A DNA stretch of 35,072 nt from Nitrospinota bacterium. Lineage in GTDB: Bacteria; Nitrospirota; Nitrospiria; Nitrospirales; UBA8639. The notes under the pieces are model-generated. The model did no database searches. It had not been told where the DNA came from and saw nothing but the letters and a program-made list of their open reading frames with translations. Each line of letters opens with the position of its first letter. Within the stretch, counting starts at the first letter, position 1. The stretch spans positions 1 through 35,072 of the forward strand of contig JACZVJ010000021.1 in NCBI GenBank assembly GCA_022572725.1, given 5' to 3'. The translations under genes were made by a program, and so were the position numbers. Of this stretch, positions 1 through 35,072 are shown piece after piece.

Positions 1-1956
1 GGATGGGGCGCGATGTCCGGGCATCACCTGGAGGTACTGTGCGGTGTACTCGATATCAACCAGGCCTCCTGGGCTGTATTTGACGTGAATGGCTCCTGCC
101 GGGACGAGTTCCTTGGTTTGCCGGTCCCGGAGGTGCAACGCGGTGTCTAACGGCCAGGGCTCTTGGCTGTAGACGAACTCATCCCGGTGTTGTTCCATCA
201 GGGCGCCCAGGGCGGCGTCCCCCGCCACATAGCGAAGTTTAACAAGGGCTTGGCGTTCGAAAGGCGCCGCCTGCCCTTTGGAGGTATAGTATTGGCGAAT
301 TTCCACCAATGAGTGGGCGAAGAGCCCCATTTTTCCATGTGGTCGCAGTCTGGTGTCGATGTGGAAGATCCCTTCTTGCTTCGCGTCTATCCACCCCAAG
401 ATTTCTTGGACTAGGGCCTCGAAATACTCACTGGGGGTTGTCTGTTTTTTGGTTGAGGCAGTCTTGTTCGTGTCATAGACAAAGAGCACCTCGATATCCG
501 AGGCATAGCCGAGCTCGGTTCCTCCCAATTTTCCCACCCCGCAGATGGTAAAGGGATAGGGGTGCCCATTGGCCCGAACCGGCCTCTTCTGAGATCGATC
601 AACCACCGCTTGGGCTTCCATCAAGGCCTGGTTGAGAATAACGTCGGCCAAATTAGTCAGAGCGTGTGAGAAGTCGGGAAGGGGAGTATTTTCAAGAAGG
701 TGTTTCATGTCGATCCGGAACAGTTCCCGATCCTTGAACTCATTCAGTCGTTTTTTCCTTTCATCCGGCCTCCGTACAATCTTCAAGGAGGTCTGAAGAG
801 CTTTGGTGAGTTCAGCTTTAGAACGGACCTGCGGCCTCTTTTGGAACTCCTCCATGGCCGGGAGCAGGTTGGTGTGTTGCCGACGAAGGAAGTCTTCCCA
901 CAAAAAATCGCTGCTCCCGAACAGCCGGGCCAGATGACCCAACAGTGGTTTCTGGGTCAGTAAAGATAACTCTGCCACCGTTTGGGGCTCCTCCAGGAGT
1001 TGATCCAGGAGTTGGTCGAAGTGCTCGAGAGCCTTGGCCGGATCTGGCGCCCAGGTGAGGAAATGGGTGAACTCTTTGATGAGGGCCGCCGCGACGGTGA
1101 GTTCTTGTTGCTCGGTTCCCTTTTTGAGTTTTTCCCCATGCCGGTTTTTCACATAAAATCGGTTCCGAACGGTCAACCCATCAGAATCAACTTTGGCTTT
1201 GGCAATGTAAATGCCTCTCATCGCCAGAGCATTGGCAAAAGCGTACAAAAAGGCGGGAGTGTCGACAGAGTCAATGTCTATCACCGTCTCATTCGGGGAA
1301 AGATTATTGTCAAAGAGGATCTGGACCGGGTGGATAAACCCAGGTGTCTTTGTGCGCAGTTTTCCAAGTGTTTCCGTCAACCGGCGATTGACTTGCCTGC
1401 GGGCATCCCGAATGTGTTGGGTGTCGAGAAGACGAATCATGGCTTCGAGCTCGGCGCTCAGTTGAGTCTGTTCCGTGTGGTCAAGGGTAAACCCCGGTAG
1501 GAGCTGAACCCGAAAGACATCCACGACTTTTTTCCTTGCCAGCCCCGGTCTGTGAGATGGTGACGGCGGCCGCCCTCTGCGGGCACGGGGTACGCGGATT
1601 TTCTGCCTTGTGGCTCCATCGTTACCTGAAGGCTCATCCGTGTAGGTAAAAATCAATGCTTCCTGGATATCCAAGCCAAAGGCTGACAAAATTCCACAAA
1701 TGGTGGCGAACTCAGAAAAATAATCATAGGCGACTATTGTGACTTCGAAAACGTCGGCCTGCTCCTTCGTTATATGGAGAGCACAAGGATGGTCGGGGTT
1801 GAGTTTTCCTACGAGCTGGAGATGGGTAATGGTGGCCTCGAGGGAATACTGGTCAAAGTAATCAGGGTCCATCCGGGTCACGAAATCCTTGATGAGTGCA
1901 GGGTCCAGGTCTGGGCAGGCAGTTTGGAGAGCGTGTTGGCGAGTAGGATGGTTCAT
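1..1956 (-). CDS. ACT-ACT-GlnE-type nucleotidyltransferase (partial, runs off left edge)
   Basis: An open frame on the minus strand runs from ATG at 1956 to the window edge (652 codons, no stop), so the C-terminus is missing. Residues about 68-152 and 210-272 look like two ACT domains resembling the C-terminal glutamine-sensing pair of GlnD. A GlnE-type nucleotidyltransferase domain follows: GVGKLGG at 473-479, SDIE at 486-489 (D487 and E489 where GlnE usually has DxD), and GGLVDIEY at 630-637, the GlnE signature. Known family role: GlnE adenylylates and deadenylylates glutamine synthetase. The ELGYASDIE sequence looks more like the adenylyltransferase half than the removase half. It is divergent from a second GlnE-like gene at 2054. 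The D-to-E change in the metal motif may be normal for ACT-fused members; I cannot check. Inference: direct regulation of the enzyme by an amino acid such as glutamine. Confidence 0.85.
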   Translation of the reverse strand, partial: MNHPTRQHALQTACPDLDPALIKDFVTRMDPDYFDQYSLEATITHLQLVGKLNPDHPCALHITKEQADVFEVTIVAYDYFSEFATICGILSAFGLDIQEALIFTYTDEPSGNDGATRQKIRVPRARRGRPPSPSHRPGLARKKVVDVFRVQLLPGFTLDHTEQTQLSAELEAMIRLLDTQHIRDARRQVNRRLTETLGKLRTKTPGFIHPVQILFDNNLSPNETVIDIDSVDTPAFLYAFANALAMRGIYIAKAKVDSDGLTVRNRFYVKNRHGEKLKKGTEQQELTVAAALIKEFTHFLTWAPDPAKALEHFDQLLDQLLEEPQTVAELSLLTQKPLLGHLARLFGSSDFLWEDFLRRQHTNLLPAMEEFQKRPQVRSKAELTKALQTSLKIVRRPDERKKRLNEFKDRELFRIDMKHLLENTPLPDFSHALTNLADVILNQALMEAQAVVDRSQKRPVRANGHPYPFTICGVGKLGGTELGYASDIEVLFVYDTNKTASTKKQTTPSEYFEALVQEILGWIDAKQEGIFHIDTRLRPHGKMGLFAHSLVEIRQYYTSKGQAAPFERQALVKLRYVAGDAALGALMEQHRDEFVYSQEPWPLDTALHLRDRQTKELVPAGAIHVKYSPGGLVDIEYTAQYLQVMPGHRAPS

Positions 1957-1990
1957 CTGGAACTCAATATGGTCCTCTTTTTAGAGTGCG

Positions 1991-2019
1991 TTGTCAGGCT
2001 TTCCAGGGCCCCGTATAAT
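1991..2019 (+). promoter_or_regulatory. sigma70 promoter for the rightward glnE-like gene
   Basis: TTGTCA at 1991-1996 and a perfect TATAAT at 2014-2019 are separated by exactly 17 bp. Transcription would begin near 2026, leaving a leader of about 28 nt before ATG 2054. No strong Shine-Dalgarno precedes that ATG. The promoter lies in the 97-bp region between two divergent GlnE-type genes, so a regulator bound here could affect both. Confidence 0.75.
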
Positions 2020-2053
2020 TACAACTTCTTCGGAAGTTTGCCAATCCTTTTAA

Positions 2054-3685
2054 ATGAACGCACCAATCTCACCTGAGGGGCTGGAGTCCTTGGATACCAG
2101 TGCCATCCTGCTTTCCCCAGACCTTGACCGTTCGGAGGCCTTTGGTCTTCTCAAACCTTTTGGGTTCCGAAACGTCGCTCAAGCGGATTCAAATCTCCAG
2201 TTAATGGCCGGGGATCCGCATAGTCGCAAACTGCTTGCCAAAATCTTGAATGAACTTCTCTTGGCTGTTGCGCAGACCGCCGATCCCGACCAAGCCCTGA
2301 ACGATTGGGAAAGGTATTTAAAAATTGGAGTGAACCGGACTCAATTGTTCAGTTATTTGGAAAATGCTCCTCGCATGCTTCATCTTTTATGCACGATTTT
2401 TGGAAACAGTCCCGCGATGACCCAAACCTTAATCCGGGATCCCATGCTCATATATTGGATGGGAGATGGCCGGGTAGTGAACCAACCACCTTCTCGTCGG
2501 GCTCTTTGGCAAGCCCTTCAAGAATCCCTGAGAGCTGTCAAAACCTATGAAGTCATGCTTAATGCCTTGCGTCGGTTTCATCGACGGGAACTACTCAGAA
2601 TTGGGGTTCAAGATTTGTTGCGCGTGACCCACGTTTCAGAAACGGTCGCCACGATCTCTGACTTGGCCTGTGTGGTGATCCAATCAGCTTATGAAATCGT
2701 CAATGCCAGGTTGGCGAGGCAGTTTGGGACTCCTATGCACCGAGATCGTAGCGGAAAAATGGTGGAAACAGGTTTCGTGGTGATAGGGATGGGGAAGTTT
2801 GGCGGGTGGGAACTCAATTACAGCTCGGATGTGGATTTGATTTATGTGTACGCATCCAGCGATGGGAAAACCCAATCTGCCCGACGAGAAACCAGTGTAT
2901 CAAATGAAGTGTATTTCGAAGCGCTTGCCCGCGACCTCACGCGGGAGCTTGGGGCCGCAACACCCGAAGGGATTCTTTATCGAGTGGACCTCCGGCTTCG
3001 CCCGGACGGTTCCGTTGGGCCGATAACCTCCAGCCTGAACGATGCCGTCCAATATTATCAGACCCGGGGACAGGACTGGGAACGGTTAGCCTTTCTGAAG
3101 GCCAAACCGGTGGCGGGGTCAATGAAACTGGGAAGGTCTTTCCTTGACCGCCTCCGGTCGTTTGTTGGGGGGAAAGGGGAACAGTCAAATGCCCGGGTAC
3201 TTGAAATGGTTCGATACCTGAAACGGAAAATTCAGGCGAAGATGATCCGACGGGGGGAAATGAACCGGAATGTGAAATTGGGAACCGGGGGAATACGGGA
3301 CATTGAATTCCTTGTCCAAACCTTTCAACTCTTGAATGGCTGGAAGTACCCCAGCCTTCTGGAACAGAACACCTTGATAGTTCTCGACCGGCTGGGTCAA
3401 GAAAAAATAATCCCTTCCTCCACTGCCAAGGAACTGTCTCGGGCTTATGTGTTCTTGCGGGATGTGGAGCATAAGCTTCAGATGGTCCATGAACTTCAGA
3501 CCCATGTGCTTCCCGTGGAGGATGAAGAGCTTGCGAAATGCGCCGTCCGGCTGGGGTACCCGAAATCATCTATGGAATCTAACGCTGCGACCTTCTTGCG
3601 TGACTATCGAGAGGTCACCGCCTACGTTCAGAAAGAGTTTGAAGATCAATTCTCACGCTTGGAAAAATCTAGCCCCCAGGGGTGA
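2054..3685 (+). CDS. glnE: GlnE-type glutamine synthetase adenylyltransferase/removase, single-half protein
   Basis: A 543-aa protein, about half the length of canonical two-domain GlnE (about 950 aa). GMGKFGG begins at residue 245 and is followed by SSDVDLIYVY with the metal-binding pair D259/D261. GGIRDIEF at about 412-419 is the GlnE helical-domain signature. The GMGK..ELNYSSDVD form resembles the N-terminal (adenylyl-removing) half of GlnE. The gene stops after one nucleotidyltransferase plus helical domain, so this is a complete half and not an obvious truncation: it has its own promoter at 1991-2019 and a clean stop. The divergent neighbour has a second GlnE domain fused to ACT domains. 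Together they could supply the two activities that canonical GlnE carries in one chain. The family assignment is firm; which activity each half has is inferred. Confidence 0.9.
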   Translation: MNAPISPEGLESLDTSAILLSPDLDRSEAFGLLKPFGFRNVAQADSNLQLMAGDPHSRKLLAKILNELLLAVAQTADPDQALNDWERYLKIGVNRTQLFSYLENAPRMLHLLCTIFGNSPAMTQTLIRDPMLIYWMGDGRVVNQPPSRRALWQALQESLRAVKTYEVMLNALRRFHRRELLRIGVQDLLRVTHVSETVATISDLACVVIQSAYEIVNARLARQFGTPMHRDRSGKMVETGFVVIGMGKFGGWELNYSSDVDLIYVYASSDGKTQSARRETSVSNEVYFEALARDLTRELGAATPEGILYRVDLRLRPDGSVGPITSSLNDAVQYYQTRGQDWERLAFLKAKPVAGSMKLGRSFLDRLRSFVGGKGEQSNARVLEMVRYLKRKIQAKMIRRGEMNRNVKLGTGGIRDIEFLVQTFQLLNGWKYPSLLEQNTLIVLDRLGQEKIIPSSTAKELSRAYVFLRDVEHKLQMVHELQTHVLPVEDEELAKCAVRLGYPKSSMESNAATFLRDYREVTAYVQKEFEDQFSRLEKSSPQG

Positions 3686-3720
3686 AACCGGCCGTTTCAT
3701 TCTCACTGCTTGAAGAAAAG

Positions 3721-3799
3721 GAAAATGGGGACTGGCTCCGGCACAGAAGGGGGCAATCCCTGATCAGGACAGTCCCCGCCGGTGCCTGCCCCCATTTTC
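3721..3799. repeat. REP-like imperfect palindrome downstream of glnE
   Basis: A 79-bp element is bounded by GAAAATGGGG (3721-3730) and its exact complement CCCCATTTTC (3790-3799). Pairing continues inward imperfectly (ACTGGCTCCGG against CCGGTGCCTG), with a central CCTGATCAGG palindrome. It sits between the glnE stop and the DUF362 ribosome binding site. It could fold into a long hairpin acting as terminator or mRNA stabiliser, but no T-run follows. REP/MITE-type element is the likeliest reading. Confidence 0.55.
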
Positions 3800-3826
3800 A
3801 TGACAGTAGGGTGATGGAGAGGTGTT

Positions 3827-4894
3827 ATGGGCCTCATGCGGCGGGAGTTTCTTTCCAATCTGACATCTAGCCTAGGTGTGGTGCCCTTTTTGGCCATGAG
3901 TTCCCCTTCCTCGTGGGGGAGTCTCCTCTTTGAGCCTGAGGGAAACCTCGTTCCTCCAAAACCATTGCTTCCGAATCCCTTCCAAAAGAATGGAAAAGCC
4001 CTGGTTGCCTTAATCTATGGCCACGACCCGAACCAAATGATCCGGGAGGGAATAGACGTTCTAGGCGGAATAATGAAATTAGGCCTCAATGGGAAGCGCG
4101 TGCTCATCAAGCCCAACGTGGTGAATGGTCGTCCCCCTCCCAGCACCACCAGCCTCCAAGTCATTGCCGCGACGACGCAGGTGATCCGAGAGGCTGGAGC
4201 TATTGAAATTACTGTAGCTGATAGCTCGGGCGTGATTCGATTTCCAACCTCGGAGAATTTGGTTAAAACCGGGATTAGGAAGGTTGCAGAAAATGCCGGC
4301 GCAAAAGTGTTAGCGCTAGAAGACGAGCCATGGCTTCGGGTGGAGCCCAAGCAAGCCAAATTTCTGTCGCGCTACTTCGTCTCGAAACCGGTCTATGAGG
4401 CCGATGTCGTCATTAACCTTCCAGTGGTCAAGACTCATCGGTTTGCGAATTATTCTTGCAGTCTAAAAAACGCGGTTGGGATCGTCCATCCCCGCAATCG
4501 GCCTTCCGTCACGTTTTTGGCAGGCAATTGGCACGAACGCATTGCAGAATTAAATTTGGCCGTGCATCCCTTACTCACCATCGCGGATGGAACCACGATG
4601 ATGATTGCAGGTGGGCCAACAAGTGGAACACCCGCCCAAGCGAATGTCGTGATCCTGAGCGGTGACCGAGTGGCCTTAGATGTAGTGGCTGTCGCCATTA
4701 TTCGTTCTTACAAGTCCTGGTCGAAGGTGATGGACCGGGGGATTTGGGAACAGCGGCAGATCAAGCGGGCAGCCGAGCTCGGGCTGGGGATCAACTCTTC
4801 TGATCAGATTGAACTGGTGTCCCATTCCATCTCAGGGCCGAATTTGGCCTTTGCCAAACTCGTTGAAGCCATCCGTCTGGACCTACAGATTTAA
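3827..4894 (+). CDS. Tat-exported DUF362 family protein
   Basis: A 355-aa protein with a twin-arginine-like start (MRREFLSNL at residues 4-12) followed by a hydrophobic stretch, consistent with Tat export. The mature part matches DUF362: a KRVLIKPNVV strand near 90, ADSSGV near 134, VINLPVVKTH near 189 and a CSLKNAVGI segment near 206. Members of this family often occur with iron-sulfur proteins; the biochemical role is unknown to me. The start at 3827 is supported by GGAGAGG at 3816-3822. A second ATG three codons later is possible but lies further from the SD. The next gene on the same strand, a MEMO1-family protein, begins 187 bp downstream. A Tat signal implies folding, and perhaps cofactor loading, before export. 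Confidence 0.85.
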   Translation: MGLMRREFLSNLTSSLGVVPFLAMSSPSSWGSLLFEPEGNLVPPKPLLPNPFQKNGKALVALIYGHDPNQMIREGIDVLGGIMKLGLNGKRVLIKPNVVNGRPPPSTTSLQVIAATTQVIREAGAIEITVADSSGVIRFPTSENLVKTGIRKVAENAGAKVLALEDEPWLRVEPKQAKFLSRYFVSKPVYEADVVINLPVVKTHRFANYSCSLKNAVGIVHPRNRPSVTFLAGNWHERIAELNLAVHPLLTIADGTTMMIAGGPTSGTPAQANVVILSGDRVALDVVAVAIIRSYKSWSKVMDRGIWEQRQIKRAAELGLGINSSDQIELVSHSISGPNLAFAKLVEAIRLDLQI

Positions 4895-5081
4895 TGGGAG
4901 CCTAGGAGGCCGTCCGAGATTAGTGATCGTCACGAGGTTGTGTCGATTTGAGTCAGAATTTTCGATCGTGTGAGGCGAATAGTGGGGCCTATTGAACGAA
5001 AAGGATCGGAGAATCTGGCCAAATCCGGCCCAACCGTCGTAGATCAATCTAATCGCGGACAGCCTCCTAAGCAGGTCAACC

Positions 5082-5876
5082 ATGACTCACTTTCGCCGAG
5101 CGGGAGCTCAAGGTTTTTACCCGACATCCCCAGATGACTTGCGTGTGGAGGTGGACAGTCTGCTGGTCCCGGGTGCACCAAAAATGCGAGTCATCGCGGG
5201 TGTGGTACCCCACGCCGGCTACCAGTACTCGGGGAAGGTGGCTGGGGCGGTCTTCTCGAAAATTGAATTTCCGGACACCTTTGTGATTGTCGGTCCGGAC
5301 CATACCGGGTTAGGTGCTGGTGGAACCATCATGATCGAGGGGGTATGGGAGACCCCTCTCGGAAAGGTGGAAATTGACGTGGACCTGGCCCAAACAATCC
5401 TTTCCTGCACACAGGCCTTGGAGAGTGACCCTTTTGGCCATCCTAACGAGCACTCCATCGAAGCCCAACTGCCTCTTCTCCAAGGCTTCAACCGTCGGTT
5501 TCATATCGCTCCCATCTACTTATCGCCTAACAACGAGTATCCCACGTGTGAGGACATAGGACACTGCGTGGCCAAGGCCATTCAACCCTCCATGAAATCA
5601 GTAGTGGTTGTCGCTTCGACCGACATGACCCATTGTGGCCGTGTCTACCACCAGATTCCTCCTCGGGGCATGGCGGCTCACGAATTCGCCATCATGCAGG
5701 ACCGAAAGGCCATCGAGGCGATCCTGGCCCTTAACCCTGCACAGCTATACATGACTGTCCGGCAAGAACAGGTCTCCATGTGTGGCCTCACACCCACGAC
5801 CTCAACCCTTGTCGCAGCAAGGAACTTGGAGGAAAAGGAGTTGAAATCATCTCATACAGCACCTCAGGAGACGTGA
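5082..5876 (+). CDS. MEMO1 family protein (AmmeMemoRadiSam system protein B-like)
   Basis: 264 aa covering the whole MEMO1/LigB-like fold. Visible conserved elements are PHAGYQYSG with H44, GPDHTG with H74, NEHSIEAQLPLL at about 122-133, STDMTH at 179-184 and MCGLTP with C234. H44, H74 and C234 correspond by position to the metal/active-site-like residues described for human MEMO1. No AMMECR1 or radical-SAM partner gene is next to it here; the closest same-strand gene is DUF362. No signal peptide is seen, so it is probably cytoplasmic. The C-terminus ends about 200 bp before clpB. The family call is strong, the function is not known. Confidence 0.88.
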   Translation: MTHFRRAGAQGFYPTSPDDLRVEVDSLLVPGAPKMRVIAGVVPHAGYQYSGKVAGAVFSKIEFPDTFVIVGPDHTGLGAGGTIMIEGVWETPLGKVEIDVDLAQTILSCTQALESDPFGHPNEHSIEAQLPLLQGFNRRFHIAPIYLSPNNEYPTCEDIGHCVAKAIQPSMKSVVVVASTDMTHCGRVYHQIPPRGMAAHEFAIMQDRKAIEAILALNPAQLYMTVRQEQVSMCGLTPTTSTLVAARNLEEKELKSSHTAPQET

Positions 5877-6082
5877 CGAAGGATTATGAGACAGTGGTAG
5901 GATATGCCGGAATCCTGATTCATTAAGAAAGAAGGAGATGAAAATCGCTCAGTCAGGATCTTCCTGCTCACCCGTGAGTCGCGTGTAGATAGTTCCCCGT
6001 GGGTTGATCTTAGCCCGAGAGTGGTTATCTTTCTGGAGCAGATAAGCAGGGACCCGGCCTATACACGGAGGTAGGCTCTACC

Positions 6083-8680
6083 ATGGATATGAATCGCATG
6101 ACCGTCAAGTTGCAGGAAGCCCTTCAGGTCGCCTCGGCGATGGCGATGAGGAGAAGCCATCAGGGGATTGATGTCGAGCACCTGCTGTTGGCGTTGTTGG
6201 AACAGAGTGACGGATCTGCAGGCCCCATTCTTGAACAATCAGGTGTGTCTCGAGCGGCGGTTCAGTCAGCCGGGGAACAAGCATTAAAGAAACTCCCCCA
6301 AGTGCAGGTCTTGGGAAGCGGACCCGGTCAGGTCCATTTGACCCCACGGATGGGAAAGGTGCTGACACGGGCGGAAGATGAAATGAAGACTCTCCGGGAT
6401 GAATACACCAGTGTAGAACACGTTTTGCTCGCTATGGTTGAGGAAGGAGGGGTGCTGCGAAGGCTTGGGATTACGCGCGAGAAGCTTCTCGCTGGTTTGC
6501 AAAAAGTAAGAGGGAACCAGCGCGTCACCAGCCAGGACCCGGAAGGTACCTACCAAGCTCTTGAGAAGTATGGTCGCGACCTCACGAGGTTGGCCACTCA
6601 AGGGAAACTCGACCCTGTGATTGGGCGAGATGAAGAAATCCGCCGTGTGATTCAAATCCTCTCGAGGCGGACAAAGAATAATCCCGTCTTAATTGGTGAG
6701 CCGGGAGTAGGGAAAACCGCCATTGTCGAAGGGCTGGCTCAACGCATTGTGAAGAGCGATGTTCCCGAAGGCCTGAAGAAAAAGCGGGTTGTGGTCTTGG
6801 ATATGGGCGCCTTGGTCGCCGGCGCGAAATTCCGCGGAGAGTTTGAGGAGCGGCTCAAAGCGGTGCTCAAGGAGATTCAAACATCTCATGGCGAAATCCT
6901 GCTCTTCATCGATGAGCTGCATACCGTCGTCGGTGCAGGTGCGGCGGAAGGGGCAATGGATGCCGCGAATCTTTTGAAACCCATGTTGGCCCGTGGAGAG
7001 CTTCATCTTATTGGGGCGACCACCCAAGTTGAATACCGCAAACGCATTGAAAAAGATGCAGCGCTGGAGCGGCGGTTCCAACCTGTCCTTGTGAACCAGC
7101 CTTCTGTGGAAAACACCATCTCTATTTTGCGAGGCCTCAAGGAACGGTATGAGGTCCACCACGGAGTGAGAATCAAAGACTCGGCGCTGGTCGCGGCTGC
7201 GAAACTTTCCCACCGATATATTGGGGATCGATTTCTCCCTGACAAAGCCATTGATTTGGTCGATGAAGCTGCCGCCCGGCTCAGAACGGAGATCGACAGC
7301 ATGCCCGTTGAATTGGATGAAATTTCGAGAAAGGTGATGCAATTGGAGATTGAGCGGGAAGCTCTCAAGAAAGAATCCGACCAGGCAAGCCGGCATCGTC
7401 TTGGAACCTTGGAAGGGGAGTTGGAAGAGAGGCGCCGTGAATTTTCGTCCCTGACTTCCCAATGGGAAGCTGAAAAGGCTTCGGTGGGACGCCTCCATCA
7501 GATTCGGCAGCAGATCGAGGATGGGAAACGACAGATGGAACAGGCTGAGCGGGAATATGACTTGAACCGCGTGGCTGAGCTGCGCTACGGCACGCTTCCT
7601 CGGTTGGAGCGTGAACTCCAGTCGGAAGATGAACACCTCGGCCAGAAGCAAGGCACAAGTCGCCTTTTAAAGGAAGAGGTGGACGAAGAGGATATCGCCG
7701 AGGTGGTCAGCCGATGGACGGGAATCCCCATAAGTCGGCTCCTTCAGGGAGAAATGGAAAAGCTCCTAAAGCTGGATGAATTTTTGCACCAGCGAGTTGT
7801 GGGGCAAGACGAAGGCGTCAGAGTGGTGGCGGAGGCGGTTCTACGCGCACGGTCGGGAATCAAAGATCCCAATCGTCCTATCGGGTCCTTTTTATTCTTG
7901 GGGCCCACCGGAGTTGGGAAAACGGAGTTGGCAAGAGCTTTAGCCCACACCTTGTTTGATGATGAAGCGAATCTCGTTCGCCTTGATATGTCGGAATATA
8001 TGGAAAAGCACACAGTGGCGCGACTCATTGGAGCTCCCCCGGGCTATGTCGGGTACGAGGAGGGAGGGCAGTTGACCGAGGCGGTCCGCCGCCGGCCCTT
8101 TTCGGTCATTCTCCTGGACGAAATTGAAAAGGCGCACCACGATGTCTTCAACATCCTGCTCCAGGTTCTGGATGATGGACGGCTGACCGATTCTCAGGGG
8201 CGCACGGTGGATTTCAAAAATACTGTGTTGATTATGACCTCCAATATTGGAAGCCAGGAAATTTTGGATGCCCAACTGCGAGGCCTTTCGTTTGAAGAGC
8301 TGCAATCGATTGTGATGGAGGAGGTTCGCCAGCACTTCCGACCAGAATTTCTCAACCGAGTCGATGATATGGTGGTCTTCCATCCGCTGACGGCGGAAGA
8401 CCTCGCCAAAATTGTGGAACTTCAACTTGCGCGATTGAAGGCACGACTAGAGGATCGTCGGATTACCCTCGAAATGACCCAGGCAGCCATTTCCGATATA
8501 GCCACGAGAGGGTACAACCCGGTGTATGGGGCCCGCCCGCTGAAACGGCTTATTCAGCAGAATATTGAAACACCGTTGGCCAAACTCTTGGTGAAAGGCG
8601 AATTGAAAGACGGGGACACCGCGACGGTGGATTATAAGGATGGAGAGATTGTGATTGTTTCATCCGTCAGGAAGGAATAA
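6083..8680 (+). CDS. clpB: ATP-dependent disaggregase ClpB
   Basis: An 865-aa protein, normal length for ClpB. In order: Clp N-domain (about 1-150); AAA1 with Walker A GEPGVGKT at 205-212 and Walker B D277/E278; the coiled-coil M-domain at about 400-530, which distinguishes ClpB from ClpA/ClpC; AAA2 with Walker A GPTGVGKT at 607-614 and Walker B D679/E680; and a ClpB C-terminal domain. It works in the cytoplasm as a hexamer that rescues aggregated proteins together with DnaK. The start is set by GGAGGT at 6067-6072; further ATGs at codons 3 and 6 are possible. I saw neither a clear sigma32 promoter nor CIRCE in the 206 bp upstream. Exported protease and MsrA genes lie downstream. Confidence 0.97.
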
Positions 8681-8799
8681 CCAAAAGGTGTGAAGTGGGC
8701 CGGGTGGAGCTTCCGCTGACAAGCTCATGCAAGGCAGCCATGGTGAACATCAGCCAGTCCAGGAGTGAACTCCGGCGTTTGAGGAGTAGCATATTTTGG

Positions 8800-9831
8800 T
8801 TAAGATTTCCCCAAAATCACCTGTAGGAGTTTTTCGTTCTGGCCCCGGAGGATTCGTATGGCGACCCGTTGGCCTGGTGTTGTGCGCTCGATGAGATAGT
8901 TTTTCAATTGAGCCGGGGATGTGATGGTCGTTTCCTCAATGGAGAGGAGAATATCACCTTTGCGGAGGCCTCCTTTTCGAGCGGGCCCAGAAGCCTTAGC
9001 CACGGCGACTCGCCATTGGATCCCCTTTTTGACGACGGTCATCTGAATGCCGAGCTTTGGAAATTCAAGATGTTTCCCCTGAATGAGTGCCGTGGTTATC
9101 CGGTGCGCTAATGGACCCGGTACCGCAAAGGCAAATCTGCTACAGCGTCGTTCTCCCTGGGTTGTTTCTGTCTGAATAATGGCATGAACCACGCCTACAA
9201 TTTCCCCTCTCACGTTAAAGAGCCCGCCACCAGAATTACCGCTGCAGGCGGATAAGTCGATCTGCATGAGCCTTGACTGGACAGTGGGCAGGAATGTGTT
9301 TGGATTTCCGATGCGTCCAAAACCTAGTGCGGGACCCCACCCGAGGGGATACCCCACGGTGAAGACCTCCTCTCCGGGTTCAGGGTCGGTGTCGCCAAAT
9401 GGGATTGAACCGAGTCGTGACGTGCCGTCTTGATGGTTGACCCGATAAACAGCGATGTCCAGAAAAGCATTGACTCCAGTCAGCACCGCTGGCAATTCTT
9501 GTAGATCCTCCGTAAGGACGGTGATGTTATTCGGAATGACGGGTTTCCCTCTTTCGGTGCCCTTGACCGCATGGCTCGCTGTTAGGATATAGCCATCCCT
9601 AATATGGACTCCGGTTCCCCGCACCGAAAAATGTCTTTGGGTGGCTTGGCTTGGGGAGTCCTCCACGTGTCGCAGGATACCAACGGTCGCGGCTTTGGCA
9701 CGCTCAATTGCCTTGGAAAGCTGATGATCGGGAACTTCTCCCATGGCTGGAGGCGCGGAAAAACAGAGGGCCAAAACTACGATGAGGATTGGGGGTTTCA
9801 ACGTTATTGGTGGGGAGGCTGTTAATGTCAT
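8800..9831 (-). CDS. exported trypsin-like serine protease with PDZ domain (HtrA/Deg-like, S1C)
   Basis: 343 aa. An N-terminal hydrophobic segment (about 14-30) ending in PPAMG looks like a Sec signal peptide, so the protein is likely periplasmic. The catalytic triad is visible: H87 in LTASHAV, D125 in FLDIAVYRV, S200 in SGNSGGG. One PDZ-like domain occupies about 255-343 (GLRKGDILLSIEE). Known family role: quality-control proteolysis or chaperoning of envelope proteins. It is shorter than classical two-PDZ DegP and closer to DegS-type architecture, but it carries a cleavable signal and no clear anchor. Start ATG 9831 is preceded by AAGGAG with 6-7 nt spacing. It faces clpB convergently across 119 bp that hold only a weak hairpin (8707-8726). 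Confidence 0.9.
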   Translation of the reverse strand: MTLTASPPITLKPPILIVVLALCFSAPPAMGEVPDHQLSKAIERAKAATVGILRHVEDSPSQATQRHFSVRGTGVHIRDGYILTASHAVKGTERGKPVIPNNITVLTEDLQELPAVLTGVNAFLDIAVYRVNHQDGTSRLGSIPFGDTDPEPGEEVFTVGYPLGWGPALGFGRIGNPNTFLPTVQSRLMQIDLSACSGNSGGGLFNVRGEIVGVVHAIIQTETTQGERRCSRFAFAVPGPLAHRITTALIQGKHLEFPKLGIQMTVVKKGIQWRVAVAKASGPARKGGLRKGDILLSIEETTITSPAQLKNYLIERTTPGQRVAIRILRGQNEKLLQVILGKS

Positions 9832-10188
9832 TCATTTCTCCTTATCAAAGGGACAAAAAGGTATTAAGCTGAAATGCTCAACTTTGGTATAGCGAGTGAA
9901 GCCTGGAGGGTCAAGATACTACCCAATACAAATGGAAGCGGGACGTGAGGTCTGTTTTACCTGAAATGCAGTCAATCTCGTTTCCGAGGGGGGTATCCAG
10001 ATCGTATGACTTATGAACTGGGTAATAGATTGTAACATTGCCTGGGGTTGGGGGACTTAAGTGTAAAGGTCAAGAAAGAATTGGGGTTCTCAGGTGCAAC
10101 TGAATCCTATTCTTTTAAGAATTGTGTTTCCTGATAATGGTTCGCCGTCGGGATTCATTGTGCCTTGCACGGAGGCAGGAGGTTGATC
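9832..10188. other. intergenic region between divergent protease and msrA genes
   Basis: These 357 bp contain no convincing gene. They must carry the promoters of both divergent genes. The only clear elements are the two ribosome binding sites at the ends. A TGATAATG stretch near 10131 could be an extended -10 box, but no -35 fits it. I see nothing else. Confidence 0.5.
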
Positions 10189-10809
10189 ATGAAAACGTTT
10201 AGCTTTTTGGCCATTCTTGGTTTGGTAGGCTGCCTGGCTGTTGCTTGGGGTGGTCCCTCGGACAGTGGCGTTCCCAATGGGGGACCTCTGGCTAAGGCCA
10301 CCTTTGCGGGGGGATGTTTCTGGTGCATGGAGCCCCCTTACGACAAGTTGGAGGGAGTGATCTCCACCACCTCAGGGTACACCGGTGGGCAGAAAGCCAA
10401 TCCCACGTATGAGGAGGTGTCCGCTGGAATCACGGGGCATGCAGAGGCGGTCCAGGTTCTGTATGACCCGACCAAAATCAGTTACGCGAAATTGCTGGAT
10501 GTCTTCTGGCGTAACATTGATCCGACCACCCCGGATCGGCAATTTTGCGATGTGGGCCTTCAATATCGGACGGGAATCTTCTATCACAACGATGAGCAAA
10601 AACAGTTGGCCGAGCAATCCAAGCAAGCTGTAGGGCAATCTAAAACCTTTCCCGAACCCATTGTCACCCCAATCACCGCCGCGACGGAGTTTTTCCCTGC
10701 AGAGGAATACCACCAGGATTTTTATCAGAAAAATCCCTTTCGCTATAAATTCTATCGCTATGGCTGTGGACGGGATGCACGCTTGGCCGAACTCTGGGGG
10801 GAAGCCTAA
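10189..10809 (+). CDS. msrA: peptide-methionine (S)-S-oxide reductase MsrA, predicted lipoprotein
   Basis: 206 aa from ATG 10189, chosen because GGAGGCAGGAGG (10171-10182) ends 6 nt before it. A TTG at 10165 would lie upstream of that SD and is rejected. Residues 1-15 form a short hydrophobic leader ending in LVGC, a lipobox with C15, so lipid anchoring outside the cytoplasm is likely. The MsrA catalytic motif GGCFWCMEP places the nucleophile at C43; QFCDVG and the C-terminal YGCGRD supply further cysteines that may resolve the disulfide. The enzyme reduces methionine-S-sulfoxide in proteins. Envelope MsrA fits the neighbouring exported protease: both repair or remove damaged envelope proteins. 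No MsrB is fused or adjacent. Confidence 0.93.
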   Translation: MKTFSFLAILGLVGCLAVAWGGPSDSGVPNGGPLAKATFAGGCFWCMEPPYDKLEGVISTTSGYTGGQKANPTYEEVSAGITGHAEAVQVLYDPTKISYAKLLDVFWRNIDPTTPDRQFCDVGLQYRTGIFYHNDEQKQLAEQSKQAVGQSKTFPEPIVTPITAATEFFPAEEYHQDFYQKNPFRYKFYRYGCGRDARLAELWGEA

Positions 10810-10851
10810 GCTGGGTTTCCCTTTGCCTCTTGAAAGCCTTTAACTCTTCCT

Positions 10852-11502
10852 ATGGCTGGGCCCGCTCCACCAGTCCTCTTCGATATTACTCTCAAACTTT
10901 CCTCCCACACCCTCCTGTACCCGGGTGATCCCGCTCCCCTTGTTACGCGGACTTCAGATTTGGGCCAAGGGGATTCCCTCACCACTTCTCATCTTTCTGT
11001 CAGTTGCCATGTGGGAACCCATGTTGATTCACCGGCTCATTTTATTGCACATGGGGCGACCCTGGATGACTTGCCTTTGGACTCGTTTTATGGTCCGGCG
11101 GTGGTTGTTGATCTGGTGGGAAAAGCCGTCATTGAAGTCGCCGATTTCACCTCGGTAGAAATTCCGACGTCTCATCATATTCTGCTCAAGACCGATAATT
11201 CAGCCTTCCTCAAGCTCGATACCTTTGCAAGTTCTTATTGTGTTCTGTCACCGAAAGCCGCTGAGTACCTCGCCGATTTGAACCCTCTTTCGGTAGGGTT
11301 TGATTATTATAGTCTTGATCCCTACCAGGAGAATGGCTTGCATCCCGCTCACACCACGCTTGCACGCGCCAATATTCCCGTGTTTGTGTGCCTTGATCTG
11401 GGAGAAATTCAGCCGGGGGGTTATCTATTTGCTGGGTTCCCGTTACGCCTGGCGGGCGCTGAGGCCTCGCCGGTCCGGGCATTATTGATTGCCAACCAGT
11501 GA
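10852..11502 (+). CDS. cyclase family protein (kynurenine formamidase-like)
   Basis: 216 aa with the putative cyclase/arylformamidase signature HVGTHVDSPAHF at residues 53-64 (H53, H57, D59 as metal ligands). FDITLKLSS and YPGDPAP at the N-terminus are typical of the family, as is a late GLHPAH segment near 163-168. Members are metal-dependent hydrolases; kynurenine formamidase is the best-known activity, but the family is broad. No other tryptophan-degradation gene is nearby, so the substrate is not assigned. No signal peptide. It follows msrA by 42 bp on the same strand and could be cotranscribed. Confidence 0.87.
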   Translation: MAGPAPPVLFDITLKLSSHTLLYPGDPAPLVTRTSDLGQGDSLTTSHLSVSCHVGTHVDSPAHFIAHGATLDDLPLDSFYGPAVVVDLVGKAVIEVADFTSVEIPTSHHILLKTDNSAFLKLDTFASSYCVLSPKAAEYLADLNPLSVGFDYYSLDPYQENGLHPAHTTLARANIPVFVCLDLGEIQPGGYLFAGFPLRLAGAEASPVRALLIANQ

Positions 11503-11714
11503 TGGGTGGGATATTACCCAGTCGAAAAGCTCACTTGAATAAAGTTCTTCCGTATCTGACCGGGAGGGGCTGTCCAGAAGTCACAAGAAAAGCCACGCGC
11601 TGCCCAGCTCTTTTGTACTCTGCCACGATTGAGGGTTGCCCGACTTCTCCATCGCCGGGGTGGGTGTTAAAGGAAATGGGAAAAAGCCGGGAGAGTTTCC
11701 CTTAATTGGCCACC

Positions 11715-11743
11715 TTGTCAGTGCAAATGCTTTCCGTTACAGT
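11715..11743 (+). promoter_or_regulatory. candidate sigma70 promoter upstream of the 121-aa gene
   Basis: TTGTCA (11715-11720), 17 bp, then TACAGT (11738-11743). The -35 is identical to that of the glnE promoter at 1991. Initiation near 11750 would leave about 35 nt before ATG 11785. The rest of the 282-bp gap after the cyclase gene shows nothing else clear. Confidence 0.45.
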
Positions 11744-11784
11744 GACCTGGCTTTTGGGGAAGTTTCCTGCTAGGGATCAGAGCC

Positions 11785-12150
11785 ATGCGCCTATCCGGAG
11801 GGGCCATCGGTCTCTTAAAAGAATACATGCATGACATGGTCGAGCAGGCCAAGCAGGAGGAAGCTGCAATTCAATCCTTTGGGTACGCCTCTCAGCCGTA
11901 CCGTGCGGATCAGGCGATTTCCGACCTCTTAGCCATTTTGGATGACCGGATCGAATCCGAGGGAGTCCAGATGGGATTGCCCGTGGAATTCCTCCATCAG
12001 ATGTGGATGCTCTGCAATGAGGCTGGAGGCCACATCGGCGAGACGGTTTGGCTGAAAAAAAACCTGGAGAATACCCCTCCTTCCAAAGCCCGCACGCGTG
12101 AACTCACCTACCACGCCCTCATCGAGTATCTGGAAAGCCAGCCGGAGTGA
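11785..12150 (+). CDS. hypothetical protein, 121 aa
   Basis: I do not recognise this protein. It is soluble and mostly helical in appearance, acidic overall, with no signal peptide, membrane segment or cysteine motif. Gene-like support: a candidate promoter at 11715-11743, AGGGA about 10 nt before the ATG, and an uninterrupted frame that ends just inside the convergent prmA gene. The last 32 bp (12119-12150) overlap the prmA 3' end on the other strand. That is compact packing, not evidence against either gene. Confidence 0.6.
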   Translation: MRLSGGAIGLLKEYMHDMVEQAKQEEAAIQSFGYASQPYRADQAISDLLAILDDRIESEGVQMGLPVEFLHQMWMLCNEAGGHIGETVWLKKNLENTPPSKARTRELTYHALIEYLESQPE

Positions 12151-13009
12151 TGGGTTGGCAATCCTGAAAGGTAAATTCCAGCGCCAGCCATTCCTCTCGA
12201 GACCGTTTCCCAACCAATCCCCAACCTTCCGGGGCAAGGGCCATCGTCATTTCATCATGATCCTCAATCAGAATTCCAGAGATCAACAGGCGACTGTCCA
12301 CCGTGGCGTGATGAGAAAATTGGTGTCGATGTTTGAGAATGGTTTGGCGATCTAAATTAGCCAGGATGATATCCCAAGGCGATGGTTCGAGATCTTCCAG
12401 CCCGGTCGCGCAGAGATCCAGTTCAGGGCCGAACCCATTGAGGCGTGCGTATTCTTCCGCACACTCGATCGCCACGGGGTCATGGTCAAATCCTCGGGCG
12501 GACCTGGCACCCAGCCGGAGGGCAGCCATGGCCAGGATCCCGGTTCCAGTCCCAATGTCCAGAACGGTTTCGCCTCCCCGAATGATGTCCTCCAACCATT
12601 CCATCAGGAGTTGGGTGGTAGCATGGTGACCGGTGCCAAAGGCCTGTTTGGGGTCAATGATGAGCTCGATGGTGTGAGGGCCCATCGGCACGGACTCCCA
12701 GCTTGGACGAATAAGGAACCGCTTTCCAATCCAAAGGGGACGGACTTGGGCCGCCCACCGCGCATTCCAGTCTTCCGAGGGGATTTCCTGGACTGTCAGA
12801 TTGCTTTTAGGCTGGGGATCACCCAGCTGCCTCAACGCCTGATGGATGGTCTCAAGGGTTCGCGTATTCCATTCATTTCGTTCCCAATACAGGCGAACCC
12901 TTCCGTTTTCTTCCCAGGCCCCCACCATTCCTGATAGGTTCAGGAGGCCGGCCAATTCCGTTGCGTCGATGGCCGACGCAATGGAAACTTCGATGTAGGA
13001 CTTATCCAT
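12119..13009 (-). CDS. prmA: ribosomal protein L11 methyltransferase PrmA
   Basis: 296 aa, standard length. The SAM-binding Rossmann motif LDIGTGTGILA is at about 150-160, preceded by the PrmA-specific FGTGHHATT at 124-132. SEDWNARWAAQVRPLWIGKRF at 78-98 is the linker region typical of PrmA. ILANLDRQTI near 215 corresponds to the ILANI motif of PrmA enzymes. It methylates ribosomal protein L11 in the cytoplasm. The 3' end overlaps the convergent 121-aa gene by 32 bp. On the other side only 45 bp separate it from the divergent MutS-like gene, so both promoters must overlap or lie inside coding DNA. Confidence 0.93.
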   Translation of the reverse strand: MDKSYIEVSIASAIDATELAGLLNLSGMVGAWEENGRVRLYWERNEWNTRTLETIHQALRQLGDPQPKSNLTVQEIPSEDWNARWAAQVRPLWIGKRFLIRPSWESVPMGPHTIELIIDPKQAFGTGHHATTQLLMEWLEDIIRGGETVLDIGTGTGILAMAALRLGARSARGFDHDPVAIECAEEYARLNGFGPELDLCATGLEDLEPSPWDIILANLDRQTILKHRHQFSHHATVDSRLLISGILIEDHDEMTMALAPEGWGLVGKRSREEWLALEFTFQDCQPITPAGFPDTR

Positions 13010-13054
13010 GATCGTTGACGGTCCGACTAGGAGACTGCACTGTCCACGAACTTT

Positions 13055-14905
13055 ATGCCAGATCCATTAGAAAAAAGACGGCCAAAGGCCCTCGAGCGCG
13101 GGATTGCACGGGCCGAGCGCCTTCTTGAACGAGGGGCTCGGACGAGTCTGACCATAAGCCGGGGGCGAATGGCGATTTTCATCACCGCGTTCCTGGTCTG
13201 TTTGGCCCTGTATAAGTCCGAGTGGTTTCAAGCCGGGAATACGGCGCTCGCGGGTTTTGTACTGCTGTTTCTCACCGTGGCACATTACCATACTCGGCTT
13301 GAAGACCGCTTGCACCGACTCCGGCTATGGCAGGGAATCAAACGGTCGAACCTCGGGCGCCATCGGTTGGACTGGGAGAAAATCCCCCACTCCGATGTTC
13401 CGACGCCACCCTCACATCCCTATGCCGCTGATCTGGACCTCACGGGCGTTCATTCCTTGCTCCGCCTGGTAGATTCCACCATCACGTCGGGTGGCCAAAG
13501 GGTGTTGGCCGCCTGGTTCTTGAACCAAAATCATACGCTGTTGGAGGAACCTGATTGGCAGAACCGGCAGGCTCTCGTCAAGGAGTTGAGCGACCTTCCT
13601 TCCCTTCGTGACCGCATGGCTTTGGAGGCCCAGCTTGTTAGCAAAGGGGCGCTCAAGGGCGAATCCATCATGGCCTTGCTGGAGAAACCACTCGAGTTCT
13701 CGAGGCTAATTCCCATTCTCCTGACGGCCTCGGTGCTTTGTGCCATGACCCTGGTCTTGATTGTGCTCTGGGCGGGGTGGGGCTTTTCTAACTATTGGGC
13801 GTTTTCGTTTGCGGCCTATGCCTTGCTCTACCTGTTTACGGCCGGATCCATTAAACCGGTATTCGGCCGTGTGCTGTTGCTCTATGATGAACTGAGAAAA
13901 TTGGGATCGGTGGTTCACCGCCTTGAGCGGCGATCATTTCAGAACACTCCAAACCTCCAAGATCTGTGCCGTCCTCTTATCACGAGTCCTTCCCGGCCTT
14001 CAAAAGAAATTCAGCGCCTGGCCCGGATCTGCCATGGTCTAAGCGTCAAGGCGCATCCGTTAATTCATTTAGCGGCCAATGCCCTGGTGCCGTGGGATTT
14101 AGGGTGGATCTTCCGGCTCCAACGCGCCTGTATCCACCTCCGGTCAGTTCTGCCAAGTTGGCTCGATTGTCTGGCAACCCTGGATGCGGCGGCTTCGTTG
14201 GGGGGATTTGCCCATCTGAACCCAGCCTATGCGTGGCCGGTTCTGAACGGGGCTCACACCGATCCCCAATCGGTTGGCCTGATGGCCAAGTCCCTTGGGC
14301 ATCCCTTGATCCCGGCCAAGCAACGGGTGGCGAATCATGTGGAGATTCGCGGTCGCGGGCGGATCCTGCTCGTGACGGGGTCCAACATGTCGGGGAAAAG
14401 CACCTTTCTCCGCACCGTTGGGCTCAACCTGTGCCTGGCCCAGGCCGGGGCTCCGGTTTGCGCCGAATCGTTTGAATGGTCCTGGATGCGGCTGTACTGC
14501 TGCATTCGGATCAGCGACTCGCTCGAAGAGGGTCTATCGTATTTCTATGCCGAGGTGAAGCGCTTGAGGGTGGTGCTTGATGCCGTGAGAGATCACACCC
14601 AACCACCGGTCCTCTTCCTGATCGATGAAATTTATAAAGGGACGAACAATCGGGAACGCCTACTCGGGAGCGAGGCCTTTATTCGCGAATTGATTTTGGG
14701 CAACGGGCTGGGTTTGATTTCCACCCACGATTTGGAGCTGGCGGGGTTGGGCAAGGAGTTAGCGTCGGTGACTAACCTGCATTTTCAGGAAACGGTTGAC
14801 GATGGACAAATGCAGTTCGATTTTCGACTCCGGCCAGGTCCCTGTCCCACCACGAACGCGCTCCGAATCATGGCCAAGGAAGGATTGCCGGTTCCCGAGA
14901 TGTAA
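13055..14905 (+). CDS. membrane-anchored MutS-like ATPase
   Basis: 616 aa. Residues about 130-156 (SLLRLVDSTITSGGQRVLAAWFL region) resemble the MutS core/lever start. The C-terminal ATPase domain has Walker A GSNMSGKS at 442-449, Walker B LFLIDEI with D524/E525, and STHD near 560. Two hydrophobic helices near the N-terminus (39-53, 62-78) and two more in the middle (218-242, 247-263) predict four membrane passes. The mismatch-binding domain I of MutS is absent, so classical mismatch repair is unlikely. MutS-related membrane ATPases of this type are found in many bacteria, with unclear function to my knowledge. The gene starts 45 bp from divergent prmA. Confidence 0.85.
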   Translation: MPDPLEKRRPKALERGIARAERLLERGARTSLTISRGRMAIFITAFLVCLALYKSEWFQAGNTALAGFVLLFLTVAHYHTRLEDRLHRLRLWQGIKRSNLGRHRLDWEKIPHSDVPTPPSHPYAADLDLTGVHSLLRLVDSTITSGGQRVLAAWFLNQNHTLLEEPDWQNRQALVKELSDLPSLRDRMALEAQLVSKGALKGESIMALLEKPLEFSRLIPILLTASVLCAMTLVLIVLWAGWGFSNYWAFSFAAYALLYLFTAGSIKPVFGRVLLLYDELRKLGSVVHRLERRSFQNTPNLQDLCRPLITSPSRPSKEIQRLARICHGLSVKAHPLIHLAANALVPWDLGWIFRLQRACIHLRSVLPSWLDCLATLDAAASLGGFAHLNPAYAWPVLNGAHTDPQSVGLMAKSLGHPLIPAKQRVANHVEIRGRGRILLVTGSNMSGKSTFLRTVGLNLCLAQAGAPVCAESFEWSWMRLYCCIRISDSLEEGLSYFYAEVKRLRVVLDAVRDHTQPPVLFLIDEIYKGTNNRERLLGSEAFIRELILGNGLGLISTHDLELAGLGKELASVTNLHFQETVDDGQMQFDFRLRPGPCPTTNALRIMAKEGLPVPEM

Positions 14906-14932
14906 AATGAATGGGCTGAAAAGAAGGAGCAG

Positions 14933-15214
14933 TTAAGGGAGAATCAACTGAACATCCTGCGTCTCTTGGTCGGTTTTCTCTCCGGTGGAGGTTCCGCAAT
15001 GCGCACAGAGGTACTCGTACAAGTTTCCGGTGGGGAGCACTAGCAACAATCGCTCTCTCGTCGGGGTGGCCGTTTTGCAGGATGGGCAATAGAGCAGCGA
15101 CGCGCGAAAGGACGAAAATTGAGCGTTTTTTGATTTGGCGGGGTAGGCCGGCCCCGGACGCATTCCCGGGGGAAAAGGGTTTCGGGCCTTTGGCGGAAAA
15201 GGAAAGCGAGCCAT
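14933..15214 (-). CDS. small zinc-ribbon protein, 93 aa
   Basis: A four-cysteine zinc ribbon is visible: C43-P-S-C46 and C70-A-H-C73, separated by 23 residues with a beta-rich segment. The first 35 residues are proline- and lysine-rich and probably disordered. No signal peptide. It is convergent with the MutS-like gene across 27 bp. The start is uncertain: ATG 15214 has no good SD, and M18 is an alternative. The cysteine pattern makes coding likely; the function is unknown. Confidence 0.6.
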   Translation of the reverse strand: MARFPFPPKARNPFPPGMRPGPAYPAKSKNAQFSSFRASLLYCPSCKTATPTRERLLLVLPTGNLYEYLCAHCGTSTGEKTDQETQDVQLILP

Positions 15215-15618
15215 GACGTGATCTTATCGAAGGGAATTGAATCGGGTCAAGGTTGAGGTCGTTCCCGGAGCGTGAATGGGATGCGTTCGTATCTGTTCGT
15301 ATGCTACCTGCTTAGAAAGTGCGTAAGGGGTGAGGCGTGAAATGTGAGGCGAAAATCCTTCTTCGCGCGTTACGCCTTACGCTTGACGCTTCACAAGGTT
15401 TGTTGCCCATTTTCATGATGCATGAGAGGACAGCAGGCCCAGGTCGAACTGCTTTGAATTGCTGTTTCGGAAAGGTTGGGGTTTCTCTGAAAGGAAGAAT
15501 TTGGAATTTGGCGGGCGCTGACCCCCTTGAACTCAGCGATGGGCTCTCGAGCCGTAGCAGGGAGAGGAAAATTGTGAGGTTCGGTGTGGGAGATTCAAAA
15601 ATCCAGAGGGCGAAAGCC
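15215..15618. other. 404-bp gene-free region containing a palindromic repeat
   Basis: No credible gene. It contains the hairpin repeat annotated at 15319-15394 and a short GGCTCTCGAGCC palindrome near 15542-15553. This is the left border of the repeat-rich PEP-CTERM stretch. Confidence 0.5.
15319..15394. repeat. long imperfect hairpin made of GTGAGGCG/GCGTAAGG-type units
   Basis: The left arm (15319-15351) contains GCGTAAGG, GTGAGGCG and a second GTGAGGCG. The right arm (15364-15394) reads GCGTTACGCC, TTACGC, TTGACGC, TTCAC. The reverse complement of the right arm aligns with the left arm at about 70 percent identity by eye, giving a roughly 30-bp stem with a loop of about 12 nt. It is neither followed by a T-run nor close to a gene end, so a mobile palindromic repeat is more likely than a terminator. 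Confidence 0.55.
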
Positions 15619-16257
15619 TCAAGCTCCCTGGCGTTTCCCGATTCGTTGTTTCAACCGCCAGGCCGCGAAACCGATCAGGCCGGAACTAAGAAGGATGAGG
15701 GAAGCAGGTTCAGGGTTGGCGATGGTGCCAGCAGCGAGGGTAAGCCCTTGGACCGAAAATTCGTGACCCGACGCCTGTGGGTTGGCTGAGAAGACAATCT
15801 GGTTAAAGGCCGTGGGAGTTAAGGCAATCGTATACGCGCCGTTGGGAGCGCTCGTATTGTCCTGCACGAACAAGGTTGGGATCCCGCCATCTAGGGCATA
15901 ATAACCGGACTCGAAGCTACCACCCTCGTAAAACAAGTCAGTGATCTGGATCTGTTGGATGAGCAGGTCCACACCCGAAGGGGGCGTAAAAGACAACGAC
16001 AGGACCTCGTTAGTGTCAATTTCGTCGTTTTCCCCTCCCCAAACACCATACCCGTCAACATTGTCCCAGTAGATATGCCCCGGTGTGGCGGACACCTCAA
16101 GCGAAATCTCATAGCCGTCTATGGAGAGCTGTGTGGAAAAGAAAGAGGAATCGCCAGGATTAAAGGAAGAATCGCGGAAGTCGATGACAGTGACCCCAAA
16201 CGCGTTGGCGGTCACGAAGAAGAAGGCCGCGGTCATAGGAGTGATCAAACGGTTCAT
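15619..16257 (-). CDS. PEP-CTERM sorting domain protein
   Basis: 212 aa, exported. An N-terminal signal (about 1-20, MTAAFFFVTANAFG) precedes a beta-rich, acidic, Gly/Ser-rich body with no recognised domain. The C-terminus is a textbook PEP-CTERM: NPEPASL, a hydrophobic helix, then a basic tail KQRIGKRQ (about 182-210). The family is processed by exosortase, usually in bacteria that make exopolysaccharide. GGAAGGTG just upstream of ATG 16257 is the ribosome binding site. A second, damaged PEP-CTERM gene lies upstream on the same strand. No exosortase gene is in this window. Confidence 0.85.
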   Translation of the reverse strand: MNRLITPMTAAFFFVTANAFGVTVIDFRDSSFNPGDSSFFSTQLSIDGYEISLEVSATPGHIYWDNVDGYGVWGGENDEIDTNEVLSLSFTPPSGVDLLIQQIQITDLFYEGGSFESGYYALDGGIPTLFVQDNTSAPNGAYTIALTPTAFNQIVFSANPQASGHEFSVQGLTLAAGTIANPEPASLILLSSGLIGFAAWRLKQRIGKRQGA

Positions 16258-16557
16258 GGTTCACCTTCCCTGCAGGGGGACATTCTCAAACAAGATGAGC
16301 CCGGCTGGGCCTCCTAATGTCTTTATCGGGTTGAGCGATGTCTACTTGAGGGGATACCAGGGGAGTAATGTGTAGGGGTCGGGTGGCCGGGAGGCTCGGA
16401 GACCGGTGCCGAGCAGAGTCGGAAAGGAATCTACCAGAACGAAAAATACAGAGTGAAACGAAAAGGATTGACGCCCGGGGTCCGGGAAGCCAGCCGGTAT
16501 CCTGGAGGGATATAGGAGGCCGGCCGGTATCCCGGACCGTCGGGGCTTACTGATCTC
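16258..16557. repeat. inverted repeat with internal direct repeats between the two PEP-CTERM genes
   Basis: This 300-bp gap holds a perfect 9-bp inverted repeat, GGTCCGGGA (16479-16487) and TCCCGGACC (16530-16538). It encloses two copies of GCCGGTATCC (16493-16502 and 16523-16532) spaced 30 bp apart. No coding sequence is evident. It lies just after the stop of the damaged PEP-CTERM gene and upstream of the intact one. Confidence 0.45.
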
Positions 16558-17324
16558 TTACTGCGAGGCCCCTTTTTTTCGCCGCCACTGATGCAGCGCG
16601 AGGCCGGCGAGGCCGATCCCGAGCAAGCTGAGCGTCCCCGGTTCGGGAATCACCCCGCCCGGAGGACTCCCACCAGCCGACACTTGAGAAAACCGCTACT
16701 CAAACTGTGTGATTCCGCTTAAGGGCCCAGGCGCGAGCTCAAGGAGGATTCGTGTGTCGACAAATATTTCTGACTGTTGTGACAAAAAGTTTACGTTTTG
16801 GAAGAGGAGATTATTGCCAGTACTGTCAGCAGCAACCTGCTTGAATACATCACCCCCAAATTCGTCCAATACTGGAGAACTAAACTGATCATCTTTAAAG
16901 ACATCTTCGTCGATAGTGAAAAACCCATCACCTCCAAAAAAGAAATCATTCACCCCCACTTCCAACGAGTTGTCCTTGATCAGACTAGCCCCACTGTTTG
17001 TGGACACCCTGAATTGGAATTCAAGGAATAAACCCCCGGTGTCTGAACTCAACGCATCGTTCGAGGCTACATAACTCAGCCCCGGGTTTAATGCATCGCC
17101 GAATGTGGTCACGTCGATGTCCCTCAAATCCACATTATTGTCATTGCCATTTAGAGGGATTGCCCACCTATCAAATTGTTTGTCGAAAATGGAGAGAGTA
17201 GCGCCCTGTGTCAGGGCAAGGAGAGAGGTCGCTTTGGCTTGCTGGACCCCCAAGGTGAAGATTCCAATAAACACGGCCATGGCCGCCAATGCTTTGCTTG
17301 CTCGTAAAGTTTTAACCTACTCAT
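16558..17324 (-). pseudogene. PEP-CTERM protein gene interrupted by a frameshift in the signal peptide and an in-frame TAG
   Basis: The best ribosome binding site (AAAGGAGG, 17340-17333) serves ATG 17324, which encodes MSRLK and then runs into the wrong frame. Shifting by -1 at the run of four A's restores a classic signal peptide (TLRASKALAAMAVFIGIFTL then GVQQAKA). A long open frame of about 197 codons follows from TTG 17289. It ends in TAG at 16698-16696. The same frame continues for another 45 codons to TAA at 16558 and encodes a perfect PEP-CTERM: VIPEPGTLSLLGIGLAGLAL followed by HQWRRKK. So the body is intact, but both sorting signals are disconnected. Readings: recent pseudogene (A-run deletion plus Q-to-amber), sequencing error, or recoding (slip on A AAA and stop readthrough). 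The body is an acidic, Asp/Asn-rich beta protein of unknown role. Confidence 0.75.
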
Positions 17325-17403
17325 GATCCTAACCTCCTTTTATCAGCATGGGCAGACTATCCCATGTGGTGAATGGTTGGCATGGTGCTGCCTAGGTGCT
17401 GAT

Positions 17404-17415
17404 TAATTGCAATTA
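17404..17415. promoter_or_regulatory. perfect 12-bp palindrome, candidate operator
   Basis: TAATTGCAATTA is a perfect palindrome 80 bp upstream of the damaged PEP-CTERM start (ATG 17324). Its length and symmetry suit a dimeric helix-turn-helix regulator. No specific family is assigned. Confidence 0.35.
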
Positions 17416-17710
17416 CTGTTCCTTTGTGGGGTTTCGTGTGAATTTTTCAGATAAGGTGTTGGTTTATTGATGGTTTTTCGGTTCGTCTCGGTTGGGTCCT
17501 ATTGGGAGGGGGAGTCAGAATGTGTAAAAAATTCCGACGAGTTTTGGGGGTGAGCAGGAACCTCAAGGAAATAACACTAGCGAAAACAAACGGATAGAAA
17601 CGATTTCAAAATCGTAAAAAAGTTTTACAACATTGGGGATGGAAGAGGTTTTCTGTGAATGACTGATCAAACCTGATCAGCAGTCATGGAGAAGTACGCG
17701 GAAAAGCTAA

Positions 17711-17977
17711 TGTGTAAAAACTTGTATTCCTTCTTTCAGGCAGTGTCAGGTGAAATTGCGTAGGTGATCGGTAACTGTCAGGGAAAAACCTCCGTCTGTC
17801 ATCCCCGCAGTTTGTAGCGGGGATCCATCTTGCTGTTTCCGCCAGGGGGCGGAAAAGATGGATGCCCGCTAAGGTCCGCGGGCATGACGGGACGAGGATG
17901 CACGGACCTCAACCAAGTCCACTGAACTTGAACTTCATCGGACAGTGTCTGAGAGATAGAGTCTAAGTTTTTACAGC
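17711..17977. mobile_element. MITE-like element with about 45-bp imperfect terminal inverted repeats
   Basis: TGTAAAAACTT (17713-17723) is exactly inverted at 17965-17975. Beyond this core the inverted similarity continues for about 33 more bases inward at roughly two-thirds identity, including CAGTGTCAGG-like sequence against CACTGTCCGA. The element is about 265 bp, encodes nothing, and contains the REP-like palindrome at 17798-17888 in its centre. No exact target duplication is visible. A non-autonomous transposon remnant fits best. Confidence 0.6.
17798..17888. repeat. REP-like palindrome (GTCATCCCCGC...GCGGGCATGAC)
   Basis: A 91-bp element with ends GTCATCCCCGC and GCGGGCATGAC and inner complementary blocks ATCCATCTT / AAGATGGAT and TTTCCGCC / GGCGGAAA. 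It can form a nearly continuous long hairpin. The GTCAT-CCCGC..ATCCATC pattern resembles widespread bacterial intergenic palindromes. It lies inside the MITE-like element at 17711-17977. Confidence 0.65.
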
Positions 17978-18421
17978 AATGCACCATTGGGGCAAGAAGC
18001 CAGGAAAATCCGCTTACTTTCTCGGTATGGAAAAGAGGATCCCCTGCGAGTCACCTAGCTCATGGCCCGTTGGCCTGTCGGAAACTTTATCACCGTTCAG
18101 AGCGAACGGTTTCTCCTTCTTCGTGACAGTCGTATGCCTTCATCACCAGGTGCTTGAAGTCTCTTCATAACTCCCGTCAGCCCTCTTTACAGCCTCCCGT
18201 GCCGATGAGTGGCCCCGCTGTCCCGGACTCGGCCCATCACTAGATTTTTTTCATCATCAAATCAAACATTTCGGAGTCACGTTCTGTGTAACCTGGTGGA
18301 GATCCTCACACCGGCATCCTTCTTGCCATAGATTGCGTATGCACTTTTGGAAACGAAAAAATGGCAGGTTCTTGGGTAGTCAACACCGAAATCATTCAAC
18401 CTAATGGATTGTGAGGAAACC

Positions 18422-19051
18422 ATGAAGAAAATTATTGGCATCCTAATCACCGTGGCTCTTGTCTTTCCAGCCAGCGCCCTGGCCCTCGAGTCCGCAAAGG
18501 AACTGAGCGCCAAGGCGCTCAAGGAGTGTCAGCAAGGCCGAAATGCAAATGCGAGTGCGGTCCGCCTCGCATCTTTTGAGCAGGCGCAAGCCTTAGCGGA
18601 ACGGGCACTTGATCTGGACGACCAACTGGCAGAGGGCCATTTTGCGCTGTTTTGCGGCCTAGGTGAGCAGATGCGACTCGATGGAGAGTCTCTCTCCTCC
18701 TTGTTCGGATTGAGCCGAATAATCAGCGCGCTGGATCGGACCCTTGAACTAGACCCCAATCATCTGGACGCCCTTTCAGCCAAAGCCACCTTTTTGGTCA
18801 AGCTCCCTCGCCTCTTAGGCGGTGACCCTGAAAAAGGCGAACAACTCCTGCGCCGTGTTATTCAAGAAGATCCCACCAGCATCCATGCCCGTGTCACTCT
18901 GGCGCAAATCCACGCTGATCGAGGCGAATATGGGAAGGCGAGGGTTCTTGCCACCCTCGCCCTGAAGCACGCCGAAGACCAGCAGCGCCAAGACCTCATC
19001 CCCGAGGTGCGTACCCTTTTGGCGAAACTTCAAATCGTAGCCAAACTTTAA
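18422..19051 (+). CDS. exported TPR-like protein
   Basis: 209 aa from ATG 18422 (MKKIIGILITVALVFPASALA, an obvious Sec signal peptide), preceded by GAGGA at 18413-18417. An in-frame ATG at 18404 would add six residues ahead of the signal and lies upstream of the SD. The mature part is made of helical repeats of TPR type: AQALAERALDLDDQLAEGHF, ISALDRTLELDPNHLDALSA and GEQLLRRVIQEDPTSIHARV are three recognisable units. Probably periplasmic, with a protein-interaction role. It is convergent with the Lhr helicase gene, with 77 bp between stops that hold a weak GGGAAA/TTTCCC hairpin (19105-19123). Confidence 0.75.
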   Translation: MKKIIGILITVALVFPASALALESAKELSAKALKECQQGRNANASAVRLASFEQAQALAERALDLDDQLAEGHFALFCGLGEQMRLDGESLSSLFGLSRIISALDRTLELDPNHLDALSAKATFLVKLPRLLGGDPEKGEQLLRRVIQEDPTSIHARVTLAQIHADRGEYGKARVLATLALKHAEDQQRQDLIPEVRTLLAKLQIVAKL

Positions 19052-19128
19052 ACACATTGGATTGCGACCGGTCTGAAAGGCTGCCCGAACATGACAGGGA
19101 GGAAGGGAAATTTCGGCTTTCCCCCCAC

Positions 19129-22100
19129 CTATGCAGAAGCGATCGCGTGAGGCTCTTCCCGTACAGGCTGCCCGTTTTGAAACAGGATGCTGTTGGAGGG
19201 GAGGGCGGGAACCCGTTCACCTGGCAGGATTATTCCGACGAGATTGAGCGGGTCCGACCCGGACAGGCGAATTTCTTGTGCCCCTGCGTGCGGGTCTCGG
19301 CGGACGGCCCGTAAGGCTTCGACGGCTTCGGGAAGCCCAAACTGCTCTCCCGTAAATCCGGCCACAAACCGGCCGCCTCGGATTTCCCCGCGCAACTCCA
19401 TCCGCCGGTAGATCATGAGTAAGTCTCGCCAGGCCGTGAGCAGCGTTTCCCGTTTGACCAGATCGCGGAATACGATTCCATATCGGTGCAAGAGTTGTCG
19501 TGCCCATGACTCCGTGGGTTGGTGGGATTCCGCCTCGGGCTGGTGGCCAAAAGGTGCCTCAACGAGCAAAGACCAGCGGCCGATGGAGTGGCGCGGACGT
19601 TTGGTTCGTTCCCGGCCAATGCCTCTTCTACGCTTGGGGTCCAAAAGGGCGCGCAGATTGTCAAACCCGTCGGCGCTAGCAAGTCCCGAACTGGCGAGTT
19701 CCCATAGCCCCTGCTCTACTTCTGCCTGGAGTTGACCTGTCCCCCGGACAAGGTCGATAAAAAAGCTCGCCCCTCGGTCTTGGAGAAAGCGATAGAGTTT
19801 TTGAGCGATCCCGCTCAATTTCTCAGGCAACAAGGCCTGGCTCGCCCGGCCCCCTTTTCTGGCCAGCTCAAGCAACCATTCAGCGTCTTCGCGAGGAAAC
19901 ACACAAATCGGGGCAAGGCTCGTGGGAGTGATTCGCTGCTTTCGCTTAGCCCCCAAAAGGCTTTCTTGCTGGAGGGGTGGTATCAGCCGACCCCAGGTGA
20001 CCGTTCCACGAAGGCACAGATAGTCGAGTGTGTCAGGGCTGTAGGTCGCCATCCGCCTCGAAAGTATTTGCGGTTCCCATGCCGAGGCGGCAGCTTCAAA
20101 TCCGGCTAATTGTTTAAGAATTTCGAACAAGCCAGCTTCCCCATGCAGACGGGCTGTGGGTGCGACATGCTGCCAGCGGAAGAGGAACCGCATGAAGTCC
20201 GTGGCCGAAACCGGTTCAATTTCGCGCCGGAGGGTGGTAACAGTCCGTCGGTGAATGCGGGCCAGCAGTCGGCGGTTGCACCATTCTTCCTGATGGGTTG
20301 AATGGCCCTTCACCTCCTCCCCTCCTCTTATTGGAGTGGTTGAGGTTGTCCAAGGTCGAAATTGGCCACGGAGGACTTCGCCTTTCGCCTCTAATTGCAG
20401 CAGGGCTGTGTGAATGGCTGAAGGCGGCAGGTATAGCTTGTTGGCTACCTCTTCTGCGGTGATTGGCCCGAGGCATTCCATCCACCCTCGGACAATCGGC
20501 AGGACGGCTTCCTGTGGATCACCAGGGGAAGACTGCCAGTCATTCTCTTTGGTTGGGCACCGTCCCGAGTGAATTGCCAAGGTGGGAAAAATGGCATGGA
20601 GCGCAGGCAGGTGTTCCGGCGCCGTCCATCCATGCAAGAGGGCCCCTTCGGCTGGAACAGTGACGACAAGGGCCTGACCACGCTCGATCAACGGTGGCAG
20701 AAATTGAGACCAGGTCGAAGCCTCCGCTTCGGGCACCCAGACAAGAGATTCCAGGACTTCCTGCAACTCGTCTGAACTTCGAACGAGAGGCCACGCCTCC
20801 TCGCAGACCGATGCGATGACGGTGGGATCAAGAGCACCGACCTTCCCCGCCTCCTCCGGGGAGAGCACCTGGCGCATGTTCACGGCGCGGGCGCGGCGTT
20901 CTTCCAGGGGTGCATCATCCAGGAACGCATAGGGATTGGCGTTTAAAATTTCATGAGAAAAAGGGGAGGGGGCGGGTGATTCGACCGAGAGGCATCGAAT
21001 GGCCCCTTCCTCCATGCGAGTGAGGAGGGTGGTCAGGCCGTTAAGATCCATGGCTTCCTCCAGGCAATCCCGAATGGTTTCCTGAACGAGCGGATGATCC
21101 GGGACTGGAATCGGGCCTACATGGTTTTCCTGACAGGCGGTGGCCATGGGAAACACGGACACCAACAGGTCCTCCGCTCGCATGCGCTGGATGTGGAGCG
21201 GGACCCGCCGCCCGTTGCGAAATCTTAGCAGCGCCAGGGACCGGTTGGCATTCCACCGCCAACGGGCGGTGAACATCGGGGCGGCTAGCAGGGCCTGCAC
21301 GAGGACTTCCCGCACGGTGTTGGGGTGCAGCATGTGGAAAATGGTTTCGAGAGGAAAGCTGTGTTGTTCCCCGAGCGACAGTACGAGCCCCTCATCCGTT
21401 GCGGCGGCTTGAAGCTCGAAATCAAAATTCACGCAAAATCGTTTTCGCAGAGCCAAGCCCCAGGCCCGATTCACCCGTCCTCCGAATGGCGAATGGATGA
21501 CGAGTTGCAAGCCTCCGGCTTCATCAAAGAACCGTTCGGCAATGATGGTGTCCTGCGTTGGGACAGCCCCCAGAGCGCGATGCCCCGCCGTGATGTAAGC
21601 GAGGGCTTGTTCGGCTCCTCGTTGGTCCAGGCCGCATTCCGTCTGGAGCCATTCAAGTGCCGGGGAAGGACCTGATCCGGTTTGAGCCGGCTGGTTTGCC
21701 GTTGGGGCGGGATTTTCCTGGGTCATCCGTTGGCTGACTTCACTCCGAAGCAGAGCGACTTCTTCTGAGAGCTCTATCGTCCGGGATGGTGCTTCGCCCC
21801 GCCAAAAGGGAATCGTCGGTGGAGCCCCATGGGCATCCTCGACCCTCATGGTCCCTGTTTCCACTCCTCGAATGCGCCAGGAGGTATTCCCCAATAAAAT
21901 AATGTCCCCGGCCAGACTCTCGACAGCAAAGTCTTCGTCGACGGACCCTACGGTTGTTCCCTGAGGCTCCGCCACTACCGTGTAGGTGGCGGTATCGGGA
22001 ATGGCCCCCCCTGATGTCAAAGCAGCAAGCCGCGCCCCTCGTCGAGGACGAAGGCAATGGCGGGAGCGATCGTGAAACACATAGGCCAGTTGCCGACCAC

Positions 22101-23517
22101 GGCCTGGACTAAATCCTTCCGCCACCATACGGACCACCGCGTCGAATTGCTGGCGGGTTAAGTCTCGATAGGGGTAGGCACGGGTACAGAGGGCATAGAG
22201 ATCATCCTCCCTCCACTCTTGGGTCGCGACCGCTGCTACGATTTGCTGGGCCAGGATATCCAAAGGGTGGGGAGGGACGGTCACTCGATCCAGGTTCCCT
22301 TGCCGGATGGCTCGAATGAGCGCCGCGCATTCAACGAGTTCGTCACGGGTGGTGCAAAACAGCCGGCCTTTGGGTATCGCCCCAACCCAGTGGCCGGCGC
22401 GTCCTATGCGTTGGAACCCTGTGGCAATGGCCCGTGGAGAGCCAATTTGACACACCAGATCCACAAACCCGATGTCTATGCCGAGTTCCAAGGAGGCCGT
22501 CGCCACCACGACTCGGGTCTGCCCTTTTTTAAGGCGTTCCTCGGCGGACAGGCGAATCCGGCGCGACAGGCTGCCATGATGTGTGGCTACGTTCTCCGCG
22601 CCCAGCCGGTCGGTGAGGTGATGGGCAACACGTTCGGCCAGCCTGCGTGTGTTGACGAACACCAGGGTGGAGCGGTGTTCCTGAACCAGCTCCGTGAGGC
22701 GGTCATAGACGTCGGCCCAGATGGCATTGGTGGCCACTGCACCAAGTTCATCCTTGGGGGTTTCCACGGCCAGGTCCATTTCCCGCTTTGGTCCAATGTT
22801 GATGATGGAACACGGGCCTTCCCTCCACGGTTCCCCCGGCCTTTCGATTTCTTGTTGGGGGTCCCGCCCCACCAGGAATCGTGCGATTTCTTCCAAAGGC
22901 TTTTGGGTGGCCGACAAACCGATTCGGATGGGCGTGGTGTGGGTGAGGGCGTCAAGCCGTTCCAACGAGAGAGCCAGATGCGCCCCCCTTTTATTGGCCG
23001 CGACCGCATGAATTTCATCCACGATCACCGTTCGAACATCCCGCAAAATGTCCCGGCTTTTTTGAGCGGTCACCAGGAGAAAGAGGGACTCGGGCGTGGT
23101 GACCAAAATATGCGGGGGCCGTTGGAGCATTTGCCGCCGGTTTTTTGCCGGGGTGTCCCCAGTTCGCACTTCGACCCGCAGCTCGGGAAGGAGGCAGCCC
23201 GCTGCCAGCGCGATTTCGGAAATCTCGGCCAATGGCTGCTGAAGGTTTTTTTGAACGTCGTTGCTTAACGCCTTGAGGGGAGAAACATACACCACGTGGA
23301 TTTGGTCCTTCAGCTCATGGCGCAGGGCCATTTTAAGCAGTGTGTCAATGCAGGAAAGGAAGGCGGCCAGGGTTTTGCCCGCACCCGTCGGGGCGGCGAT
23401 GAGCGTATTGCTTCCGGACATGATCGCCGGCCAGCTTGCCACCTGAACCTCGGTGGGTGTCCTAAATTTTTGATGGAACCACTTGGCAATGACAGGATGG
23501 AAGTGGGTCAGGGGCAT
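19129..23517 (-). CDS. lhr: Lhr-family DEAD/DEAH-box helicase, full length
   Basis: 1462 aa, close to full-length bacterial Lhr (about 1500 aa). RecA1: motif I APTGAGKT at 42-49, motif II DEIH at 167-170, motif III SAT at 202-204. RecA2: QRIGRAGH (motif VI) at 369-376 and LELGIDIGFVD near 343-353. A winged-helix and Lhr-core domain follow to about 850, and a long Lhr C-terminal domain fills the rest. Lhr is a 3'-to-5' ssDNA translocase/helicase, in some bacteria tied to DNA repair. It is monocistronic here, with no nuclease, ligase or phosphoesterase gene beside it. Long open frames on the opposite strand (for example 22219-23268) are shadows. Confidence 0.93.
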   Translation of the reverse strand: MPLTHFHPVIAKWFHQKFRTPTEVQVASWPAIMSGSNTLIAAPTGAGKTLAAFLSCIDTLLKMALRHELKDQIHVVYVSPLKALSNDVQKNLQQPLAEISEIALAAGCLLPELRVEVRTGDTPAKNRRQMLQRPPHILVTTPESLFLLVTAQKSRDILRDVRTVIVDEIHAVAANKRGAHLALSLERLDALTHTTPIRIGLSATQKPLEEIARFLVGRDPQQEIERPGEPWREGPCSIINIGPKREMDLAVETPKDELGAVATNAIWADVYDRLTELVQEHRSTLVFVNTRRLAERVAHHLTDRLGAENVATHHGSLSRRIRLSAEERLKKGQTRVVVATASLELGIDIGFVDLVCQIGSPRAIATGFQRIGRAGHWVGAIPKGRLFCTTRDELVECAALIRAIRQGNLDRVTVPPHPLDILAQQIVAAVATQEWREDDLYALCTRAYPYRDLTRQQFDAVVRMVAEGFSPGRGRQLAYVFHDRSRHCLRPRRGARLAALTSGGAIPDTATYTVVAEPQGTTVGSVDEDFAVESLAGDIILLGNTSWRIRGVETGTMRVEDAHGAPPTIPFWRGEAPSRTIELSEEVALLRSEVSQRMTQENPAPTANQPAQTGSGPSPALEWLQTECGLDQRGAEQALAYITAGHRALGAVPTQDTIIAERFFDEAGGLQLVIHSPFGGRVNRAWGLALRKRFCVNFDFELQAAATDEGLVLSLGEQHSFPLETIFHMLHPNTVREVLVQALLAAPMFTARWRWNANRSLALLRFRNGRRVPLHIQRMRAEDLLVSVFPMATACQENHVGPIPVPDHPLVQETIRDCLEEAMDLNGLTTLLTRMEEGAIRCLSVESPAPSPFSHEILNANPYAFLDDAPLEERRARAVNMRQVLSPEEAGKVGALDPTVIASVCEEAWPLVRSSDELQEVLESLVWVPEAEASTWSQFLPPLIERGQALVVTVPAEGALLHGWTAPEHLPALHAIFPTLAIHSGRCPTKENDWQSSPGDPQEAVLPIVRGWMECLGPITAEEVANKLYLPPSAIHTALLQLEAKGEVLRGQFRPWTTSTTPIRGGEEVKGHSTHQEEWCNRRLLARIHRRTVTTLRREIEPVSATDFMRFLFRWQHVAPTARLHGEAGLFEILKQLAGFEAAASAWEPQILSRRMATYSPDTLDYLCLRGTVTWGRLIPPLQQESLLGAKRKQRITPTSLAPICVFPREDAEWLLELARKGGRASQALLPEKLSGIAQKLYRFLQDRGASFFIDLVRGTGQLQAEVEQGLWELASSGLASADGFDNLRALLDPKRRRGIGRERTKRPRHSIGRWSLLVEAPFGHQPEAESHQPTESWARQLLHRYGIVFRDLVKRETLLTAWRDLLMIYRRMELRGEIRGGRFVAGFTGEQFGLPEAVEALRAVRRDPHAGAQEIRLSGSDPLNLVGIILPGERVPALPSNSILFQNGQPVREEPHAIASA

Positions 23518-23681
23518 GAGGTGGGCATCATAGCACAGTTCAGCCCGCTTTCTGGGCCAGGTGCCTCCATGCGGATGAAATCAAGAGTGTGGATTTTCTT
23601 GGAACATTACGTCGGGATGATGTCTCGGAGGGGAAAGGGGGTCTGAATTCTGTCAGTGAGGCCCAAAGGCCCCTTGAGTGT

Positions 23682-24383
23682 TTAGTTTCCAGGTTGGATG
23701 TTATGAGCGCGTATGGCAGCGGCTTGGTTCTCAACCATTTTTGCTTCCTCGTCCCTGTTGCTTTGTCGGAGGAGTCCTGCGTACTGGTCGAGAATGGTGG
23801 CGAGGTGAGGGTGGTAAGGGCCAAGTGTTTTCTCGGTAATCCGTATGGCGCGTGCGTACCACTCCTCGGCCTGGTCATACCTTCCCTGCGCCTGAGTCAC
23901 GACAGCCAGTCTTTTGAGAATTTGGACCAGGTGGGGATGCTCAGGACCTAACAGCCTCTCTAGAATTCCAAGACCTCGCCGCAAGAGTGGTACGGCCTTA
24001 GGATACTGCCCCTGGGTAAAGTACAAGGAGGCCAGGTTGTTCAGCCCCAACACGAGGTCGGGATGGTCGGATCCCTGAATTTTCTCGACGATGGTTAACG
24101 ACTGCCGGTAGCTTAACTCTGCCTGCTCATATTCTCCGAGGGCTTCCTGGGCAGCGCCCAGATTGTTCAATGTATGTACAAGACGAGGATCGGCTTGACT
24201 GGTTGATTCTAAGGAGTCAAGCGCCTCACAAAACAACCGTTTGGCTTTGGGATACTGCCCATGGTTGTAGGCGTACATACCGGCTGTGTTCAGGGTTTCC
24301 CAGGAAGGTTGCTGGGCTGGAGCCAGGGAGGCGTACAGACTGAGCCAAAGGATTAGGGCCAGAGATCGCCATTTTGTGGACAT
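23682..24383 (-). CDS. exported tetratricopeptide repeat protein
   Basis: 233 aa with a signal peptide (about 1-23, ending APA-QQ) and four to five tandem 42-residue TPR units of the kinesin-light-chain type. Repeated LNNLG/LNNLA, GQYPKA and HPHL segments recur at about 29, 70, 112, 154 and 196. Such repeats form a protein-binding superhelix; no catalytic domain is present. Likely periplasmic. It follows the VanZ-like gene by 100 bp on the same strand and is probably cotranscribed with it. The 164 bp between its stop and the lhr start look non-coding. Partner unknown. Confidence 0.8.
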   Translation of the reverse strand: MSTKWRSLALILWLSLYASLAPAQQPSWETLNTAGMYAYNHGQYPKAKRLFCEALDSLESTSQADPRLVHTLNNLGAAQEALGEYEQAELSYRQSLTIVEKIQGSDHPDLVLGLNNLASLYFTQGQYPKAVPLLRRGLGILERLLGPEHPHLVQILKRLAVVTQAQGRYDQAEEWYARAIRITEKTLGPYHPHLATILDQYAGLLRQSNRDEEAKMVENQAAAIRAHNIQPGN

Positions 24384-24483
24384 GAAAGAAATCCGGCTCT
24401 ATGGAAAGCAGCCCTGCGGCGCTCATTGGCTCGGGGGCATTCCGGCGGTCCTGGCCGGGTGTTTAAACAACACCAACAGCCTG

Positions 24484-24924
24484 CTAGCGGTTCAGGGGTG
24501 TAATGGAGCTTCTTTCAAATTCATGGGATTTTTGAAGAGATCGCCGGAATGAATGAAACGTGTACCAGCATAGCACTGCTACGGTTGCCCCGACAGCATC
24601 GGCGAAAAGATCCAGCCCCTCCGAGTGACGGAAGGCTACAAAGGACTGATGGAATTCGTCAACCAATCCAAAGGCTGTGGCGGCCACAATGGCGAGGGGA
24701 ATCCCGAATTGAGGGGCATTCGATCCTGCTGCATGTCGGAAGGCCCGGTAACACAGGACCCCCAAAATTCCATACTCTATGGCATGAAGGACTTTATCAT
24801 TCATGAAAGAAAAAATATCAGGTAGGTAGGGTTGGAGGTCGGATTGGGAGGAAAGGAAAAAAATCAGGCCTCCGTAAGCAATGACCGGAGCCCAGTACTT
24901 GATGAGCCTTGTAGCCCGTTCCAT
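24484..24924 (-). CDS. VanZ-like membrane protein
   Basis: 146 aa with four predicted membrane helices (about 11-26, 48-63, 73-90, 108-124). The VanZ-family signature is visible: FFLSSQSDLQP after helix 1, DKVLHAIEYGILGVL around helix 2, and DEFHQSFVAFRHSEGLDLFADAVGA between helices 3 and 4. In glycopeptide-resistance clusters VanZ gives low-level teicoplanin resistance. Most chromosomal members, including this one, lie outside such clusters, and their role is unclear. There is no van gene nearby and no reason to infer antibiotic resistance. It heads a likely two-gene operon with the TPR protein. Confidence 0.82.
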   Translation of the reverse strand: MERATRLIKYWAPVIAYGGLIFFLSSQSDLQPYLPDIFSFMNDKVLHAIEYGILGVLCYRAFRHAAGSNAPQFGIPLAIVAATAFGLVDEFHQSFVAFRHSEGLDLFADAVGATVAVLCWYTFHSFRRSLQKSHEFERSSITPLNR

Positions 24925-25374
24925 GCAATCTGCCAGTGTTACGGTTTCCTAAAAATGCTGCTGGAACCTTGTCCTGTGCCCCGAGGTACTTGGCCTTAAA
25001 AGCTTGAACCGCTTTGGCATTCCCACCCAGGCATTTTTTAGCGGCTCGTCATTAGCTGTCGGCAGAGGAGGCAATCATCTAAACAGGTCGTTCTTTTGCA
25101 TTGAAAGAAGGCTTCGCCGTGTACCACCTTTCTCTCCCGCTTCTCCTGCCTTGATGCTGAATGAATCCCGTTTATTCTTCCTTAAATTTCGCGACGTTGC
25201 GGGGAAGTGCAGGCTTATGATTTTTCCGTTTTCTCCGAAAAGGGAAGGGTGAGATTCACAAAAGCCGTGTGTTTTCCATTGGAGGGAAATGCTGAAGGTA
25301 TTTGTTTCTTCTTGGAAGATTGACTTCATTACTATTCTCGAAAGGACACAGAGAAGCCACACTAAACACTGACA
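24925..25374. other. gene-free stretch upstream of the riboswitch
   Basis: About 450 bp without a credible gene. It should hold the promoter for the riboswitch-controlled sigma factor transcript and one for the leftward VanZ gene. TTGACT at 25320-25325 is a possible -35 but has no convincing -10 at standard spacing. I also see no sigma28-type TAAA/GCCGATAA pair. Confidence 0.4.
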
Positions 25375-25477
25375 AATAGGTGACAAGGGCAAACTACTCG
25401 AGAGGGTAGGGCGCAAAGCCAAGAGACCTGAGTGGGGATGATGTTCTTCCCAGGGTTAGTCTGGTTCCCGAACTATT
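25375..25477 (+). ncRNA. cyclic di-GMP-I (GEMM-I) riboswitch aptamer
   Basis: Conserved GEMM-I features appear in order: AAGGGCAAAC (25385-25394); a six-base-pair stem CTACTC/GGGTAG closed by a GAGA (GNRA) tetraloop; GGCGCAAAGCC (25410-25420), matching the consensus GACGCAAAGCC with one change; a second stem TGGGGA/TTCCCA (about 25433-25452); and the 3' CTGGTTCCCG. Outer bases AATAG (25375-25379) and CTATT (25473-25477) can close P1. The aptamer lies directly ahead of an intrinsic terminator and a FliA-type sigma factor gene. Recognised by eye, not by a covariance model. Confidence 0.85.
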
Positions 25478-25500
25478 CAGGTTCCTCTTTCTCCTCCTAC

Positions 25501-25535
25501 TGCGCCCATCTCTTTCAGGATAGGCGCATTTTTTT
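25501..25535 (+). terminator. intrinsic terminator forming the riboswitch expression platform
   Basis: TGCGCC(C)ATC and GAT(A)GGCGCA form a 9-pair stem with one mismatch and an 8-nt loop, followed by seven T's (25529-25535). It sits 24 nt after the aptamer and 32 nt before the GTG start of the sigma factor gene. The 5' arm TGCGCCC (25501-25507) is also an exact complement of GGGCGCA (25409-25415) in the aptamer core. The two pairings are mutually exclusive, giving an antiterminator/terminator switch. Confidence 0.85.
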
Positions 25536-25567
25536 GCCCTGGTTGCCGCCTGAAAGGGAAAACGACG

Positions 25568-26410
25568 GTGTACCGAGGTCGAGGGGGGCTTAAAAAGAGG
25601 GCGATCCAAGCGGGTCGGAGGGCTAAAAAGGCCATACCGGTTGAGGGAGAATCCACGGGTTGGGTCGACACATCGGTTGAATTTTCCAAGAAAAAACCTG
25701 AAGAGCTTATCAAACAATATCTTCCCATTATTCGTCGAATGGCGGCGGAATTCGTGGTGAGGAACCCCGGTGCCCTTGACGTGGAAGATCTGGCAAGTGC
25801 CGGGGTCATGGGGCTTTTGGGAGCGATTTCCCGCTTCGACCCAAGCCGTGAAATCAAGTTTCGAACTTTTGCTGAGTATCGGATTCGGGGAGCCATGTTG
25901 GATGAAATCCGTGCCATGGACTGGGTTCCTCGTTCAGTGCGGACACGAATTGAACAGATTAGCCACGTTTCAGCTGAATTCACCAAAAAGGCCGGCCGCC
26001 CACCGGACCAGAATGAATTAGCGGAGATGTTGGGGTTGAGTGTCGAGGAGCTTGCGGATTCACCATCCAAGGAGGCCAGGGTCGTCAGTCTGGATGAATG
26101 GGTTGGTGATGAGGATGAGCCTTCTTCCTTAAAAGATGTCCTTCCCGCTCCTGACCAACTGGATCCATTGGCCGCCTGTATTTCCAATCAAATGCGCGAT
26201 GTTCTCCTGGCAGCCATTGAGCGCCTTCCTGAGCGCCAGGGACAAATTGTCCGGCTTTATTATTTTTCCGGTCTCACCATGAAGGCGATTGGCGCTATTC
26301 GAGGGTTAACGGAATCGGGGATCTGTCGGGTCCACGCTGATGCACTGAGCCGGTTGAGGGCTGAGCTGGAAGCGACCGGTGTCGAGATGCCAGACCGTCA
26401 ATCAATCTAG
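25568..26410 (+). CDS. FliA/WhiG-type sigma factor (sigma28 family), riboswitch-controlled
   Basis: 280 aa from GTG 25568, with AAGGG (25554-25558) 9 nt upstream; no ATG precedes the conserved region. Region 2 spans about 47-117 (DLASAGVMGLLGAISRFDPS, then FRTFAEYRIRGAMLDEIRAMDWVPRSVR, typical of FliA). Region 3 is about 122-170 (GRPPDQNELAEMLGL), region 4 about 212-266 (LPERQGQIVRLYYFSGLTMKAIG). The protein would direct RNA polymerase to sigma28-type promoters, classically flagellar and chemotaxis genes. The N-terminal 25 residues are lysine/arginine-rich, an unusual extension. No flagellar gene is in the window, so motility control is inferred from family and the c-di-GMP riboswitch, not from context. 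It may instead serve another c-di-GMP-regulated regulon. Confidence 0.92.
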   Translation: MYRGRGGLKKRAIQAGRRAKKAIPVEGESTGWVDTSVEFSKKKPEELIKQYLPIIRRMAAEFVVRNPGALDVEDLASAGVMGLLGAISRFDPSREIKFRTFAEYRIRGAMLDEIRAMDWVPRSVRTRIEQISHVSAEFTKKAGRPPDQNELAEMLGLSVEELADSPSKEARVVSLDEWVGDEDEPSSLKDVLPAPDQLDPLAACISNQMRDVLLAAIERLPERQGQIVRLYYFSGLTMKAIGAIRGLTESGICRVHADALSRLRAELEATGVEMPDRQSI

Positions 26411-26510
26411 TGGAGTTTCCCTTGGGCTAATCCTTGCCCAGGATCCACGGTGCGAATGTGATTCTTCTCCTTATCCTCCCTTTTCCCCGGGTCATGTGAG
26501 GTAGTCTGGT

Positions 26511-26786
26511 ATGCAATGGGATAGGGAACGTCGATCGGTCTGCCGCGCCTGCGGGCACGTGGGACTACCAAAACTCCAAATCCTTTTGGCGAGTCTTCGG
26601 GGTTTCACCAATTGGATTTCTCGCGCGGTTTCCGGATCGAGATCACCACTTCAAAAAGCTTCTGGTCAATTGAAGAAGTGCCCAGTCTGTCTTCGACGTG
26701 CGATGGTTCCTTTAAAGGCCCCTAACCGAAAAGTTGTCGCGCCTCTTTTTAAGGTACCTCATTTCTCCCTCGGGGATAGGTCCTGA
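26511..26786 (+). CDS. small cysteine-rich (zinc-ribbon-like) protein, 91 aa
   Basis: ATG 26511 is preceded by GTGAGGT (26496-26502) at 8-nt spacing. C12-R-A-C15 and C57-P-V-C60 form two CxxC knuckles that could bind zinc. The protein is strongly basic with no membrane segment. It is 100 bp downstream of the sigma factor on the same strand and may share its transcript. I do not recognise a family. The lack of a conserved core beyond the CxxC pairs leaves coding status moderate. Confidence 0.42.
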   Translation: MQWDRERRSVCRACGHVGLPKLQILLASLRGFTNWISRAVSGSRSPLQKASGQLKKCPVCLRRAMVPLKAPNRKVVAPLFKVPHFSLGDRS

Positions 26787-27276
26787 AGTTACTTATCCCT
26801 GCCTACATCTTTGAATGTAAACAACCCAAACGCCCTTAAGTTGTGAGAGTTGAAAGGTCTGGGGATCCTGCAGCGTAAAGGCTCGGACTCCAGGCCTGGA
26901 AGGCTATTGACCATCGAACGTGATGGGGGAGAGGGATGGTTTTTCTTCGAAGGGCTATTCGAGGAGCCTAAACTCTAGCAGGATGTTGAAAAAGCCCGCC
27001 AGCTTTGTTCTCACGGCGCTTGGAGGCTCGACGTACCGAAAACAGAGTACGGCCTCGCCTCCTCGCTTGCTGCGGCCTCGCTGGACGGCCTTTTTGACCA
27101 TCCTGGGGAACTGTTCTGATGCCGTCCCTCATCTCCTAATAAGGTTGTGTTGCCCATGTGCCAAAAGTGTTTTTCAACAACCTGCTAGGAACTGCAGAAT
27201 GCTGGTGAACCCTTACGACGCTCAGATAGGTTCTTCGGCGCTGCTGGGGACGGGTCTCAACACCCTGCCAGGGATT
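26787..27276. other. gene-free region carrying a MITE
   Basis: The 490 bp between the small zinc-ribbon gene and the cell-wall hydrolase stop hold the palindromic element at 26975-27188. Outside that element I see no gene or clear signal. Confidence 0.5.
26975..27188. mobile_element. MITE with CTAGCAGG...CCTGCTAG terminal inverted repeats
   Basis: The outer ends CTAGCAGGATGTTGAAAAA (26975-26993) and TTTTTCAACAACCTGCTAG (27170-27188) are inverted copies with one mismatch. A third terminal-repeat-like copy, ending in TTTTTGACCATCCTG (27080-27105), is inverted relative to the extended left end 26979-27003. A 127-bp core unit is therefore embedded in the 214-bp element. The interior folds as GGAGGC..GACGTAC against GTAC..GCCTCC. 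It has no coding capacity. Elements beginning CAGGATG-TGAAAAAG are, as I recall, common in Nitrospira genomes. Confidence 0.78.
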
Positions 27277-27861
27277 TTAAGTTTGGTGCTGGCGAGGTAC
27301 GAAGAATTCATGCCGGCCAATTGTGGCCACTTTATGACTCACCCTAGCCCAGTAGGGCTTTCGTACAATCCGGGGGTTATAAAACAGCACTGCGCCACCC
27401 ACCACATCTCTCCCATCCTGGACTAGCCGCCAGGCCAAAAGGCTGTCGCGCAACCTTTGCTTGTTCAGGTCGAAGGAAACCTGGTGAGGTTGCCTTGTGT
27501 TCCACGGTTGGAATTGGCTTCGTTTCAAAACAGTACCCTTCACGGTTCCATCACTTTGGTACTTCATTTTCATTCGATTTCTTATCACCGCCGCTACGGC
27601 CAACTTCCCGGCAAAACTCTCTCCTTTGGCTTCCATGTACACGGTCAGTGCTGCAAGGCCTTCTTCTGTAAGATTTCTGGGAAGGGGGTCCAGGTCTTCC
27701 TGGTAAGGGGGCAGGGAAGATGCCATGCCAGAATCGGCCAATAATCCAACAGGTCGTTCCCCGGGGGCAACGCTGATGGGGACCAGGCAAAGAATGGCCA
27801 AAATGATGGCGAGCCTAGTAGAAGGAGCATTGAGCAGGAATTTCATGTTGTTGGTTATCAT
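27277..27861 (-). CDS. SleB-type cell wall hydrolase
   Basis: 194 aa from ATG 27861. GAGGAGG (27876-27870) sits 8 nt upstream; in-frame upstream codons exist to 28044 but lack an RBS and would bury the signal. A signal peptide or anchor covers about 14-34 (TRLAIILAILCLVPISVAPG). Residues 67-190 match the Hydrolase_2/SleB fold: LTVYMEAKGES with E77 and E81, AVAAVIRNRMK, then FQPWN and AVLFYNPRIVRKPYW. SleB was first known as a spore-cortex lytic enzyme; the domain is also widespread in non-sporulating Gram-negatives as a peptidoglycan hydrolase. A periplasmic wall-remodelling role is likely here. Confidence 0.85.
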   Translation of the reverse strand: MITNNMKFLLNAPSTRLAIILAILCLVPISVAPGERPVGLLADSGMASSLPPYQEDLDPLPRNLTEEGLAALTVYMEAKGESFAGKLAVAAVIRNRMKMKYQSDGTVKGTVLKRSQFQPWNTRQPHQVSFDLNKQRLRDSLLAWRLVQDGRDVVGGAVLFYNPRIVRKPYWARVSHKVATIGRHEFFVPRQHQT

Positions 27862-28424
27862 GATGAGGACCTCCTCTTTCCTCCGAGCAGGAATTCCGCT
27901 TTCAGTCGGCCTACGATGAAAATCCATCTTGGTGTCCGATAGTAAAAAACCTTGGTGGTTAATGAAGACTGATTTATGTTTTTGATTAACTCCATTTTTC
28001 TCTCCTCCCGAACTTACATGCTGACTACGCAATGCCAATGCCAAGCTGTCGGATCATTCCATGCCCTTCGCGCCAGACCTTGAAACACCTCGTTTACACA
28101 GGGTATTTTGGGATTTACTATCTCCCAATGCATGGCAGGAAATCGGGGAACTGTGAGAGAATGTGGAAAAAATACTGACGGGTCCGGGAGGTGATGGAGG
28201 AGAACTTTAAAATTTATGAGGAATCATAATGAGTTAGGCTCGTCTGACATTTTGGAAAAAGTTCTAACACCGCTTTTCAGAAGTCTATCCTGTTCCACCG
28301 GGAACCCTGATTTAAGTGTTAATATAATGGAGGTAGTTCTGGTTATTGCGAGGTTCTATTGAGTTTCGTTAGTTAAAATAGTGGTAAGGGCTTTGACTGA
28401 GGCGTTTGAAAATGGGGGGAAGGG
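27862..28424. other. intergenic region between divergent hydrolase and TPR-like genes
   Basis: 563 bp without a convincing gene. TATAAT at 28323-28328 is a good -10 box for the rightward gene but lacks a matching -35. TTGCGA (28346) and TAAAAT (28374) are 22 bp apart, too far for a standard promoter. Nothing else is clear. Confidence 0.4.
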
Positions 28425-28979
28425 ATGAGTGACACACCGTTAAGATCTCAGTTTGTCATGGGCATAGCCGGTTTGTTGTTGATTCTGAGCGGTTTCTTCG
28501 TCATGGGGCCTGGAGTCAGTCTAGCCTCTTCTCCTTCTGATCAGGCCAGAGGCCATCTGAGCCGGGCCAAGGTATACCTTGCGGCTGGTGATTACCAGCG
28601 AGCTGTGGAGGCATGCCAAACCTATCTGGATGAGTCCCCTTCGGTCCAAGGTTATGTGTATCTCACGTATGTGTATCATACGATTAATGGATATTTGGAA
28701 TGGTTAGCCAAAAGAGATGAATGGGTGAAGGTAGGCCAGTTGTCCCTGTCCTTTGGCACTCGAGGGACACTGGACCTGGTGGATCCACCCGATGTTTTGG
28801 CGCGAATGGCTAAGGAAATTCTGGCAGAAGGCCTCCGGCAGCAGTTTGATATTACTGCGGCTATGGCGAACCGGCTGGATAAAAACAAGGTTGACCAACT
28901 ATGGCAAGAGCAGGAAACCTGGAAAAAGAATCACCCAGACAGTTGGTGGGCTGGGGTGCCTGAAGCATGGGGATGGTAA
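28425..28979 (+). CDS. exported TPR-like protein of unknown function, 184 aa
   Basis: A hydrophobic segment at about 12-34 (MGIAGLLLILSGFFVMGPGV) with a following LASS looks like a signal peptide. Residues 38-75 (ARGHLSRAKVYLAAGDYQRAVEACQTYLDE) form one clear TPR unit; the rest is helical and ends in a tryptophan-rich tail (WWAGVPEAWGW). GGAAGGGATG overlaps the ATG and gives a plausible RBS. Likely periplasmic. No family name comes to mind. It is separated from the thioredoxin gene by a dedicated promoter at 29129-29157, so probably not in that operon. Confidence 0.68.
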   Translation: MSDTPLRSQFVMGIAGLLLILSGFFVMGPGVSLASSPSDQARGHLSRAKVYLAAGDYQRAVEACQTYLDESPSVQGYVYLTYVYHTINGYLEWLAKRDEWVKVGQLSLSFGTRGTLDLVDPPDVLARMAKEILAEGLRQQFDITAAMANRLDKNKVDQLWQEQETWKKNHPDSWWAGVPEAWGW

Positions 28980-29128
28980 ATCACCGTATCCCGGTGTATC
29001 AATCAAAGGTTGCGTCATTTTTGGGCTCTCATGTTATTCCGGGTCTCGCCAACACCTCTCAATTGGGAGTGCGAGTCGCGAGCTCCTTCTCGGGTTCCTC
29101 AAAAAATCAACTAAGAAAATGATGTAAG

Positions 29129-29157
29129 TTGACACACCCAGGCCGGCGGTTTAGGAT
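29129..29157 (+). promoter_or_regulatory. sigma70 promoter of the thioredoxin-recN operon
   Basis: A perfect TTGACA (29129-29134), 17-bp spacer, then TAGGAT (29152-29157). Initiation near 29164 leaves a leader of about 45 nt ending in AAAGGAGGG before the thioredoxin start. No SOS box is visible around it. Confidence 0.65.
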
Positions 29158-29209
29158 GGCTTTTGCCATTGGAAAAACTTTTTTGTTCCATCCATAAAGG
29201 AGGGTGTTT

Positions 29210-29557
29210 GTGTCCAATCTTGTTGCACAAGCTGATCAATCCAATTGGGAAACGGAGGTTATGCAATCGTCCCAGGTCGTGATGGTTGACTTCTGGGCCG
29301 TGTGGTGCGGGCCATGCCAAATGGTGGCCCCCATTGTCGAGCAATTGGCAAGTGAATACGCTGGCAAACTTAAGGTGATGAAACTCAACACGGATGAAGC
29401 CCCCGAGGTTGCCGGCCGTTATCAAATTATGAGCATTCCGACCATTCTTTTTTTCAAGGACGGGCAGCCTGTCGAAAAACTGGTCGGTGTCCGGCCGAAG
29501 CCGCAGTTTAAGCAAGTAATTGACTCGCTTCTCGCCCAGCAATCCGCAAATGCCTAA
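29210..29557 (+). CDS. trxA: thioredoxin
   Basis: 115 aa from GTG 29210, chosen because GGAGG (29199-29203) lies 6 nt upstream; an earlier GTG at 29204 would overlap the SD. The classical redox motif WCGPC is at 32-36 in VDFWAVWCGPC, with cis-proline P77 in MSIPTILFFKDG. Length and layout are those of a cytoplasmic thioredoxin that reduces protein disulfides with thioredoxin reductase. No signal peptide. recN starts 23 bp after its stop on the same strand. The two likely share the promoter at 29129-29157, linking redox and DNA-break repair functions. Confidence 0.95.
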   Translation: MSNLVAQADQSNWETEVMQSSQVVMVDFWAVWCGPCQMVAPIVEQLASEYAGKLKVMKLNTDEAPEVAGRYQIMSIPTILFFKDGQPVEKLVGVRPKPQFKQVIDSLLAQQSANA

Positions 29558-29580
29558 GGAATTTTTGATGCCCCGCTCTT

Positions 29581-31260
29581 ATGCTCAACGAGCTCCGCAT
29601 CTCCAACTTTGTCCTCATCAACCACCTCCATCTTGAATTTTTCAAGGGCTTTCAGGTTCTCACAGGGGAGACGGGTGCGGGAAAATCTCTCCTTGTTGAT
29701 GCCGTAGCCTTACTCATGGGGGGTAGGGGAACGGTGGACCAAATCCGTTCTGGTGCCGAAGAGGCGGTACTGGAAGGCGCCTTCTCTCTTCCAGCCAACA
29801 AGTCATTGTTTGATCGGCTCACCGAATTAGATCTCCTTCCACAGGATGGGAATGAGTTGATTATTCGGCGGATCTTGTCCAGGACAGGTCGAAACCGCCT
29901 CTACGTGAATGGCAATCTTGTTCCCCTGCATCACGTGCAAGAACTCGGTGGGTTTCTTCTCGACATTCATGGACAGCATGAACAGCAATCTTTGCTTTCA
30001 CCCAGAGTCCAATTGGATAGAGTCGATGAATTTGGGAACCTCATGGACCTGCGGTCGAAATTTGGGGCCTGCTATGCCAGATGGCGAAACAAGGAACGGG
30101 AACTCGAAGCTGCGGTACGACGAGCTACCGATCGAACACAGCGCGAAGAATTCCTTCGATTTCAGTACCAGGAATTAGAGGGAGCTCACCTCCGTGTTGG
30201 GGAGGAAGAAGAGCTGGTCCTTGAACATCGCCGGTTGCAGCATGGGGGGCGGCTCCTCGAATTAGCCAATAACGCCTATGAGGTTTTGTCCCGAGGCGAC
30301 CATTCCGTGCTCGCACAGATACGGTCTGTCACCGATGCCGTCCGGGAGTTGGTTGCCATTGATCCCAACGTTGGAAATTGGATTGATTTGTCTGAGGGGG
30401 CAGCCATCCAGCTTCGAGAGCTCGCTGATTCGGTTCGAGATTATGCCAAGGATTTTGACCATGATCCGAATCGGCTCGCCGAACTGAATGAGCGATTGGC
30501 CCAACTCCAGCGATTGAAGAAGAAATATGGAGACTCGGTTGAAGGACTTCTCAGGCGTTGTCAGCAGGTTAAGCAAGAGCTTGATGAGCTGGCCACCCTC
30601 GAAGAACGAACTGAGGAATTGAAAATGGCTCTTGCTCTCGAACAACAGCAAGCGGTGATGTTGTCTGACCAACTCTCCAAGAAGAGGAAACGCCTTGCCA
30701 GAGATCTAGAAAAACGCATCGCGGAAGAACTGGCCGCCTTGAGCATGGAGCGGGTTGAATTTCGCGTGCGACTCTCTCCCCATGCTGGTGGAGAACCCAT
30801 AGGCCCCACGGGTTCTGATCGGGTGGATTACCTATTCTCGGCTAACCCTGGGGAACCCCTGCAACCGCTGGGGCGAGTGGCATCCGGCGGGGAATTGTCC
30901 AGGCTTATGCTTGCCATCAAGACTGTTCTGGCAGAGGCCGATCAAGTCCCGGTTCTCATTTTCGATGAAGTGGATGCAGGGATCGGTGGGGCCGTAGCCG
31001 CGGTGATGGGAAACCGACTCCGCATGCTAGGACGTTACCATCAGGTTTTTTGTATTACCCATCTCCCTCAGGTCGCTTCACAAGCCAGCACTCATTTCGT
31101 TGTTCAGAAGCGGGTGACCGACAGCCGGACGGTGACCACCGTGAAGGCTTTAACCCCGCAGGAGCGAGAAGACGAAATTGCTCGAATGTTGGGTGGAACG
31201 GAAATTACCGCGTCGCTTCGGAAAGCGGCGGCGGAAATGTTGAGAACGGGGAATGCCTAG
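29581..31260 (+). CDS. recN: DNA repair protein RecN
   Basis: 559 aa, the usual RecN length. SMC-like: N-terminal Walker A GETGAGKS at 29-36, a long coiled coil (about 155-370) with a central break, ABC signature ASGGELSRL with S435-G-G, and Walker B IFDEVDAGIGG with D462/E463. LYVNG and DIHGQHEQQSLL near 110-140 are RecN hallmarks. RecN acts early in double-strand break repair. It is often LexA-controlled; here no LexA-type box is evident and the gene sits in an operon behind thioredoxin. No good SD precedes ATG 29581, so translational coupling is possible. Its stop is 9 bp from the stop of a convergent gene. Confidence 0.96.
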   Translation: MLNELRISNFVLINHLHLEFFKGFQVLTGETGAGKSLLVDAVALLMGGRGTVDQIRSGAEEAVLEGAFSLPANKSLFDRLTELDLLPQDGNELIIRRILSRTGRNRLYVNGNLVPLHHVQELGGFLLDIHGQHEQQSLLSPRVQLDRVDEFGNLMDLRSKFGACYARWRNKERELEAAVRRATDRTQREEFLRFQYQELEGAHLRVGEEEELVLEHRRLQHGGRLLELANNAYEVLSRGDHSVLAQIRSVTDAVRELVAIDPNVGNWIDLSEGAAIQLRELADSVRDYAKDFDHDPNRLAELNERLAQLQRLKKKYGDSVEGLLRRCQQVKQELDELATLEERTEELKMALALEQQQAVMLSDQLSKKRKRLARDLEKRIAEELAALSMERVEFRVRLSPHAGGEPIGPTGSDRVDYLFSANPGEPLQPLGRVASGGELSRLMLAIKTVLAEADQVPVLIFDEVDAGIGGAVAAVMGNRLRMLGRYHQVFCITHLPQVASQASTHFVVQKRVTDSRTVTTVKALTPQEREDEIARMLGGTEITASLRKAAAEMLRTGNA

Positions 31261-31269
31261 AAAGAGCGA

Positions 31270-31941
31270 TTATTCTCCCACTTTCCAAAAGAACACCACG
31301 GCCATTCGTTTTGATGCCAATTCATGTCCCCACCCGAAATACGAACTGGCTGAATGGATGAGGTCGGATTTATAAGCAAGGAGGCGGTTAAAGACATAAG
31401 GGACTTCCAGGATTTCTTCGAACATCGTGGGATCCATTTCCTGAGGTAACCCAGGTACCTGACGCAGGCTTTCAAATTCCTTGGGACACACATTTCCTCC
31501 TGGTTCTTCGCCAGGAAGGTGAAGACGGTAAAAGGAGGTGCCGCAATGCAGGGTGGGAGGGTTTGGGTGAAGAAACAAGACTCCTGCAAAGTCGCAAATT
31601 TTGGCTGAATCTACGTGCGGCCGGGCCACCCCCTCTGCTCCTCCTACGATTTGAATGTGATTGTGTCCCGAATGTCCCATTTCCGAGTCGCTTTGCGGAC
31701 GCAATGACTCGATGCCGAGGCCTTTTTTGACCCAGCCCTCGACGTGAATGAGTTCCTCAGAGGTGAGGGCATCAGGCGCACGCATGCCGGGCCAGGGTTC
31801 CGGTCGCCAGGGAGATCCAAGCGTCCACATACTTTTGGCGATGCACCGTTGAGCGACTTCCAGGGGATTGGGCAACACGTTATCCTCAATCCAATAGTCC
31901 TTCCCACGTTGTAGCTCTCGAAAAGGCAAGTGAACCTTCAT
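31270..31941 (-). CDS. DUF6445-like protein, putative Fe(II) dioxygenase fold
   Basis: 223 aa. ARPHVDSAKICDFAGVLFLH (106-125) supplies an HxD pair (H109, D111); SDLIHSASSYFG supplies a distal histidine H196, and R212 follows at the usual distance for a 2-oxoglutarate contact. The HxD...H...R arrangement is that of Fe(II)/2OG-dependent oxygenases. The overall sequence matches what I recall of DUF6445. No signal peptide. The gene is convergent with recN (9 bp between stops) and divergent from another 2OG-oxygenase-like gene at 32164. Function and substrate unknown; catalytic competence is inferred from the motif only. Confidence 0.72.
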   Translation of the reverse strand: MKVHLPFRELQRGKDYWIEDNVLPNPLEVAQRCIAKSMWTLGSPWRPEPWPGMRAPDALTSEELIHVEGWVKKGLGIESLRPQSDSEMGHSGHNHIQIVGGAEGVARPHVDSAKICDFAGVLFLHPNPPTLHCGTSFYRLHLPGEEPGGNVCPKEFESLRQVPGLPQEMDPTMFEEILEVPYVFNRLLAYKSDLIHSASSYFGWGHELASKRMAVVFFWKVGE

Positions 31942-32064
31942 AGTATTCAGGTATTGTCCTGGGGTTAGGAACTCTTAGCCAGAAAGACCAATAGAAGTCG
32001 GGTTGATTCCTTCGCAGAATAGTGGGGGCTTTTGAGAAGGTCAAGGCTGCCGCAAAGAGGAGGG

Positions 32065-32083
32065 AGATTTTGTTTCAAAATCT
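32065..32083. promoter_or_regulatory. perfect 8-bp inverted repeat between two divergent dioxygenase genes
   Basis: AGATTTTG-TTT-CAAAATCT is a perfect dyad with 3-nt spacing, in the 222-bp region between the genes starting at 31941 (leftward) and 32164 (rightward). Position and symmetry suit a shared operator. It could also be a small hairpin, but no gene ends here, so a terminator role is unlikely. Confidence 0.4.
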
Positions 32084-32163
32084 GTGTTTTCTTCAAGACG
32101 GGCAGGTGGGTTTATGCTATGGTGGTCCCTTCCTTAATAAGACACCCCTGGGCAAGAGGGTAG

Positions 32164-32943
32164 ATGGTGAAGAGCGTATTGGATACTGTTGAAAATGAAG
32201 TCAGCCATGCGGTAGGTCGTCTGAACATTGAACAGGCGGTCCAAACTTACCACGAACAGGGAGAATTTTTGGCTGTTGATCAATTCCTGGCCCAACCTGT
32301 GGTCGATCGGTTCATGACTGAAGTGGAGCAGGTTCGGACCCAACTCAATCGAAACTATATTCCTACTCACAAAAAAGGCGGAAGTGTGAGCTATTTCATT
32401 TTAGGTCAGGCGGCTCCAGCCATTCTGTCGTTTTACCGTGCTCCGGATTTTATCAATTGGCTTAGCCGAATCGCGGGGGCTCCTCTCTTACTATGTCCCG
32501 ATTCTGATCCTCATGCTTGCGCTCTCTATTTTTACACAGAACCCGGGGATCATATTGGATGGCATTACGATACTTCCTACTACAAGGGGACTCGTTATAC
32601 GGCCTTGCTTGGGTTGCGGGATCGCTCGACCAGTCGATTGCTCTGCCGCCTCCATACAAAAGATCATTCTCGGGAAACCAAGGAACTCACCCTGTCTACT
32701 GATCCAGGTTCCTTGGTGTTTTTTAATGGGGATAAGCTGCAGCATGCCGTCACGCCTCTGAGGGAGGGGGAGGAACGGATTGTTCTCACCCTTCAATACG
32801 TGACTGATCCACGCATGGGAGCCTTTCAGCGGTGGTTTTCAAACATGAAGGATGCGGTGGGATATTTTGGGCTTCCAGCACTCTTTCGGCACCTTTCGCC
32901 AAAGGCAATCGGGAGTTCCCGACGTGGTCAAGCCTCTTCCTGA
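32164..32943 (+). CDS. 2OG-Fe(II) oxygenase-like protein
   Basis: 259 aa. GWHYDTSYYKG contains the HxD pair H134/D136; KLQHAVTPLREGEERIVLTLQY contains the distal H194 and R205, the complete Fe(II)/2-oxoglutarate facial triad plus 2OG-binding arginine. The jelly-roll core spans about 115-215. The N-terminal 110 residues are helical. AGAGGGTAG just before ATG 32164 is the RBS. The substrate is unknown; members of the superfamily hydroxylate or halogenate small molecules and modify proteins. Divergent neighbour at 31941 shows the same HxD..H..R pattern. The last 16 bp overlap the convergent PP2C gene. Confidence 0.82.
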   Translation: MVKSVLDTVENEVSHAVGRLNIEQAVQTYHEQGEFLAVDQFLAQPVVDRFMTEVEQVRTQLNRNYIPTHKKGGSVSYFILGQAAPAILSFYRAPDFINWLSRIAGAPLLLCPDSDPHACALYFYTEPGDHIGWHYDTSYYKGTRYTALLGLRDRSTSRLLCRLHTKDHSRETKELTLSTDPGSLVFFNGDKLQHAVTPLREGEERIVLTLQYVTDPRMGAFQRWFSNMKDAVGYFGLPALFRHLSPKAIGSSRRGQASS

Positions 32944-33695
32944 TGGCTGACTAGGACAACTGTTATGTTGTCTTCCCCTCCTAGACGGTTGGCTTCTCGG
33001 ATCATCAACTGGCAAACGGCCTCCAGAGATTTCCCTTCCGTGCTTTGAACTGTCTGGAGGATTTGCTCGTCGTTCATCGTTTTACAGAGCCCATCGGTAC
33101 ACAGTAAGACCCGATCACCCGGAAGCAGGTGGTGCGTAGAAACATCGGGGCCTGCGGTTCGTTCGATCCCTACACCCTTGGTCAAAATGTGTCGCAGTGG
33201 ATGGTACATTGCCTGTTCCGGTGTCAGGATTCCAAGCTTGATTCGGTCCTCCATTAAGGTGTGGTCTCGGGTCAAGGGTGTGATGGTTCCATCGCGAAGC
33301 AAGTAGGCTCGGCTGTCCCCAACATGAGCTATGGTCGCCGGGAACGGCGAATCTTTTGAAATGTAAAGGAGGACTACGGTTGTACCCATTCCTGCTAATT
33401 CCGATTGGAGTTTTGCCCGGGTTCGGACGGCTTGATTGGCTGATTCGATGCCGGCACGGAGGATAGCGGTTGGAGCGGTCCTGGGTTCCCTGAGGCCCTC
33501 GGCTGAGCTATGATGTTGCCGAAAATAGGATTCTATTGATTCCACTGTCAATTGGCTTGCCACGTCCCCACCCGCATGCCCACCCATCCCATCCGCGACA
33601 ATCCATAGATTGAGGTCATTGAGCACTGCCAATGCATCTTGATTGGATTGACGAACACGTCCAATATCAGTTACCCCCACCCCATGCCAAGCCAT
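32928..33695 (-). CDS. PP2C-family serine/threonine protein phosphatase
   Basis: 255 aa, single domain and cytoplasmic, the size of Stp1/PrpC-type phosphatases. Metal-binding motifs are all present: RVRQSNQDA (D20), VADGMGGHAGGDVAS (D35, G36), VGDSRAYLLRDG near 125, a TDGL near 196, and GGEDNITVVLV near 239. It would dephosphorylate targets of a Hanks-type kinase, but no kinase or FHA gene is adjacent. It is 18 bp downstream of the exonuclease-like gene on the same strand, so the two are likely one operon. The 3' end overlaps the convergent oxygenase gene by 16 bp. Confidence 0.92.
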   Translation of the reverse strand: MAWHGVGVTDIGRVRQSNQDALAVLNDLNLWIVADGMGGHAGGDVASQLTVESIESYFRQHHSSAEGLREPRTAPTAILRAGIESANQAVRTRAKLQSELAGMGTTVVLLYISKDSPFPATIAHVGDSRAYLLRDGTITPLTRDHTLMEDRIKLGILTPEQAMYHPLRHILTKGVGIERTAGPDVSTHHLLPGDRVLLCTDGLCKTMNDEQILQTVQSTEGKSLEAVCQLMIREANRLGGEDNITVVLVSHQEEA

Positions 33696-33713
33696 GAATC
33701 GCCCTTTTGTTCG

Positions 33714-34487
33714 CTAATTGATTGCCTGGATCTGAACCGGCCCGTACCGGCTGATGAGTTGCCCAAAGAGATATTCCGCCAGTGGCTCGAGATTGCGAAC
33801 GTCCGCTTCGTTGTACACGCACAACAGCCTTTTTGCTTCTGCGTTACCGGACTTCCAGGCTTGCCAGAGATGGACGGCATCCCACCCGCTGAAGCCTTGG
33901 ATCTCGCTGGGCCTGCTGAGCCCCACTTCGAGTTCAATGTGTTTGAGGCCTCCCCGAAGGCCGAGCCGTCTTGCGGCAAAACAAAGATCAAAGTGGGCCT
34001 GCTCCAAGTTCAACCTGGGGAAGGTCGCATGGAGGTAGGGAAGGTCAAACCCACTGCCAAAGAAAGTCACCAAGAGGGAATAGCGCGAAAACTCCTCGCA
34101 GAGGCGCTCTTCCGTCAGGGTTTCCCCCTGGACCAAGATCGTCAATGTTCCGTTCGCATAGAGGCCAACCACGGTGACCTCACCCATCCCGGCAGGTTCC
34201 CCGGTGGTTTCAATATCGAGAAATACCGTTCGGGACCGCAAAGTTTGAAAGAGCCGCCAATGCTCTCGTGATTTCAAGCAACGAGCAAAGAATCGCCAGT
34301 TCCCAGACTGGTAATGGTCAATAGCCGCTGCCACCTCCCTGTCGTAGAGGTGTTTCCGTGCCGGTGCGATACCTGGCAGTAACGAGCAGTCTAGGAAGCT
34401 GTACCAGTCTACAATACCCTGGTCCCACAACCGCCTTTCTGTTGACTCCCCGATTCCATTGAGGAAAATAAAGGTTGATTCCAGCAT
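33714..34487 (-). CDS. ribonuclease H-like (YprB-type, DEDD) exonuclease domain protein
   Basis: 257 aa. The exonuclease core is visible: VFLDIETTG with D91 and E93, FFGSGFDLPYL with D148, and YNEADVRNL with D229, giving the four acidic residues of the DEDD superfamily. HFDLCFAARRLGLRGGLKHIE (165-185) is typical of the YprB-like RNase H fold. Residues 9-28 (LNGIGESTERRLWDQGIVDW) resemble a helix-hairpin-helix nucleic-acid-binding motif. Probably a 3'-5' exonuclease on DNA or RNA; the substrate is not known. First gene of a two-gene operon with the PP2C phosphatase. Confidence 0.82.
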   Translation of the reverse strand: MLESTFIFLNGIGESTERRLWDQGIVDWYSFLDCSLLPGIAPARKHLYDREVAAAIDHYQSGNWRFFARCLKSREHWRLFQTLRSRTVFLDIETTGEPAGMGEVTVVGLYANGTLTILVQGETLTEERLCEEFSRYSLLVTFFGSGFDLPYLHATFPRLNLEQAHFDLCFAARRLGLRGGLKHIELEVGLSRPSEIQGFSGWDAVHLWQAWKSGNAEAKRLLCVYNEADVRNLEPLAEYLFGQLISRYGPVQIQAIN

Positions 34488-34508
34488 TACGCAGAGGCGA
34501 AAGGATTC

Positions 34509-34537
34509 TTGATTTCAATAGGGTAACACGCTAAATT
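34509..34537 (+). promoter_or_regulatory. candidate sigma70 promoter upstream of the cyclophilin-like gene
   Basis: TTGATT (34509-34514), 17 bp, TAAATT (34532-34537): four of six matches in each box at ideal spacing. Initiation near 34544 gives a leader of about 60 nt to ATG 34605. It lies in the 117-bp divergent gap upstream of the exonuclease gene. Confidence 0.45.
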
Positions 34538-34604
34538 CCGTAGCGGCTATTTGCGGGAAGAAAGCGTGAACACCTCTGGGGAGTATAGAAAGGATAGGAT
34601 TAGA

Positions 34605-34991
34605 ATGGAAGAGACAAACCAACGAATCAAAATTTCCGTGGGAGGAGTCAGTCTGGAAGCTGAGCTGAAGTCCACTCGGACGGCGAAGGAGATCTATGAG
34701 GCTCTTCCTATCGAAACTTCGGTGAATATGTGGGGAGAGGAATTTTATTGTAAGGTCCCCGGTGTCAAAGATTATCGTGAAACCGCCACCACTCAGGTGA
34801 AGGTTGGGGATGTGGCCTTTTGGGGACCGGGAGAGATGCTGGCTATTTTCTTTGGCAGAACGCCCATGAGCCTGGGCGAGGACCCCGTGCCGGCAGACCG
34901 GGTCAATGTGGTCGGGCGCTTGGTGGGGGACCCCAAGCTCCTGCGCCAAGCGATGGGCGCAACCACGATCAAAATTGAAAAGGTGGTTTGA
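34605..34991 (+). CDS. cyclophilin-like fold protein (TM1367/DUF369-like)
   Basis: 128 aa from ATG 34605, preceded by AGGATAGGA. An upstream TTG at 34551 is in frame but would add an unsupported 18 residues. The sequence (QRIKISVGGVSLEAEL, STRTAKEIYEALPIE, WGEEFYCKVP, VKVGDVAFWGPGEMLAIFFGRTP) matches the small beta-barrel cyclophilin-like family represented by TM1367. The biochemical role is unknown; these proteins lack obvious prolyl-isomerase residues. The next gene begins 8 bp downstream, so they likely form an operon. Confidence 0.8.
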   Translation: MEETNQRIKISVGGVSLEAELKSTRTAKEIYEALPIETSVNMWGEEFYCKVPGVKDYRETATTQVKVGDVAFWGPGEMLAIFFGRTPMSLGEDPVPADRVNVVGRLVGDPKLLRQAMGATTIKIEKVV

Positions 34992-34999
34992 GAGAGGCG

Positions 35000-35072
35000 A
35001 TGCGGATTACGAAGGAGCGCATCAGACATATTGCCACCACGGTGGCGAGCCGGCTTCAAGGTCAAGGTCTCC
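35000..35072 (+). CDS. start of a DUF507 family protein (partial, runs off right edge)
   Basis: ATG 35000 is preceded by GAGAGAGG at suitable spacing and opens a frame of 24 codons to the window end (MRITKERIRHIATTVASRLQ). The MR(I/L)(T/S)..RI..I...I..L start resembles DUF507 proteins, which often occur as adjacent gene pairs. It follows the cyclophilin-like gene by 8 bp. Identification rests on a short segment. Confidence 0.55.
   Translation, partial: MRITKERIRHIATTVASRLQGQGL

Follow-up and report, generated by a model that had tools for sequence, protein, structure and literature searches.

We consider it likely that a c-di-GMP-I riboswitch attenuates the transcription of a dedicated, non-flagellar sigma28 paralogue, and that this paralogue probably transcribes some of the other genes that carry such riboswitches. 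The system lies in a window of 35,072 nucleotides (the whole stretch of DNA analysed), which is contig C190 of a 99%-complete genome of 3.17 Mb from a family of Nitrospira-like bacteria; the relatives that bear names are MAGs of Nitrospirales/Nitrospirota. In the mechanism that we propose, a strand of the ligand-free aptamer (S2) would capture the 5' arm and loop of the terminator (S3), giving an antiterminator that lets the polymerase read into the sigma gene. When c-di-GMP is bound, S2 would be kept in the aptamer, S3 would pair with the terminator 3' arm and transcription would stop. The paralogue, with its altered -35 helix, would probably be restrained by a second FlgM encoded beside a PilZ/YcgR-type c-di-GMP receptor, and would probably transcribe at least a subset of the cell's other genes with c-di-GMP-I riboswitches from [T/G]NAAG-N15-CCGATA promoters. 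c-di-GMP would then hit the same outputs twice, from riboswitch to sigma factor to riboswitch-bearing genes.

The aptamer and its expression platform

The first-pass annotation of this DNA had described a GEMM-I aptamer with a GNRA-capped P2 stem, followed by an intrinsic terminator, and all three elements were recovered (Table 1). The Rfam model RF01051 matched the window aptamer end to end (model positions 1-87) with 57.7 bits (E 6e-9; gathering score 35), and it was the sole Rfam match in the window. The aptamer is closed by P1 (25375-25379/25473-25477), which was read directly and is also present in the alignment-based model. It carries the conserved core GCAAAC...CGCAAAGCC and a G at the ligand-specificity position, which we take to be the equivalent of G20 by Vc2 numbering; an A there, the criterion for a 3',3'-cGAMP riboswitch (GEMM-Ib), is thus not met. 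The same G is found in 27 of the 29 other sigma-linked aptamers. The position is A in L075 (G026) and C in L094 (G024), and it is also other than G in L020 and L105. Nine riboswitches besides that of G026 carry A, and the A or C of some aptamers hints at a possible drift in ligand, perhaps towards cGAMP. Given that the window's genome contains five GGDEF-domain matches and seven c-di-GMP-I riboswitches, c-di-GMP signalling is present in it; c-di-GMP as the ligand of this leader is inferred, without binding data.

Table 1. Positions of the leader elements, the sigma gene and the second FlgM gene.
Feature	Position	Strand	Basis or remark
Candidate sigma28-type leader promoter (CTTATG, 15 nt, CCGAAAA)	25214..25241	+	Weak in window; relatives similar
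c-di-GMP-I (GEMM-I) aptamer including P1	25375..25477	+	RF01051 25378-25472; P1 closed
P2 hairpin, GAGA (GNRA) loop	25394..25409	+	Stem 25394-25399/25404-25409
Switching strand S2 (P2 loop, P2 3' strand, core GGGCGCA), antiterminator half	25400..25415	+	MFE folds, duplex energies
Spacer, can also pair with P3 5' strand (second anti-aptamer helix)	25478..25500	+	Seen in window only
S3 (terminator 5' arm and loop), partner of S2	25501..25516	+	Folding, duplex energies
Intrinsic terminator	25501..25535	+	-14.1 kcal/mol; 3' arm 25523-25528, T7 25529-25535
Ribosome-binding site GAAAGGGA	25552..25559	+	Sequence, 8 nt 5' of GTG
Sigma28 paralogue gene, FliA/WhiG family, 280 aa, GTG start	25568..26410	+	TIGR02479, Pfam, clade
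Second, non-flagellar FlgM gene	G000:C122:40190-40351 (L284 3658-3978); L285-L291		Followed by PilZ/YcgR-type gene

The terminator 3' arm, GGCGCA, mimics the aptamer strand and is followed by seven T, so that the four strands can pair in either of two ways, like those of a classic attenuator. An antiterminator between GGGCGCA (25409-25415) and TGCGCCC (25501-25507) had been proposed earlier; this complementarity is exact, but the predicted helix is about twice as long. Folding of growing transcripts pairs GAGAGGG-UA-GGGCGCA with UGCGCCC-AU-CUCUUUC, that is, the whole of S2 with the whole of S3. This antiterminator is the minimum free energy structure of transcripts ending at 25520-25524 (-43.3 and -45.5 kcal/mol), when the terminator 3' arm is about to be transcribed, and from 25528 on it is outcompeted by the terminator. 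The S2:S3 duplex of the window (-23.6 kcal/mol) is more stable than those with each of the 32 remaining terminators from the loci. In the window's genome the aptamer is opposed by a second helix as well, formed by the P3 5' strand and the spacer (25472-25489). The full-leader fold further paired 25380-25394 with 25533-25547, which we judged to be a probable chance match. At 25520 the forced native aptamer was less stable than the antiterminator by about 14 kcal/mol (ViennaRNA, without ligand or tertiary contacts), a gap which implies that switching must be kinetic, with the aptamer folding first.

As the terminator can form beside a ligand-bound aptamer while the antiterminator destroys the aptamer core, the inferred direction of the switch is OFF. 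The leader meets the criterion of a Cd1-type OFF switch, an intrinsic terminator together with an antiterminator that excludes the aptamer, and its predicted direction would agree with that measured for the c-di-GMP-I riboswitch Cd1 of C. difficile (PMC9262584). An OFF switch responding to c-di-GMP is therefore supported on sequence grounds, its direction and its ligand being inferred in the absence of binding or termination data.

The unit of aptamer, terminator and sigma gene is conserved. Among 49 genomes of the family, 33 contain c-di-GMP-I riboswitches and 30, in genera g1, g5, g7, g8, g9 and g10, have the riboswitch together with the sigma gene. A second FliA-family gene was found in 30 genomes and as a contig-end fragment in G034, and the riboswitch lies directly upstream of it in 30 of these 31 cases, the exception being G016. 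Chance can be excluded as the source of this unit because it precedes an orthologous sigma gene in 30 genomes. The terminator is retained in 29 of the 30 sigma-linked leaders; that of G017 has no T-run and no recognisable terminator. Moreover, in 27 of the 29 leaders scored (25 of the 27 sigma-linked ones), S2:S3 was stronger than the pairing with any of 32 unrelated terminators; the set includes L104 and L105, two riboswitches of response-regulator genes whose platform is of the same kind.

In the seven-pair core of the antiterminator, 92% of the cells were paired, against 42-69% in slid versions, and shuffles attained the core score in 14 out of 500 cases. Core pair 3:16 is G-C in seven distinct rows, A-U in three and unpaired in one, and this compensatory change is confined to genus g8. 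At this column S3 of G020 and G022 forms an A-U pair with the aptamer, but no more than U-G with the 3' arm of its terminator, a better fit that points to selection on S2:S3, whereas the pairing is poorer in G024 and in g9. The support from covariation for the putative S2:S3 helix is good but not overwhelming, with one compensatory column in one genus. A model built from the sigma-linked aptamers found an aptamer upstream of 22 of the best 80 related sigma loci. Among these best 80, none was found upstream of the sigma loci of Nitrospira sensu stricto, nor beside a sigma gene of N. defluvii or other Nitrospirota that fall outside the family, and Rfam found no riboswitch either in 20 sampled sigma loci without a model match.

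The sigma28 paralogue and the second FlgM

The downstream gene had been read as a FliA-type sigma factor lying apart from flagellar genes, and both parts of this claim hold. The open reading frame matched TIGR02479 (FliA_WhiG) with 214.6 bits against a cut-off of 189.6 and contains Sigma70_r2, r3 and r4 (Pfam); its GTG start is consistent with the conserved N-terminus of its relatives (MYRHRVGGLK in G026 and G027). No flagellar genes were found among the window proteins scanned, and the flagellar FliA of this genome adjoins FlhA on contig C118. Among the neighbours, a SleB-like cell-wall hydrolase, a TPR protein, a thioredoxin and an SMC/RecN-like gene (27277-31260) have relatives that adjoin the sigma gene in 18-28 loci; a PEP-CTERM protein and a halogenase-D-like 2OG-Fe(II) oxygenase are encoded at 15619-16257 and 32164-32943.

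The second FliA-family genes scored 193-219 bits and the flagellar FliA genes about 260-269 bits, and the former make up one separate clade with a support of 100/100. Region 2.4 is common to both, and every paralogue with an intact region 4 has TESG[VI]CR[VI]H in place of the TESRICQLH of flagellar FliA. A shared region 2.4 and a changed -35 helix suggest, by inference, that the paralogue may recognise the same -10 and make an altered contact at -35. The criteria for a flagellar FliA orthologue are thus not met, the gene being outside the flagellar cluster, in a separate clade and with a different -35 helix; as judged by clade and gene context, flagellar FliA and this sigma factor are separate paralogues. 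In G019 the paralogue (L102, 3804-4661; 162 bits) appears to be frameshifted in region 4, through decay or an assembly error.

Two FlgM genes are present in most of the near-complete genomes with two FliA genes. In G026, a 99%-complete genome in which no flagellin, FlhA or flagellar FliA was found, the riboswitch, the paralogue and the second, non-flagellar FlgM are all retained, and this single FlgM shares its gene neighbourhood with the non-flagellar FlgM of the other genomes. The gene after the non-flagellar FlgM encodes a related protein of 219-251 aa in 8 of the 8 genomes read; the three members scanned all have a PilZ domain, and two of them a YcgR N-terminal domain too. The second FlgM is probably the paralogue's own anti-sigma factor, an inference from co-retention only.

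The sigma gene itself may be preceded by a sigma28-type promoter. The leader promoters of its relatives have a similar place and spacing, 78-138 nt before the aptamer, and g7 and g10 share a conserved CTTAA[CT]TC...CCGATAACA about 123-134 nt before it, with CCGATAA as the -10. The candidate in the window is a degenerate version of this promoter. Autoregulation is possible and has not been shown.

Promoters at other riboswitches and the competing readings

The first-pass annotation had expected the sigma factor to turn one c-di-GMP sensor into regulon-wide control and had proposed a genome search for sigma28-type promoters. The genome-wide part of this gave nothing: in six genomes, perfect E. 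coli-type sites (TAAA-N14-16-GCCGATA) were no more frequent than the reversed pattern, nor did whole-genome counts of TTAAG-N15-CCGATA with one mismatch exceed the reversed control. Motif counts therefore cannot define the regulon, and only the position relative to riboswitches is informative. There, however, the signal was strong. We sought T[ACT]AAG-N15-CCGATAA within 220 nt upstream of 92 non-sigma c-di-GMP-I riboswitches from 32 genomes, scoring 12 consensus letters and permitting spacings of 14-16 with a penalty. A score of at least 10 was reached at 80 of the 92 (opposite strand: 3 of 92; background: 4.4% of random windows, 8.4% of ORF upstreams), and a score of at least 11 at 48 (opposite strand: one).

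When spacings of 9-21 were scanned at a score of at least 11, we obtained 48 sites at 15, 15 at 16 and 0-3 at the others. The independent consensus published for Bdellovibrio FliA (PMC3627812) gave 42 at 15 and 11 at 16. It should be noted that our own consensus was drawn after seeing examples included in the set, and that the riboswitches fall into orthologous groups and hence cannot be counted as 92 independent events. The motif positions are clustered at about 10, 26-31, 80-84, 98-104 and 113-117 nt, which indicates that several orthologous groups are involved. The products downstream are Flp pilin, TadE-like and fn3-like proteins, response regulators and a response-regulator/HisKA protein. 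Loci with a sigma28-type promoter spaced by 15 bp include L004, L019, L022-L027, L033-L036 and L222-L275.

The assignment of these promoters to the paralogue is inferred. The riboswitch and its OFF switch could be real and the promoters of the other riboswitches those of flagellar FliA, leaving the paralogue a small unknown set: flagellin promoters (TCAAG-N15-[ACT]CGATA) match them in the -10 and come close to them in the -35, the -35 helix of the paralogue is unlike that of FliA, and its own gene leader has a different -35 (CTTAAYTC). We find this serious but rather unlikely, since G026, devoid of flagella and flagellar FliA, keeps promoter-like, if imperfect (10/12), sites 9-12 nt before both of its other riboswitches (L222 and L223), which only the paralogue could read there. 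Furthermore, the paralogue co-occurs with riboswitches, being present in 31 of the 33 genomes with them and in none of the 16 without. The idea of regulon-wide control is strengthened in that most other riboswitches are preceded by sigma28-type promoters, while their reader, paralogue or FliA, remains unproven. A wider form of our favoured reading makes the non-flagellar sigma28/FlgM pair a c-di-GMP hub, with a sigma factor turned off by a riboswitch, a PilZ protein by the anti-sigma factor and most riboswitch genes transcribed by the pair's sigma; this can be put forward only tentatively.

An ON switch, or a leader acting mainly on the start region of the gene instead of or besides termination, appears improbable. 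The g10 leaders (L077-L103) and that of G019 (L102) carry CGUUCGUUCAU just ahead of the terminator, a complement of the start AUGRACGAA that may represent a second, translational layer, and dual control is known in the c-di-GMP-I riboswitch Bc1 (PMC11218506). This complement is nevertheless not seen in the window's genus, nearly every leader has kept its T-run terminator as counted above, and the sole aptamer-terminator pairing found excludes the ligand-bound core, hence OFF. As for a ligand other than c-di-GMP (e.g., 3',3'-cGAMP), or no response at physiological levels, the deviating specificity positions and Bc1, which binds its ligand yet showed no regulation under the conditions tested (PMC11218506), leave it a very slim chance against the G of the window and of nearly all other sigma-linked aptamers, G20A being the change studied for cGAMP binding (PMC6274999).

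Relation to known systems

Sigma factors set a regulon, and a riboswitch on a dedicated sigma28 factor with riboswitch-bearing targets would amount to an RNA-sigma-RNA feed-forward circuit. Such a circuit would account for a possible coordination of attachment with motility in Nitrospira-like bacteria, and for the release of a FliA/FlgM pair from flagella; flagella-free G026, covarying leaders and defined promoters make it directly testable. No relevant publication on a Nitrospira c-di-GMP riboswitch with a sigma factor was found in the part of the open literature searched.

Control by c-di-GMP of a sigma factor of this family has been described in Actinobacteria, where RsiG-(c-di-GMP)-WhiG governs a FliA/WhiG-family factor, with type IV pili as an output in Rubrobacter (PMC8325347). 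There the control is exerted by a c-di-GMP-binding anti-sigma protein, whereas here it lies in an RNA within the sigma mRNA and the FlgM-type anti-sigma factor is encoded elsewhere. FliA of Bdellovibrio bacteriovorus resembles our case by its similar promoters (TTAAG-N16-CCGATA), its use far beyond flagella and the presence of a c-di-GMP riboswitch RNA, proposed as a c-di-GMP store; the sections consulted describe no riboswitch ahead of the sigma gene (PMC3627812).

Cd1 is also among the closest parallels, being a GEMM-I aptamer that acts as an OFF switch by termination and controls the flgB operon, which includes the sigma28-family gene sigD (PMC5386303). A sigma28 factor under a c-di-GMP-I riboswitch is therefore not new. 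The sigma factor of the Cd1 operon is, however, flagellar and one gene within an early flagellar operon, whereas the leader in the window directly precedes a separate non-flagellar paralogue and takes its switching strand from P2 and the core. Three features are new: a dedicated paralogue, not flagellar, that immediately follows the riboswitch; a switching strand made of P2 and core; and a likely nesting of the switch with other riboswitch genes.
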